DNA of 64,000 nt from Boletus sp. NGJ (lineage: Eukaryota; Basidiomycota; Agaricomycetes; Boletales; Boletaceae): NCBI GenBank assembly GCA_019096195.1, contig JAGTXK010000139.1:186001-250000 (forward strand), read 5' to 3'. Both the position numbers and the translations under genes were made by a program. The notes beneath the pieces are model-generated. The model saw nothing but the letters and a program-made list of their open reading frames with translations. It did not search any database and was not told the origin of the DNA. Below, piece by piece: positions 1 through 64,000 of this stretch (position 1 is the stretch's first letter; every line of letters begins with the position of its first letter).

Positions 1-1405
1 TCTCATTCCGAAGCCAACATGGCTGCGGCGATGGACCGACTTGGTGGTCAAATCATGTGTTCATCCTCCCGAGAATCCATCATGTATCAGTCCTCTCATT
101 TTGATCAGGCAACCACACTAGCGCTCTCTCTGATATCCGACACTGTCCTAAATCCTGCTTTTTTGTCGGAGGAATTGGAGATTCAGAAAGATGCTGCTCT
201 TTATGAAATTCGAGAAATTAGCAACAAGCCAGAAATGATATTACCCGAGGTACTCCACGGAGTAGCGTACGGCGGGAAAGGCCTCGGGAACCCACTCGTC
301 TGCCCGGATGAGCGCATCAGTCTCATCACCGGTGACCTCCTCCGTCACTGTATCTCGGACTGGTACCGTCCGGAGCATATGGTTGTAGCGGGTGCCGGAA
401 TGCAACACGAACAATTGGTTGAACTTGTCGACAAGCACTTTTCGACACTCAAACCCTTGCCGTCTCCTACGCTTCCCTCTCCACGGCCATCAACCGTTCA
501 GACCGTACCACCACATCTCCTGCCGTCTTCGTCGCCATCAATATATAAGTCACTTACACGTGCGGCATCATCATACTTATACCCGACCTCTGCTTCAAGA
601 GACGTGCCCCCTCTATTGGACACACAGTCACAATATGTCGGCGGTGTCAGGCACATCCCAAGTAATACGGCAGATTTTGATCACCTCTACCTCGCATTTG
701 AGGGTGTTGGTATTCACGACGACGATATCTACACACTCGCGACAATGCAAGTGCTTCTTGGGGGTGGAGGCAGCTTCTCAGCCGGTAAGGCTCACATTCC
801 TCCCGTCATTTGTCTCTCACCCTTCGTAGGTGGTCCCGGGAAGGGGATGTATTCCCGATTATATACGCACATCCTCAACCATTTCCCTCAGATAGATCAT
901 TGCGCATCCTTCCACCACATTTACACAGATTCATCACTCTTTGGATTATGGGCGTCCTTTATGCCTGACATCCCCAAGCAGCGGGGTAATACACCCGCCC
1001 AAATTCTTCCCCATCTCGTGCACCAGATCAGTCTGTTGATATACCAAAACGTGCCAGAGATAGAGCTTCAGCGTGCCAAAAATCAACTTCAATCCAGCCT
1101 GATGATGGCACTGGAGAGCAGGGCAGTGGAGGTTGAGGATCTCGGTCGTCAGGTAGGACAGCAAAACTCTGGCGCGTCTATATGAGACTAATCAATTTGT
1201 TCAGATCCTCGTACACGGACGTAAGATCCCCGTGACGGACATGACAGCAGAAATTGACAAAGTCACCCCCGAGAGTGTTAGACGAGTCGCGAATCGCCTT
1301 CTTGGCCCGCATTCTGGTAACAAAGCGACTATAGTTACGATGGGCAGAGGAGAGCTTGGTGATTGGCAAGCAACACTCCGCAAATATGGTGTCATAGGAG
1401 CTTGA
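1..1405 (+). CDS. MAS2: Mitochondrial processing peptidase alpha subunit (3' part)
   Basis: Non-catalytic, substrate-recognising subunit of the matrix peptidase MPP, which removes presequences from imported mitochondrial precursors. The frame is already open at base 1 (SHSEANMAAAMD...), so the start lies upstream of the window. It shows the M16-family segment ending LGGQIMCSSSRE, then the diagnostic glycine-rich loop GGGGSFSAGGPGKG, which forms only after removing an intron at 785-829. A second intron at 1153-1204 leads into the last exon, ending RKYGVIGA with a stop at 1403-1405. No HxxEH zinc site is visible in this part, as expected for alpha rather than beta. It converges on the glucanase gene with 108 bp between stop codons. 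High confidence in identity. Confidence 0.93.
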
Positions 1406-1513
1406 GTTCAACTGTTGTATTACTTAGATCCCTGGGCATTTCACTGAATCACATTCGTTGCTCACTAATGTCCAAGTTACATTCACGAAGTCGTAAAAAT
1501 ATGCTAAACCAAG

Positions 1514-3090
<1,577 letters not shown>

Positions 3091-3135
3091 TAGAGAGGGA
3101 GAAAGACAAGGCGACGGAGGAAATCGACGTGCCCG

Positions 3136-3143
3136 CATTTATA
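3136..3143 (-). promoter_or_regulatory. TATA box of the GH5 glucanase gene
   Basis: The minus strand reads TATAAATG here, 46 bp upstream of the chosen ATG at 3090. The match to a TATA element and its spacing are seen directly; its use as the core promoter is inferred. Confidence 0.5.
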
Positions 3144-4774
3144 ATCATAGCTGGCCATGGGGGGATCATAATCGCCTCGGAAGCGTTACATTGCCGCGAG
3201 TTGCCAGATTTCCATCATACGGTGGGAGCGTTGGTCATGTGTCTGGGTGGACTTGCGGTGGGGATAATAAAATAGTAAGGGCTGGGCATGGGGCATGCAT
3301 ACGGCACAAACCCCGTGTTCGGGTCCAACAATTGTGTAAAGAACCATTATTACTGCCAGTGGGGGTCGTGGTGCTCGGCTGGTTCACCCGATTTATACCA
3401 GCACTAGATTCAGAAGCACATGTGAGGATGGAAATACCAGCAATAATTTCCGACAGCGGCAATAACGAGGCATTGCGATGCAGCTACTCAGCAGCATACA
3501 CGGCAATCGCCAACACATCCGCGGTGAGTCTTCACGATTCCGTCCGATGATTGGTGATATAGTAAGAAATGCGTATCTCGGTCGTTGCTAGCCCAGGACG
3601 AAGGTCAGCTTCAGAGTGCCAAATGGAGAACCGTGGATCAGTAACTTACGTAGCTCTTGTCTCAAGTGTGGCTCAGACTGCGCGTATGCTAAGAACACGG
3701 TGAACCGCCAGAACTTCCGATTGGCTGTGGGCTTTAAATGCGGCGGTATGAGCGGCCAGCTAAACTCGGAGATCTGGACAAGAGATTTAATAAACCTTGC
3801 CTCCAGAATTGATTCTGCAACCAACCTAGCAAGCTATTCCTCTACTACTAGTTGCCATGGGGAGCCCTTATAGTCACCTCCAGGTTCATATGCACGATCT
3901 CTCGGTTACGCTCGCTGATTTCGAGGTGATTTTGCCGTGTTACAAGCGCAACATCTTATAAAACACCGTACCCGGGCCGTCCCTTTGAATACATGAACGG
4001 CTACATTTTCGGGTCTGTAGAATGATGGGAATGCACGTGGAGTTCAGAAACGTTGCATTATACGAACTGTTTACACAACCATCACCTCTAGTGATGTTCC
4101 GTGTCAGTGGGAGCCCAAGCTGGTCGGCACCACTACCTCGCCACGCCACGAGGGCCTTGCCCCTGCTTTCTTGAGGGGTCGAGTGGTCAGTGGCAACTAG
4201 ATCTTGGACCGAATCTTGAGTCGAGACTTGCAACCAGAAAGTATACTCGTTGTCATTGTGCCATGTGGCGTCTTGGCAGGCGGCCCCAGCTCTTGTGACT
4301 TATCATCATAGAAAGATATGGAACGTTGCCAGTAGACCCTGGTTGGATTGCCAGTAGTGAGCGCTGCCACTGCTTTGTACTATTCGCCGTTCACCCAGAT
4401 GAAGTGGGTTTCCACCAGCAAACGTTGAGGGACGAGAGGATGCGGGGTGGGTGTGATCCCTGAAGGCCTGATGCATTGTTGAGGATTAGTTTCTCCAATG
4501 CCAAGGCGAGTAAACGCAACCACGATGTTCCTTGCAGATATCTTACCGAGCATTTTCCTCCGTTTGGTCAGAGGAGGGACGTGGCCAGCTTCCTGGCAGT
4601 AGTGACATCGAGCGCGTTGCGATATTACATGTATGGACTGTTGCTAGTTGCTACCGAACTGGAATATATGCACAGCTGTGATAGGTTTAAATAATTGTCC
4701 CCTTGATCCACTGCGCCCAAGTCCATTTCCCCTCTCCCCACTCCTCCAATCTCCCAATTATAATTCTCAGCGCA
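3144..4774. other. Intergenic spacer between the glucanase and UAP1, no gene recognised
   Basis: This 1.6 kb is the longest gene-free stretch in the window. Reading frames here are open only briefly and encode nothing family-like, and I see no tRNA, repeat or transposon. It must hold the divergent promoters of the glucanase and UAP1. A TTTAAATAA stretch at 4686-4694 lies 81 bp before the UAP1 ATG and may be its core promoter. Confidence 0.5.
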
Positions 4775-6319
4775 ATGGCCGTTGAAAATATCCGCGATAG
4801 ATACCAGGCTGCCGGCCAGGACCATCTCTTCACCCTCTGGTCAAAGCTTACGGACTCAGAGCGCAATGCCCTCACCCGCCAGCTGGAGAGCATCGACGTC
4901 GAGCGGGTAAACCGAGTATACAAAAAGGCCACTTCCTCCGAAAGCAATGCTACCGATCCCCATCACGTCGTCGACTCCATCGAGCCCCTCCCCGCTGGGG
5001 CGTGCGAGTCCGCGTCCGCTAACCCTGCCAAAGCAAAGGAATGGAGGCAAATTGGTCTCCAGGCCGTTGCGGATGGCCAAGTTGGCGTCCTTTTGATGGC
5101 TGGTGGTCAGGGCACGAGGCTCGGCAGTTCTGCTCCAAAAGGCTGTTACGACATCGGCCTCCCCTCACACAAATCCCTCTTTCAGTACCAGGCTGAGCGC
5201 ATCGCTCGCCTTCAGACCGTCGCTGGGGCCCAATTTGGAAAGCCCAAAGGTTCCGTCTTGGTCCCCTGGTATGTGATGACCAGCGGCCCGACTCGTCGCG
5301 AAACGGAATCCTTCTTCGCAAGCAACAACCACTTTGGCCTCGATCCAAAGAACGTAATCGTTTTTGAACAAGGTATGTACAGATCTTGGTCGTATAGATC
5401 TCAACAATTTACCGATTTCGCCTGCTTTCCAGGTACGCTGCCCTGCCTCACCATGGAGGGTAAATTCATGCTCGAAACCCCCTCTCGCGTCGCTGTTGCT
5501 CCCGACGGCAATGGTGGTCTCTACGCGGCGACTCGCGCTCCCTTGTCCCCATCCGACAAGTCGCGTACGGTCCTTTCTGACCTAGCCGATCGCGGCATCC
5601 AGTACGTTCACGCCTACTGCGTCGACAACTGTCTCGTCAAGGTTGCCGATCCTGTCTTCCTCGGCTATTGCATAGCGAGACAGGCCGATTGCGCTGCCAA
5701 GGTGGTTCCAAAGACATCACCGACGGAGTCAGTCGGCGTCGTTGCTCGCCGGGGAGACAAGTTTAGCGTCGTAGAGTACTCAGAAATCACGAAAGAGCAA
5801 GCTGAGCTCCGGAATCCAAAGACCGGGGAACTCATGTTCAACGCTGGCAACATTGCCAATCACTTTTACACCACCGCTTTCCTTCAATCCGTTGAATCTT
5901 TCGAGAGCGAGCTTGCTTATCACATCGCACGCAAGAAGATCCCGACTATAGACTTGCAAACCGGAGAAGTCGTCAAACCTAGCAAGCCAAATGGCATGAA
6001 GCTCGAGTTGTTTGTATTCGACGTGTTTCCGTTCACCAAGAATTTCGCCGTTCTCGAAGTCGCTCGGAAGGAGGAATTCAGTCCCCTGAAGAATGCGCCA
6101 GGGACTGGGTCAGACGATCCAGAGACCAGTCGTCGCGACCTTTTGGAGCAGCACCGACGATTCCTGGAAGACGCTGGTGCTCGTTTGAAGGAAGGTGTAG
6201 AGATTGAGCTTTCGCCATTTGTCACCTACGCAGGAGAAGGTTTGGAGTCTGTTGAGGGCAAAACCTTCACCAGGTCCGGTTACATCGTGAACCTCGAGGA
6301 ACTGGACGCTTTGTTGTAA
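4775..6319 (+). CDS. UAP1: UDP-N-acetylglucosamine pyrophosphorylase
   Basis: Makes UDP-GlcNAc from GlcNAc-1-phosphate and UTP in the cytosol, the last step in supplying precursor for chitin, N-glycans and GPI anchors. The start is the ATG of MAVENIRDRY; an upstream extension in frame has no family character. The nucleotide-binding signature LMAGGQGTRLGSSAPKG, the segment GLYAATRAPL and the late GMKLELFVFDVFPF block are all present. An intron at 5373-5432 (gtatgt...ccag) interrupts EQG|TLPCLTMEGK. It is 60 nt and has no in-frame stop, so the frame stays open even if it is retained. The spliced protein is about 494 residues, normal for fungal and animal UAP. It converges on the taxilin-like gene. 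Confidence 0.93.
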   Translation: MAVENIRDRYQAAGQDHLFTLWSKLTDSERNALTRQLESIDVERVNRVYKKATSSESNATDPHHVVDSIEPLPAGACESASANPAKAKEWRQIGLQAVADGQVGVLLMAGGQGTRLGSSAPKGCYDIGLPSHKSLFQYQAERIARLQTVAGAQFGKPKGSVLVPWYVMTSGPTRRETESFFASNNHFGLDPKNVIVFEQGMYRSWSYRSQQFTDFACFPGTLPCLTMEGKFMLETPSRVAVAPDGNGGLYAATRAPLSPSDKSRTVLSDLADRGIQYVHAYCVDNCLVKVADPVFLGYCIARQADCAAKVVPKTSPTESVGVVARRGDKFSVVEYSEITKEQAELRNPKTGELMFNAGNIANHFYTTAFLQSVESFESELAYHIARKKIPTIDLQTGEVVKPSKPNGMKLELFVFDVFPFTKNFAVLEVARKEEFSPLKNAPGTGSDDPETSRRDLLEQHRRFLEDAGARLKEGVEIELSPFVTYAGEGLESVEGKTFTRSGYIVNLEELDALL

Positions 6320-6517
6320 AACATGTTGTTTACTTTTACCTTGTACTGTTTGTTGAACACTTCCCCTATGTCATCGTGGGCCATAGATGCATCCCATGCC
6401 TGGACGCTGTTCTCTGTGATTTGGCTTTCCCAATATCAATCCACTCGTCTTGTTGTACAGTCCAACTGGGGTGAAGTGCTTGCCTGACATGTATTGCATG
6501 CACCCGCTCGCGTATAC

Positions 6518-8511
6518 TCAGCTGCCTACACCACTACTGTCTGACGCCTTACCTCGCTTCTCGAGCTCTTCTCGAAGTGACGCAAACAGGCGCTGCGTGC
6601 GCTCCGCATTCGGCTGATCGTCCATTAACACAAGCACTAATCCGGGCAGCGAAGCCATGCTCACCTCCTTACAGCATGTGATGAGCCTGTCAATGAGTAA
6701 CGTTTGGTTATTCCGTGCATCCTCAAGCTCCTTCCGAAGACGTCGAGCCTGGGTCTGTTAGATCAAAGGAACAAACCATGGCAAAACATAGTAGCCAACC
6801 TCTTCATCGGTCCTGTCAGCTCTGCTTTTCTCACTATCCGCAAGTTGCTTTTGCTCTGCGGCTCGCGCGCGAGAAAGTAGTACTTCGAGTTCTTTCGATC
6901 GAACTACACACTCGAAATGTTGTTCTCGAAGCTTGTATTGGCGAAGGACTTCTTTCAGGCGTTCCCGCACGCTGTCCAATTTTTGTCAGGCAATCATGAT
7001 GGTGATGTACAATGACGTACACGGTGTCGAAAATTTCCCCGAGCGAGCGTTTAGCTCTACGCGCATGTTAAGAAAACAACAATCACAGAAGAGGTCATTT
7101 CATAACATACTCAACAGGGTCGTCTGTCCAGTTCTTCTTGAGATCCTGGCGTCGGTGTTCAGGTAGCTCATCCTAAAAAGCGACATAAAACATCATGCTC
7201 TGTACTTTGCGTGTTAACTTACCCAAGTATCTATACCAGAATCCTCGGTAAGGTCCATAAGTTCTACAGCAAGAACCTCGTCGCCGTCCTCCAACCCTTG
7301 TTCCTCTGGTGTATGGTTTGCATCCAGCGTCCGTCCATTATGAGAAAATATAAACTGCATGGATGATGTGCTGGTGGAATTCCAGGAGTGTGTGCTTGTA
7401 ACTTCCGATTTCGCAGGCCCATTGAAATGGGCCCCAGTACTTGTGGCTGCTTTGCTATCACCCTTTTTTGCGGCCGTCCCTTCCATTCTATCTGTCCAGG
7501 CATTGAAAAGTCTTGAAAGCTTTGTTTTGCGTGAAATTTTGAAAAAAAGCTCTGCGCGATAACGACAAACGACCTTGACCACTATGTCCGGCATTTCGCG
7601 GTATTTCATGTCTTGCATCTTTGCCTTGTCCACTCGCTTAGCCATGTCATTTTTCATTTGTACGATCTACGGAATGTCAAGCAAGCAGACAAGTTGGAGA
7701 TGGTACGTACCTCTTCCTGCGCTTCTTCTACACACTGTGCTAGTCGTTTGCTGTCTTCCTAGGCGATTGTTAGCTATACGGAAACAGTCCCAGCAGTTGA
7801 TGCGTACCCGTAGTCGTTTGTTATCCTGCATAGGTTTTTAGCGATTTCTTAAAAGGCACTGTAAAGGGTACCTTTTGCAGTTCTCGGGCCAGATTCTCCA
7901 TTTTAGCTTTCGTCTGGTTTGCCTTTGTTAGCTGACCTTTGGCTTTGAGTATTGGAGTGAGAGCGATGTAAGGGTAGCAGGAAAGTATAGGACGAACCCG
8001 CATCCTTGTCTTTGACAAGCTTTTGCTTCTCCTTTGCATGATCCCGTTCGAGCCTCTTGAGTTCAGCAAACTGTATCGGGGGTATACGTGAAGGCACCGT
8101 GCGTTCATCACGAAAGACATACTAATTCAATGTATTTGGCGTGGATGGCGTTCTCTCCCATACCTCTGACGGACTTGACGGCCTCCTCTGCTACAGGAAG
8201 ATGAGGAGAAGGAATGGGAGGGGAGGGGGAATGTGCAGACCGAATCGTCGTTCCTCCTCCTCTTCGAGAACCTCTTCCTCCTCGAGGGCTGCGATGCGAT
8301 TTTTGAGACTTTCATACATGGCAGCAGGATCTACGGGGGCATCGTTCTTTTTCTTTGCTTTCTGAGTGCCATTCACTGTGGAGGGATGGAGGGGGGGTCG
8401 GGCTGTGGAGGAGGACTGAGCGGGGGGATTTGGGGGTGCGGGAGGAGCGGGGCCAGATGGAGGGGGCTTGGGCGTACGGGGAGGGGGGGAATGAGTGTTT
8501 GCGCCATTCAT
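6518..8511 (-). CDS. Taxilin-like coiled-coil protein with an embedded SUMO-like domain
   Basis: Taxilins are long coiled-coil proteins that bind syntaxins in vesicle traffic. After a Pro-rich start (residues 1-60) the joined protein of about 500 residues has the taxilin pattern YIELFAELKRLERDHAKEKQ, LARELQKDNKRLREDSKRLA and, after 200 intervening residues, VRERLKEVLRQYKLREQHFE. Between them, about residues 209-320, lies a SUMO-like fold: ELFFKISRKTKLSRLFNAW, then a 40-residue Ser/Thr-rich loop, then FIFSHNGRTLDANHTPEEQ and LEDGDEVLAVELMDL. There is no diglycine end. One exon carries both the first taxilin helix and the SUMO-like domain; a 36 nt mini-exon (7021-7056) joins it to the second half, all in phase. 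The usual C-terminal taxilin block is missing. The 5' end is well supported by ATG at 8511, 177 bp from BRCA2. Confidence 0.72.
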
Positions 8512-8688
8512 GGGAGAAGCTGTCGGAGGAGTGCGGTTGAGAAATACTTACGCTGAGTCGGTGAATGTTTTACAGACGTAACAAAACCGGCGAATGACCC
8601 GACGCGGTAACGCTCCATCTCCTCCATCTCTTCCACTACACGTGACCCATCCGCGTCGCGTTCTCATTCGTCTTCCTTCTCAACACCC

Positions 8689-11600
8689 ATGTCTATCGTC
8701 CAACCTCCCACTTCAGACTCCCGCTCGCCCTCCAGGAAGCGAATGCGTCTCTCCTCCCCCACCTTCGACGATCAAGTCGGAGAGCCGAGCCAAGACGATC
8801 TCGCCGCCTTTGATTCCTTAGACGCTCAGCTATCCCAATCCTTTCCCGATCCCAGCCACCTCAGGCAATCCTCATGCTCAGCTCATAGCGTGACCCATGA
8901 ATTGCCTGTGGTGGATGACGAGAACCCGTTTTGTTCACGTACACCACAAACAGAGCGCATACACGCACCATTCACGAATGCCTCCGCGATCGACAGCACG
9001 ATTGACTATTCCCGGCTTGCAAACGAGCCCTCAGACGAAGAACTACTCGACGAGGCACCTCCAGAGGTCGACTATGCCGCATGGTTCAACTCGAATCCGT
9101 CCAATTCTTTCATTGGATTCAGCACCGCTGCGACAGCAGTGACCGGCTTCCAGAGACCGTCTATCAGTGGTATAACTACGAAAACGCCCTTCGCCCCATC
9201 AGCCGCAGCACTCCGGGACGCTGAAGAGAAAATGAGGAAGTGGCAGGAAGATGTCCACCTTCCCGACCAAGTTCCAACGGACAAGGCGCCCGATTCTCCC
9301 CACTCCACCCAGCTAGTGTCTCCTCCACGGGCAACATTCTCCTCTGCAAGAAATGTATCCTTTATGCATGCACCTGAAACACCCACTCCTGCTTCCTTTG
9401 CAAAGCCTACGCTCACCGAATCACACAGCTCATTCCGGAGTTTGGGCGGCAAACGGCAAACCAAACCTTTCAAGTCTCCTTTGATCACTACAACGCCTTC
9501 CATGCTGTCGCATCGACAAGTATCTACCCCAAGCATCAGTTCACCTCTGCGCGGTTATCCCTCTGCTACTGCCCTTTCTCGGATCACTACGCCTGTATTA
9601 CCGCTACGCCCATCCTCGGTCGCAAACCACATCATGACTCAACAACCGTTGGGTTTTACTCCTCGACACGGGAGTATCACGACGAGACCAAAATTCGTAA
9701 CGCCGTTCAAAGCTGCCGTGAAATTTGTAACTCCAGGAGCATTCGCAGTTGAGAAGCTTCCACCAACTCCCACTAATCCTAGGACAATCGTGAGCCGCAT
9801 GTATCCACCTTCAGCGCCGTCGCCCCGACCATGCAAGCGGAACAGTGACGAGAGGATTTTCGATCTCAGTGAGCACAAGTTGTAGATTCCTTATTCCCCT
9901 CTTTGGATTTCAACTTTATATGTCAGCCCCTCCTCCCGGCAGACGAACACTCGCCGCTTCTGGCTTGCGGCCACAAGCCTACAGTGCCAAACAACTTGAG
10001 GATATGGGAATGTCTGTTTTTTTTTTTTTGGTTATCCCTCCAACCGTTCGGTGCATCCTGATAGCCTGAACCAGAAATTTCAAGGAACTCAGTCAAGTGA
10101 ATCCCCAGACAGCCCCTTTCTACGCTTTCACCACCTATTCGCGCTCTCTTCCAACTTCACCCGATTCGTCCTCGTCTCTTTCCTTGGACCGTTCAGCCAT
10201 GCTGGAAGAACTACACGCAAAAGGCTGCACGCTTGTTGAGCAAACGTGGGTTGACAATCACTGGCCACTGGTCCTCTGGAAATTGGCTGGTATGGTCGCT
10301 CTCGATCCTATGAGCGAGAACGACCCTTTCAGGAAACGTTGGTGTTGGCCGGAAGTTGTTCGTCAGTTGATGTACAGGTAGGCAGACTGATCCGAACGAC
10401 TCGAACTTTGCAGTTCCAACATACCGTCAGATACGAACGGGACTTGAACAGTTCTTCCCGTCCACCATTACGGTTGATAACAACCAGGGATGCATCGGCT
10501 GAATCGCCGCTGGTGCTCTGTATCTCGAACATAACTTGGCCTGCCAGTAGCTCCGAAGGGGATATTGCACCGGTTCAAACTTATCCTGAGCTCGAAATAA
10601 CCGATGGTTGGTATAGGCTACGTGCGCGCGTCGATGCCCCACTAGCGCGAGGTGTAAGAAAGGGAAAAATAAAAATAGGTCGGAAAATTGCTGTAGCGGG
10701 TGCAAAGGTTAGTTCAGCCATCTTTAATGATACGCTCACTCCATTCAGCCCTGTAGCTCTCGGCGGAGCGAAAGGAAGGTTCAGAAATTCTGGAAGCCTA
10801 CAGCTCCAATGTTCTCTTGTTGACCGGGAATTCAACCCATATGGCGCCGTGGCATGCCAAGCTTGGTTTTCAACGTGGACCATTCGTTGCAACACTAAAT
10901 AGCTTGACAGCGGATGGCGGCAATGTTGCTGTTATGATGCTCACAGTGATAAAGGTGTGACCATGTGCGGTTCCAGGTGTCGAATTCTGACAGTGGGGTA
11001 GGCATACCCTGTTGCGTACATAGAATTCGTCGAGGACACCAATGGCCGGAAACGAAGAGAAGGACCACATGACGCAAAAGAGGAGTCGAGGCTGAACATG
11101 CAATGGAAGGTGTGGCAAGTAGAATTTCCATCAACTTGCTTACTTACTCCCCACAGACGAAGCGTAACTCGCATGCATCAAGGTTGTGGTCTGAATACGA
11201 AAAACGCAGGTATAAGCTGCTCGACTGTGCAGAACGCCTTGAGCAACGTGCAGGTTCGAAATTCAGACCCAGGGACGATGGTGAAGCAATACATTGTCAC
11301 ATGAGGGGGATAGACATTAATCGTCAAACAGATGGTCCACCCGACAAGATTTATAATATATACGACACCTTGCAGGAAGACACCGAGGCAGCCAAAAGCA
11401 TCATATCGTCCATCGGTCATGAAGATGCTGGTTGGCTGGCCCGACATATCCGAGAGAGGACCGTCCAGGAACGGGACGAAGCTTCGAGGGAAATTGAACA
11501 AGAACTCGAGGTATGAGATCGCAGTTGTCGGAACTCTGGGATGCTGATACAGTGTCAGTCAACCTGTCCACAACGCGATGTAAAGGCTTTCTGTGTTATG

Positions 11601-11902
11601 GTCGTCAATGATACTCGAACGCACAAGTATCCATCGAAGCGAACGGCGCAGATTACTGTGTGGGATGTTCCCGGGGTATCGATACCCGATGGTTGCACTC
11701 AAAGTCCCTTTGTACCCGGCCAACGATATCTTGTACGTCACTCACTCTCAACTGTGGCCTGAGTCTGATGCACCACCGCCGTGCGGTTCGACAGGTGACA
11801 AACCTGGTTCCCACACAGGCGTCGGCATGGATGGATTGCTCCTCTGGTGGAGAAGTATATTTGAGCACAAGAAAGAATTCTAAATGGACATTGATCAATT
11901 GA
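8689..11902 (+). CDS. BRH2: BRCA2/Brh2-type homologous recombination mediator
   Basis: Loads Rad51 on single-stranded DNA at breaks in the nucleus. The Ser/Pro-rich N-terminal exon (about 395 residues) contains one BRC-like repeat at residues 141-185, with GFSTAAT matching the FxTA Rad51-binding core followed by SAAALRDAEEKM. After two introns comes the BRCA2 helical domain, including WVDNHWPLVLWKLAGMVALD and RWCWPEVVRQLMYR, then the first OB fold (LVLCISNITWP, ITDGWYRLRARVDAPL, GKIKIGRKIAVAGA). Later exons (to KNSKWTLIN, stop 11900-11902) correspond to further OB-fold material. With a single obvious BRC repeat it resembles Ustilago Brh2 more than animal BRCA2. It shares a 177 bp promoter with the SUMO-like/taxilin gene. 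Exon joins in 9868-10120 and 10900-11120 are the least certain. Confidence 0.88.
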
Positions 11903-12073
11903 TTGCTGTACTTTGTACTGACTTTGATGCTGAACCGACGAGCTACTCTTCTTGATCATGTACATGCCCTGAGGCAAAGTTAGGTCTACTCCGAGAGACG
12001 GCTATTCGTATGCCTGTTCCGGCTAATTTCACGGGCATTGGATTCAAGTAGAACCAATCGAAAAAAGGGGGAG

Positions 12074-12083
12074 AAAAAAAAAA
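12074..12083 (-). terminator. RNA polymerase III terminator of tRNA-Trp
   Basis: Ten consecutive T residues on the minus strand begin 9 nt after the tRNA 3' end, the standard oligo-T stop for Pol III. Confidence 0.8.
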
Positions 12084-12092
12084 TAGAGAAAT

Positions 12093-12172
12093 GAGCTCGA
12101 CCCGGATTGAACGGATGACCTTGTGGATACCCTTGTCTGGAATCACACGCACTACCACTGTGCTACGAGCCC
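12093..12172 (-). tRNA. tRNA-Trp (CCA), with a very short intron
   Basis: The minus strand folds as a tRNA. Acceptor arms GGGCTCG and CGAGCTC pair; the D arm is GCAC-AGTGGTA-GTGC; the T arm is ATCCG-TTCAATC-CGGGT; the discriminator at 12092 is A. The anticodon loop reads TTCCAG, giving anticodon CCA for tryptophan. The loop is too long by about 9 nt, so a small intron (ACAAGGGTA or close) must follow position 37. The 3' anticodon strand is then CCACA, leaving an A-C mismatch at 31-39 where TCACA would be perfect. An oligo-T terminator follows. The mismatch leaves some chance that it is a weak or decayed copy. Confidence 0.82.
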
Positions 12173-12299
12173 TCAGGTGGCATTAGGTGCAATAGTGCAT
12201 GAACACGGAAACGGTTGACCCTAACACCGTAGCATTGGCCCGGCCGTTCTAATGAACTACGTGGTAGCCTCTGTCTAGGACTCTAGGTGGACTCAACCT

Positions 12300-13725
12300 C
12301 TATAGCAACCCTTGCTGGATTACCATCTCCTTGTAGAGACTAAGAATGATGTCGTTGGCAGTCAAGGTAATGATTCTGTACAGCATAAAGTCAGCAGAAT
12401 CAGCATTTGCCTCGCACGTTAGCACTTACGTGTGTGGAGCAATACGCAGAAAATGTGCCGTGGAGCCTGTTTTGAAGAGACGTGAGTAAGGATGAGGACT
12501 AGAGTGGTAAATCTACTTGCCTTTATACCATCCAAATACTCCTTCTGTCTTAAAAGTCTTCCAGAGACAGTCAATAGGATTCCTGTATAGTGTACCCTGC
12601 AAACGTCCATTAGGTAACCGTATCGTGGGTTGGTTGTACACCCGGGTGAGAGCCTGACGGATGTTAGCAGTAGCATCATGGCAAGCCTAGCGTACTCACA
12701 GTATCTGCTGGTTGCATTACGATACACTGTCCGGGACGTCAGAACAAGCTGAGAGTTCGCGTAATGCCTCGTGACATACCACACAGACACCCGATACAGA
12801 ACTACTAGTCAGGTATGTCCAAATGCTGTTGGCGGGCAAGATACCGTGTGTAACAAGTTGGTTCTTGGTCCAGTTGTAGGTCGGCAGTTGAACAGAAGAG
12901 CCCGTGGCAGTTCGAAGAACAGCGGCGTCTATGCCACGAATGAGTCCTCGGAATCCCTCGGTTCGAAATATCGTTGAGAGTGCGTCAAAGGAGCTTTTGT
13001 AGTAATGTTGGGCGCCGACTGGTAATGCAGGAGAATATGCCTTGATGATGATGTGTCAGACATCATTTGCGCGAAAAAAACTTCTCGAGATCAACTAACT
13101 TGCATGCGAGCCTTGATGAGGAATAGCGGATTTCCGAGGGCCGCGCCGACTGCCCCACTTGCGGCACCGGCTGCTACAGATGTCAGAGGTATTTGATCGG
13201 TCACAGGCATGCCTACGACGCGGTTTATCGTCCGGCGGAAAGGCTCATAAAATCCTGAATCAAATCAGCTTTGCAAATAATTGTGATAGACAATAATGTA
13301 CCTAAGCGTGATCCGTTGAGGAGGATCTGGCAAGGGGTCACAGGGACTGAGAGGTAAAATCAAGGAGAGTGCTTGCCTGGTATGCATACTGGCAAAATGT
13401 GAGGCTGATACCACGAAACTACATGGCAAACTTACCGCTGGGCTGAGACCTCGTTGCAGACCTCGGATGCCTTCGTTTCTCCACGTCTTCGTCAAGACAT
13501 CAATAGCGTTACTGTAAACCTTTTGATAGCCATCCTTTGCTAGTTCGCCTTGGAGTTGCAGACGCGTTTTTGCGACTTCGGCGGGATTCGAGACGGTAAC
13601 CTGTTTACTGGTATGAGAAACGAATGCAAGGGAGCAATTTAATGGTGACTCACCGCAATACTGGCCGCAAGACCACCACAGATAAAGCCTTCTGCAGTGG
13701 AGAGAGGGCGCAACGGAGCTTGCAT
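12300..13725 (-). CDS. OAC1: Mitochondrial carrier, oxaloacetate/sulfate type (Oac1-like)
   Basis: Inner-membrane SLC25 transporter; the closest family I recognise is yeast Oac1 and animal SLC25A34/35, which move oxaloacetate and related anions. The start is the ATG of MQAPLRPLST. Three carrier repeats are readable: VSNPAEVAKTRLQLQGE in the first, ALGNPLFLIKARMQAY in the second and MQPADTALTRVYNQP in the third, each with the PX(D/E)XX(K/R)-type signature in variant form, plus the end AHFLRIAPHTIITL typical of Oac1. At least six short introns interrupt it; the last exon ends MVIQQGLL, stop 12300-12302. It lies head-to-head with MDM1, 193 bp between start codons. The family is certain, the substrate less so. 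Confidence 0.85.
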
Positions 13726-13918
13726 GGAGGGCAGAGCGGCAGCGAGGCTTATGTATGTTTCAAAGAAAGGCCGCGAACAAGTTTGGTTTACTTAGCTCGC
13801 AAGGGTCAATTTGAACGCGACCCTGAAGTGTTGACAAGTTGTCAACTTACTCAGTGTGCAGTGCACCTCAACGAACGAGGCGCGGAACTGACAAACGTTT
13901 CGACATGCTCTCAGCTTG

Positions 13919-16900
13919 ATGCAGAGCTCTGACCTCCCCTATGAAAGTGGCCCTGTGATCACGACAAGGACCGTACTCCTCGTCGGTGTTTTTGCCGTGT
14001 CCATCCCAGTCGTCGTCCGGATCGTCTCCTCCCCACTCGTCCTCCTCCTTTTCGCACCGCTTTTCGTCGTTTTGGTGGTCATATCATCTCTTCTGGCGCA
14101 CTTTTTCCTCGCATGCAGGCTCGATTCAAAGGTACCTGCACACGGAAACCTGCTCTCCCATGCCGCTCGTCCCCTTGCCTTCTCAACTCCCGCCGCGTGG
14201 CAGGCTGTCCTCATCCGCTCACAATGGTCACATAAACCCCCCCAGTCGCTGCCGTCGTTATGTCCCGACATGCCTGTAGTGTCCTCAAACCTAAATGACA
14301 TCATGATACTCATAGTACGCGACTTTGTCCTGTCCTGGTACAAGGACATCTCGTCCTCCCCTTCGTTCCCCACAGCCGTGTCCACGACTCTGCATGCAGC
14401 CATCGAACAACTCCTGCAACGTGCAACGACCATCGATGTTTCTTCCCTTCTTGTCAAACGGATCTTGCCCAAGGTCACCTCTCATATCGAGCAGTTCCGT
14501 CAGTCAGAGGTCGCTCTTCGTGGCGCGGGCCTTGAGCGTCATCTCACTCAGTCAGAGGAACTTGACATGCTTTTGGCCAGTCGATATGTCGGAAAGGGTG
14601 AAAGGTTACATCCAGCTGTAGACAATCTTTCGTCTACCTTCACGAAACAGAACGAGGAAATGCATTTGAGGGGGATAGTAGACCAGATCCTCCCTTATAT
14701 CCTCCCAGAGAATGAAGCTCGAAGCAAGGTCCTCAAGATAGTGGTCCGAGAAGTCATAGTCTGCACTGTGCTCTATCCAATGATAGATATGGTCACAGAT
14801 CCTGACTTCTGGAATCGCACAATTGAGCAGGTGGTGAGTATTTAGTGTTCTCCCTGTTAGTTGTTTTCTGAATTCCATCTTAGGCTGGAGCTGCGATACA
14901 CCAGCAGTATGTTCTTTCTGCCTGGCACCGTATCTTTACCAATTCTTTGTAGAAAGCTGATTTCCAAGGTACGAAATGTCCTTGAAGCCCAATCACCGCG
15001 GCGTCACCACATCACATCGACGGTCACTCCTGGAGGAGATGCAATTACTATCCGTACTGACGTCCGTCAGTTTGAGTCTTTCCTTCGAAGCATCAATCGT
15101 TGTTCCTCTCTATTAGACGCGCGTCGCCTCAAGAACGATGTAATGGGCGAAATTCGCAGGACAAGATTGTTACTCGGTATATCTTTCGACCTCCGTGTGA
15201 GCACAAGGAGCTAATTTCTAGATAGCAAATCATGAGAAAGAGGAGTGGATAAATGGAGAGAGGACCGAGGATGTTGTGGCATTTTTGGACAGGCTATATA
15301 CTGCAAAGCGCACGGTTGAACAGCGAATTGTTGTCCTAGGCGGCGAACAAGATCCGGTTGGCATCATTTACTGGGCGTTCCTGCGTGCACATCTCATGTG
15401 TTCTATCTAATCAGACGGCTGTTGCGCGTGAGACGCATGCACGACACCGAGTCTCATTCAGAGATGTTCTTGGAAACCCGACCTCCCTCTCATACTTCAT
15501 GGAATTCATGGATCGTCGTCATCGTTCATTACTCGTGCAGTTTTGGCTAACTGTAGAAAGCTTCAAGAATCCCTTGGAATCGGTTGACTACACTTCTGGT
15601 GACGAGGACGAACCAATTCAAGATCCCTCCAACTCGACAACCCTACGAGAGGATATTCGTCTGATCAACGATCTGTATTTCTCTGCCACACCGCCTCACC
15701 CTTCCTTATCCCCGATCTCGCAAAAGCATGTCGATACCATTCGAAGTTACGCCTCCGACGAAGTGATGCCCAACATCATTGAGAATAAGAAGGTTCGCCG
15801 GAGCGTCATGTTGGCCCAGAGGGAGGTGGAACAAGAAATGGAGGGCGATTTTGACGATTTCCAGAAATCAGAGTTATGGTTTCGAGTGATCGAAGATGCC
15901 TCGTTCGGTCATCCCGAGGCCGAAGCATCCACGTCATTTAACAAGTCACAATACCTCAACCTATCTACTGCTGTGTCTGCTCGTGGAACGTCATCGCGGA
16001 CCAGATCCCAAATCCCTCGTTCAGAGTCATTCCCGTCTCTCGTCTCATCAAATCGTTCTTTCGAGCTTCCTCACATGATTCAAGGTCCACTGATTCATTC
16101 GCCGCCTACCACATATCGTAGCAATATCGACGTCCTTATGGCCCCCCTGTCAGACACACCCTCGGATATTTCGCGTGCGCCGCTCTTCGACGACCCGGAT
16201 GATGGGAGACCCGGTATGGATGAATCTGAACGTATGGAAGCTATCCAGGCCGCATTGATCGACATCATCGCTACGGAGCAGCACTCTAACCAACCTCGTG
16301 ATCGTGCTGAGGAGGCGGATGACTTTATCCCTTCGGTTCCCGATGGGAGGAAACCGCGTGGGATATTCGGAGACGAGGAAGATCCAAATGCCGACGATGA
16401 GATCGAAGAAGACCACACGACAGAGAGTGCCCGTGTCGTTGGACAGGGATCATTTCAGCTTGCAGGACCTGGTGACCTCCAGCTTTCGTATGAAATTGCC
16501 CGTCTCGGCAAGAAAATATCAAAGCTGGAGGTTCACGCGGCGATGCTTGATACACTCATCAAGAAAGCTGAGTTAACGGGAGATACTCAAGAACTCCGTC
16601 TCCTTCGCAAGGCAAAGGCTTCAATGACCAGAGAACTCAGGGAATTGCACTTTCAAAAAACGCAGTACGAGCAACAAGAATCTGCTAACCGCCTCGTCCC
16701 GCATAGAACAAAGGTTTCTATTGTCAGTTCAACCGTCGCCGAGGAGGAAGGGAGATCTGTGGTCCGATACCTTGTTGAGGTGCAACAACTTTCTCTGGAC
16801 GGAACTTTCTCATCCGGGTGGGTCGTTGCACGGCGGTACAATGAATTTCTGCGAATGCACAACAAACTACGTGAAGAATACTCTTTAGTTCGCAGCCTTG

Positions 16901-18039
16901 ATTTTCCTGGAAAGCGGTTGGTAGCTTCGCTCTCTGGGAGTTTCATTGACACCAGAAGACAAGCATTGGAGAAATATATGCAAGTGTGTGACTAGTGCTT
17001 TGGGGTTTGTGACAACACTGACTCTTTTACAGAACCTGATTTCAATTCCTGTGGTTTGTGAAAGCACAGAACTTCGTGTGTTTCTGTCGAGGGACTCACC
17101 TTTCATTGCCTCCGAGATTAAGGATGACGCTCTCAAAGGACAAGGGGGGTTCTCTGGACGAAACATTGTTCAGTCAATGTATCGGTCTGTCACTGAAAGC
17201 ATCGATGATATGTTCTTCGGGCCTTCCATGCTGGATGTGATGATCCAGCGCCTCACACGACAAGTGGCCGAATTCACCGGAATTGTCGGCTCGGCACTCA
17301 ACGACGAGGAAATTGTTGCTCAAGCAATGAAGCAATATGGAAAAGCGACCTCTCTGGACACATTCATACAGATGCCAGGGGATCTCAAGCCACTGGACGG
17401 AGAGACAAGCACTTCCAGCTTTTCCGCCCCTATCTGTGATTTAGTGCTTGCCATATTTGAGCTTCACACGAAAAACAACTGGCTTCGTCGGCAAGCAATT
17501 GTTATCATCCTTCAACAAGTCTTCGGGGATACTATCGAGCAGTTAGTTGGCAAGTTCTCCATGGTTGACATAGTTCACGTTCTTTCGCAGGAAAATACGG
17601 CAGAGCATACAATCTCAGTTTGAAGAGAGTCGCATTCTTCCCGTGCTTACCATGCTTCGGGAGAATTTATGGCCTGGAGGCAAGCTGAGAGCGTCTTCGC
17701 AACCTCGCACCGCCGAAGAGAAGCTTCGCAGTCGAGATGAAGCCAATCGCAAACTATCGGCGCTAGTACCAGGTTCGATTAGGCTAACCTGTCAAGAACG
17801 TGAACTGACCGGAGAATCCCTTGCAGACCTGGCTGCTAACATGATAGGTCGTTCGAACGCCCGCCGCGGGGCTCGACGTATATTCGCTGTGCTGCAGAAT
17901 CGGCGTTTAAATCAACATATCGCCTATACCATTATTGACGAGGTGTGTTTGAATTAGTCCTGATGCTCCTTGCTAACTGATAGATTGCGGGCAGATTGTC
18001 GCCACTATTTTCCCCGAGCTCCCACCTGTATTGCGCTAG
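13919..18039 (+). CDS. MDM1: Mdm1-type sorting nexin (TM-PXA-RGS-PX-nexin C)
   Basis: ER-anchored lipid-binding protein; yeast Mdm1 and animal SNX13/14/25 tether the ER to vacuole/lysosome or lipid droplets. The start is the ATG of MQSSDLPYES. Two hydrophobic N-terminal spans (VLLVGVFAVSIPVVVRIV and LVLLLFAPLFVVLVVISS) precede a PXA domain (LSWYKDIS ... YPMIDMVTDPDFWN). An RGS domain follows (VSFRDVLGNPTSLSYFMEF), then an acidic linker, a PX domain (YLVEVQQLSLDG ... RRYNEFLRMHNKLREEY) and a nexin C-terminal domain ending DEIVATIFPELPPVLR. Introns occur near 14834, 15193, 15356, 16985, 17590 and 17942. The product is about 1,270 residues. Its stop is 34 bp from that of TRM6 on the other strand. 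Confidence 0.9.
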
Positions 18040-18073
18040 GGCGTTGGATTGTCGGCGGAATACTTGCCTCTTG

Positions 18074-19842
18074 TTATGACAATCGTGTTCCTTCATATGT
18101 GTCAGCACACCCCATCGAGTCCACCCGCATAGGAGAATGAGGTTCTGATGGTGGCTCCACATCTCCAGTGGCCATTCTCAAATTTTGCCGGAATGTAACT
18201 GCTGTCGCATTCGGGTCATCGTAGCTAACGGAAAACAGTGTTCCAGATTAATATAGAGCGACCGAGGAGCTAGACAAACATACATTTTGATAGCATGGAG
18301 AAGGAATCCTCCCGAACCGGACGCATTCATCGTGGGGTGCATCCGACCAGGAAGAACCTGATAGCGGCGTAGCCACGACTCGGTGATCGAGGGTGCGAGG
18401 TAACGAGGGATGAGTCGCATCTTTGCTTGCAAGTCTGCTAGAGGCTACGGTGCAATAAGTGACAGTGTCAGAGTGAGAAGCAGATGAGTACCTGGAGGAA
18501 CATATTTTGCACGACAATTGAAGCAGATCCAGCTAAGTAGGGCGCTAGCATCTCTACAATCTCAAATGGATCGCAGTCGCTAGCGACTAGGAGCCCGTCA
18601 AATTCTCCTGAAAATAGTTCTTGCCGTGTACTCATTAGGGTGTCTGAAGTTGATTTTCGTTTGTCGAGGCGCTGGCGCTGGCGCTCTGAACGTATGCGTC
18701 CTGATGTGGGCTCAAGTGGGGCTACTACCATGAGATGCAATGACAATTTGCGGCAGTCGCGGACAGAGGATATTTACCAGGAGTGTAATCTTCTTGCGCT
18801 GTGGCCCAGTTTAGGGTCGACAGGACTGATATCAGAGTCTCCTTCTCATAATTCATCAGGGTCAGTACGGGATATGCAGGTGGCGAGTCAGCGTCATTTA
18901 TTGAAATTATTCGTCCTTCACCTGGAGAAAGAGTCAATGCGTAGTAGTTGAGTGCAACGAAGTCCACTTGCATCCTACCCTGTCGAGAACAGATGAGACT
19001 ACCAACCCAGAAGCATCGTCGACCACAATATAGCGTCCACCCGGGCGCACGTTAGCCAAGTTCAGTATCTGAGAGAGTGAATCGGGACGGATGTCTCGTA
19101 TCCTGTTCTGGTCCTTTCTGAACCAGTATTCACAGATATTATACACCGTGGGTTCAATTGTCTCGAAGCTCTTCGAATACCTGTGAGAGAAGCGGTTCTT
19201 AGTGCCTACTACGGCTGGTTTGGTCACTTACTTTGCTTCCTTCCGCTTCCTATACTTGTCCTTGCTGTACTCCGTTTTCAGAGAATAGTTCGCGTGTTGC
19301 TCGATTTGCACCTTGATGATTTCCTGGGGTATTAGGTTCGCCTTCAATGATTTCGCAACAATGATGCGCAACATGACCATACTGAAGCATGGACGCCAGA
19401 CTTCTTGAGTGCTTCGATTTCTTCCAGAGTCAATGGTTGAACAAAATCCCCATCGTTAATTAGTTCGTTCGTCGCATTCGTTTCCTCTACCATTAGATGG
19501 TTAGCGAGGTAATTCAAGAAATGAGCATCGACCTACCAACCGATTTCGTCCATTGTACGGGGAGGCAAACGTTTGAGTTTCTTTTCAAGTATTTCATAGG
19601 CGAATCCATACGGTTGTCCGATGAGTTCATTGGCAGGGAACGAGCCTACTCTGCCTAGTGAAACCATCCTTGGTGGAATATTAGATTACAGTCATGCTCG
19701 AAGTATTGACTTACGAGTCCTTCTCGACCTTGATACTACGCACCTCGCCATTGGGTAATCTGAATAAAACTGTATGCTTAGAGCTGATTGCATTATATCT
19801 GGCGCATTGGGTAGATGTTGGAGTGCTTTCGCCGGTACTCAT
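18074..19842 (-). CDS. TRM6: tRNA m1A58 methyltransferase non-catalytic subunit
   Basis: Partner of Trm61 in the nuclear enzyme that makes 1-methyladenosine at position 58 of tRNAs, including initiator tRNA (yeast Gcd10). The start is the ATG of MSTGESTPTS. Recognisable blocks are HTVLFRLPNGEVRSIKVEKD, IGQPYGFAYEI, YSKSFETIEPTVYNICEYW, RPGGRYIVVDDASGLVV, the EFDGLLVASDCDPFEIVE strand and LTESWLRRYQVLPGRMHP near the C-terminus. Many introns of about 50 nt are present. No complete SAM-binding signature is visible, consistent with the non-catalytic subunit. The gene converges tightly on MDM1 and is head-to-head with SHE4, 150 bp apart. Confidence 0.88.
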
Positions 19843-19992
19843 GTTCGGTTGGAGAAGTTTCGAGTTTCGAATGTCGAAGATAAAGCTACAAAGTAGTCTG
19901 GCGGCCTCTCAAATCATGGTGTAATTGCTTGCAATGGCGGGTGACTCCGATCCTAGATAAATGCCAAGTTCGTTTGTTCCCCTACCATTAGC

Positions 19993-22113
19993 ATGGCTTC
20001 GAACCCTGAATCCCGGCTGGACAAAGTACAGCGGATGGAGAACGATATGGATGCTTTACTCATCAAGTCCAAAGACCCGTCCTCACTGCTGCCAGACGAG
20101 TTGGGCTACATTGTCGCTGCATTTATGCCCTCTCAACCCCCCTCCTCGCGATCAAAAGCGTATCTCATCCTTTCCGCGTTCTGCCAGGGTGTTCGAGCAT
20201 CCAAATCATCAGAGAGAAGCCAGACCGAAGGAGACGAGCCAGACCAGGGGACACTTGCTCTGTTCCGTATATTCCAACCTCTGATTGCAAGCAACCTGTC
20301 GCAGTCTCAGGAGGATCCCTTACTTGCCGCCATCACGTTCCACTGTGCGCTCTTCCAGGTCGACTGGCAGTCGGCTTCACAGATCTTCACAGAAGATGGT
20401 TTCATCGACCTCCTCACTACTCTTGAAGTAGCCACATCTCCACCAGTATCTCTCTCACTTGCTCGTCTGTACGCACAAGCTAGCAGCCACAAAACTTGTC
20501 GGCAGCTCTTTTCTGAAGAGTCTATCGCCTGGCTTCAAGCGAAGTCCTCTCAGACCACCAACGATGTTTTGCGTGTGGTGGCCATCCTGGCACTCGTCAA
20601 ACTAGCCCAAGGATCTTCTGGCGATGTAGCAGCTGTTCAGGTTGGAACCACCTCCACCACGGGCATCCCAACGCGCGAGGACGTCGCCCGTGCAGTCCAG
20701 TTAAGTGACATGATCATGAACAGCAAGGACATCCACGCTTGTCTCAGCGAAGCAGTTGAGGGGTTGGCGTATCTCAGCATCAATCCAACTGTGAAGAAGA
20801 ACTTAGCAAACAACACCGTCCTAAAGCGACTCTTCTCTTTCGTCCCAAAACGGAAGGCTGCAGCGGACGCGACGAGTAATTCTACACTCATCTACGGTGT
20901 TCTCGTGATTATCTCCAACCTTTGTGCATACAAGCCGCGGTTGAGTCAGGAGCAGCAGCAGATTGCGAAGCTGCGGCGGATGGCCGAGAGCGGAAAGCAA
21001 ACAGGCAGGTCAGGCGTTGAAGAACAATCAGATCCTTTAGAATCCGAACCCGAGGTCCAGGCCCGGTGTCGTAGCGCCATCAGTTGCGGGGCACTGGAGG
21101 TACTAGCCACGGCATCTGGATTGGATAGTCAAGGGATTCGTTCAACCGTCGGTCAAGTACTTCTGAGCTTCGCAGAAAACAAGGAAAATAGAGGGGAGAT
21201 TTTGAGCGGTGGGGGTTCCAAGACGTTGACTCGCATCATTCAATCTGCGTCATCATCTCCAGATTCACTTCCCCAAGAAGCGCTTTCGGCCATCCAGGCC
21301 CTTGCCAAGCTTGCCATTACCGCACCACCAATTCAAGTTTTTGGCCCCAATGAGGGTAATGTACTTGATGCAATCCGACCCTTCTCACAACTACTCCTTC
21401 ACCCATCAGCAAATATGCTCCAGCAATTCGAAGCCACGATGGCTCTCACGAATCTTGCATCTCATGGACCAACTTTTGCATCTCGTGTCGCGAATAACCC
21501 CCACGTTCTTGGCAAGATTGAACTTCTGATGCTGGAGGACCACACACTCATGCGCAGAGCTGCCACCGAGCTTATCTGCAACCTAGTCGCAGGGTCAGAG
21601 CACGTCTTTGAAAGATATGCTGGGGTAAATGACGAAACTGCGCGGTCGACGTCGCGAGATGGATCTTCCAAGTCCAAGATCCATGTCCTGATTGCCATGT
21701 CGGACGTGGAGGATCCGCCTACACGCCTCGCAGCATCAGGGGCATTGGCGATGCTAACGAGTATGCAAACAGTATGTAAGGCAATATTCGATCTCCAGAT
21801 GGAACGTCACAGGGCGTTTCTTGTACTGGCACAACTCATTGACCCTAGCGTTCATGCTGGCGATGACGATGCGGCGGGGGAGGACGTAGCTATCGGTGAT
21901 CCGGGACTTGTGCACCGAGGTGTTGTCTGCATTCGTAATCTCTTGTCGAATCTCCAGAATTCGTCGCACCAAGATGCGCTAAAGGATGAGGTAAGGAAAG
22001 CGGGGTTACTTGTTGTGTTTGAGAAGTTGTTGAGAGGTGAACTGGGATCTTTTGCGGAAGTAGTGCTTGGACCTGCAGCGGAGGTCAAGAAGAAACTTGT
22101 AGGGCTGTCCTAG
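19993..22113 (+). CDS. SHE4: UCS-domain myosin chaperone (She4/UNC-45/Cro1)
   Basis: A cytosolic chaperone that folds and stabilises myosin motor domains; fungal She4/Cro1 act on class I, II and V myosins. It is a single uninterrupted exon of 706 residues, unusual here where most genes carry many introns. The protein is a helical armadillo-like solenoid; GALEVLATASGLDSQGIRS and EATMALTNLASHGPTF are typical repeat helices, and the UCS part occupies the C-terminal half (to EVKKKLVGLS). There is no TPR region, as is usual in fungi. It lies 1.75 kb upstream of the myosin-I gene, its expected client, on the same strand. Confidence 0.87.
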   Translation: MASNPESRLDKVQRMENDMDALLIKSKDPSSLLPDELGYIVAAFMPSQPPSSRSKAYLILSAFCQGVRASKSSERSQTEGDEPDQGTLALFRIFQPLIASNLSQSQEDPLLAAITFHCALFQVDWQSASQIFTEDGFIDLLTTLEVATSPPVSLSLARLYAQASSHKTCRQLFSEESIAWLQAKSSQTTNDVLRVVAILALVKLAQGSSGDVAAVQVGTTSTTGIPTREDVARAVQLSDMIMNSKDIHACLSEAVEGLAYLSINPTVKKNLANNTVLKRLFSFVPKRKAAADATSNSTLIYGVLVIISNLCAYKPRLSQEQQQIAKLRRMAESGKQTGRSGVEEQSDPLESEPEVQARCRSAISCGALEVLATASGLDSQGIRSTVGQVLLSFAENKENRGEILSGGGSKTLTRIIQSASSSPDSLPQEALSAIQALAKLAITAPPIQVFGPNEGNVLDAIRPFSQLLLHPSANMLQQFEATMALTNLASHGPTFASRVANNPHVLGKIELLMLEDHTLMRRAATELICNLVAGSEHVFERYAGVNDETARSTSRDGSSKSKIHVLIAMSDVEDPPTRLAASGALAMLTSMQTVCKAIFDLQMERHRAFLVLAQLIDPSVHAGDDDAAGEDVAIGDPGLVHRGVVCIRNLLSNLQNSSHQDALKDEVRKAGLLVVFEKLLRGELGSFAEVVLGPAAEVKKKLVGLS

Positions 22114-22172
22114 CCACTAGTTTTCGACCCGTATATGGAATTTGTTTCTGGACTTGCTCAGTTGATTGCACA

Positions 22173-23105
22173 ATGTCATTAGCAGACAATGAAGATGACC
22201 CGTCTTTCCTGGCACTCTCTGCTCATCTCAGACACCGCGTTGACAGTGCTTTCGATTCCATAGTATCGTCTGGAGCACAATTGCAGCAGTCAAGGTTTGA
22301 GGCTTCTTCTGGAGGTTTCATCGTTGAAGAGTCAGCATCTGGGCCATCTCAATCATCGGCAGAATATGAGGCTGGCGGGTTCATCGTTGAAGACTTTCCC
22401 TCGAGCTCCTCTGATGGCCGGTCCCACATTCCCTTGTCAGAAATTCCTCGTGCTCTAGACCTCCTGGATCTGTTTCCTGACGAAGACATCATGGGAGTGT
22501 TCAAGAATGCCGCGACAGGCTGGGGAGCACAGAATGCGCGCAACGACAGGGTTAGCAGGAAGGATTGGAGAGCGGTGTGTGCTGCCCTGCTCGAAGGGGA
22601 GCATATTGAGGGGAGCGACAAAGAAAGTGAAGACGTCGAGATGGGCGTGGACAGTGGTCCAGACAGCGACGAGTATCAGACGGAAGAACTGTCCGGCGAC
22701 ACGGATGAAGCCTCGAGCGACGAGTATGAGGAGGCCGCAGGACCAAGGAAGGCGCAGAAGGTACCTCGGAGGACACCAACAAAGAGCTCGGGACCGGAGA
22801 TTTCAAGGCAATTGACCGAGTCTCAGAGGGCTCAATGCCGACAAGATTTTCGTAGATTCTTTCCTCACATTGCGGATAACGAACTGGACCACCAGCGGAT
22901 CATGATCAAAGATATCACTCGTGTCGCTAGTCTGCTCAAGGAGAACCTCAAGGCAGAGGAGGCATGTGTAGCGCACTCAACATTGGACCTTCTAACGCAC
23001 GTTCCACAGGTACTGGAAATGCTAGAGGCATTCTCGACCGCACCGGACAAGTCTATGAACCTCACAGATTTTGAGCACATGATGATCCTCACAAAGTTGG
23101 TCTAG
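22173..23105 (+). CDS. Acidic EF-hand-like protein with GGFIVE repeats, function unknown
   Basis: 310-residue intronless gene starting 59 bp after the SHE4 stop on the same strand. I do not recognise a named family. The N-terminal part carries two copies of a short motif, GGFIVEE (residues 47-53) and GGFIVED (68-74). A helical pair follows (PRALDLLDLFPDEDIMGVF), then an acidic Ser-rich linker (about 145-200) and a second helical segment (QDFRRFFPHIADNELD ... NLTDFEHMMILTK). The helical halves look like degenerate EF-hands without calcium ligands, in the manner of centrin-like scaffold proteins. Function not assigned. Confidence 0.75.
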   Translation: MSLADNEDDPSFLALSAHLRHRVDSAFDSIVSSGAQLQQSRFEASSGGFIVEESASGPSQSSAEYEAGGFIVEDFPSSSSDGRSHIPLSEIPRALDLLDLFPDEDIMGVFKNAATGWGAQNARNDRVSRKDWRAVCAALLEGEHIEGSDKESEDVEMGVDSGPDSDEYQTEELSGDTDEASSDEYEEAAGPRKAQKVPRRTPTKSSGPEISRQLTESQRAQCRQDFRRFFPHIADNELDHQRIMIKDITRVASLLKENLKAEEACVAHSTLDLLTHVPQVLEMLEAFSTAPDKSMNLTDFEHMMILTKLV

Positions 23106-23213
23106 GGACCTGGGGCACCGAGCGGGACACAGAGAGGGACATGGCAAGACGCATACAGGTATAACAACTACATTAAGTACACATGTTCTGCAAACAGACA
23201 ACTGTCCGCATTG

Positions 23214-23701
23214 TCAACCTTGGTGGACGGAGCCATAAGCGGGTGCAGCAGGGTATGCTTGGTTGTTGAGAGGCTGATATTGGCCACTGCCAATGTCTGC
23301 AGGACATCGTCAAGCAAAGCTAGAATTAGCATCGTGTGTACTCACATATGAATCCTCCTGGGCCGTAGTGTTCTTCCGCCTGCATCTTCTTATAGGTGAG
23401 CCAGAATGAGTGCTGGAAGGACGTCAGGTTGGTAATGTATCTGGACTGACCACACGACTTACGATAAGGCCGGGGATGTAGCCAAGACTGTGCGCGCCGT
23501 TTAGTGTAGAACAGACAGGAATCACAAAGCGCTCACATCGTCAAGCAGATGTTGATGAGCAAGTCACAGCTGCATCCGGTGATGAACGCGGCGGCTGCAG
23601 GAGGGAAAATGATCCCGACCTATGAAGCATCTAAGCAACAGTCAATGCTTCGAGGGAGATAGACTGACGATAATGAGAAGAATGTCTGAGGCCCTAACCA
23701 T
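23214..23701 (-). CDS. PMP3: Plasma membrane proteolipid Pmp3
   Basis: A tiny two-span membrane protein of the UPF0057/Pmp3 family that affects plasma-membrane potential and cation tolerance. Joined exons give MVRASDILLIIVGIIFPP, AAAAFITGCSCDLLINICL, LGYIPGLIHSFWLTYKK and a tail GPGGFIYIGSGQYQPLN ending SVHQG. Both membrane spans and the family signature around the CxCD cysteines are intact; total length is about 85 residues, longer than the yeast protein because of the tail. Four short introns interrupt this tiny gene. It is head-to-head with myosin-I, 162 bp between starts. Confidence 0.88.
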
Positions 23702-23863
23702 GGTGTAGTAAGCGAGTAGTGGTTCAGTCGACGACTGAGTATTTATGCATATGTGCCGCAGCCGCAGCGGGTGCAGAGGACCCCGACGACACTCTCAGTG
23801 TCCCTCCCTCCGGTTTCGGGGTTTGCTCGTCTCTATCACAACTTTCCACGAGCCTCCTCTATC

Positions 23864-26800
23864 ATGGTGCGCAATACGGACCGCGCTTGCTAACTTTGCT
23901 AACTTGCTAACTATCGCCCCAGGCTATATCCAAGAAGGCGGGAAAAAAGGCTGCGACGCCCAAGACGGGATCCACCAAAGTAGCCAAGGTATTAATCCGA
24001 AACTCCGTCGACCGCGGGCACTCGCACCAACTCAGCATCTAATAGGCAGATTGGAAAGAAGGCTTCAAGAAGAAGCAGGTCGGCGTGTCCGATATGACCC
24101 TTCTCACAACCATCAGCAACGAGAGCATCAATGTCAACCTCCAGAAACGCTGGACGAACGGCGAAATCTACACCTACATCGGCGGTGTTCTGATCTCTGT
24201 GAATCCATTTAGGGGTAAGGTAGTGCGAACTGCGTTGTCCTCTTGCTCAGTGTCCCTCTCTCATCTTAGATCTTGGCATCTACACGGACGAGACGCTGCA
24301 CAAGTACAAGGGCAAGAACCGACTCGAGGTCCCACCGCACGTTTTCGGAATCGCCGAATCTGCCTACTATAACATGAATGCCTATCATGAGAACCAATGC
24401 GTCATCATCTCAGGCGAATCGGGAGCAGGCAAGACCGAGGCTGCGAAACGTATCATGCAGTACATAGCTGCCGTGTCCGGTGGTCAGGATAATAACATCC
24501 AGGAGATCAAAGACATGGTCTTAGCTACCAACCCTTTGTTGGAGAGTTTCGGCTGTGCCAAAACCCTTCGCAACAATAATTCGAGTCGGCATGTATGGCG
24601 TCTTCCAAGTCGTTAGTGCCGTCGATGCTCATGTCATTCATCAGGGAAAATACCTAGAGATCATGTTCAACAGTCGTGGCGAACCTGTCGGTGCGCAGAT
24701 TACTAACTACCTACTAGAGAAGGGGCGTGTCGTGGGTCAAGTAGAGAACGAACGAAACTTTCATATCTTTTACCAATTCACTAAAGCTGCATCAGACGAA
24801 CAACGAGGTATACTATACACCATACCACACGTTTGAACATCACTCATTAGCAATTCAGAACAATTTGGGCTTCAGGGTCCCGAGTCTTATGCGTACACAA
24901 GCATGAGTAATTGTCTTGAAGTGCAAGGCATAAACGATTCTGAAGACTATGCGGACACACTCGTGAGTAGTTCCCACATCTCATTATCCACGTTTTACCG
25001 TTACCATAGAATGCGATGCGAATCATCGGGCTAAGCGAGCAGGAACAAAGCGAGATATTCCGAATGCTCGCCATTATCCTTTGGCTTGGGAACGTCCAGT
25101 TTCAGGAAATGGATGATGGAAACTCCGGCATCGCTGATCAGGGCGTGACAGATTTCATCGCCTACCTTATGGAGGTGGACTCTGCTATGGTTCAAAAGGT
25201 TCTCACTACCAAGGTTGTCGAGACCCAACGAGGCGGGCGTCGGGGATCAATTTATGACGTCCCTCTGAATCCAGCGCAGGCTACGGCAGTCCGAGATGCT
25301 CTTGCAAAGGCGATCTACAACAATTTATTTGAGTGGATAGTGTCAAGAATCAATATTTCAATGAAACCAAGGAGTGTCACCGCACAAGTCATCGGCATAT
25401 TGGTGCGCGGTGTTTGGCTTTGATCAATGTTTTTCTGACAACTCCACAGGACATCTTTGGTTTTGAGATTTTCGAGGTAGGTCAATCACTATGGTTGCCA
25501 TTACAGATGACATATGGTTTCGCAACCAAAGGACAACTCATTCGAGCAGTTGTGTATCAACTATGTAAACGAGAAACTCCAGCAGATCTTCATCGAGTTG
25601 ACACTCAAGACCGAGCAGGAAGAATACGTCAGGGAGCAAATCAAATGGACGCCTATTAACTACTTCAATAACAAAATCGTCTGTGATCTCATTGAAGAGC
25701 GCAAGCCCCCAGGGATTTTTGCCGCACTCAACGACGCTTGCGCCACTGCGCACGCCGATCCCGCTGCCGCTGATAACAGCTTTGTACAACGCACAGCTAT
25801 GTTATCTTCTAATCCCCACTTCGAGGCCCGTGGAGCGCAGTTTCTTGTGAAGCATTATGCTGGAGACGTGATGTACAACATCTCAGGCATGACGGATAAG
25901 AACAAGGACGCCTTAGTCAAGGATGTTTTCGATCTCATAGGTAGCAGTGGTAACCACTTCCTTCAGACCATATTTCCAGATAGACCGGATCCGAACAGCA
26001 AGAAACGACCGCCAACGGCTGGGGACAGGATCAAGGTAACCATCCCGCGCTGTTACATTGGAAGTGTGAAGTCTTATGTTCCCAGGCTTCAGCTGGTGCA
26101 CTTGTTGATAACCTGATGAAAGCCCAACCATCATACATCCGGACGATCAAGCCAAACCAGAATCGCAGTGCGACTGAGTATGACACCAAGGCAATCCTTC
26201 ACCAAATCAAATACCTCGGACTCCAAGAGAATATCCGTGTTCGTCGCGCAGGTTTCGCCTACCGGAATGCTTTCGAAAAGATGGTCGAGCGATTCTACCT
26301 CCTATCTCCATCAACATCTTATGCTGGTGAATATATATGGCAAGGCGACGCGAAATCTGGGTGCGAACAGATTCTTAAAGATACTGGAATCGTCAAGGAC
26401 GAATGGCAGATGGGTGTCACAAAAGCGTTTATAAAAAATCCCGAGACAGTGCGTTCTTACCAAATGTTCTTTCACAATCCTTGCCGATATCACCTTAGCT
26501 CTTTGCGCTGGAAACGATGCGCGACCGTTACTGGCATAATATGGCCGCTCGCATCCAACGGGCTTGGCGGAACTACTGGCGATACAAGAACGAATGTGCC
26601 AAGCGCATTCAGCGTTTCTGGAAGAACAACAAGGAGAGCATCGAGTACGCCAAAGTTAGAGATTATGGGCACCAAGTCCTGGCAGGAAGGAAAGAACGCA
26701 GACGCTTTAGTCTGCTTAGCTATCGGCGATTTATGGGCGATTATCTTGACGTCAATGGTAATAATGCCCTCGGTGCAGAATTGCGGAACGCATGTGGGCT

Positions 26801-28483
26801 TGGAGGTCAGTTTACTGATTCATCGCCATACTGTCTACTCAACGGTCCCATATAGCCGATCAAGTAACATTCAGCTCGAAAGGACAGTTGCTAGTTTCAA
26901 AGACTTGGCGATCTAGTAAACCAAGCCCGCGTTTCTTGATTGTGGTATGTGTGCAACTTGCGAATATTTAGCAAACATCTTTGGTTCACCCCCTGTTAGA
27001 CAAGTAAAGCTGTGCACATTGCAATGACGACACAAAACAATGGACAGATACATACCTCACTTGAACGCAAGATACCTCTTATCACGATCAAGAGTATTTT
27101 AATATCGAACTTACGAGACGACTGGCTGGTGAGTATATTCCTTTGCTTATCGCTCTTTATCACATTACTTTGGCCAGGTCTTCAACTGCAATGTATCAGA
27201 AGAAGGGGATCCCGTTCTTCACTGCTACTTCAAGACTGAACTTGTCGCCAACCTTCTCCAGCTAACGCAAGCCTCCATTAATGTTATCGTCGGGCCAACG
27301 TGAGCACGAATTTATCATGTGCTGAATGTGTATTCACAAAGACCAGGATTGAATACGCTAAGAAAAAGGACAAGAAGACGCAAATCAAGTTCGTCAAAGA
27401 CGAGACAGTTCCAAGAGATGATGTTTATAAGAGCCATACTGTCCATGTTCCATCTGGCGAGCCTCCCACCAGCACGTCACGTCCCCGTGCCAAGAGAAAA
27501 CAGGGTGTTGTCAGACCAATCACACAAGGGAAGCTACTTCGTGTTGGTGGCCCGTCTAATGTGAGTCGTGGTTGTATAAAGACAATCCGTTGTGATATAT
27601 GACTGCAGAAGCCAAGGAACGTGTCCAAACCTCAACACAGTGTTCAATCCCTTCCTGGAAAGCCTGTGTCTAATACCGTAAGATCCACCCCCGCTCCTCC
27701 TCCTCCGCCGCCGCCGCCAGCAAAGAGTCCCGCTCCGCCACCACCCAAAGAGCCAGATGTCGAACTGTACCGAGCCAAATTTGCCTTCCAAGGACAGGAG
27801 GGGGAGATGTCGTTGCAAAAGGATGACGTCGTGGAACTTGTGGAGAAGGACGATAACGGTTGGTGGTTGGTCAAGAAAAACGACGAAGAAGGATGGGCTC
27901 CCAATAACTATCTTGAGCTGGCACCCAAGAAACCGCGAGCACCGCCTGCTGCGCCACCGCCACCAGCTCGCAGACCTCCTCCCTCGGCTCCTGTCAACTC
28001 TTCTGCACCTGCTACTCCCAAGGTTCCAGTGACTATCAAGTCCGTAACGGCCAATGCGGACGCTAAGCCGGTGGCAGTCTTCCCTGGCCTCACACCCTCA
28101 AATGGCTCTGCGACCCCCTGGAAGAAGCCAGCAGGTTCAGCGAGCGACCCAGCGGAGGCCACACCAGCGAATTCTCGATCTTCAAGTTCGCTCGGGGCAA
28201 AACCACCACCGCCGGTTGCTACGAAGCCGAAAGGAGCTCTGCCTCCAGTTGCCACAAAACCTGGTGCTGTCAAGCCTCCAGGTAAACCTCCGATTCCCAT
28301 AGCCGCCAGGCCTCCCGTTGGCGACACGGCTGCCCAGAGGGCAAACGTCGCAAAGCTGCCCCCGCCGTCTGGCCAAATGGGTTTGGCTGCAGCAGTGAGT
28401 ACATTATTGATTGCGCTTGAAAACGTTGCTCATTGGTGCACTCGCAGCTCGCTAAGCGGGCGCAGAGGATGAGTGAAGATTGA
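23864..28483 (+). CDS. MYO1: Class I myosin
   Basis: Long-tailed myosin-I, an actin motor of endocytic patches. The first coding exon is only ATG; an intron at 23867-23922 joins it to [13 protein letters not shown]. Motor landmarks are the P-loop [22 protein letters not shown], and the TEDS-rule residue as a serine in [11 protein letters not shown], the site phosphorylated by PAK-type kinases. The neck has IQ-like sequence ([19 protein letters not shown]). A TH1 lipid-binding tail, a Pro-rich stretch ([12 protein letters not shown]) and an SH3 domain ([20 protein letters not shown] ... [10 protein letters not shown]) follow. The end is [17 protein letters not shown]: the central motif is there but the acidic Arp2/3-binding tail known in ascomycete myosin-I is absent. 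At least ten introns. Confidence 0.92.
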
Positions 28484-28702
28484 TGGACGATGGACAAATG
28501 GATTATCGTAATTGTCTACCGTGGATTTTCAGATCACATACCAATCGATTTATTTGGTTAAGAATGCGAACAATAATGCTCGCGTGATATGGGCGTAAGA
28601 GGCTGGGATATACCAATCACAAAGGGTATACGAAGTTAACTTCAATGGTCTAGTGATATCGATGCTAGTGAGGGTGCGTGACATCGCGAGCGATGGAGCA
28701 AA

Positions 28703-30617
28703 TCATAAAGAATGTGTGATGGTAATCGGGGGCAATGCTGAAGATCCTTTAGAGTTTGAGGCTAGTTCCTTGTCACTTTCCGCTGAGGACGTGCTACTGC
28801 TGTCTGGGATAGCGACGAGCGCAGGAGATAGATGACTATGTACCGTCTCGTCGTCTGCATCTTGCTTGTCCATATAACTATTTCTCATCGAGGTGCGTTG
28901 CCCGGAATCTCGCCAAGAGCGCAATTCGTCGGCGTTCAGAACCTTGGTAGCTAGAGTCGCTCGAAAGTCTTCCGGTCGCGTTTCAAGGGCCTTCTTACCA
29001 GATTTTATGAGGCTGTCAATCAGACCCCTGACCCGTTGGAACGTTTCGTCTCCCCCCTCCTGGACGTCACTGTCGTCGTCGTCATCATCGTCGTCATCTC
29101 TGTCGTGTTCTTCCTCAAACACAGGCTCGACAGCCTTGTATGTCCGCGGTGGGAGAATGAGCCTCGATTCTCTCAGTTTCCGGCGCAAGTCCCGAATCTC
29201 TTTCGCCTGTCGATTTTTCGTCGTTTCTAGAGACGTATTGATCGCCAACAGAGAGCGATTTGTGATTTCTAGGTCCGCGATCTGTGGAAACGCTTCCTTC
29301 AGTGCGCTCGAAAGAACGACTCTAGGCGACGAACCTTGCGGTTGGTTTTTGCCTCGGCCCTGAGCTGTCGCTCAGATCCCTCCGATTCTGCATCGCTTTC
29401 GCCTCGCCGAGCAAGATCATGGGGACTCCTCTCTCTTGAGCGACTACGGTCTCGCTTTGCCTGGACTATAGTTTCTGGAAAGAAAGGGTTGGGTTGACTG
29501 AGCTGTTCCATGCTACGGCGTTTGATATGAGACACGACGCTTGAGGTCTGGCTGTCAGTCGGTTGGTCGTTAATCAAAGATGTCGAAACCGACGATTTGG
29601 AAGAGAGTGAGAGTGCAGATATTGGAGGTGAATGTGGGGGTAAGGGAACTGCGGCCGGGTCTACTTTGGGGGCTAGGGGTGATTTCTTTGCAGAATGGGG
29701 TTCGCTCGAAAGAGTTGGTGATGGATGAGAACGCGCAGGTGACAGTGCACGTCGAGATGGATAGCGATGGGGGTTGGCGGCTGGCGAGCCGGTCGTAATT
29801 GGGTAAAATGGCGAGAGTGGCGTGTCGTTCAAAGAAAAGCTAGACGTTAACGAGGGAGCCCTGGAACGAGTATGTATCGGACGCGTCGTGGCATAAGGTG
29901 GTGATAGTGATCGTGATGCCGGGTCCCCTGCATTCGTTGGCGTTGATCTGACGAGACCAGTGAGTTTCGACTTGATCTTGATTGGAGCCAGTACTGGCGG
30001 AGTATTCGTCCGCCCATTGTCCATCAAAGGAGGTTCGGCTGAAGGTGATGGTGGGGAAGAGGGTTTGTTGAGATCCGGGATAGAGAGTGCATGATGTAAT
30101 GCAATCACACTCCCGCTTCGTGGTCTATCCTCGGAATGGGGAAGCTTGAGCTTGGGAGATGCAGCGGTGAGCGCACGCTGACGGGGTTCTAGGTTGCCCG
30201 AGTTTGTTTGAACCGTTCCGGACCGTGATGTAGGTCTGGCCGTAATGCGAGCTTTGGGTGAGCTGAGAGGTTCTGGTCCGTTTGCCAACATCCGGAACAA
30301 CTTTAGAGGAGAGCCCGGTCTGGAGTGGCTTGGGGCAGAGACATTGTTGATTTGGGAAGCACATAGAGAACTGGAACTGGATGGTTTTCGAACAGTCGCG
30401 CTACTGTTAACCTTGGCTTTGGGACGGAAGGAAGGTGGTGTGAGAGAGGACGTCGGCGACTGCTTTGTGGGAGAGCCTGGCCTTGACCTGGGTTGGGAAC
30501 GAGCAAACGAGTTTCCTGCCTTCAAGTCGACCCTTGGGGTTACCTGTATCAAGATGTTGACACGGTACGCAGCGTGGACTCGTTGAGCGAACTCACTTTT
30601 CTCAGAGGGATGTCCAT
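28703..30617 (-). CDS. Low-complexity/coiled-coil protein of unknown function
   Basis: About 610 residues starting MDIPLRK, with an intron at about 30542-30595 and another near 29275-29330. The first two thirds are Ser/Pro/Arg-rich and look disordered, with many SP and RxxS sites (PRSRPGSPTKQ, SHSRPGSPLK), suggesting heavy kinase regulation. The C-terminal third contains a conserved-looking coiled coil, RKIADLEITNRSLLAINTSL, then RDLRRKLRESRLILPP and an uninterrupted run of nine aspartates. I recognise the IADLEITNRSLLAIN type of helix from fungal proteins of unknown function but cannot name a role. It converges on MYO1 with 220 bp between stops. Confidence 0.75.
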
Positions 30618-30781
30618 TGGTGAAACATGTGGAGGATTAGATGGTAACTGCTTAACGGTGAGTTCAGACGAGACTATTGTACCTGCGTAATAAAGTCCGT
30701 CAGTATGTAGTCACACACGGTGCAAGCCGGAAACGGTCTCGTTCTGGTTTGCTGGGAGCATTATACTGATATTCCAAAACA

Positions 30782-31642
30782 CTACTTGTCTTTTGCGACT
30801 ATATTCTCCACGGCCTTTTCGACCAGTCGGCGTATCCCATCCTCCCCTCCACCACCCAACGCAGCAATCACACTCTTCCCGACGTACTTGCCTACCATGT
30901 CTACCTCTATGTTAACACGCGCACCATCAGCCTTCTTCGCAAGGGTGATCTTTTCTTGGGTGTGTTGGATCAGCATAACCCCAAAGGTCCGCTGAGAGTC
31001 GTTCACTTCGGTCAGGGTGAGAGACGCGCCGTCAATCGCGACATATCCTTTCGGGATGAGGTATGGCATGAGTGAAGGGCGATCAACTGTGGGCTCGGGC
31101 AGCTGGAACCACAGCCGCAAGGAATCGCCGTCACGCTCATGTCGAATGATGGTTGCAGTGGTGTCGACATGAGCCTATGGCAAGTTAGTAAAGTTGATAT
31201 CATGGTATGCGTCGGCCGCACCTGCACGAAATGACCACCAAACCTCACATGGGCAAGCATGGCACGCTCGAGGTTGACTTGCTCGCCGCGTGTACGGTCA
31301 CCTAGCAAAAAGCAGGTCGAGATGGAACGTGATGGGACTGCCAACATGCACCCGCACCGAGATCGGTTCTATCCAGGGTTTCGTTGGCCAGCCATACATT
31401 GAAGTAACCACCGTGCCGCTCCTTGTCAAACTCTATGACAGTCAAACACGCTCCATTGACTGCTATTGAATCACCAATGCGACAGTCACCCAGGATGGGA
31501 GCAGAGTCGGATATTGTAAGGGTACATCCCCCCGCGTCTCGTTGGAGGGAAGAAATGGTACCAAGATGCTCGATCTAGATGACAATGAGTACGGCGGACC
31601 AAGCAAGGGACGAGATTAAAGGCTTGCCAGACCGGTGAACAT
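30782..31642 (-). CDS. RIB5: Riboflavin synthase alpha chain
   Basis: Converts two 6,7-dimethyl-8-ribityllumazines to riboflavin, the last step of vitamin B2 synthesis. The joined N-terminus reads MFTGL|IEHLGTISSLQRDAGG, the family hallmark, joined over a GC-AG intron (31575-31627, donor ctg|gcaagc). The two lumazine-binding repeats are seen: IGDSIAVNGACLTVIEFDKE in the first and PKGYVAIDGASLTLTEVND in the second, with ERAMLAHVRFGGHFVQAHVD at the domain junction. The end is AVENIVAKDK. Two further introns use GT-AG. Length is about 235 residues, normal. High confidence. Confidence 0.92.
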
Positions 31643-32047
31643 GTGAGCGAGAGAGATGGCTGACTTATTACATGCAAAATTCCTCATGTGGAAACACTCT
31701 TAAACACTCATGTCGGACAAGACGCAACGCTCGGCACATTCACAACCATCCGTTCGTAACCGGACATTATGGGAGTCGTACAAAGGCAAGATAGATTGTG
31801 TACAATGGATCACATCATGCTCATGCTCTGGACAGTGCTTCCTGCGAGGACAAGACTGTATGTGTCTATGACAGTGTGCACGGTCGGCGCAGCAGGGATA
31901 TTCGTTTCTCACTATTTGGAAAAAAAGTTTCCTGCGGAAGAGACATAAATGTTGTGGGTGGATGATAAGGTGTATGCATGCGCTGAGTCCGGCCTGCCGA
32001 TCACAGCGAAACCGCACGAGTTGGGGAGAGTAGATATAGAGTGGGAT
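31643..32047. other. Intergenic, no gene recognised
   Basis: About 400 bp between the RIB5 start and the 3' end of the membrane-protein gene, both on the minus strand. It must hold the RIB5 promoter and the 3' UTR of the neighbour. The open frame at 31700-32017 has no family-like composition. Confidence 0.5.
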
Positions 32048-32677
32048 CTAGGCGGTGGGAGCATGGTCGCTTCTTCGAGATGGTTGTCGGTGGAGCGTGT
32101 TGCAGTCTTGGATGTCGGTATTCCATGGCAATTCTCGTGCTCGTGTGGTATGGACAGACGCGTCTTCGCGGAGAGACTCACGCTTGTGGTGGGCAAAGTC
32201 TGAGGGCGAGGGGGTGAGGGTCCAGAAATCCTTTTCGCAGTCCAGGATGAATTCCTCCGAGAGAGGGGAGTGTGAGGTGCAACAGACGACGTCCTTGAGG
32301 AACCTCCAAAGACGGTCAAAGAACATGGCGCAGGTGATGGATGTGGCGACAAAGAGGACGGCAATGATAGCGATACCAATTATCTGCCATGTTTTGCTCG
32401 AATGATCGGTAGCGGACACTGGCGGGATGGACGGTGTCGAGACAATGGCGGTCTTGACGGCGGTCGGTTCGGGGGTGTCGGTCCACGGGGTGGTCCACTG
32501 TTCTGCCGGGGACTGGGACGTCGAGAAGGTTGGTTTCCCAAACGACGAGGTTAGACTGGTCAAGGGCTTGTGGGTGGTGAGGACTGTGCGGGTTGGATGG
32601 GACGACGAGGTGAATGTGTCGGTGTCAGCGCCGAGCAGGCTGAGGATGTCTCTCTTGGGCTCGACAAGGACGAACAT
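32048..32677 (-). CDS. Single-span membrane protein with Ser/Thr-rich ectodomain
   Basis: A 209-residue uninterrupted frame. Residues 20-95 are rich in Ser, Thr and Pro (probable O-glycosylated, TSSFGKPTFSTSQSP), residues 96-120 form one clear membrane span (TWQIIGIAIIAVLFVATS...), and the rest is a polar tail with WTLTPSPSDF. No cleavable signal peptide is obvious before the Ser/Thr region, so topology would be type III or the start lies in an unseen exon. Such proteins in fungi are often wall sensors, but no sensor domain is recognised. It is head-to-head with the RING ligase gene, 101 bp between starts. Confidence 0.55.
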   Translation of the reverse strand: MFVLVEPKRDILSLLGADTDTFTSSSHPTRTVLTTHKPLTSLTSSFGKPTFSTSQSPAEQWTTPWTDTPEPTAVKTAIVSTPSIPPVSATDHSSKTWQIIGIAIIAVLFVATSITCAMFFDRLWRFLKDVVCCTSHSPLSEEFILDCEKDFWTLTPSPSDFAHHKRESLREDASVHTTRARELPWNTDIQDCNTLHRQPSRRSDHAPTA

Positions 32678-32778
32678 GGGGAGAGGGCAACTGGGTGGTG
32701 ATCACGTGGACCTGGCGTCATACTAGGACTCACAGCAGCTCGAATGTCTTTTTGTCCATTGCCATCGCCAACGCAGCC

Positions 32779-34453
32779 ATGTCCTCAGCCAGAGATCCAC
32801 TCTGGTTCTGTCACCAAGTTCGTATTTTTCTTATCCCATTCCCCATCTCACTCACATCCACCCAAGTGTCATGCAGAGATGAGGCCGCTCATGGTCAGCC
32901 CATCTCCTCGTCCCCCTCCACCCTCTATTCATATATTCCTAGACACCAGATCCCATCTGCGCCTCTTGTCGCGGGTCGTTTGTCGAAAAGGTACACCACT
33001 CTGCCTTCCATATATCTCCATCCTAACACCTCCCAGCTTGAGAATCCAGTCGATGACCCTCGCGATTTTCAAGATCGCGTCCCCAACACGGCCGACCACA
33101 ATGACTTCCCCGGCGCATTCCACAGCATTCTGCGTTCCGGTTCCGTCTCCCCTTTCCCTAATCATTCCTCGACCTAACTCCCTTCCTTTAGGTTCTTGGA
33201 ATACTAGCGACGATTTTGTCACACCCCCTCGTACCCGCTCTCCGCCCACACAGCGAGCACAGGATCACTCCGCTGTATGTACTCCATTATATCCCCCCAT
33301 CCTTGGTTCCCACCTACCTTCATAGGCAAGCTCCGGCCTTCGCTTCGAATTTCACAGTGGCCCCGGCGGCGGAAGCTCTAGAACCTTCATTCTTGGAGGT
33401 TCCAATCCTCTCGGCCGCTCACCATCCCAGCCAGATCGTCCCGTGCCTACCATGTTTGAGTGTGTCCTCTTTCAAGATCTCCCCACCCCCATTCGATCGA
33501 ACTTGACTTCATTTCCAGGTTCCTACGTCGTGAAACAGACAACGCCAATAACACGCGCAATCCCGGCGACATCACAGGTCCGTTAATGGCACAGTACCTT
33601 TTAGCCATGTTCGGTCGTGAACCTCATGGCCGTGGCGATCCCTTTGCCGAGCTCCTAGGTATGCCACCATCAGCCCGATGGGGTGATTATGTATTCAATC
33701 AGGAAGGCTCGTGTCCTCTCGTATGACCCCTTTGCCCATTTGACATTCCTAAAGCATTGGACCAAATACTGACCCAACTTGCCGAGAATTCCACCGCTGG
33801 ACGGCCAGTAGCCGCAACAGAAGAAATCACCAGCAACTTACCAAGAGAGGTACTCACAGAAGGCTGTGCGTGTTCGTATATCCCTCCCGTTTACTCACGT
33901 TGCTGATGTAGTACCATCTAGCTCCACTGTTGGGAAGAGATTGTGCAGTTTGTAAAGAATCATTCAAGTTGGATCCAGAAGACCCGGACGAGTTGGTCGT
34001 CGTTACGCTTCCTTGCAAGCACCCATTCCACCAAACTTGCATTCTTCCCTGGCTCAAGTCGAGTGGCACATGTCCAGTTTGCAGGTTCGCCTTGAACGTT
34101 TCTTGTGTTTGGGTGGTCCTGTGTAACTCTTGGCGCATAGGTTCGCTTTGATCGCTCAGCCACAACAACATTCCCCTGGGGGGCCATCTGGAGGGACCTC
34201 GAGCTCTAACCGCACGAGTCCTCCATCCGGATCACGCCCCCGGTCACCCGGAAACTCTGATAGAGGCGGTGGCGGTGGCGGTCTCTTTCATGCTCTTTTC
34301 GGAGGTGGTGCTGGTGCTTCCAGTCGACACAGCGACGCTTATTTAGCACGCTCCCAACGCAACCTGGGAAGAGAAAATCGCAATATCCAACCGGAGGTGA
34401 TCTTGCACAGCACACCGTCTTTTCCCGGGCAATGGATCGAGGACATAGATTGA
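32779..34453 (+). CDS. RING-H2 E3 ubiquitin ligase with N-terminal zinc ribbon (RNF115/126-like)
   Basis: Cytosolic ubiquitin ligase. Joined N-terminal exons give MSSARDPLWFCHQCHAEM, then TPDPICASCRGSFVEKLEN, a CxxC...CxxC zinc ribbon as in RNF115/RNF126. The middle is low-complexity. The RING-H2 is complete: CAVCKESFKLDPEDP, LPCKHPFHQTCILPWLKSSG and TCPVCR. An intron at 34085-34140 follows the last RING cysteine; then comes FALIAQPQQ and a Gly/Ser-rich tail ending WIEDID. The architecture suggests protein quality control. Exon joins between 33120 and 33930 are approximate. Confidence 0.85.
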
Positions 34454-34888
34454 CAAGACCCTCTTGTTCTATGTCTGGACTTTGTGTTCCTCGCGCTCGA
34501 CCACCTGGCTTCCTAAGTTACCCTTGTACCTGTCCGTAGTATTTAGATCCGTGTATTCAATTCCTGGGTCTGTATTTCCACCATCGTCGTCAGGGTGCTC
34601 CCACAGCTTCCACGAGCTCGCGAATCCGGTCATCTTGCTGAGAAGAGCGAATAAACAACTCAACGTTTTCCCGGGACCATACTCGTCCCAGACTATTTCC
34701 ACCAATTGTTCAGTAGCAACGATCACACCGGTCCTTGACGCGCCGAGCGTGAATATAGCCTCCAAAATATTTATCTCGAGGGGAAAAAAACATTTCATTC
34801 TCATGGTATACGCGTTTACACTGAAACCCAAAGTCTGAAAATACTCCAATAGTGTGAAAATCGAAGTAAAGTCCGTTCACGTTCCGAT

Positions 34889-36500
34889 TTAGTTGGTGGT
34901 GGCATCCGTGTAGGTCGTCGTTGCGAAACCGACTTGGGAGTATGTGGTGTCGAAGACACTGTAGAAGCGCTCGAGGAAGGACTGGCCGTCAATAAAGTCA
35001 AGACCCTGTCCGGAAGGAGAGCCGAGGTCGTTAACGATCGAGTAGATCGAGCCGCTAGTGCCACCAATGTAGGTGTTGAGTGCTCGTGGCCAAATTTGAC
35101 CGTTGGGAGTCAACGCGTATGTGACCTCGAGGTGCGATATAAGAATTGGTCGTTACGATTGGACGTCAATGGATACTTACAGAGCCAATGTTGAAGTTGA
35201 GGTTCTGAAGGGCGTCATATTGAGCAGTAGTAAACATCAGCAAGCCGGTGTTGCGGTCATACGTGGCACCAGTGGCACTTTCGTATGCCGAATAGGCATC
35301 TATTGCAACGGCTTAGTGCTGTGTCGGCCCGAGCTAGCACGGCCTACTCACTGGAAGCAAGAAGGATCAAAGTGGTGCCGGTGTCGACGATACCAGCAGT
35401 CTCCCCCAAGATCGTAGTGCCGCCATAGGTGACGCTCTCGTTGATGCCCCAATAGTACATGGCAGGAGAGGTCGTGGTTAGCGGACTGAAAAACGATTCG
35501 ATCAGATGTTATTGGATGACCCAAGTTGAAAACTGACGTGTAGGTTAAGGTGCCAGTGTACTTGGTAGTGTCAGTGCCACCGAAAGTGAGTTCACCATTC
35601 GTGTCTGATGTGGAAGTAGTAGGTGCGAAAAATACGCCGACAACTTCTTGCGCGATGGTCCCTTGCGTGTAGAGGTTTTGCGTAACAGTGGGGATCTCCG
35701 TGTAAGGCTCGTTGGTCAGAGTGCCTTCAGTCAGGATTTCAGGACCGATACTGGAGGATGATCGATGATCGGTGACTGCGCTTGAGACGAAGAGGATCCT
35801 CTTACCCGATGATGCCGTCAACGCCATTAAAACCGGTCGCGGTGCTTGCGGCACCGATGGACTGATCGGTAATCGTAAGACCAGAGCCAAGTGTGACGGT
35901 GTCCAACCATTCCTCTCCTACGGAAACACAATCAGTTCTCTGTTTCTACTTGGAAAAGGTCACGGAGCCGACCAGAGAAAGAGCCAGAACCGTACGAGAC
36001 CGACTATTAAAAAATGTAAACGTTACTTTTGCGATCGAAAAATTCGGTCAAGCTTACCACAGGCTCGCCAGTGTCCGTGCTGGTGCTTGTTGGTGTATAG
36101 GGTGTGCTAGCACCAACCCAGGTGTTAGAAGAGCCAGTATCGACAATCAAACTGTCTGCGCACGGGAAAGTAAGCATTGTGAGACTCGATCCACGAAGCA
36201 TAGCTCACAGGTGGTAGCTGGATTGCCGACTCCGACTGCCGCAACGTATGAGACAGCCTCGTTAGTGACAGGGATGCTGGCAGTGCGACGATCCAGACTG
36301 CCGTTCTGAATAGCAGCAGCGCGGTCCTTCAGTGCAGCAGCACGAGCTTGGTCACGCTCAACGAGCTTGATAGCACCACCGCTGGTGTTGATGCGCTTGG
36401 CGAACGGTAAAGTGACATGGGGGGTGCGGACCTCCACTGGTGTCGCCGCGATAGAAATGGCGAGGAGCAAAGTGGTGAGTAAGGACGCAGCAGGAAACAT
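34889..36500 (-). CDS. Secreted pepsin-like aspartic protease (polyporopepsin type)
   Basis: Family A1 endopeptidase. The start MFPAASLLTTLLLAISIAA is a signal peptide, followed by a propeptide of about 70 residues ending around the RRTASIPVTN site. The first active-site motif LIVDTGSSNTWVG and the second GIVDTGTTLILL both keep their catalytic aspartates. The segments GVDGIIGIGPEIL, GELTFGGTDTTKYTGTLTYT and YYWGINESVTYGG match basidiomycete polyporopepsins. Several introns interrupt it; the protein ends YTDATTN. A TATA box lies 52 bp upstream. Probably used for extracellular nitrogen acquisition. Confidence 0.9.
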
Positions 36501-37338
36501 GATGGAGTAGATAAAATGCGAGACTGGAGAACAGTACTCACATGGCTCCGTCTTTTATAGTGCTCCGTGACCAGCCCCATGCTCTCGATCGTCTGTCGCA
36601 CGACAACTGATATTCTTGGTAGCAGACCTGTGTCAAGAAACGTCGATCCGCATCGGGTCAGAGTATACTAGAAATATAGTTTCGCATTGCTTGATCCCAA
36701 TTCCTTCCCATGTTTCATAGACGAGGGCATCCGTAGTTTGTTCTCAGGAGATCGCTGCTCTGTCGCGAGCAAGAGGTCCCCAAGCCTCTTAAGGCATGAA
36801 TCATTTCAATCACTTAAGTATAACATTCCCGAGACAAATGACTATCACGCGTGCCAGTGTCAACTAGCGTTTCCAGAGATAGCAAAAATACATACTTGAC
36901 ATATTTCTGTAGCTCTTTCCAGAATAAAGATGCGATAAGGTGAGTGCTGCATCACGAAATATTAATGGCTGAGTGCTACGACAGCAGAGTTGGGATCTTC
37001 CGTATTCATACTCCGAAAGTGGATCGCGTCTATTCTTTCTTTTTTTCTCGCGAGACCGCGTGCATCGACATCACAATTTTAAGTGAATTTTACATTCTAC
37101 CAAGACATACATCATTCAACTCTCCAGTTATACAAGGGGAACACCACGCACAGCCGCCACGCACAGAGGTATCACTGGAAACTCGCCATCAAGTGATTGG
37201 GCATCCTCGCGCGCGACTTTCCAACGATCACGCGCGTGAGATATTGTCACGCAAAACGGACCTTTTCTCCAGGACGACCTTCAGATAGCAGAACCACAGC
37301 CTGTCAAGCGTGTCTATCAGCAATCGATCACGCGGACT
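36501..37338. other. Intergenic, promoter region of the aspartic protease
   Basis: About 840 bp between the protease start and the stop of the ARMT1-like gene. It contains the protease TATA box (36552-36559) and a perfect palindrome TCTCGCGAGA at 37046-37055. No gene, tRNA or repeat recognised. Confidence 0.5.
36552..36559 (-). promoter_or_regulatory. TATA box of the aspartic protease gene
   Basis: The minus strand reads TATAAAAG, 52 bp upstream of the ATG at 36500. A strong match to the consensus; function inferred. Confidence 0.6.
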
Positions 37339-39022
37339 TCAAAGCATGTCTCTTACATATTTCCCGCTGATCTTCCATCCCGGCTCGTTCTTGTCGAGTT
37401 TTTCTGCAATTCTATCCCCATCATCTCCAAGCCCGACCACAACGTCACTCTTGATGGTTCGCAAACTGCACACCTTTGGAGCACCCGCAGCACTAGCCAT
37501 CGGTCCGATTGCAACATCAAAGGGAGTGCTCGCCGGGGCGGCACAATCGTACGTCAGTTTGCGATGGTTTAGATCCCCCTTGAAGAAGACAAGATCGGAG
37601 CGGGAGAGATGGAGGAATAGATCCGGTGCTTCGCTGTGCAGGTCCCAGAACGTATATCCAGTACACCAGAAGGGGTGTTGCTCGTACACCCATTTACCAT
37701 CCCTTTCGTATTGCTGAACGACTATACTCAGCATCGCAGATCTCGCAGCCAACGAAACATCTGACCTTCCAACGGGCACCAAGGCGCCTAAGCGACTCCC
37801 TTTCCGCCTCAGTGGCTTTGGGAAAGAGATGTCCATACACCATGGTGTTTAAAAGCCACTCCCAATCCTTTCGGGTAACATCCGAGACAAACCATGAGTA
37901 TCGCTTGCCGTGGAATCTAACTTGCTTCGCGAGGCCACTCTGGATGAGGAAGTCGGCTATAAATGCGTTAATCAGTGGTAGTCGTTGGCATGGGGCGGTC
38001 CCTACGCGTACCATAAACACAGTCACAGTATAACTCGAAGCCAGCATTGTCGAGAACGAAATCAATACGGCCCCCAGTCTTCTGGCGAAGTTCTTTAAAG
38101 GTACCCCATAACTGGTTCAGATGATTTCCCAGAATATTCTTTTCTGTCGCAGCGAGATGATCACCACCAGTGGACTGCAGTGACTTGATTTGTTCTTCCG
38201 TCATATTGATGAGCAATGACAAGTCGGTGGAGTTCCCCCATAGGCAAACTAAGGAAAGTTAAAAAGAGGGTGTTTGGAAACGTCAGACACAAACCTTGGG
38301 TCAGTTCGAGAAACATGAGCCGTTCAGCCTCGGTCCTTTCCTGATCGGAGATGCTTCCCGACTGCTTGAATGGATCTGCAAAACGCATTGAGAGCTCAAA
38401 AACGGCCTCGGCAGACCTTGAAAATGTGTCGCACTGCAAATGACCGTCAGCAGTATCCGCTGGATGAGTTGGTTGACATACTTTTTGGCGGTAAAATACA
38501 TCGTAGTCTTTCCAGTACTTGCTCACACTGAAGCATTCGTGCAAGCGACGATACTTGTAAGCTTCGGCGAAAAGCCAAGGTGCGTTCATAAAGTCTTTGC
38601 CTGGACGAAGGGATTGATATCAAGGGACTAGTATGATGACATCGCTCACCCTGGAAGAATTTTGCAATCTCCTTGTTCCAGAGGGCGACATCGGCTTCAC
38701 CGTCGTCGATGATTGGCCTCAGTTTGGCATTACCGCTCAAGTCGGCCATGAGGGTGTCCATTCTTTCCAGACACTGGACGAGGTCGATGATGCGGTCCTC
38801 GGCAGACTGCTCGTTGAGAGTGCGCGAAGTGTCGTCGATTGCCTTTCCCAATATGGTTGGAAGGCGGACGCCCATGGTTGCGTGGGCAAAGGAGTATTCG
38901 TGATAGCCACGATACGCAGGGCCATGGGGGATTATTTGGGTCGACCTAGAAGTAACGTGAATCCTGGCGATTCAACGATTCAACGAGCCGAGAGACGCAC
39001 CCTCGAGGGCGTTCTCGGCCAT
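37339..39022 (-). CDS. ARMT1: DUF89/ARMT1 damage-control metal phosphatase
   Basis: Family of metal-dependent phosphatases (yeast Ymr027w, human ARMT1) that clear reactive sugar phosphates; the human protein has also been reported as a glutamyl methyltransferase. Readable blocks: HEYSFAHATMGVRLPTIL, MNAPWLFAEAYKYRRL, the metal-site motif FVLDNAGFELYCDCVYADF, LVFFKGDLNHRKLTYD and LRTIKSDVVVGL, ending GKYVRDML. Several introns. The 5' end is uncertain: the ATG at 39022 (MAENALEG) joins in phase only with a weak donor near 39000, and a Pro-rich frame starting at 39204 does not join in phase with the accepted downstream exon. Confidence 0.83.
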
Positions 39023-39460
39023 GGGGCTTTGATATTCTTCTTGTCAGGCAAGTGGCCGAGGTGAAGGGTGACACGGGATGGGGGTGCAGAGGAGGGAGGA
39101 GGGCCAGTGATGGCGGGGTCGTTGGGGACGGGTGGAGCGGAAGTCATGGGTGGCTCTGGGTGGTCGGAGGGAGCGGGAGTGAGAGGGAAATAGTCGGAGT
39201 GCATGTAGGAGGAAGGAGAGGAGGGGGCTCTTTATCAGATCCATGGGGCGCGTAACAACACGGCTTATATATTGGATGAAAAGGTCGCAAAATGAAACAG
39301 ATATTCCAAGAAAGGAAGGTACTTGGTCTGACGTCATACGGTGATGATGCGCGCGTCGGCTTTGCGTTGATTTTGCCCATTGATGTTACGTAACAGATGC
39401 TGCTTATCTTCGACGCTACGTGGCAAAGGCGAGGACCATGTCTTTCCCCTCTTCTTAGTT
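39023..39460. other. Divergent promoter region
   Basis: About 440 bp between the ARMT1-like gene and the next plus-strand gene. It includes a Pro-rich minus-strand frame (38980-39204) that could be a 5' exon or untranslated leader of ARMT1. Nothing else recognised. Confidence 0.4.
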
Positions 39461-40195
39461 ATGATCAAGTTCACCTCCTTCGGTGTACCATATATCAAAG
39501 AGTTTGAAAACGTCTCTTTTGTCCGCTCATTCTCTTCGTCCTCTGACTCCCTCAGCTACACTCCCTCGTCCTCGTCCTCGTCCTTTTGCTACATCGAAAG
39601 CCCCCCACCTCCGCCGCGTCTTCCCCCCCTTTCTTTGCGGTTAGCGTCGTCGCTTTTCAAGCGGAAACCTACTCACACCCACCCCACTACCGAGCCCCTT
39701 TGGTCCGCCAACTCGGAGCACACAAAGCCACTTCCCCCTCCACCCCAGCCCGACGCCTCAGAAACACATGGAATCCACATCCAATTCCCTCCCGAACAAA
39801 GCCATCCACAGATGAGTCGCAAACAAAGGCTTGTTCACTTGCAGCAAACCATCAGCGTCGCAGTCCGTGATGCCGGCATGAGTACTAGTTCACCCGGCAA
39901 TCTCACCCATCCCGAGAAACACTCGAATGAGAATGTATTACATCCGACCCGAGGATATAAGACTCCCGATGCTTTCTTCTGCGGGACATATGGCCAGTTG
40001 ATGTCCGCATTGGAAGGCGCTGGCTTATCTGCAATGCCATGCGTGGGCGAGGGCTTATCAGGATGTAGGTTTTTTTTTACCTCCAAGAACTCAGATCTCA
40101 AATCCAACTCAGACACACGTCTGGGTGCTCTATTCGTAGCACGCAACGATGGCGCCAGCGGTGTACAATTGAGAAAATTCACACTGTGGGGCTGA
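39461..40195 (+). CDS. Small Ser/Pro-rich protein, unknown
   Basis: A frame of 244 residues from the ATG of MIKFTSFGVPY; the frame stays open further upstream but with nonspecific sequence. The first half is Ser- and Pro-rich (SPPPPPRLPPLS, TKPLPPPPQPD). The second half is less biased, with RGYKTPDAFFCGTYGQLMSA and NSDTRLGALFVARNDGASG, ending LRKFTLWG. The more ordered C-terminal part suggests a real gene, but no family is recognised and no membrane or signal segment is present. It lies upstream of the D-amino-acid oxidase on the same strand. Confidence 0.45.
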   Translation: MIKFTSFGVPYIKEFENVSFVRSFSSSSDSLSYTPSSSSSSFCYIESPPPPPRLPPLSLRLASSLFKRKPTHTHPTTEPLWSANSEHTKPLPPPPQPDASETHGIHIQFPPEQSHPQMSRKQRLVHLQQTISVAVRDAGMSTSSPGNLTHPEKHSNENVLHPTRGYKTPDAFFCGTYGQLMSALEGAGLSAMPCVGEGLSGCRFFFTSKNSDLKSNSDTRLGALFVARNDGASGVQLRKFTLWG

Positions 40196-40398
40196 TTTAT
40201 CTGCTTTCGTATGCTGTAAGGTCCGAGGCTACTTGTTTACTTGATCGACATTAGAAGGGCTGGAACCGCTTCTACTTTTACACATTAGTCACACCTTAAT
40301 TAACCTCTTCTCATGTCGTACTGTATGGCTATACCTGTACTTTATCTTATCAACCGACCTCGTCGACCCGACTTCCCACTTCACCACTGTCGTCGAGC

Positions 40399-41883
40399 AT
40401 GGCTGATGTCGAGACTTCTCAGAGGCACTTGGTTGTACTCGGTGCTGGTGTCATTGGATTGACTGTAGCATACCTCGCTGCGACAGATCCAGGTGTCGCA
40501 TTCAGAGTAACTGTCCTTGCACGAGACATGCCCGAGGATATGCACTCGCAAGCATGGGCTAGTCCTTTTGCTGTATGTCATTACCCGAAGCGATACCCAC
40601 CCTTAACCTCTCTGGAGCCAGGGTGCAAATTGGTCGCCTTTACCAGCAGCAAGCACCGATCCACGGGTCTACAACTGGGAGCTGATTACTTTGTGAGCTC
40701 ACTTGCCACGAATGGTCGTGACTGGTCCACTCATTCTTGGTATGCAAAAGCAACAAGTTTTGGGACATGATTCCGACTGGTTTGGTAATGGTCGGTGTAG
40801 CATGCTTCATTAGTACTTTGATCAAAACTGAACCGCACCAAGAAACTACCATCAAAGATCTATTCAAGGCAGGCCGGAGACCCTTCAAAATTATGGTGGA
40901 GTAAACTGGTTCGTGAGGTGAGTCACTAACAGTTAATAAGCTCAGTCAGTTCAAATAATACCTCTTCAGCTTCACGAGCTCGATCATTCCGAGATCCCCG
41001 AGCCATACAGGTTTGGAGTTGGGTTTTACACAGTATCAGTGAACCCGCAAGAATACATCCCCTGGTTGAAGTCCGAGCTCTTATCTCGTGGCGTTACCTT
41101 TGAACAACAGGAAGTGAGAAGCTTGGAAGAGTTGCGGCCACTAGTGGGGCCACAAGGCATTCTCGTGAATGCCGCCTCTTTAGGTGCGCACCATGGATAT
41201 ACGATTGTTTGGGAAGAATCACGGGAATATCCTAGGCTCAAGATCTATCATTGGCGTGGAAGATACCAAGTTATATCCAATTCGTGGCCAGGCAATCTTG
41301 GTGAAGTCACCCGATATACGCGAATTTTTGGCCGTGGAAGCTGGTACGTACGTTTGCAGACAGGGCTGCTAAGCCAGTTTATTGAACGGATCAGAAGACG
41401 ATCAGTCAACACAGGGAGGAGAAGCGACCTACATCATTCCACGTCCTGGAGCAAAGTACACAGATACTGTCCTTTTGGGTGGGACGTTTCAGTCTGGAAA
41501 TTGGGATACCTCTCTTCACATGGATGTGGCTCACCGTATCTTTGAGCGCTGTGCCAAGGTTGCACCCTCACTGAAGGACAGTGGGGTTACAAAGATTTTG
41601 AGGCATCAAGTTGGATTAAGGCCGGGAAGGGAGGGAGGAGCACGGGTCGAGGCGGAGATTATCAAGTTCCCTCTCAGTAGCACACACGACCTTGTCCCTT
41701 GGGAACCGGCGGGTTTAGAGCCTACTGGAAGCATGAAAGTAGTGCATGCATATGGATTTGGGTGGGGACCTTTGTTTCGATATCAAAGATGTCACTGCTA
41801 ATAGGTTTCTTCGTAGTGCTGGAGGGTATCAGGCGTCTTGGGGAGCCGCAGCAGATGTTTTGACTTTGGTCAAGCAGGAGTGA
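40399..41883 (+). CDS. DAO1: D-amino-acid oxidase
   Basis: FAD enzyme that oxidatively deaminates D-amino acids to 2-oxo acids, ammonia and hydrogen peroxide. The N-terminus has the dinucleotide-binding motif LVVLGAGVIGLTVAYLAA. After introns come GANWSPLPAASTDPRVYNWE, FNKFWDMIPTGLVMKLPSKI, IPEPYRFGVGFYTVSVNPQE, ILVNAASLGARSIIGVED and the family C-terminal motif VVHAYGFG followed by SAGGYQASWGAA. Introns at about 40573-40621, 40696-40749 and 40792-40846 were chosen so these blocks join in frame. The end TLVKQE lacks a PTS1 signal, unlike many peroxisomal family members. Confidence 0.9.
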
Positions 41884-42213
41884 GGTAAGCTAGCGTTACA
41901 ATGGGGGAGCCAGGGGGACAGGTTAACTCATCAAAGGATCAACGGGAAGACAAAAGACCAGCATCAACCTATGCAACGGTGTCGAATGTACAACTCTGTT
42001 TTTGTACTTGTATGTATTCTAGAAGGCAAGTTAACCTGCATTCGTTGAAAAATGAGAAGCATAAGCCTGCAGCCGAGACAAACACGACCACGTGATCTAA
42101 CGCGTCGAGTGTGTATACCATTGTTTGGATCCACAAGTTCACGAGTACTTGCAGGTGGGACCATTGGCACAACTTCCATCTGGCAGGCTTGCCACCGTCG
42201 CCAACGTCAAACC
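41884..42213. other. Intergenic, no gene recognised
   Basis: 330 bp between the D-amino-acid oxidase and the long coiled-coil gene on the same strand. Short frames on both strands look like noise; presumed terminator plus promoter. Confidence 0.45.
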
Positions 42214-45200
42214 ATGTCCCTCATAGATCTCGGAAAGAATGACATCTCAGAAGAAACCCAGACCCTCAAGGACAGGCTCGCAAGTCGAGGTTGGATGGTT
42301 CACTAGATCACTATTTACAACCAGGCTTACCCGATACCGCAGACACAGAGAGTGCGGGGCTACGGACCCAACTTATGAGGCGCGAAGCGGAACTTGAGGA
42401 ACTACGGGCGGCATTCAATGAAACCGTCTATAAGGTGGGAAGTCTCCTGGCTAGTCGTGCGATATCCCCGATGACACTTTCGCAGCTGAGCAAAGAGGCC
42501 GATCGAGCTCTCCAGTTGGAGGAAGAGGTTTCAGCTCGGTCCTCTGAGCTCAAGACAGATCGTATTTCCCTCCGGAATACCGAGCTAGCTCTGCAGTCCG
42601 CTCAAGAAAACATCAAAGCCCAGGAGCGCGCGAACAGGGAACTCGAGTCGACACTTGACACGCTGTCGTTGCACTCCCAAACGACCAGCGCGCAACACCA
42701 GTCCGTCCAACGTGAGAAACGTGCCCTCGAGTCTCGTGTGCGCGAGTTGGAACGCATTGTACAGACACACGAAGCGAGGGGTGTTTCGAATATTCCTCGC
42801 AAGAATGGCAGACCTCGCTCTTCATCGGTCTCGAATTTCCGTCTCCCAGCTGTGGAACAGGAGCTGAACGATACCAAAGCCCAACTGCATACCAAAGACA
42901 TGAATCTTCGGGTGCTGGAGCAGAAGCTTGCTCAAGCTCAAGATGATTTAGTGAAGGCAGAGAACGCGCGCATTTCGATCGACAAAGCTGGTCAGAAACG
43001 CATCTCGGAGCTCTTAGCGAGCTTAGAGGGGAAGGAGGAAGAACTGGAATCGCTGAGGGATATGGATAACACCGGTGAAAGAGAGGAGGAGCTATTGAAA
43101 AGGATCGACGAGGATGCTGCGAAAATTGCGGCCTTGGAAAAGTTGGCCGCCGAAAGTCAACCTACTCGGACAAGTCAGACTAGGATTCAAAAACTGCAGA
43201 GTCAACTGAAGGCAGAGTGCGAAAAGGTACACCGCAGTGAAGACCTTCAGAATCGATTGCTTCACGAGAAGGAAGCGCTGCGCAGAGAGTGCGAAGCCTC
43301 TAAGCGCGAGATAGATGAGGGCCGTGAGTTGTTGATGGCCCGCGAGCGTCAGATTAAAGAGTTGGAGACTAGATATGCGTAAGTGATTGGTTTCCGCATA
43401 CTTGATTTTCCTAAATGAGATAACAATAACAGTCATCTCCTGGATACCCATGGCCGCTGCAAGGAGCCCCTATCGCTCGACGCAGAACACACCTTATCTC
43501 AAAGACCGAATAGTGCTTCAGCGTTTGCCAACGAGTCTGCCCTAGCGGATCATATCCAGACCTTGTTGCAAGCGATTGATCGGTTGCGCGACGAGCGTGA
43601 TGGGCTCAAGCGTGCGCTTGAGTTCTCGGAGGTTGAATACCGCATTACTACAGAAGGTTTTCAATCCCATATCGCGTCCTTGACAAGACACCTGACGGGC
43701 AGCACGTACGAAATCGTGACGGATAAACCCCCAACCAACAGTTGCGTGGAGCAGAGAATGAAGCAATTAACTTCTTGCGCAGCCGCTTTCACTGTGGTGA
43801 TATCCAACCTGCAAACCCACCTAGATCTCTCTGAGGATCGTCTATCCGCGACCTCTGCCGATCTCGCTTCCTCTAATTCCCAGTTACACGACGCACTCGC
43901 GGTTATCGATAACCAGAAACAATTATTGGGCACCCACGCACGTGAGCATGATGACCTTCTTCGCAAATTTCATGTAGTGGCTAAAGAGCTCTCAGAGTCA
44001 GACGGGGAATGCGGTCGCTTGCGTCTTCAATTGGCCGATGTAGAAGGGCAAGTTGCTACCGTGGTGGAACGTGCCAAAGCCTCTGAGGATGCTAGAGAAG
44101 AAGCACTCCAAAGTTTCCTTCTGGCTGAGCAGCACCTCGCCACCCTCAACAAGAACTGCCAGGACATCGAGTCCGAGCGCAATTCCCTTGCCCTTCAGGT
44201 CACGAACCTGCAGGATGATCTTGCCCGTGTACAGGACGAAGTGTCTGACGCTAAAAATCGTTACAACACTCTCCATGCTCAGCAACTCTCGGCAATGTCT
44301 ACATCTGAGGTTGTACAAGCACTCAAGGACCGCATACAAGAACTCGAGGCGTGTATTGTGCATCACACCGACCAGATTGGCGAGTATCAGCACGACATCC
44401 GTCGATTGGAGGCCAACGTGAAGCTCCACGAAGAGCGCATCGCAGAGATGATGACGGAGCTGGAGCTTCTCGCTTCCCAAAAAGATGCTATGGTCGAAGA
44501 CTGTGCCGAGGCGAGAGAGGCAAGAGATGATGCTATCGAGAGATTGGAGGCAGCTGAAGAGGAGGCAGAAAGACTCCAGCAAGAGTTTCAGTGGGAGAAG
44601 CACACCCACGATGCAGAACTGTCTGCAATGTCCTCGATGTTGGCGAACCTAAAGTCTGAGAACCAGCAAACTACTGCACGTCTAGCAGATTTAGAAGCCG
44701 AGAACGCCGAGTTTATCCGCGAACTAGACTCTGTCACCCATGATCATCAGCGTCTTAACGAACAGTTAAATGCTGTCGCTTCTCGCTCACGGTCACTTGA
44801 GCTAGAAAACTCGAAGGAGAACGCGGAAATGCAACAAGCCGTCATTTCTCTCGCCGTCATTTACCGTGTATACAAGGATTCTGCTCGACGATCCCAGAGA
44901 TCCCACCAACGTATTACATCCTTGGAATCGCAGCTAGTGACCCTTGGCCAGGAACTCGAGCAAAAGGGTGCTCTCATCGACAGCGCGGAGAAGGAAAAAC
45001 ATGATCTGCTCCAGCGACTAGCGGACATTTCTACGGCAACAGACCAGGACGAACAGACGTCATTTTTCCGCCTACAGACGACTGCTGAAGAGCTCTCCAG
45101 CACGTGCACGGCAGCACAGCAACAGGAAGCACAGCAAGATGATCATGGTGTAGACTTTCTACGGAATTCACTGCAAGAAAGGGAACAAGAGCTGGTGACC

Positions 45201-46974
45201 GCAAGACGTCTGCTCGAAGGAACCAAGTCCCGCTATGCTGAAGTCGAAACGGAACTTCTGGAGCGTATCGCTACAATGACTGTGGCATTACAAGCTCAGG
45301 AAGGACATGCCGAAGATATCGCTGATCTACGGGTGGAACTTGAAAACGTAAAGACCCAGCTGCAAAACTCGCTGGAAAACTTCTCCGACCTGGAGAAACT
45401 CCATGGCGATGTCATTCAAGATTTTACTACCGCCAAAGAAGTCTTCGAGAGTCGGCTTACTGAAACTGACGAACAGATATGCACATTAGAGGCGGACCAT
45501 CAGCACACTCTGGTGACTGTGGAAGCAAGGTACAGACACGAGGTTGACTTCCTTGCGAGTAATCTCGAAGATCGTGAACATGAGGTGGATGAGCTACGCC
45601 AGCAGGTTCATGATACATCAGAGGCACGTACTCGTGCCGAAGGGAACCTTCACGAAGAGTTAAAATCCTACGAAGTCCGTCACGCCCTCAAAGATGACCT
45701 GGAGAAGGACCTTCGCCGAACCATTTCCGACATGCGTCAGCGGTTGGCACAAGCAGATGCTGAGACCCTCGCACTGCAGGAGGAACGCGAGTTACTACAA
45801 GTGCAGATTACCGATCTCCAGGCTGAAATCCAGCGATTAACGTCTTTGACGCGGCACATGGAGAGTCAGGTCAGGGAAAGGTAAGTTGGAGCGTTCTACT
45901 TGATCGATGTTCACTCATTGTATGTACAGTGAAGATGCTTGTATGCTGTTGAAGGAAAACCTGGAACGATCGGAATTGAGCCTTGCTGAATCAGAGAAGG
46001 CTGGCAAGGCTGCGGAGTTCAACCTCACACTGCAAACCACTCAGCACGAAAAAGTAGTCGCAATACTCCGTCGCGAGATTGCCTCCCTCCAGTCTGGACC
46101 GGGACTACGTTCCGCTCTTGCTGACCTCGAAGAGAAGAGCCGGGAGATGGATGACCTGCTTAGGGTAAAATGCCAGGAGATAGAAGAGTACGATGATCGA
46201 ATCCTCGGGTGAGTTATTGAATGCTTTGTTATTAAATACATCTTGTGGAGCATGACTACCCGCAGGACGTTAAAAGCAAACAAGAAATTGACGAGTAAAG
46301 TAGAGTCCCTGACACGCAAAGTACAGGCTCTGCAGGCGAAGCTTTCCTCGATGAAAAAACAGCCTCGAGAAACTGTGGAGGTCACTCCTCCGCAAAAGGC
46401 GTCTTCCACTGCCAGTCCATCTATTCCCGCTCCTGCAGCGATGTACGTAGGAAGCTGCTTCAGCTCTTCCCACATTCGGGAGAGCTCCGCCCCTTCGTTG
46501 ACTTTGAGGTCCAAGACTCCAGAGCCACGGCTACAGCCAGTAGTTACTCTACCTTCGGTACAGACTCCAGGCAGGACAAGTGAACCTTCTGGGTGTGAGA
46601 TGCCCGCTGGGAAGAAGCGCCCTGCACCTGATGATGACGAACGGGATAGTGTTCCTGCAGAGGGTCATTACTCCACAGACGGATGTCTCCGGAATGGACC
46701 CACACCCCGTTTGCGACGAGCCCATGGACACCCAACTGGCTTCACACCGGTGCGCGGTGCTTCACGAAAACCCGCTATGCTGCCGTCGCCAGGACGTCGA
46801 CTGAATGCTGGTATAACGCCTTCTGAAGTTATCACAGATGTCACTAACAGTCCGCGGGGGCCTTCGGGACAGGGTGATGCTCAACTGAAGAAGAGAAGCT
46901 GGCTAGGGAAGATCAGAGGTGGCGCGGGTTCTCAACCTGCGAGTTCTCGCTTGGGTGCTTTGGGAGGACAATAA
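42214..46974 (+). CDS. Very long coiled-coil protein, unknown function
   Basis: About 1,520 residues starting MSLIDLGKNDISEETQ, with four small introns near 42290-42324, 43381-43432, 45883-45929 and 46209-46265. Nearly all of it is predicted coiled coil by heptad pattern (REAELEELRAAF, ARVQDEVSDAKNRYNTL, LEDREHEVDELRQQV), interrupted around residues 380-450. The C-terminal 180 residues are basic and Pro/Ser-rich (KKRPAPDDDERD, GRRLNAGITPSEVITD, KRSWLGKIRGG) with SP/TP sites, reminiscent of nuclear or spindle-associated coiled-coil proteins. No motor, kinase or membrane domain is seen. I cannot assign a family. Confidence 0.8.
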
Positions 46975-47173
46975 CACGTCTTGTTGCCATCGGACAGCAG
47001 CTCACGTTTTCTGTATTGCATTCATTTTGAAGTATTGGCATGCAAAGCTGTAATTGCTCACGGGAGACGAACAAGTCATTTTGTGCATCACATTGACAGT
47101 CGGCGTTGGCCGTACCCAACTACAAACATCTTGAACCTTGCCCTTCAGCTTCGTCTGATCCAGCGACAACCCA

Positions 47174-48106
47174 ATGGCAACATATGATGCTTTGCACCGC
47201 CAGTGCAGAACACTCGAATCCCTGTTTGACTCCAAGCTAACTTCCTATGCACGCCTTGCATCTGCCATAGTCAGGAACCAAGATGATGTCGAGTCGTCAG
47301 GCTCACGCGAGCGGTGGCAAGATCTGCAAAGTGAGGTGGAAGACTTGCTGGAGAAGGTGAATAATGACCATCCCAGGCAACTCTCGTGGCTTACTTGGTC
47401 TCAAGCTCAGAGAAACCAATGACGCCCTCCTTGCATTCTCCACGAATCCAGACTCTATACCACCTCAAGCTGTGGCTAGGGTAATACAGAGGCACCGCGA
47501 GGTCTATCAGGACTATGCACGGGAACTTGAGCGCACAAAGGTCTCCATAAATGCACCCTTTCTTTCTAGGTGCGATCTAACTCACAACGTTCCAGGCGAA
47601 TATACAGCATGGTCTCGAACAAGCGAACTTATTGACTGGAGTGCGAAATGATATAGAGTACGTACTTTCTCGCTTCATTACCCTCATACCCTATGCTCTA
47701 ACACTCATCAGCGCATACAAATCCTCGGTTGCTGATTCCTTGTTGGGTGAACGCAGCCGAATCGACAACTCGCATCGAATGACAGACGATGTTCTGGAGT
47801 ACGCCGCAGCAGCTTCTTCACAGCGTGCCATATTCAACCTTCCCACAGACAAGCGTACGAGACAAGGGCTGAATTCTCTCGTCAAAGTAGTTCATTGGCG
47901 GGCATCAACACGCGGATGGCAGGCGTCATCAGTAAGCGTTTTCCCTTGCCCATTCTCACCGCTGACCCATCCATTTTGTAGGCACGATGCCCGGTATTAA
48001 TAATATATTGGCAATGATTAAAGCTCGCAGGAGACGGGACGCTATCGTCGTTGGCGTTGTGATCGCCGTATGCTTGCTATCAATTCTAAGTTATATGTCC
48101 CGCTAG
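47174..48106 (+). CDS. GOS1: Golgi SNARE Gos1 (GOSR1)
   Basis: Qb-SNARE acting in ER-Golgi and intra-Golgi vesicle fusion. The start is MATYDALHRQCRTLESLFDS. Introns give LLEKLRETNDALLAF and the joined segment RIDNSHRMTDDVLEQAYETR, which appears only when an intron from ggA|GTACGCC to CCCACAG| (about 47800-47851) is removed. Then SSSLAGINTRMAGVI, an intron at about 47931-47982, and TMPGINNILAMIKARRRRD precede a C-terminal anchor (AIVVGVVIAVCLLSIL) ending SYMSR. All Gos1 signatures are present at normal length. It converges on SCN1 with 45 bp between stops. Confidence 0.9.
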
Positions 48107-48151
48107 TGAAATAGCAGTAATCCAGATCACTTGTGTGGTGTATAGCTAGCA

Positions 48152-49305
48152 TCAGGGTGTTTGCCTGGCCACCGGTCGCAGCGGTTCAACGTGGTTTCCC
48201 TTCTGGAATGCCTGCCAGTTGTGCTTCAGTCGCCTCACAGCACCCCAATCCTCTACTCTCAAGTCCTCTATCCATGTTGTCTCAATGGACCATCCCTTAA
48301 TTTTAGCAACAATCAGCACCATTTCCCATGTACGTTCGGCGCACTGCTCGACAGGGTGATAGTCAGATTCGACCAAGATACGACTAGGAGAGCATGCTTT
48401 GATGAGTGTTCGGTGTTGGGAAAAACGCCCATTGATCACAGTGGACAAAGACATATATACATTTGGGTGGCGTTTCTGCGCACAATGAGTGGCTGTAATG
48501 TGGAGTACCATAAAATGCAGAACAAGTACCTCTATCGCTCTCCAAGTCTCTACACTGAGCCCACAACTGTGGAGATCGATGCTGATGCGCTGCCACTTGG
48601 AATCGTGTTTCTGATGCATTCGATTCAGGAGATCCAGAGTAGCTTGATGGGACTTGACGCTATGAATGCTGACGTTTCTGCGAAACTCAACTGCGAGATC
48701 AATTTGTGGCTCAAGGACGGCTAGTTGGTGCTCGAGAGGAACTATAAAGCTAGTTAACTCTCGCGGTGTGGCAGCGTACTCGATAGGGACTCGAGCGGCG
48801 CGGTCGAGCCCGACCTCTCCCAGCATGGCCTGTGGAAAGGATGAAAAATTGCCTCGTAATTCTGCGACGATGTCCGCGAGTGGAATTGGATCCGGGAGGT
48901 GAGGGAGTAATCTCTCGAACATCTCCTGATGTTTGCCTGAAGGCGAGAAGAGTTGCCGATAGTGCTCCTCTCTCGTGGTGCCGGGCACTATCGATATCCA
49001 ATGCGAGAACCAGGGATGATAGCCTGATGCCATTTAGCCAGTTTCGACGCATGGTTAGAGAAAGCAAGTTGAACAGCGTGCAGTTGCTGACCAAAACATG
49101 GAACTACCTTCTCTGGATACGCATTTGCTAGATCTCGTACAAGAGGCTGGTCGGTCGGTCGCGAAGACATGGCACAGATTGTGATCGCCAGGTTGTCCAT
49201 TGCCCCTGTGGTAACATCCGAGTCCGTGGGGTGACAATGCACATCGACGACATGACGCAGGACGTCGAGCGGTGGTACCGACGGTGGTGATGGTTGTACC
49301 TGCAT
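48152..49305 (-). CDS. SCN1: TatD-family metal hydrolase (Cut9-interacting Scn1-like)
   Basis: Predicted TIM-barrel metal-dependent hydrolase. The start MQVQPSPPSVPPLDVL leads into VVDVHCHPTDSD, the HxH metal motif. Later come PCFGYHPWFSHWISI, MLGEVGLDRAAR (the metal-binding Glu), VSIHSVKSHQATLDLL, IDLHSCGLSVE and ILVESDYHPVEQC. These match fission-yeast Scn1, named for interaction with the APC/C subunit Cut9, within the TatD DNase family. An intron interrupts near 48480-48540. The substrate is unknown. It is head-to-head with TRM5, only 89 bp between the outermost start codons. Confidence 0.86.
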
Positions 49306-49394
49306 CCTAGAGTAAAAAAATTGTTGGCCCGCTTGTGGTTGTACGTGATTGGTGTGCACTTGGAGGTGCTCTGTTTTCGGACAGCGTTCTCAAC

Positions 49395-51265
49395 ATGTTT
49401 GGTATTGCTCAAACTTTCAAGATCGCTATCAAAGCACGCCATAAGTTGTTCATCTCGACCATCAATTCTTCGACAAAGTGGCAAATGCAATGCCGATTGG
49501 ACACGTCTCCACCCGTTCACCGGTGGATGAAGGATTCACTGGACCGCGGTGCGTTCCGTACGTCGCTACGGGTACTCGGCGTGCGCGTGCCAGTCAACAA
49601 GACGATGAACATGTTGAAGTCCGAGCTGTTGAAGAGGTGCGTCGCTTCCGTGGTCATCTGCACCACACTCGTGTATCGTTGATGCGCCCCGTTTTCAAGA
49701 TATATTATAGATTTACCAAGGATCAAGAGCGTCGTTTGGGATCCTTCCGGGGAACAGGACCGCAGAGTCATTCTGTTAAAAGTTGATGAAGAAGGTACGA
49801 GTGCAAGCCGGCACACGAACCACCACTGATCCATATCCCCGAAAGCTAGCTGCTTTGACTCCAGAGGCACGCTTGTTCTTGCAGGAGCAACATGTCGATC
49901 TAGTGCAACATAGAATTGATCTTGACTATGATTACTGGACTGCAGGTGTGCAGAAATGGCTCACCCCGGATGTCCAACCGACCCTTCTGCTTGTAGATGA
50001 TATCATAAATTCCATACTCCCTGAGGACCTCTGTGATGGCTCGCCGACAGGCTTCTCCATCACCGGGCACATTGGCGAGCGTATTTATGTATACCCTTTA
50101 CACAAATACTAACCAATGGTCACCAGCGCACATGAACCTCAATCAGGAGTATTTACCCTACAAGCACCTAATAGGGCAAATTATCCTGGATGCAAGTCAC
50201 GATCGAGCTGGTCTAACCTCAAACTAACGAAAGTTTCAGAAAAACCCGGGCATCAAGACTGTTGTGAACAAGCTAGACAACATTGATGCCAAATTTCGCT
50301 TCTTTAAAATGGAAGTCCTTGCTGGAGAACCAGATTTCATCGTCGAACATGTAATTCTCCACTGTTCGGTCAATTTGCAGATGATTCTAACACATCTTTT
50401 CTGGCAGCACGAGTCAACTTGTCGGTTTATCTTCGATTTCTCCAAGGTATACTGGAATTCCCGGCTACACACTGAACACGATCGTCTTGTGCAATTGTTC
50501 AAGCCCGAGGATGTTGTTGCAGACGTGTTCGCTGGTGTTGGCCCTTTCGCCATCCCGGCTGCAAAGAAAGGTTGTGCTGTCCTGGCAAATGATCTGAACC
50601 CGGAGAGCGCGCACTGGCTGACAAAGAACATAAGTACTAATCAGGTATGTCTCCGACGTGGCTGAAATGCTAGATACTTACAATAGTCCAGGTGTCCGAT
50701 CTCGTCCGATCTAGCTGCGAAGACGGTCGTGATTTTATCCGAAATATCGTGGCTCGAGTGCTGGAGAACCCATTTCATGCGTATGAAGGCCCCAGGTTAA
50801 GCAGGATGAGACAACAAAAACGTCAGCGAGAGAAACAGTCCCATCCATCAAAGACGGAAGCTTCCGATGCGCAAATTCCGTTGTCACGGAATAAAATCAC
50901 ACACTTTGTTATGAATTTGCCGGACTCGGCACTAGAATTTCTGGACGCATTTCGAGGTATTTTAACGCCGCAAGGTGAGGCTGAAGAGCGATTGAACGGT
51001 GTTTATGCCACCATGCCGATGGTGCATTGCTATTGCTTCACTCGCGAGTTAGAGCCACACATGGCTGAGGCGGACATCAGGCAGGTATGTGGACATGCAG
51101 CTGCCTATGCAAGCATGCGGTGACTTTTGCTAGAGGGCCGAAGGTAATATTGGAGCCAAGTTGGAAGGCGAGGTCACGTTCCACATGGTGCGATCAGTCG
51201 CTCCGAACAAGAATATGTATTGTATCAGCTTCCGGCTTCCTCACAAGGTGGCCTTTGCGCGGTGA
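49395..51265 (+). CDS. TRM5: tRNA (guanine37-N1)-methyltransferase
   Basis: Makes m1G37 next to the anticodon of many tRNAs, preventing frameshifting, in cytosol and mitochondria. Two in-frame ATGs fit: 49395 gives a basic amphipathic leader ([19 protein letters not shown]), a plausible mitochondrial presequence; 49485 gives the short cytosolic form ([16 protein letters not shown]). Then [17 protein letters not shown], an intron, and [18 protein letters not shown]. The [18 protein letters not shown] block, the SAM-binding [18 protein letters not shown] with ANDLNPES, and [14 protein letters not shown] with the catalytic N-x-P-x-S type motif are all seen. The end is LPHKVAFAR. Introns number at least five. 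Confidence 0.9.
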
Positions 51266-51546
51266 TTGGCTGCCGACTGCAGCCCACCCGCTGTTTTCGC
51301 GCCAGTAGTATAGCGATTGGCAGTGGACGCACCGCAGTTGTCTGCCGGCAGTGATGTGGATGGCGATACACTTTGCTTAGATAATCCAAATTTATCCCGC
51401 ACCGGATGAGAATAAAACAAACTACAAGTTACCAGTAGACCCCATTGTAGACGCTGCACAAGTACCACGACCCGGGCTTTTATTTCCATCTCATAGATAT
51501 ACCCCTAGAACTCACCGGACTAATTCTATAGAATTGCAGACTACAC

Positions 51547-54500
51547 ATGTCTCCGCTCTCTTCCGTTTTATCATCCATCCATTGCGAAGCACAAGACAAT
51601 CCATCCTCCCTCGCTGGGTCCGCTCTCAAGAGTGTTCGGAGTGCTGTGGACAATCCCCGAAAACGAGCTCAAGCGGTGGAGGCGTGTCTTTGATGCCAAT
51701 GCAAAAGTCGTGATCAATGGTGAAAAGTAGGTCATATAGTCAATGTGCTTTCACAAAACACTCACTGATATATTGGTGCAATGTCAGGTTCCTTGACACC
51801 GAAAACTTCGTTAATGCCATTGCAACGAGTAGCGACTTGACTAAAATAAGCCGCGCACAGTTCGCAATGTTGTTCCGCGTCGCTGACGCCTCGAAGCGTG
51901 GCCTTGTTTCATGGGAAGATTTCACAGTCTTCGAGACGCTTTTAAAACGTTCGGACGCTGATTATTGGATAGCTTTTAAATACTTTGACGTGTGAGTCGC
52001 AAGGAGAATTGTACCACCACCTAAATCTAACACTTCTTTTATTGACAAAAGGGACAACTCTGGGACAATCACATTTGACGGCTTCAAGGATGTATTCACA
52101 GCCAATGTTGGCTCGTCTTCAATCCCTTTTGACTTGAACTGGTCAGTCAGCCGCCTTGGCGTGAGAACGTACTTTTTGTTTACACGCGTCTCGCAGTGAT
52201 TGGGTTAAGTTGTACCTCGGGAAGAAGAACGGAACGCACGTGCTCGGATGTAGGTAACCCCTCCAATTCCTATTCTCTTTCACTGGATATGACTGTTTGC
52301 AGACAATGAGTTCACTCAGTTAATGAAAGAGCTCCAGGGAGAACGTGTCCGTCAAGCTTTCAAATATTTAGACGCAGACCAAGACGGTTTCATTAAACCG
52401 GAACAGTTCAAGCAAATCATTCTCGTGCGTAATCTCATTATCACTAATGGCATGGGGAGTCATATCGTCATTAGGAGCTTGTGGGGCACAAATTATCGGA
52501 TGCGGTGGTGGAACGCTTGCCCACGCTATGCACACTCACTCCAGGAGGACGTATATCATATTCCGAAGTGGTAGCATTCCACAATGTCGTTCGAGGTGGG
52601 TGTCATCAACGTATTTTCGCAGAAAATGCTAACGTCGAAGAATCGGTGTCAGAAATGGATATGGTTGAACGGTACGTGATACAATTCATGCAAAAAAAGC
52701 ATGAGTATATGAAATTTTATGCCAGTATCATACGTGAGGCGATTGTGAAGTCCAAGGACGGCCGAATAGATCAGTCTGACTTCCTCAACCACTCCGCTGC
52801 AAGGTCACGCTATTCGCTCTTCACGCCCATGGAAGCCTCCATCGTATTCCATTTCGCTGGAAGGGGGACCCGCGACAAGAGACTTGCTCTGGTTGACTTT
52901 GCGCAGTTACTGGATCCTCGCTGGAGGGCCCCGCATGAGGAATCTGAGGGCAAGACTGCGTCGACTCACGCTTCTTTTTTGAATGGGTTCTTGCAATCCG
53001 CGTACAGTTTTGTTCAAGGAGGTCAGCATCAATGGAGATTATAAGTAAATGTCGCTGAGCAGGTCCCAGGAATTGCTGGCGCATTCGGAGCAACTATTGT
53101 ATATCCCATTGACATCGGTGAGTGAGCTCACCCGTTCAAGCAGGTGCAATTGAATGTACTAAAGTATGGATCTACAGTGAAGGTTTGTGTCACGTCAATT
53201 TCCTGCCCTGGCGACTGTTGACTTGGGGCCGTGCTTGTTAGACCCGGTCAGACTTTTCAGATGCCTGTGCATCACTCTCGATTGACAGCTTTTGAACTTT
53301 AGCATGCAGAATCAACGGAGCACAGTTGTCGGTCAAATGCTGTACAAGAATAGTCTGGATTGTGCTCAGAAGATCCTCCGTAATGAAGGATTCCTTGGAT
53401 TCTATCGGGGTCTTGGTCCTCAATTGATTGTGCGGATACTTACTACGTTACAAAGGAGATAGCTGATATCAATCGTGACGATAGGGTGTTGCTCCAGAAA
53501 AAGCCATCAAATTGACCGTCAATGACCTCGTACGTGGGCGGGTAATGGACCCTGAAACTGGTCGAATCAAGCTAGGATGGGAGCTTATCGCTGGTGGTAC
53601 TGCGGGTGGTTGCCAAGTTGTATGTATCAGTATTGCTTTGTGTGAGTGTACTTACCCCAGCAGGTCTTCACGAACCCCCTGGAAATCGTGTATGCCTCCC
53701 AAATCGGTCTTCTCGATAACTGTTAACACTTTTTCAGGAAAATCCGATTACAGGTCCAAGGCGAAGCTGCCAAGGTAGAGGGTGCCACCCCAAAAGGTGC
53801 TGTGCACATCGTTCGGCAATTGGGCCTGGTGGGTCTATACCGAGGAGCAAGCGCTTGCTTACTCCGTGATATCCCGTTCTCCGCCATGTACTTCACTGCC
53901 TACTCACATCTCAAGAAAGATGTTTTCCAAGAGGGTTACAATGGAAAAGAACTCAGTTTTTTTGAGACACTCGGTTCAGCTGCCATCGCGTGAGTCCTTG
54001 TGTATCATTGTATGGTTTTCTCGATCTGAGAGCATCTCCGCAGAGGTATGCCAGCAGCCTACTTGACAACTCCAGCAGGTCACTTCGTTACGTTCTACTT
54101 TGAATTTCGCTAACGAACCAGTAGACGTGGTGAAGACTCGCCTTCAAGTAGAATCTCGCAAAGGCCAGTCTCACTACAAGGGTGTAACAGACGCGTTTGC
54201 GAAAATATGTGAGCCCTGCACCCGATCGCTCGAATTGAGCTTGACTAAATACTGTCTAGACCGAGAAGAGGGGTTCAACGCACTGTTCAAGGGTGGTGTA
54301 GCACGCATCCTTCGAAGTAGTCCTCAGTTTGGTTTCACACTACTTGCATATGAGTATCTGCACAAGGTATGCGAATCTTGCACTTTGGACACATGGCATG
54401 ATTGAACAAACCGTTTTCCAGTATCTACCAGTAAGTAGACGCTGGCGAGAAAATTGCGATGGGCTGACGCCACTTTTGCACCTGCAGTATCCGTGGGAAG

Positions 54501-54670
54501 ATAAACCACCTCAAGTCCAGACGGCACTTACCTCGCGGCAAGAGGACTTGTCAAGGATGCGCGCCCGGAACGCCTTGAAAATTTTGCTTGATGTCCATGG
54601 CGATTTTGGGCGCCGTGCTGCCAACTTCAGTCCTCCTCTCGTCCGTCCTTCGTCATCCAGATTGGCGTAA
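51547..54670 (+). CDS. AGC1: Calcium-regulated mitochondrial aspartate/glutamate carrier
   Basis: Inner-membrane exchanger feeding the malate-aspartate shuttle. The N-terminal half has EF-hand-type repeats ([56 protein letters not shown]) and the C-terminal half three carrier repeats with [32 protein letters not shown] and [17 protein letters not shown]-like signatures. More than ten small introns. The 5' end is odd: the ATG at 51547 opens [18 protein letters not shown] and SSLAGSALK, but the true frame ([16 protein letters not shown]) is offset by one base from there and has no ATG of its own. Either a base is missing around 51627-51640, or an upstream exon exists. Otherwise family-typical. 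Confidence 0.85.
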
Positions 54671-54861
54671 TGTATGACATGCCTCTGAACAATTTTCGAT
54701 CCGTTTATTCGTTGGGCTAGAGTCCACCCTGATGATTTAGAAGCGAAGACAGTGATCTAGAGAATGCATCTCTTGCCCTACGGATCTCTCCGTGATAGCC
54801 TTATACACGTGGGATACTACAGAATAATTATAATCCAGCTTGCTATCACTCCCTCATCTAA

Positions 54862-55385
54862 ATGCCATTGCGTGAGGTCCAGTTTCCCGACGCCGCATCA
54901 CTGAGCAACGGGAAGGAGCGGATCATCATCTTCTTTGCTTCAAGACTGCCAGAAAGCAATTCGCTGTGGTGCCCCGTGCGTTGACGGTTGGCCCATCGTG
55001 ACTTTTCTGTAGCTTCTGACAAGAACATGGACAGGATTGTCTTGCTGCGGAAGATTTGATCAGAAATACATTTGGCTCTGAGCAAGGGCCGTCCGCTGTT
55101 TTAGCTTACGTTGGCCAGAGATCAGAGTGGGTGTTGTCATCTGATATACAAATTGTCGGGCGGTCTCAATGGTCAGGACAGCTGGAAGACACCTGACAAT
55201 ATCTTCCGCAAAGAGCCATGGAAAGTTAAGGTCATCCCAACTATCATCAAGTTAGACGAAGTAGGTTGCTCATTGTCTCTAACATTCTGCGATAACAGCG
55301 TATGGTGCAGGCTGGAGAGGAAATCGGGCGTCTAGTTGACGGACAGAACTTGATATCGGAGGAACTGGCCTCGTTCATCCAGTAG
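54862..55385 (+). CDS. TXNDC17-like thioredoxin-fold protein (DUF953)
   Basis: Small cytosolic oxidoreductase, about 120 residues, similar to human TRP14. Four exons join as MPLREVQFPDAASLSNGKER, IIIFFASRLPESNSLWCP, DCLAAEDLIRNTFGSEQG, VLAYVGQRSEWDSWKTPDN, VKVIPTIIKLDE, AGEEIGRLVDGQNL and end LASFIQ. The redox motif WCPDC, characteristic of this subfamily, is rebuilt exactly across the first intron. The cis-proline (VIPTI) is present. No gene of this name is in common use in fungi, so I leave the symbol blank. Confidence 0.83.
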
Positions 55386-56010
55386 CGCATCCCATGTTCC
55401 TGTGCCTACGCATCTGGAAGCTTATGCCATACGATACAGAGACTTTCTGAGTTAACCGGCGGAGGTTTTGTTGGCACGGGCCCAATCGGACACGAACTGA
55501 AACAAGTTGATCAGCCCAGCACTTGGCCGCGCCCGTCAATCGAGCTGATTTTCTGGGACTATCACAGTGTTCGGAGCCATCGTTTACCTATACAGCTGCT
55601 TTTCGCCTATAACCTAAATCCCGTCCCTCACCACACAGCCATTTTTCCTCCTTCATTGCTGTGGGTTCTCGCAAGGAAAATGTGGTCGTGTGCAACCCAG
55701 GCAGTATTACTTGTGGAGCCGAGTTTCAGACCGGGCTGAGTAGTGTCCCGCGTTCAAAGTTAGTTATCAGGATCCACCCTGTGGTCGTCGTGTTACGGCC
55801 CCTCCAAGTATCCTGTAAGTATCCTGTCAAGGCAGTAGTCGGCAGTATGGCTTGCCGCGGCTATCCTCTGCGTCGTCCCTTCTACTCGATCCTTCCATGC
55901 TAACCCCACAGGAACTCACAGCAAAACATGGGTGCTAGACATTCAATATAAAGTAGGCACGAAAATAAGGCCTCTCTCGCAGCTCGCAGCCCTTCAACCC
56001 GACTCTCGGT
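55386..56010. other. Intergenic, no gene recognised
   Basis: 625 bp between the thioredoxin-like gene and the GNAT gene. Frames are short and incoherent. Presumed 3' UTR plus the promoter of the acetyltransferase; no repeat or RNA gene seen. Confidence 0.5.
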
Positions 56011-57199
56011 ATGCCTGGCCTCATACACCACCTTTCATCTGAGATCCGCGTTCTCGAACATCATTCTGCTCAGGACTTTCTCGCCGTCACTTATCCAACG
56101 CTTTCCAGACATGAGCGTTCTTCCAATATTATCTTGGCTCACGCACTCAAGAAAGTCAGTGCGGAAGCAGCGTTGACAGGTTTCCAGTTTGTTACACAGT
56201 CCGAAGTAACACTCGACGCACCGTCAAGTGACCAACTCAGCGACTCGGTATGGTTGACCATCTGGTCAACACCTCCACAGGGCATTGTGGAACTGGAGCT
56301 GGTTTTGGCTTGCCATCGGGCGGGACAGCATGAATTACCTGTCTTCCTCTGGGCAGCGCAGCGCAGAATGCTATCTTCACCCCAATGGTTAGCGCCTCGC
56401 GTCACAGCCCTCGCTGACCACTTGGCGTCATGCGTCCCTCCGACGCGCGTCTTCTCCGTGTTTGGTGTGACTGCCCTTGTGAAGGCCTTCAGCAAGTGCT
56501 GGGCAAGCCGTACCGGCTTCCAGGTGGAACCCCGGCCATTCTATTCAGCATACCTCACCTATTGCACCCAGCAAACAATCATCGACTCAGAGGTCAATCT
56601 GCCGTTCGGGCATCTCATCCGACGTGGAATGATTTCGGATATCGAGGATATTGCCAAGCTTGGCAAGGGTTTCGCAGATGACTCGGTACGGGACGATCAT
56701 GTATCTTGCTGCGCGTCCGATCCATACTCATACGTATTGTATTGTTTAGGTATATTTCCCGCTGACCATCGAGCTTGCTCGCGCAGAAGCCCATGAGCTC
56801 GTGTCCAAAGGTCAGATTTGGCTGTACGAAGTATCAGGTGCAGTCGCGGCCATTTGTGCTGTTACGCGGTCGTCGATGAAGGTCTCTGCGATCACTAAAG
56901 TCTACACCTGCCCAAATTGGAGACGTCAAGGCTTTGCTGTGCATTTGGTTCGCAGTGTAACTCGCCAGTAAGTAAATGCGGTCCTATTCCCGTATTCTTG
57001 TTATTGATATAGTCCAAACAGACTGCTAGACTGTGGTAAAGAGAGCGTTGTCTTGTACGTCGGTCGTGAAAACAACGCCCGTTCAGTCTACCATCGTGTC
57101 GGATTCGTCGGACTTTCTGGTAAGCCCGACGAACGACCTGAGGGTGTGGAGGATGCCTTGGAACTTGGATTCGTCGGCACAAACCGTGGACACTGGTAG
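56011..57199 (+). CDS. GNAT-family acetyltransferase
   Basis: About 360 residues with a large N-terminal domain of unknown role starting MPGLIHHLSSEIRVLEHH, and a C-terminal GNAT domain. After an intron near 56686-56750 the sequence reads VYFPLTIELARAEAHELV, SGAVAAICAVTRSSMKVSAI and TKVYTCPNWRRQGFAVHLV, the acetyl-CoA-binding R/Q-x-x-G-x-A motif A. VVLYVGRENNARSVYHRVGF is motif B. It ends LGFVGTNRGHW. This two-part architecture is common in fungi but the acyl acceptor is unknown. It converges on MOCS1. Confidence 0.8.
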
Positions 57200-57388
57200 A
57201 TCTTGGGGATTGGCTCCTCTCTTTTTCAACGCACGTAACATTACACACACGGGGTCCCATCATGATTTGCTTCACTATACAATACACCATACCCGATGTA
57301 CATAACTTAGAATTGACAAGCCCATAGAGACCGAGCAATGCACATTATTTTCTCTGACTTGTAACAAAGTTGTATTCATTCCAACAAT

Positions 57389-59592
57389 CTAAGCAGCTTC
57401 GACAGACCCACAGCGAGCAAAGTTGCCGGATTTTCCACCACTTTTATGTGATACAAAAATGTCACTTATCACCATTTCCCTGCCCGCGACAGCCTTGAGC
57501 ATATCCCATACTGTAAGCAAACCGACGGATACGGCAGTCAATGCTTCCATCTCAACCCCAGTTTTGCCTTCACAAGAAACCGTGGCAGTGCATCGGATCC
57601 TGTATGGTAATGTGTGGGATCCATGACCATGACTTTCCTGCATATCAACCACTTCGGGGGTCAGCATAACCGAGATGTTAGAGGGTTGCAGAGGATGGCA
57701 TAAGGGAATTAGCTCTGAAGTTCGTTTGCATCCCATTATGGCTGCGAGCTGCGCTACGGTGAGGGCATCACCCTTATTGGTGGCCTTGGTTCGTAGTTTA
57801 TCCACTGACGAGTTGTTTTTCGCATGGGATGGGGCTTCGGTAACCAGTTCATAAGCAGTTCCGGGAATATAGATACAGCCTGTCGCTGTAGCGGTACGCT
57901 TGGTCGAATCTTTGTCACCAACGTCGACCATGGATGGCCGACCAGCGGAATCTAGATGGCTTAGCTTAGGCGTGGGGTTGGTTGAGTGACTCAGCCAGCG
58001 TTGTTCAACTCGAGTGACTGTGCGGGAACTAGCCGTAATGGGGACGAGATTCCTGAGCGGTAGGCCCGAGAAGGGGTGAATCAATGATTGCTGTGGTCCT
58101 GTGTAAATACAAGCATTGATCAGGAAGGATACATCTAGCTAGCTCCCTACGGTGTTTCAGAAGGAGAGTAGCTAACCTCCTATGAGAATCATTGGTCGAT
58201 TCGCTATAACATCTATACCCTCCATCCCTGCATGTTTCTCTTTCTTCCCGATAACGGCAGATCCAATAATCTGTAGAAGGTCTTCATCTGTTGCACCGCT
58301 TCGAAGTGCGTCGCGAAGAGAGATCTCTTTGGCATCGAACAAACAGACCTGATGGTTACGCGGAGTCAGGAAGAGTGCATTATCAGGTATAGAAATATCC
58401 TCGCCTTTATTTGGCCGTCGGCAGTCAGTCGCAGACGATTGCAAGACGAACAAAAGTGGTCGGACATACTGCTGATGAAACCAACGTTGCCCGTGTAGCC
58501 TGGTATTTGCCAGGAACGAGCAGTATCATTGAGTTCATCAGGTGCGCGTGCAATTGTAGGGTGTCGGTGTTCAATTACGTCCAGCAGTTCCGCGGATGGC
58601 ACCATTTTAGCTTTGTCCCACTTATTACCTTGTAGGTTGAACGCGCCAACTTAATAGGTGAACGGAAGACTGCTCGAACAGTTACCTGTGAAGGGCATGA
58701 ATTCGATGAAGCGCACGGAAAGCTTTTTATCCTTTGTTAGTTCGATAAAGTCAAGGACCTCGGAATCGTTAAGTCCTTTGATGACGACGACGTTTAACTT
58801 GACAGATTGCAAGTCAGGGCAAGATAATGCCACATCCAAAGCACGCAAGACGGCAGCATGACCAGGGCGACGCGTCATGATCTCAAACTTGAATGGGTCT
58901 AGCGTATCAAGGCTGCATGACTGCATCTAGTACCCACACGGAGGGGAAGCGAGAAGACAAACCTCAGGTTGAGGTGGGTGAGGCCCTTGCACACTAAATC
59001 AGACAATCGACGATGTAGAGTAATCCCGTTACTGGTCATTGCGATTGAATGGAGACCAAACGAGCGCAATTCGTTGAGCCTTGCTGAGGTCAGCGTCAGA
59101 CGACAGCCGATACAAGACAGCAGAAGGGGTCACCTATTATATTGTCGAGACCCTTTCTGACTGTTGGCTCTCCACCGGTCAAACGAATCTTGCGGACTCC
59201 GCTTTTGACGAAAAGAGAGGCAAGGCGGACGACTTCGTCGTCTGTGAGAATGTGTTCTCGGGGAGATAGCTCCACGCCCTCACTCGGCATGCAGTAGAAG
59301 CCTGATGACTGAATGAATGCGACGCTCTGAATTGGACAGGCGAGAAAGGGACATACATCTCAGATTACATCGCTCGGTCAGTGAGATGCGAAGGTAATCG
59401 TGCCTGCGATTGAAGGAATCGACGAGGGCGGGTGAGAAAGGTCGCTGGGCATCGATGTGTGCAATCTTGTCCTGGGCAGTAAGTTGGAGGGGGATGTCGG
59501 GGAGAGAAGGAAGAGGTTACCTGTACCCGCGCTCGAATGTGGGATAGCGGACGAGCTAGGGAGGGATATAAGCTGGTGCGAATGTGATTCAT
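57389..59592 (-). CDS. MOCS1: Molybdenum cofactor synthesis protein, MoaA-MoaC fusion
   Basis: Makes cyclic pyranopterin monophosphate from GTP, the first step of molybdenum cofactor synthesis, as in Aspergillus cnxABC. The N-terminal MoaA part has the radical-SAM cluster motif [31 protein letters not shown], and the C-terminal cluster [19 protein letters not shown]. The C-terminal MoaC part is complete: [83 protein letters not shown]. The MoaA part ends normally without the terminal GG being obvious. Start [20 protein letters not shown] resembles a mitochondrial presequence. Many introns. A functional enzyme implies nitrate reductase, sulfite oxidase or xanthine dehydrogenase elsewhere. Confidence 0.92.
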
Positions 59593-59711
59593 AGATGGAC
59601 GTTTAGCGTGATATATTATCGTGGCTGTGACAATATCCGTGACATATACCGTGCACGCGTCACGTCACTTGCTCATTGATCACTGACGCGTCCATCTCCC
59701 AGCAAGCAGCC

Positions 59712-60545
59712 ATGGCAAGTACCATCTGTCTGCATCTTCGCCGTCCATTTTGTCTCACATCCACATAGTCCATAATGGAATATAACGGTGGCTCCGTCAT
59801 AGCTATGGTTGGCAAGGATTGTGTCGCCATCGCCTCCGACCTACGGTTAGGCACCGAGGGATTGGGCATCTCATCCAACTTCCAGAGGGTACTTGTCTGA
59901 TACTTCCCTGTACCATGTTCACCTCTCACCCTTCTCCAGGTCTTTCCGGTGACCGACAGATTGTATGTCGGTCTCTCCGGACTCGGTACCGATGTCACCA
60001 CACTGTAAGTCGCCCGTCTGACCCGCAACGTCCCTATCTCAGGCATCGCAGACACGAGCGCTTCCGTTATCGCGTCAACATGTACACTATCAAAGAGGAA
60101 CGAGATATCCAACCAGAAACGTTTACACACGTGGTGTCCTCTACTCTCTACGAGCACCGTTTTGGACCATACTTTATCGAGCCCGTCATCGCTGGTCTTT
60201 CAAAGTCTCCTACAGGCACATTCAAGCCATTCATCGCTGCAACAGATCTCATAGGTTGCATAAACCTCGCCAAAGACTTTGTCGTCGCTGGGGTCGCCAG
60301 CTCAAAACTGTTCGGTGTTGCAGAGGGCCTTTGGGAACCTGACCTGGAACCAGAGGATCTCTTCGAGACTATTTCGCAGACTTTTTTGAACGCGGTCGAT
60401 CGAGATGCCTTTTCAGGCTGGGGTGTAATTGTACATCTCATGTGAGGGTTTTGCCCTTCATCATATTATATCTCCTGTCTGACTCTTCCCATTCAGTACC
60501 AAAGACAAAGTTCTATCTCGTACACTCAAGGCCAGAATGGACTGA
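59712..60545 (+). CDS. PUP3: 20S proteasome subunit beta-3
   Basis: Structural, non-catalytic beta subunit of the 20S core. The first coding exon is only ATG, followed by a GC-AG intron (59715-59768, donor atg|gcaagt, acceptor catag); the joined start MSIMEYNGGSVIAMVGKDC matches animal PSMB3 (MSIM.YNGG) closely. Without this exon translation could start at 59775 (MEYNGG). Then ASDLRLGTEGLGISSNFQRV, VFPVTDRLYVGLSGLGTDV, YEHRFGPYFIEPVIAGLS, and DRDAFSGWGVIVHLITKDK, ending TLKARMD. No propeptide, as usual. It is head-to-head with MOCS1, 119 bp between starts. Confidence 0.92.
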
Positions 60546-60766
60546 GTCGCTTTTGTAATACTTTTGTTGTAGACAATTCGTCTCGCCTTTACAATTGAAA
60601 CCAAACACTGCTGAACCAGCCATCAATTTCCCCCTTTCGCAGTGGGATAACCGTTGGAATCGTGATCAATCACTATAGATAATTGGGGTGGGACTCCAAA
60701 GCCAGCGCCGATAGAACTCTGCCAGAGTACGATCTAGTGGTGAACATTACCATCAACCTCGGCGGG

Positions 60767-62558
60767 ATGGCCTCGGCGCAGACGATAGATGCGATCCTGA
60801 GCGACCTGCGACTTCCAACGCGCACCTTTCCCCTCAGTTTTACAGAATCTTCGACCACCAATCCTCATGGAATCCGTGTAGGCCTCCCCACGTCGAAACC
60901 TCTTGGGCTTCCCAACGTCACTGCCATCATCCTCAATTGGTCTCGGTTAGATAACGTGGTTCGCATTGCATCTCTCCTGTGTGGGCCATGGTTAGATGAT
61001 ACCGTTGCTGAAGTATATGTCTGGAACAACAGTCCCCGGAAGCTGTCCAAAGAGGTTGGGCAACTGACCATTTTCTACCTCTGGTGCATGGAAGAAGCTT
61101 CGTCTGACGCTGCACTTAGATTTTCTCCAGTGCTCACTGTAACACACGGAAGCTCAAGATAGAGAATTCTCCGGAAAATCTGTATTTTTATGCTCGGTTC
61201 CTTGCATGCACCAAGGCGTCGACTCCATACTGTTTTATCCAGGTACGTTCCTCGTCTGCGTACATTCGGTCTTTTTTCCAATCAATTGTGGATGGTGATT
61301 GCAGGATGACGACTACGTCGTCTTGCCAGAGCTCATAAAGACGCTCCGCGTTCGAATAGCAGAGTCTTCACTGGGCGGAATATATCTTTTGCCACCGCAC
61401 GAGCATCTATCGAGTCGGCTGCGTACGACAGTGACATCAAACGGTATCCACACAGGCTTTGCGTGGCTAGGTCATGGTGCCATGATAAATCGCCAGCGAG
61501 CCCTCGGCTTTGTCTCTCTCTTGCATATTGATTCCCTTGGTATGACAGAGGAACAAATCAAAATGGCAGACAACTATTTCACTATCCTGACCAACGAAGT
61601 ACCAGAGATTTGGTTTGATCAAGGAATAGAGCTCGGGGGAGGTGAACCATTCACCGTCGGTCGCGAGGGAAACGAAAGGAACCGAATGCACATAGTAAGT
61701 TTCTCTCTCTACCGAAATATTAGATTCGGTCCACTGTGCAGGAACATGCATGTCGCTACCTGGACGAGATTGTAGCACCCCCGTTCTGTGTCGCACTGTC
61801 TAGCGACACTCACATCGCCAGCCTGGGGTTTATAAAAACGGATGATCACGTTTCCAATTCCTGCGATTACCATGTAAACCGCACAGCTGCCCTTGGTACA
61901 CCTTACCTGCTGGAAAGCAACATCAAACTGCTTCCTGATGATAATTTCTCCAACTGCCTTGCCGCGATAGACTTACTCGGGAACGAGGAAAGACGCATTA
62001 GGCTGATAGGAGAGGATGTAATGCTGCAGTACCAACAACATCCCCTTTCTTGTGCTGTGGATGGGAGCATCGGAACTGCGTTCCGCAGTCCTTATAGTGA
62101 GTTAAAGCTTGAGGGTCGTACCCTGAGCACTTTTTGAATGGTCCGTACAGACGCAAAAACAGGCGACTACATTCTCATTGACGTGCTGTCGACGTTCGAA
62201 TTCAAGGATTCCATAGTCGAGCTGGTTTTCCTCGTGGCTCCAAACAACGAGCAGATCCTTTGTAGATCGAAATATGAGTGCTCTCCCGACGGCAAATGCT
62301 GGGTAAGCGTCGTGATTGCACGACACGTGATGCTGAGGTGTAACGGATACGCAGCTCCCAGCGCCATACCAGCCCTTGTTTCGACGCCTGGTGGTGGCAG
62401 TAGGGTCAACCCGGGGCCGAGTTAATGATTTCCTGGAATGCAGCGCACGGATGGCGGGAAACCACGCTCGGTTCTTCAAGGCTACGGCTGGCGAAGATGT
62501 TTCTCTTCCATGGGTGATATATGAGGTGTGGGTGAGATCAGTGTCGCGGAATATGTAG
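60767..62558 (+). CDS. Glycosyltransferase-like protein (GT-A fold, possibly GT64-like)
   Basis: Starts with the first ATG after the proteasome gene, MASAQTIDAILSDLRLP; the frame is open further upstream to 60683 but without ATG, so an unseen 5' exon remains possible. Introns near 61142-61154, 61241-61304, 61694-61739, 62096-62149 and 62301-62357 join in phase. The strand VTAIILNWSRLDNVVRIASL, VAEVYVWNNSPRKL, YFYARFLACTKASTPYC and QDDDYVVLPELIKTL resemble the donor-binding and DxD segments of exostosin-type transferases. The rest (DQGIELGGGEPFTVGREGNE) is not diagnostic. No membrane anchor seen. Family is likely, subfamily uncertain. Confidence 0.6.
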
Positions 62559-62702
62559 AGTCGTAGCTTCAGTACTTATTCCATGGCATCAGCTTTGCTT
62601 AGCAAGTTTTCTTTGGCAACTCCGCAAGTTCTTCACACTGCTTTACGTCGCCTCATTGGTTTCATTCAACAACAACTTGTCTTCTCTGGGGCGGGTTCGA
62701 GG

Positions 62703-63919
62703 ATGCTCCAGCTGGCAGCAAAATTTGCATTTAAACCCGACATTGCATTTCGAGGAGCGCAACGCTCTATTTCAGTCCAGGTAGCGCACATGTATTCTCA
62801 AGGCTGCCATGCTAAGGACATCCGACAGACGCTGCTCCATGGCTCCCCAGACGCTCGGAAGGCAGGCGAGATTGAAGTACAGCAGCACTCAAGGCTTGTT
62901 GCGAGAGGGAAATATGTCCATGGATTCGAAGGTAGGAGCTCTTGGTGTATGTTAAATCGATGCATCTAATGGCCAAGTAGTCCATCAAGTGAAACCCGAT
63001 TCGGTTGACGAGTATAAGGCAGCTGCGTGCGTGGCTTTCTAGCAGAAGGTACTAGTAAATTCATGTTTCTCTTTGTAGCGAAAGGTACTATGCGGGGATC
63101 AAGGGTGACCCACGATTACATGTGAAGCTGACAGGCAGCTGGGAGACATTGGTTGGTAATCAAGACACGTTTGGTGAGGGTATCTCATTGTGTGCCGTAA
63201 CGGTGATTCATCCATCTTGTTTCCAACTGCAGTGCATATACTAGAATATGAGAACTATGCTGGTTATGACAAGACAGTGGAACTCATTAGAGGCTCAGAG
63301 GTAGTGCCCCCTGACTTTATTATGCTCGCGCATGGTGCTTATTCTCCTTGAGCACGCTAAATCTTACAAAGCGCTTCTTCCCTACGTATCCTCCCGTTCT
63401 ACACAGCTTGCTCAAGAATTTGCATTCTTTCCTACTGCACCACCACGTGCTCAAGGTGGTATTTTTGAACTCCGGAGTTACCAATTGAAGCCTGGTGTCC
63501 TTTTGGAATGGGAGAATACATGGTATGCTTCCGAGAGCCCGTCATGCATCATGTTTCAAGATTGATGGTGTTGCCAGGCGGAGAGGAATTGAAGCCCGTC
63601 GCAAATTTGTCGCACCAGTCGGAGCTTGGTTCTCGCAAATCGGAAGGCTCCACCAAGTCCATCACATGTGGCAATACCCGTCAGTGAGGGTCTAACTTTA
63701 GGTGGGAAATCGTTCTCACAGCTTTTTAGGAGCCTTGAAGCTCGGAAGGAAACGAGGGAGAAGGCCTGGCAGATCGACGGGTGGGCAGAGACGGTCTCCA
63801 AGGTACTTTATTCGTTGCGTATGGCAGTTGAAAGGCTAACGATGGTGTAGACCGCCCAACTCGCGAAAGAGATGGACTCGTTCATATTACTTCCTCTCCC
63901 ATACAGTCCTCTTAAGTAA
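62703..63919 (+). CDS. NIPSNAP family mitochondrial protein
   Basis: Mitochondrial protein with two ferredoxin-like dimeric alpha-beta domains; animal NIPSNAP1/2 act in mitophagy signalling. The start MLQLAAKFAFKPDIAFRG reads as a presequence; an upstream ATG at 62583 extends it by 40 residues but lies only 24 bp after the preceding stop. Family blocks: TLLHGSPDARKAGEIEVQQH, SRLVARGKYVHGFEVHQVKP, GSWETLVGNQDTFVHILEYE, NYAGYDKTVELIRGSE, YVSSRSTQLAQEFAFFPTAP, GGIFELRSYQLKPGVLLEWE, GAWFSQIGRLHQVHHMWQYP and the end LPLPYSPLK, all typical. At least five introns. Confidence 0.9.
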
Positions 63920-64000
63920 GGGTCCTCTTTTAGTCCCGTAGGCATTCCGCTCCGTCTTTCTTGTTTGGTTCAGACAAATCTGCTATTGTTTGTACGCTTC

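Follow-up and report, generated by a model that had tools for sequence, protein, structure and literature searches.

The RENi genome-stability proteins (Rad60, Esc2 and NIP45) are the best-known carriers of fixed SUMO-like domains (SLDs). As described in PMC549199, the SLDs of these proteins are C-terminal, lie behind a polar N-terminus and are usually paired, with a single one in plants. Binding of Ubc9 by such fixed SLDs has been reported in PMC2946365 and PMC7891725; the D430R substitution in Esc2 abolishes Ubc9 binding, and the equivalent residue of Rad60 is E380, according to PMC7891725. Examples of the taxilin family (PF09728) include the animal taxilins and the trypanosome protein PFR-AF1 (PMC7272336). 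Animal taxilins are described as syntaxin-binding and have been linked to NAC (PMC4650556), and a plant alpha-taxilin-like protein is mentioned in ribosome cross-linking data (PMC12330729). Among the literature matches listed, which comprised open-licence papers, no report of a SUMO-like domain in a taxilin was found.

The window, that is, the whole 64,000-nt stretch of DNA analysed here, comes from a genome of 32.8 Mb in 141 contigs. On its minus strand, the gene model, Pfam and the codon-use frames delimited a whole coding gene for a SUMO-containing taxilin homologue (6518–8511). The model comprised 12 exons with 478 codons and a stop, running from an ATG at 8511 to a stop at 6520–6518, in agreement with the limits given by the first-pass annotation. 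The 11 introns measured 44–61 nt, all of them began with GT and ended with AG, and a loose branch-site-like motif, which may be a chance match, occurred one or more times in each. The chosen frame had the best codon-use score of the six in 11 of the 12 exons, although exon 5 (18 nt) won by only 0.02, and the last exon, exon 12, lost by 0.02. Exons 1–6 (7711–8511, minus strand) encode a proline-rich N-terminus followed by the first taxilin stretch, whose PF09728 match starts at residue 104. Exon 7 (7223–7666, minus strand; 444 nt, phase 0-0) encodes a linker (residues 182–207) and the SUMO-like domain (residues 208 to about 323), identified with PF11976; this SUMO exon had been annotated at 7214–7672, and the model places its limits at 7666–7223. 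It is followed on the same strand by exon 8 (7111–7172), which encodes the linker DELPEHRRQDLKKNWTDDPVE, and by mini-exon 9 (7021–7056; 36 nt, phase 2-2), which joins in phase as previously proposed. Exons 10–12 (6518–6971, minus strand) encode the second taxilin stretch and a divergent C-terminus, without a methionine. Intron 11 (6614–6664; 51 nt) had the weakest splice scores of the gene (3.8), and its retention would keep the frame open, adding 17 codons before the normal stop; it may therefore be optional.

Upstream, in head-to-head orientation as already recognized, lies a BRCA2 homologue (mapped over 8689–10902, plus strand), with an N-terminal ORF, a helical piece and an OB1 domain. The BRCA-2_OB1 match (10255–10902, plus strand) was strong (5.4e-25), the BRCA-2_helical match (1.7e-4) was under its cut-off, and no Pfam match at E ≤ 0.001 was found for the N-terminal ORF (8611–9885). 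The BRCA2 homologue starts at 8689, the first ATG of its ORF, 177 nt (8512–8688) away from the start codon of the taxilin-like gene (8511), and on account of this spacing the two genes may have a common promoter region. On the other side, a UDPGP-family pyrophosphorylase (4775–6319, plus strand) is arranged tail-to-tail with the taxilin-like gene, according to a PF01704 match (3.4e-40) on the ORF at 4691–6316; we take it to be probably UAP1.

The 478-residue protein matched both the Taxilin profile PF09728 (1.4e-18, 67.6 bits, cut-off 30.3) and the Rad60-SLD profile PF11976 (6.7e-8, 32.7 bits, cut-off 23.8), each in two stretches, and the domain order on this one protein was taxilin, SUMO-type domain, taxilin. 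The first-pass annotation had proposed exactly such a fusion and had named these two profiles for checking it; with both scores above their cut-offs and the splice phases in agreement, the proposal was borne out. The best taxilin stretch covered residues 104–195 on profile positions 21–117, and the second half, scored alone, matched positions of about 136–212 with 34.5 bits. The first stretch alone scored 41.2 bits for residues 65–181 and 38.9 bits for residues 1–181. Profile positions 213–302 (of 302) had no match in the protein, the covered positions being 21–117 and 136–212 only. Because only part of the 302-position profile was matched, the predicted protein is a taxilin homologue and not a full taxilin, and the earlier name "taxilin" is justified by the score but only partly by the extent of the match. 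A search of the genome recovered a single taxilin locus: nine of ten matches were this gene's own exons, and the tenth had an E-value of 0.8.

The last methionine of the modelled protein is residue 318, which is encoded by the SUMO exon, and when the open frames were followed upstream from exons 8, 9, and 10, no methionine preceded a stop. As predicted from these frames, the second taxilin stretch can therefore be made only as a continuation of the SUMO exon, barring translation from a non-AUG codon. The splice phases agree across all 11 introns. Retention of a single intron ended the frame early in every case except that of intron 11 (10 of 11); with intron 8 retained, the in-frame stop falls at 7097–7095, and not at 7087–7089 as had been annotated. 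On a rough matrix derived from the introns of this gene, intron 6 has the second-best sites (13.4, after 13.6 for intron 5); intron 6 joins in phase, and the frame ends when it is retained. Dropping exons 7 and 8 together produces a stop at codon 183. The taxilin stretches and the SUMO-like domain are, in this prediction, one continuous gene model.

The first-pass annotation had argued for continuity in a different way, reading the head of exon 7 (EEIVQMKNDMAKRV) as the end of the first taxilin half, so that the fusion would not rest on a guessed splice. When residues 182–207 were added to the first half, the taxilin score rose from 41.2 to 41.7 bits, a gain of only 0.5 bit. Omission of exon 7 fused the two taxilin stretches into one match (profile 21–212, 72.5 bits); this construct, like all spacer constructs, was made without residues 1–64, whose removal by itself lifts the score of the first half (38.9 bits with them, 41.2 bits without), and such scores are not comparable bit-for-bit with the 67.6 bits of the whole protein. 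Two separate stretches were obtained when both linkers were kept and the SUMO core alone was removed (64.9 bits) and when no spacer was present (65.6 bits), and the IVQ spacer with the mini-exon removed gave 66.7 bits. The 21-residue IVQ spacer, which corresponds to the head of exon 7, gave 75.1 bits, 3.6–4.8 bits better than four shuffles (70.3–71.5 bits). When the exon 8 linker (DELPEH...) served as the spacer, the score was 72.5 bits, compared with 67.2, 69.2, and 70.2 bits for three of four shuffles of this linker, and three scrambled spacers gave 70.4, 75.2, and 85.6 bits, these being hand-made sequences of 22–23 residues (against 19 in the other set of constructs) and not exact shuffles. 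Because scrambled spacers of similar length also give a joined match, the joined match without exon 7 shows, at the level of profile scores, that the spacer length fits, not that its sequence does. The reading of the exon 7 head as taxilin was not upheld, since other spacers of 21–23 residues fit comparably or better. The argument based on it is weak, and the absence of methionines and the splice phases provide the stronger case.

The SUMO-like domain scored 36.2 bits against PF11976 when residues 182–350 were searched alone, whereas in the unspliced six-frame search of the genome the locus reached 21.0 bits, below the cut-off and tenth of 15 matches. In a phmmer search of the PDB, the best chain was SUMO2 (8oi3_C, 1.9e-7), and most of the best 60 chains carried the name SUMO or Smt3, either by itself or in a fusion. 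With the insertion described below removed, the domain and the genome's own SUMO were identical at 26 of 66 positions (39%), with a score of 105 that none of 300 shuffles reached; with the insertion kept, the score was 76 (0 of 300 shuffles). The genome's Esc2-like protein gave a score of 50 for its divergent SLD1 (0 of 300) and a chance-level score of 28 for its SLD2 (31 of 300), and ubiquitin scored 24 (114 of 300); the exons of the SUMO and Esc2-like reference sequences were joined by eye. These alignments place the domain closest to SUMO itself, with some weaker similarity to the Esc2-like SLD1. The earlier comparison with Rad60, NIP45 and Esc2 thus holds for a fixed SUMO-like domain, but not for the nearest relative.

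No C-terminal diglycine was found, as had been claimed: the domain ends with LAVELMDLTED and reads on into exon 8. The Ser/Thr-rich insertion that had been put at 40 residues is present, and comprises about 37 residues (244–280; 7370–7480, minus strand), 13 of which are Ser or Thr. It separates the part that matches the first half of SUMO from the part that matches the second half, and the alignments with SUMO chains are split there. The best in-frame candidate for an intron hidden in the insertion (7402–7355) combined a weak donor with the lack of a branch motif and was rejected, although such an intron may yet be present. Single-sequence AlphaFold, run with no relatives aligned, produced poor models (mean pLDDT 53.1 and 57.5), and fold searches with these weak models returned SUMO chains among weak matches, with unrelated folds ranked above them. 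No relatives were found among bacterial, archaeal, and viral contigs, a search that is uninformative on fungal conservation.

The 15 PF11976 matches in the genome were sorted by eye from their translations, with C73 (E 0.5) left out. Matches on C81, C102, and C46 corresponded to ubiquitin genes, whereas C59 and C71 looked like other ubiquitin-like proteins, C63 like SUMO, and C13 like a RENi-like gene. The SUMO gene (C63:98000–99800, minus strand; PF11976 82.3 bits), with its exons joined by eye, seemingly has introns inside the domain, and its product seems to end with ...VEQVGG-WAP, that is, with a three-residue tail past the diglycine. A separate RENi- or Esc2-like gene also seems to be present (C13:20800–22800, minus strand), apparently with two SUMO-like domains in pieces joined by eye. 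Since a PDB search with its SLD2 returned nothing at E ≤ 1, its RENi label rests on its layout and a PF11976 score of 27.7 bits. The polyubiquitin gene (C81:891066–892053) seems to hold introns, and one of its repeats reads DEGGMPPDQ where the others read DKEGIPPDQ.

What the domain might do was assessed from the residues at its putative contact surfaces. The groove that receives SUMO-interacting motifs (SIMs) is presumably formed by the second strand and the first helix, the 13-residue segment compared here, and 10 of 13 residues were identical between the domain (FFKISRKTKLSRL) and the genome's own SUMO (FFKIKRNTKLSKL); K35 of the groove (SUMO2 numbering) is, on our assumed correspondence, replaced by Ser. 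Because the groove is nearly unchanged, SIM docking is the favoured function. The coiled coil would hold the domain as a permanent SUMO surface that cannot be conjugated, and the domain would most likely dock partners with SIMs onto the taxilin complex, and, by analogy with animal taxilins and the plant protein, it would act at syntaxins or nascent chains. As a counterpoint, the insertion of about 37 residues could disturb the fold. We give roughly even odds to the full proposal, namely that the only detected taxilin homologue of this genome carries a fixed, non-conjugatable SUMO-type SIM-docking module in one symmetric exon. The terminal LMDLTED resembles a SIM, but this reading was rejected because the motif lies where the last strand is expected; PMC2946365 assigns the similar SBM3 of Rad60 to the core and does not regard it as a SIM.

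With the same gene, the domain could instead recruit Ubc9 in the manner of SLD2 of Rad60, Esc2, and NIP45, steering sumoylation to the proteins held by taxilin. Such a role would be in line with the Ubc9 binding of known fixed SLDs, with the acidic LEDGDE loop kept in the domain, and with the match to the Esc2-like SLD1, weaker though it is than that to SUMO. However, the Asp in the FLYDG motif of the own SUMO, which we take to be Smt3 D68 and to occupy the place of Rad60 E380 and Esc2 D430, aligns with Asn in FIFSHNG, next to a two-residue insertion. The residue essential for Esc2–Ubc9 binding thus appears, on this assumed mapping, to be Asn, and the Esc2-like SLD2, the counterpart of the Ubc9-binding SLD in yeasts, matches the domain at the chance level only. 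Ubc9 recruitment of the Rad60/Esc2 type is disfavoured because the acidic contact residue appears to have been replaced, and we consider it unlikely.

The structure of exon 7 bears on both its use and its origin. The SUMO exon might be included in only part of the transcripts, resulting in a plain taxilin-like protein in addition to the SUMO-bearing one. Its length of 444 nt and its 0-0 phases would allow this, as skipping leaves an open protein of 330 residues with one continuous taxilin match, but the introns flanking exon 7 outscore most of the other introns (13.4 and 10.2), and exon skipping is uncommon in fungi. Exons 5, 6, 9, and 11 are likewise multiples of three, and the symmetry of exon 7 alone is thus not strong evidence. 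We regard partial inclusion as improbable, and we similarly attach little credence to the more specific idea that splicing exon 7 in or out would switch between a plain coiled-coil adaptor and a permanent SUMO surface that brings SIM-containing factors, without sumoylation, to nascent chains or membranes. As to origin, a phase-0 intron may have received the domain in the form of an exon, which would give both the symmetric exon 7 and the joined taxilin match without it. Had a SUMO exon been shuffled in directly, a processed copy or intron loss would presumably have been needed, since the domain of the own SUMO has introns (by eye) and exon 7 has none.

The domain could also be a decaying passenger that arrived by chance and is tolerated, without function, in a flexible linker. 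Its 39% identity to the own SUMO and its low-complexity insertion would be expected of such a remnant, but the groove residues are retained and the frame is intact over 148 codons, and we think a functionless passenger rather unlikely. A small SUMO-like gene nested in the taxilin gene, or two genes, with the joined protein not made, is very improbable. In its favour, exon 7 is symmetric and encodes several methionines (from 185 and 189 onwards), and a stop follows closely after the domain if intron 7 or 8 is retained, but the second taxilin stretch lacks a methionine of its own, the loss of exons 7 and 8 together leads to the stop at codon 183, and the sites of intron 6 are the gene's second best.

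If the SIM-docking proposal is correct, the locus would provide a constitutive SUMO surface in a coiled-coil adaptor whose place of work, by animal analogy, would be syntaxins or nascent chains. It would also exemplify the conversion of a modifier into a domain, with exon insertion as a possible route, and would make it easy to test whether docking of the SUMO type extends to syntaxin or nascent-chain factors in fungi. Compared with the taxilin family, the protein has two stretches above the cut-off, in order, that become one match once the SUMO exon is removed; it differs in the SUMO-like domain between them, in the unmatched profile positions 213–302, and in its proline-rich N-terminus. Compared with SUMO and Smt3, the domain shares 26 of 66 residues with the own SUMO and has SUMO2 as its best PDB match, but it is embedded in a larger protein, lacks the diglycine, contains the Ser/Thr-rich insert of about 37 residues, and has Asn for the Asp of FLYDG. 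Like the RENi proteins, it represents a non-conjugatable SUMO-like domain fixed in a multidomain protein, with measurable similarity to the SLD1 of the genome's own RENi-like protein; unlike the C-terminal and usually paired SLDs of that family, it is a single internal domain placed between two taxilin stretches.
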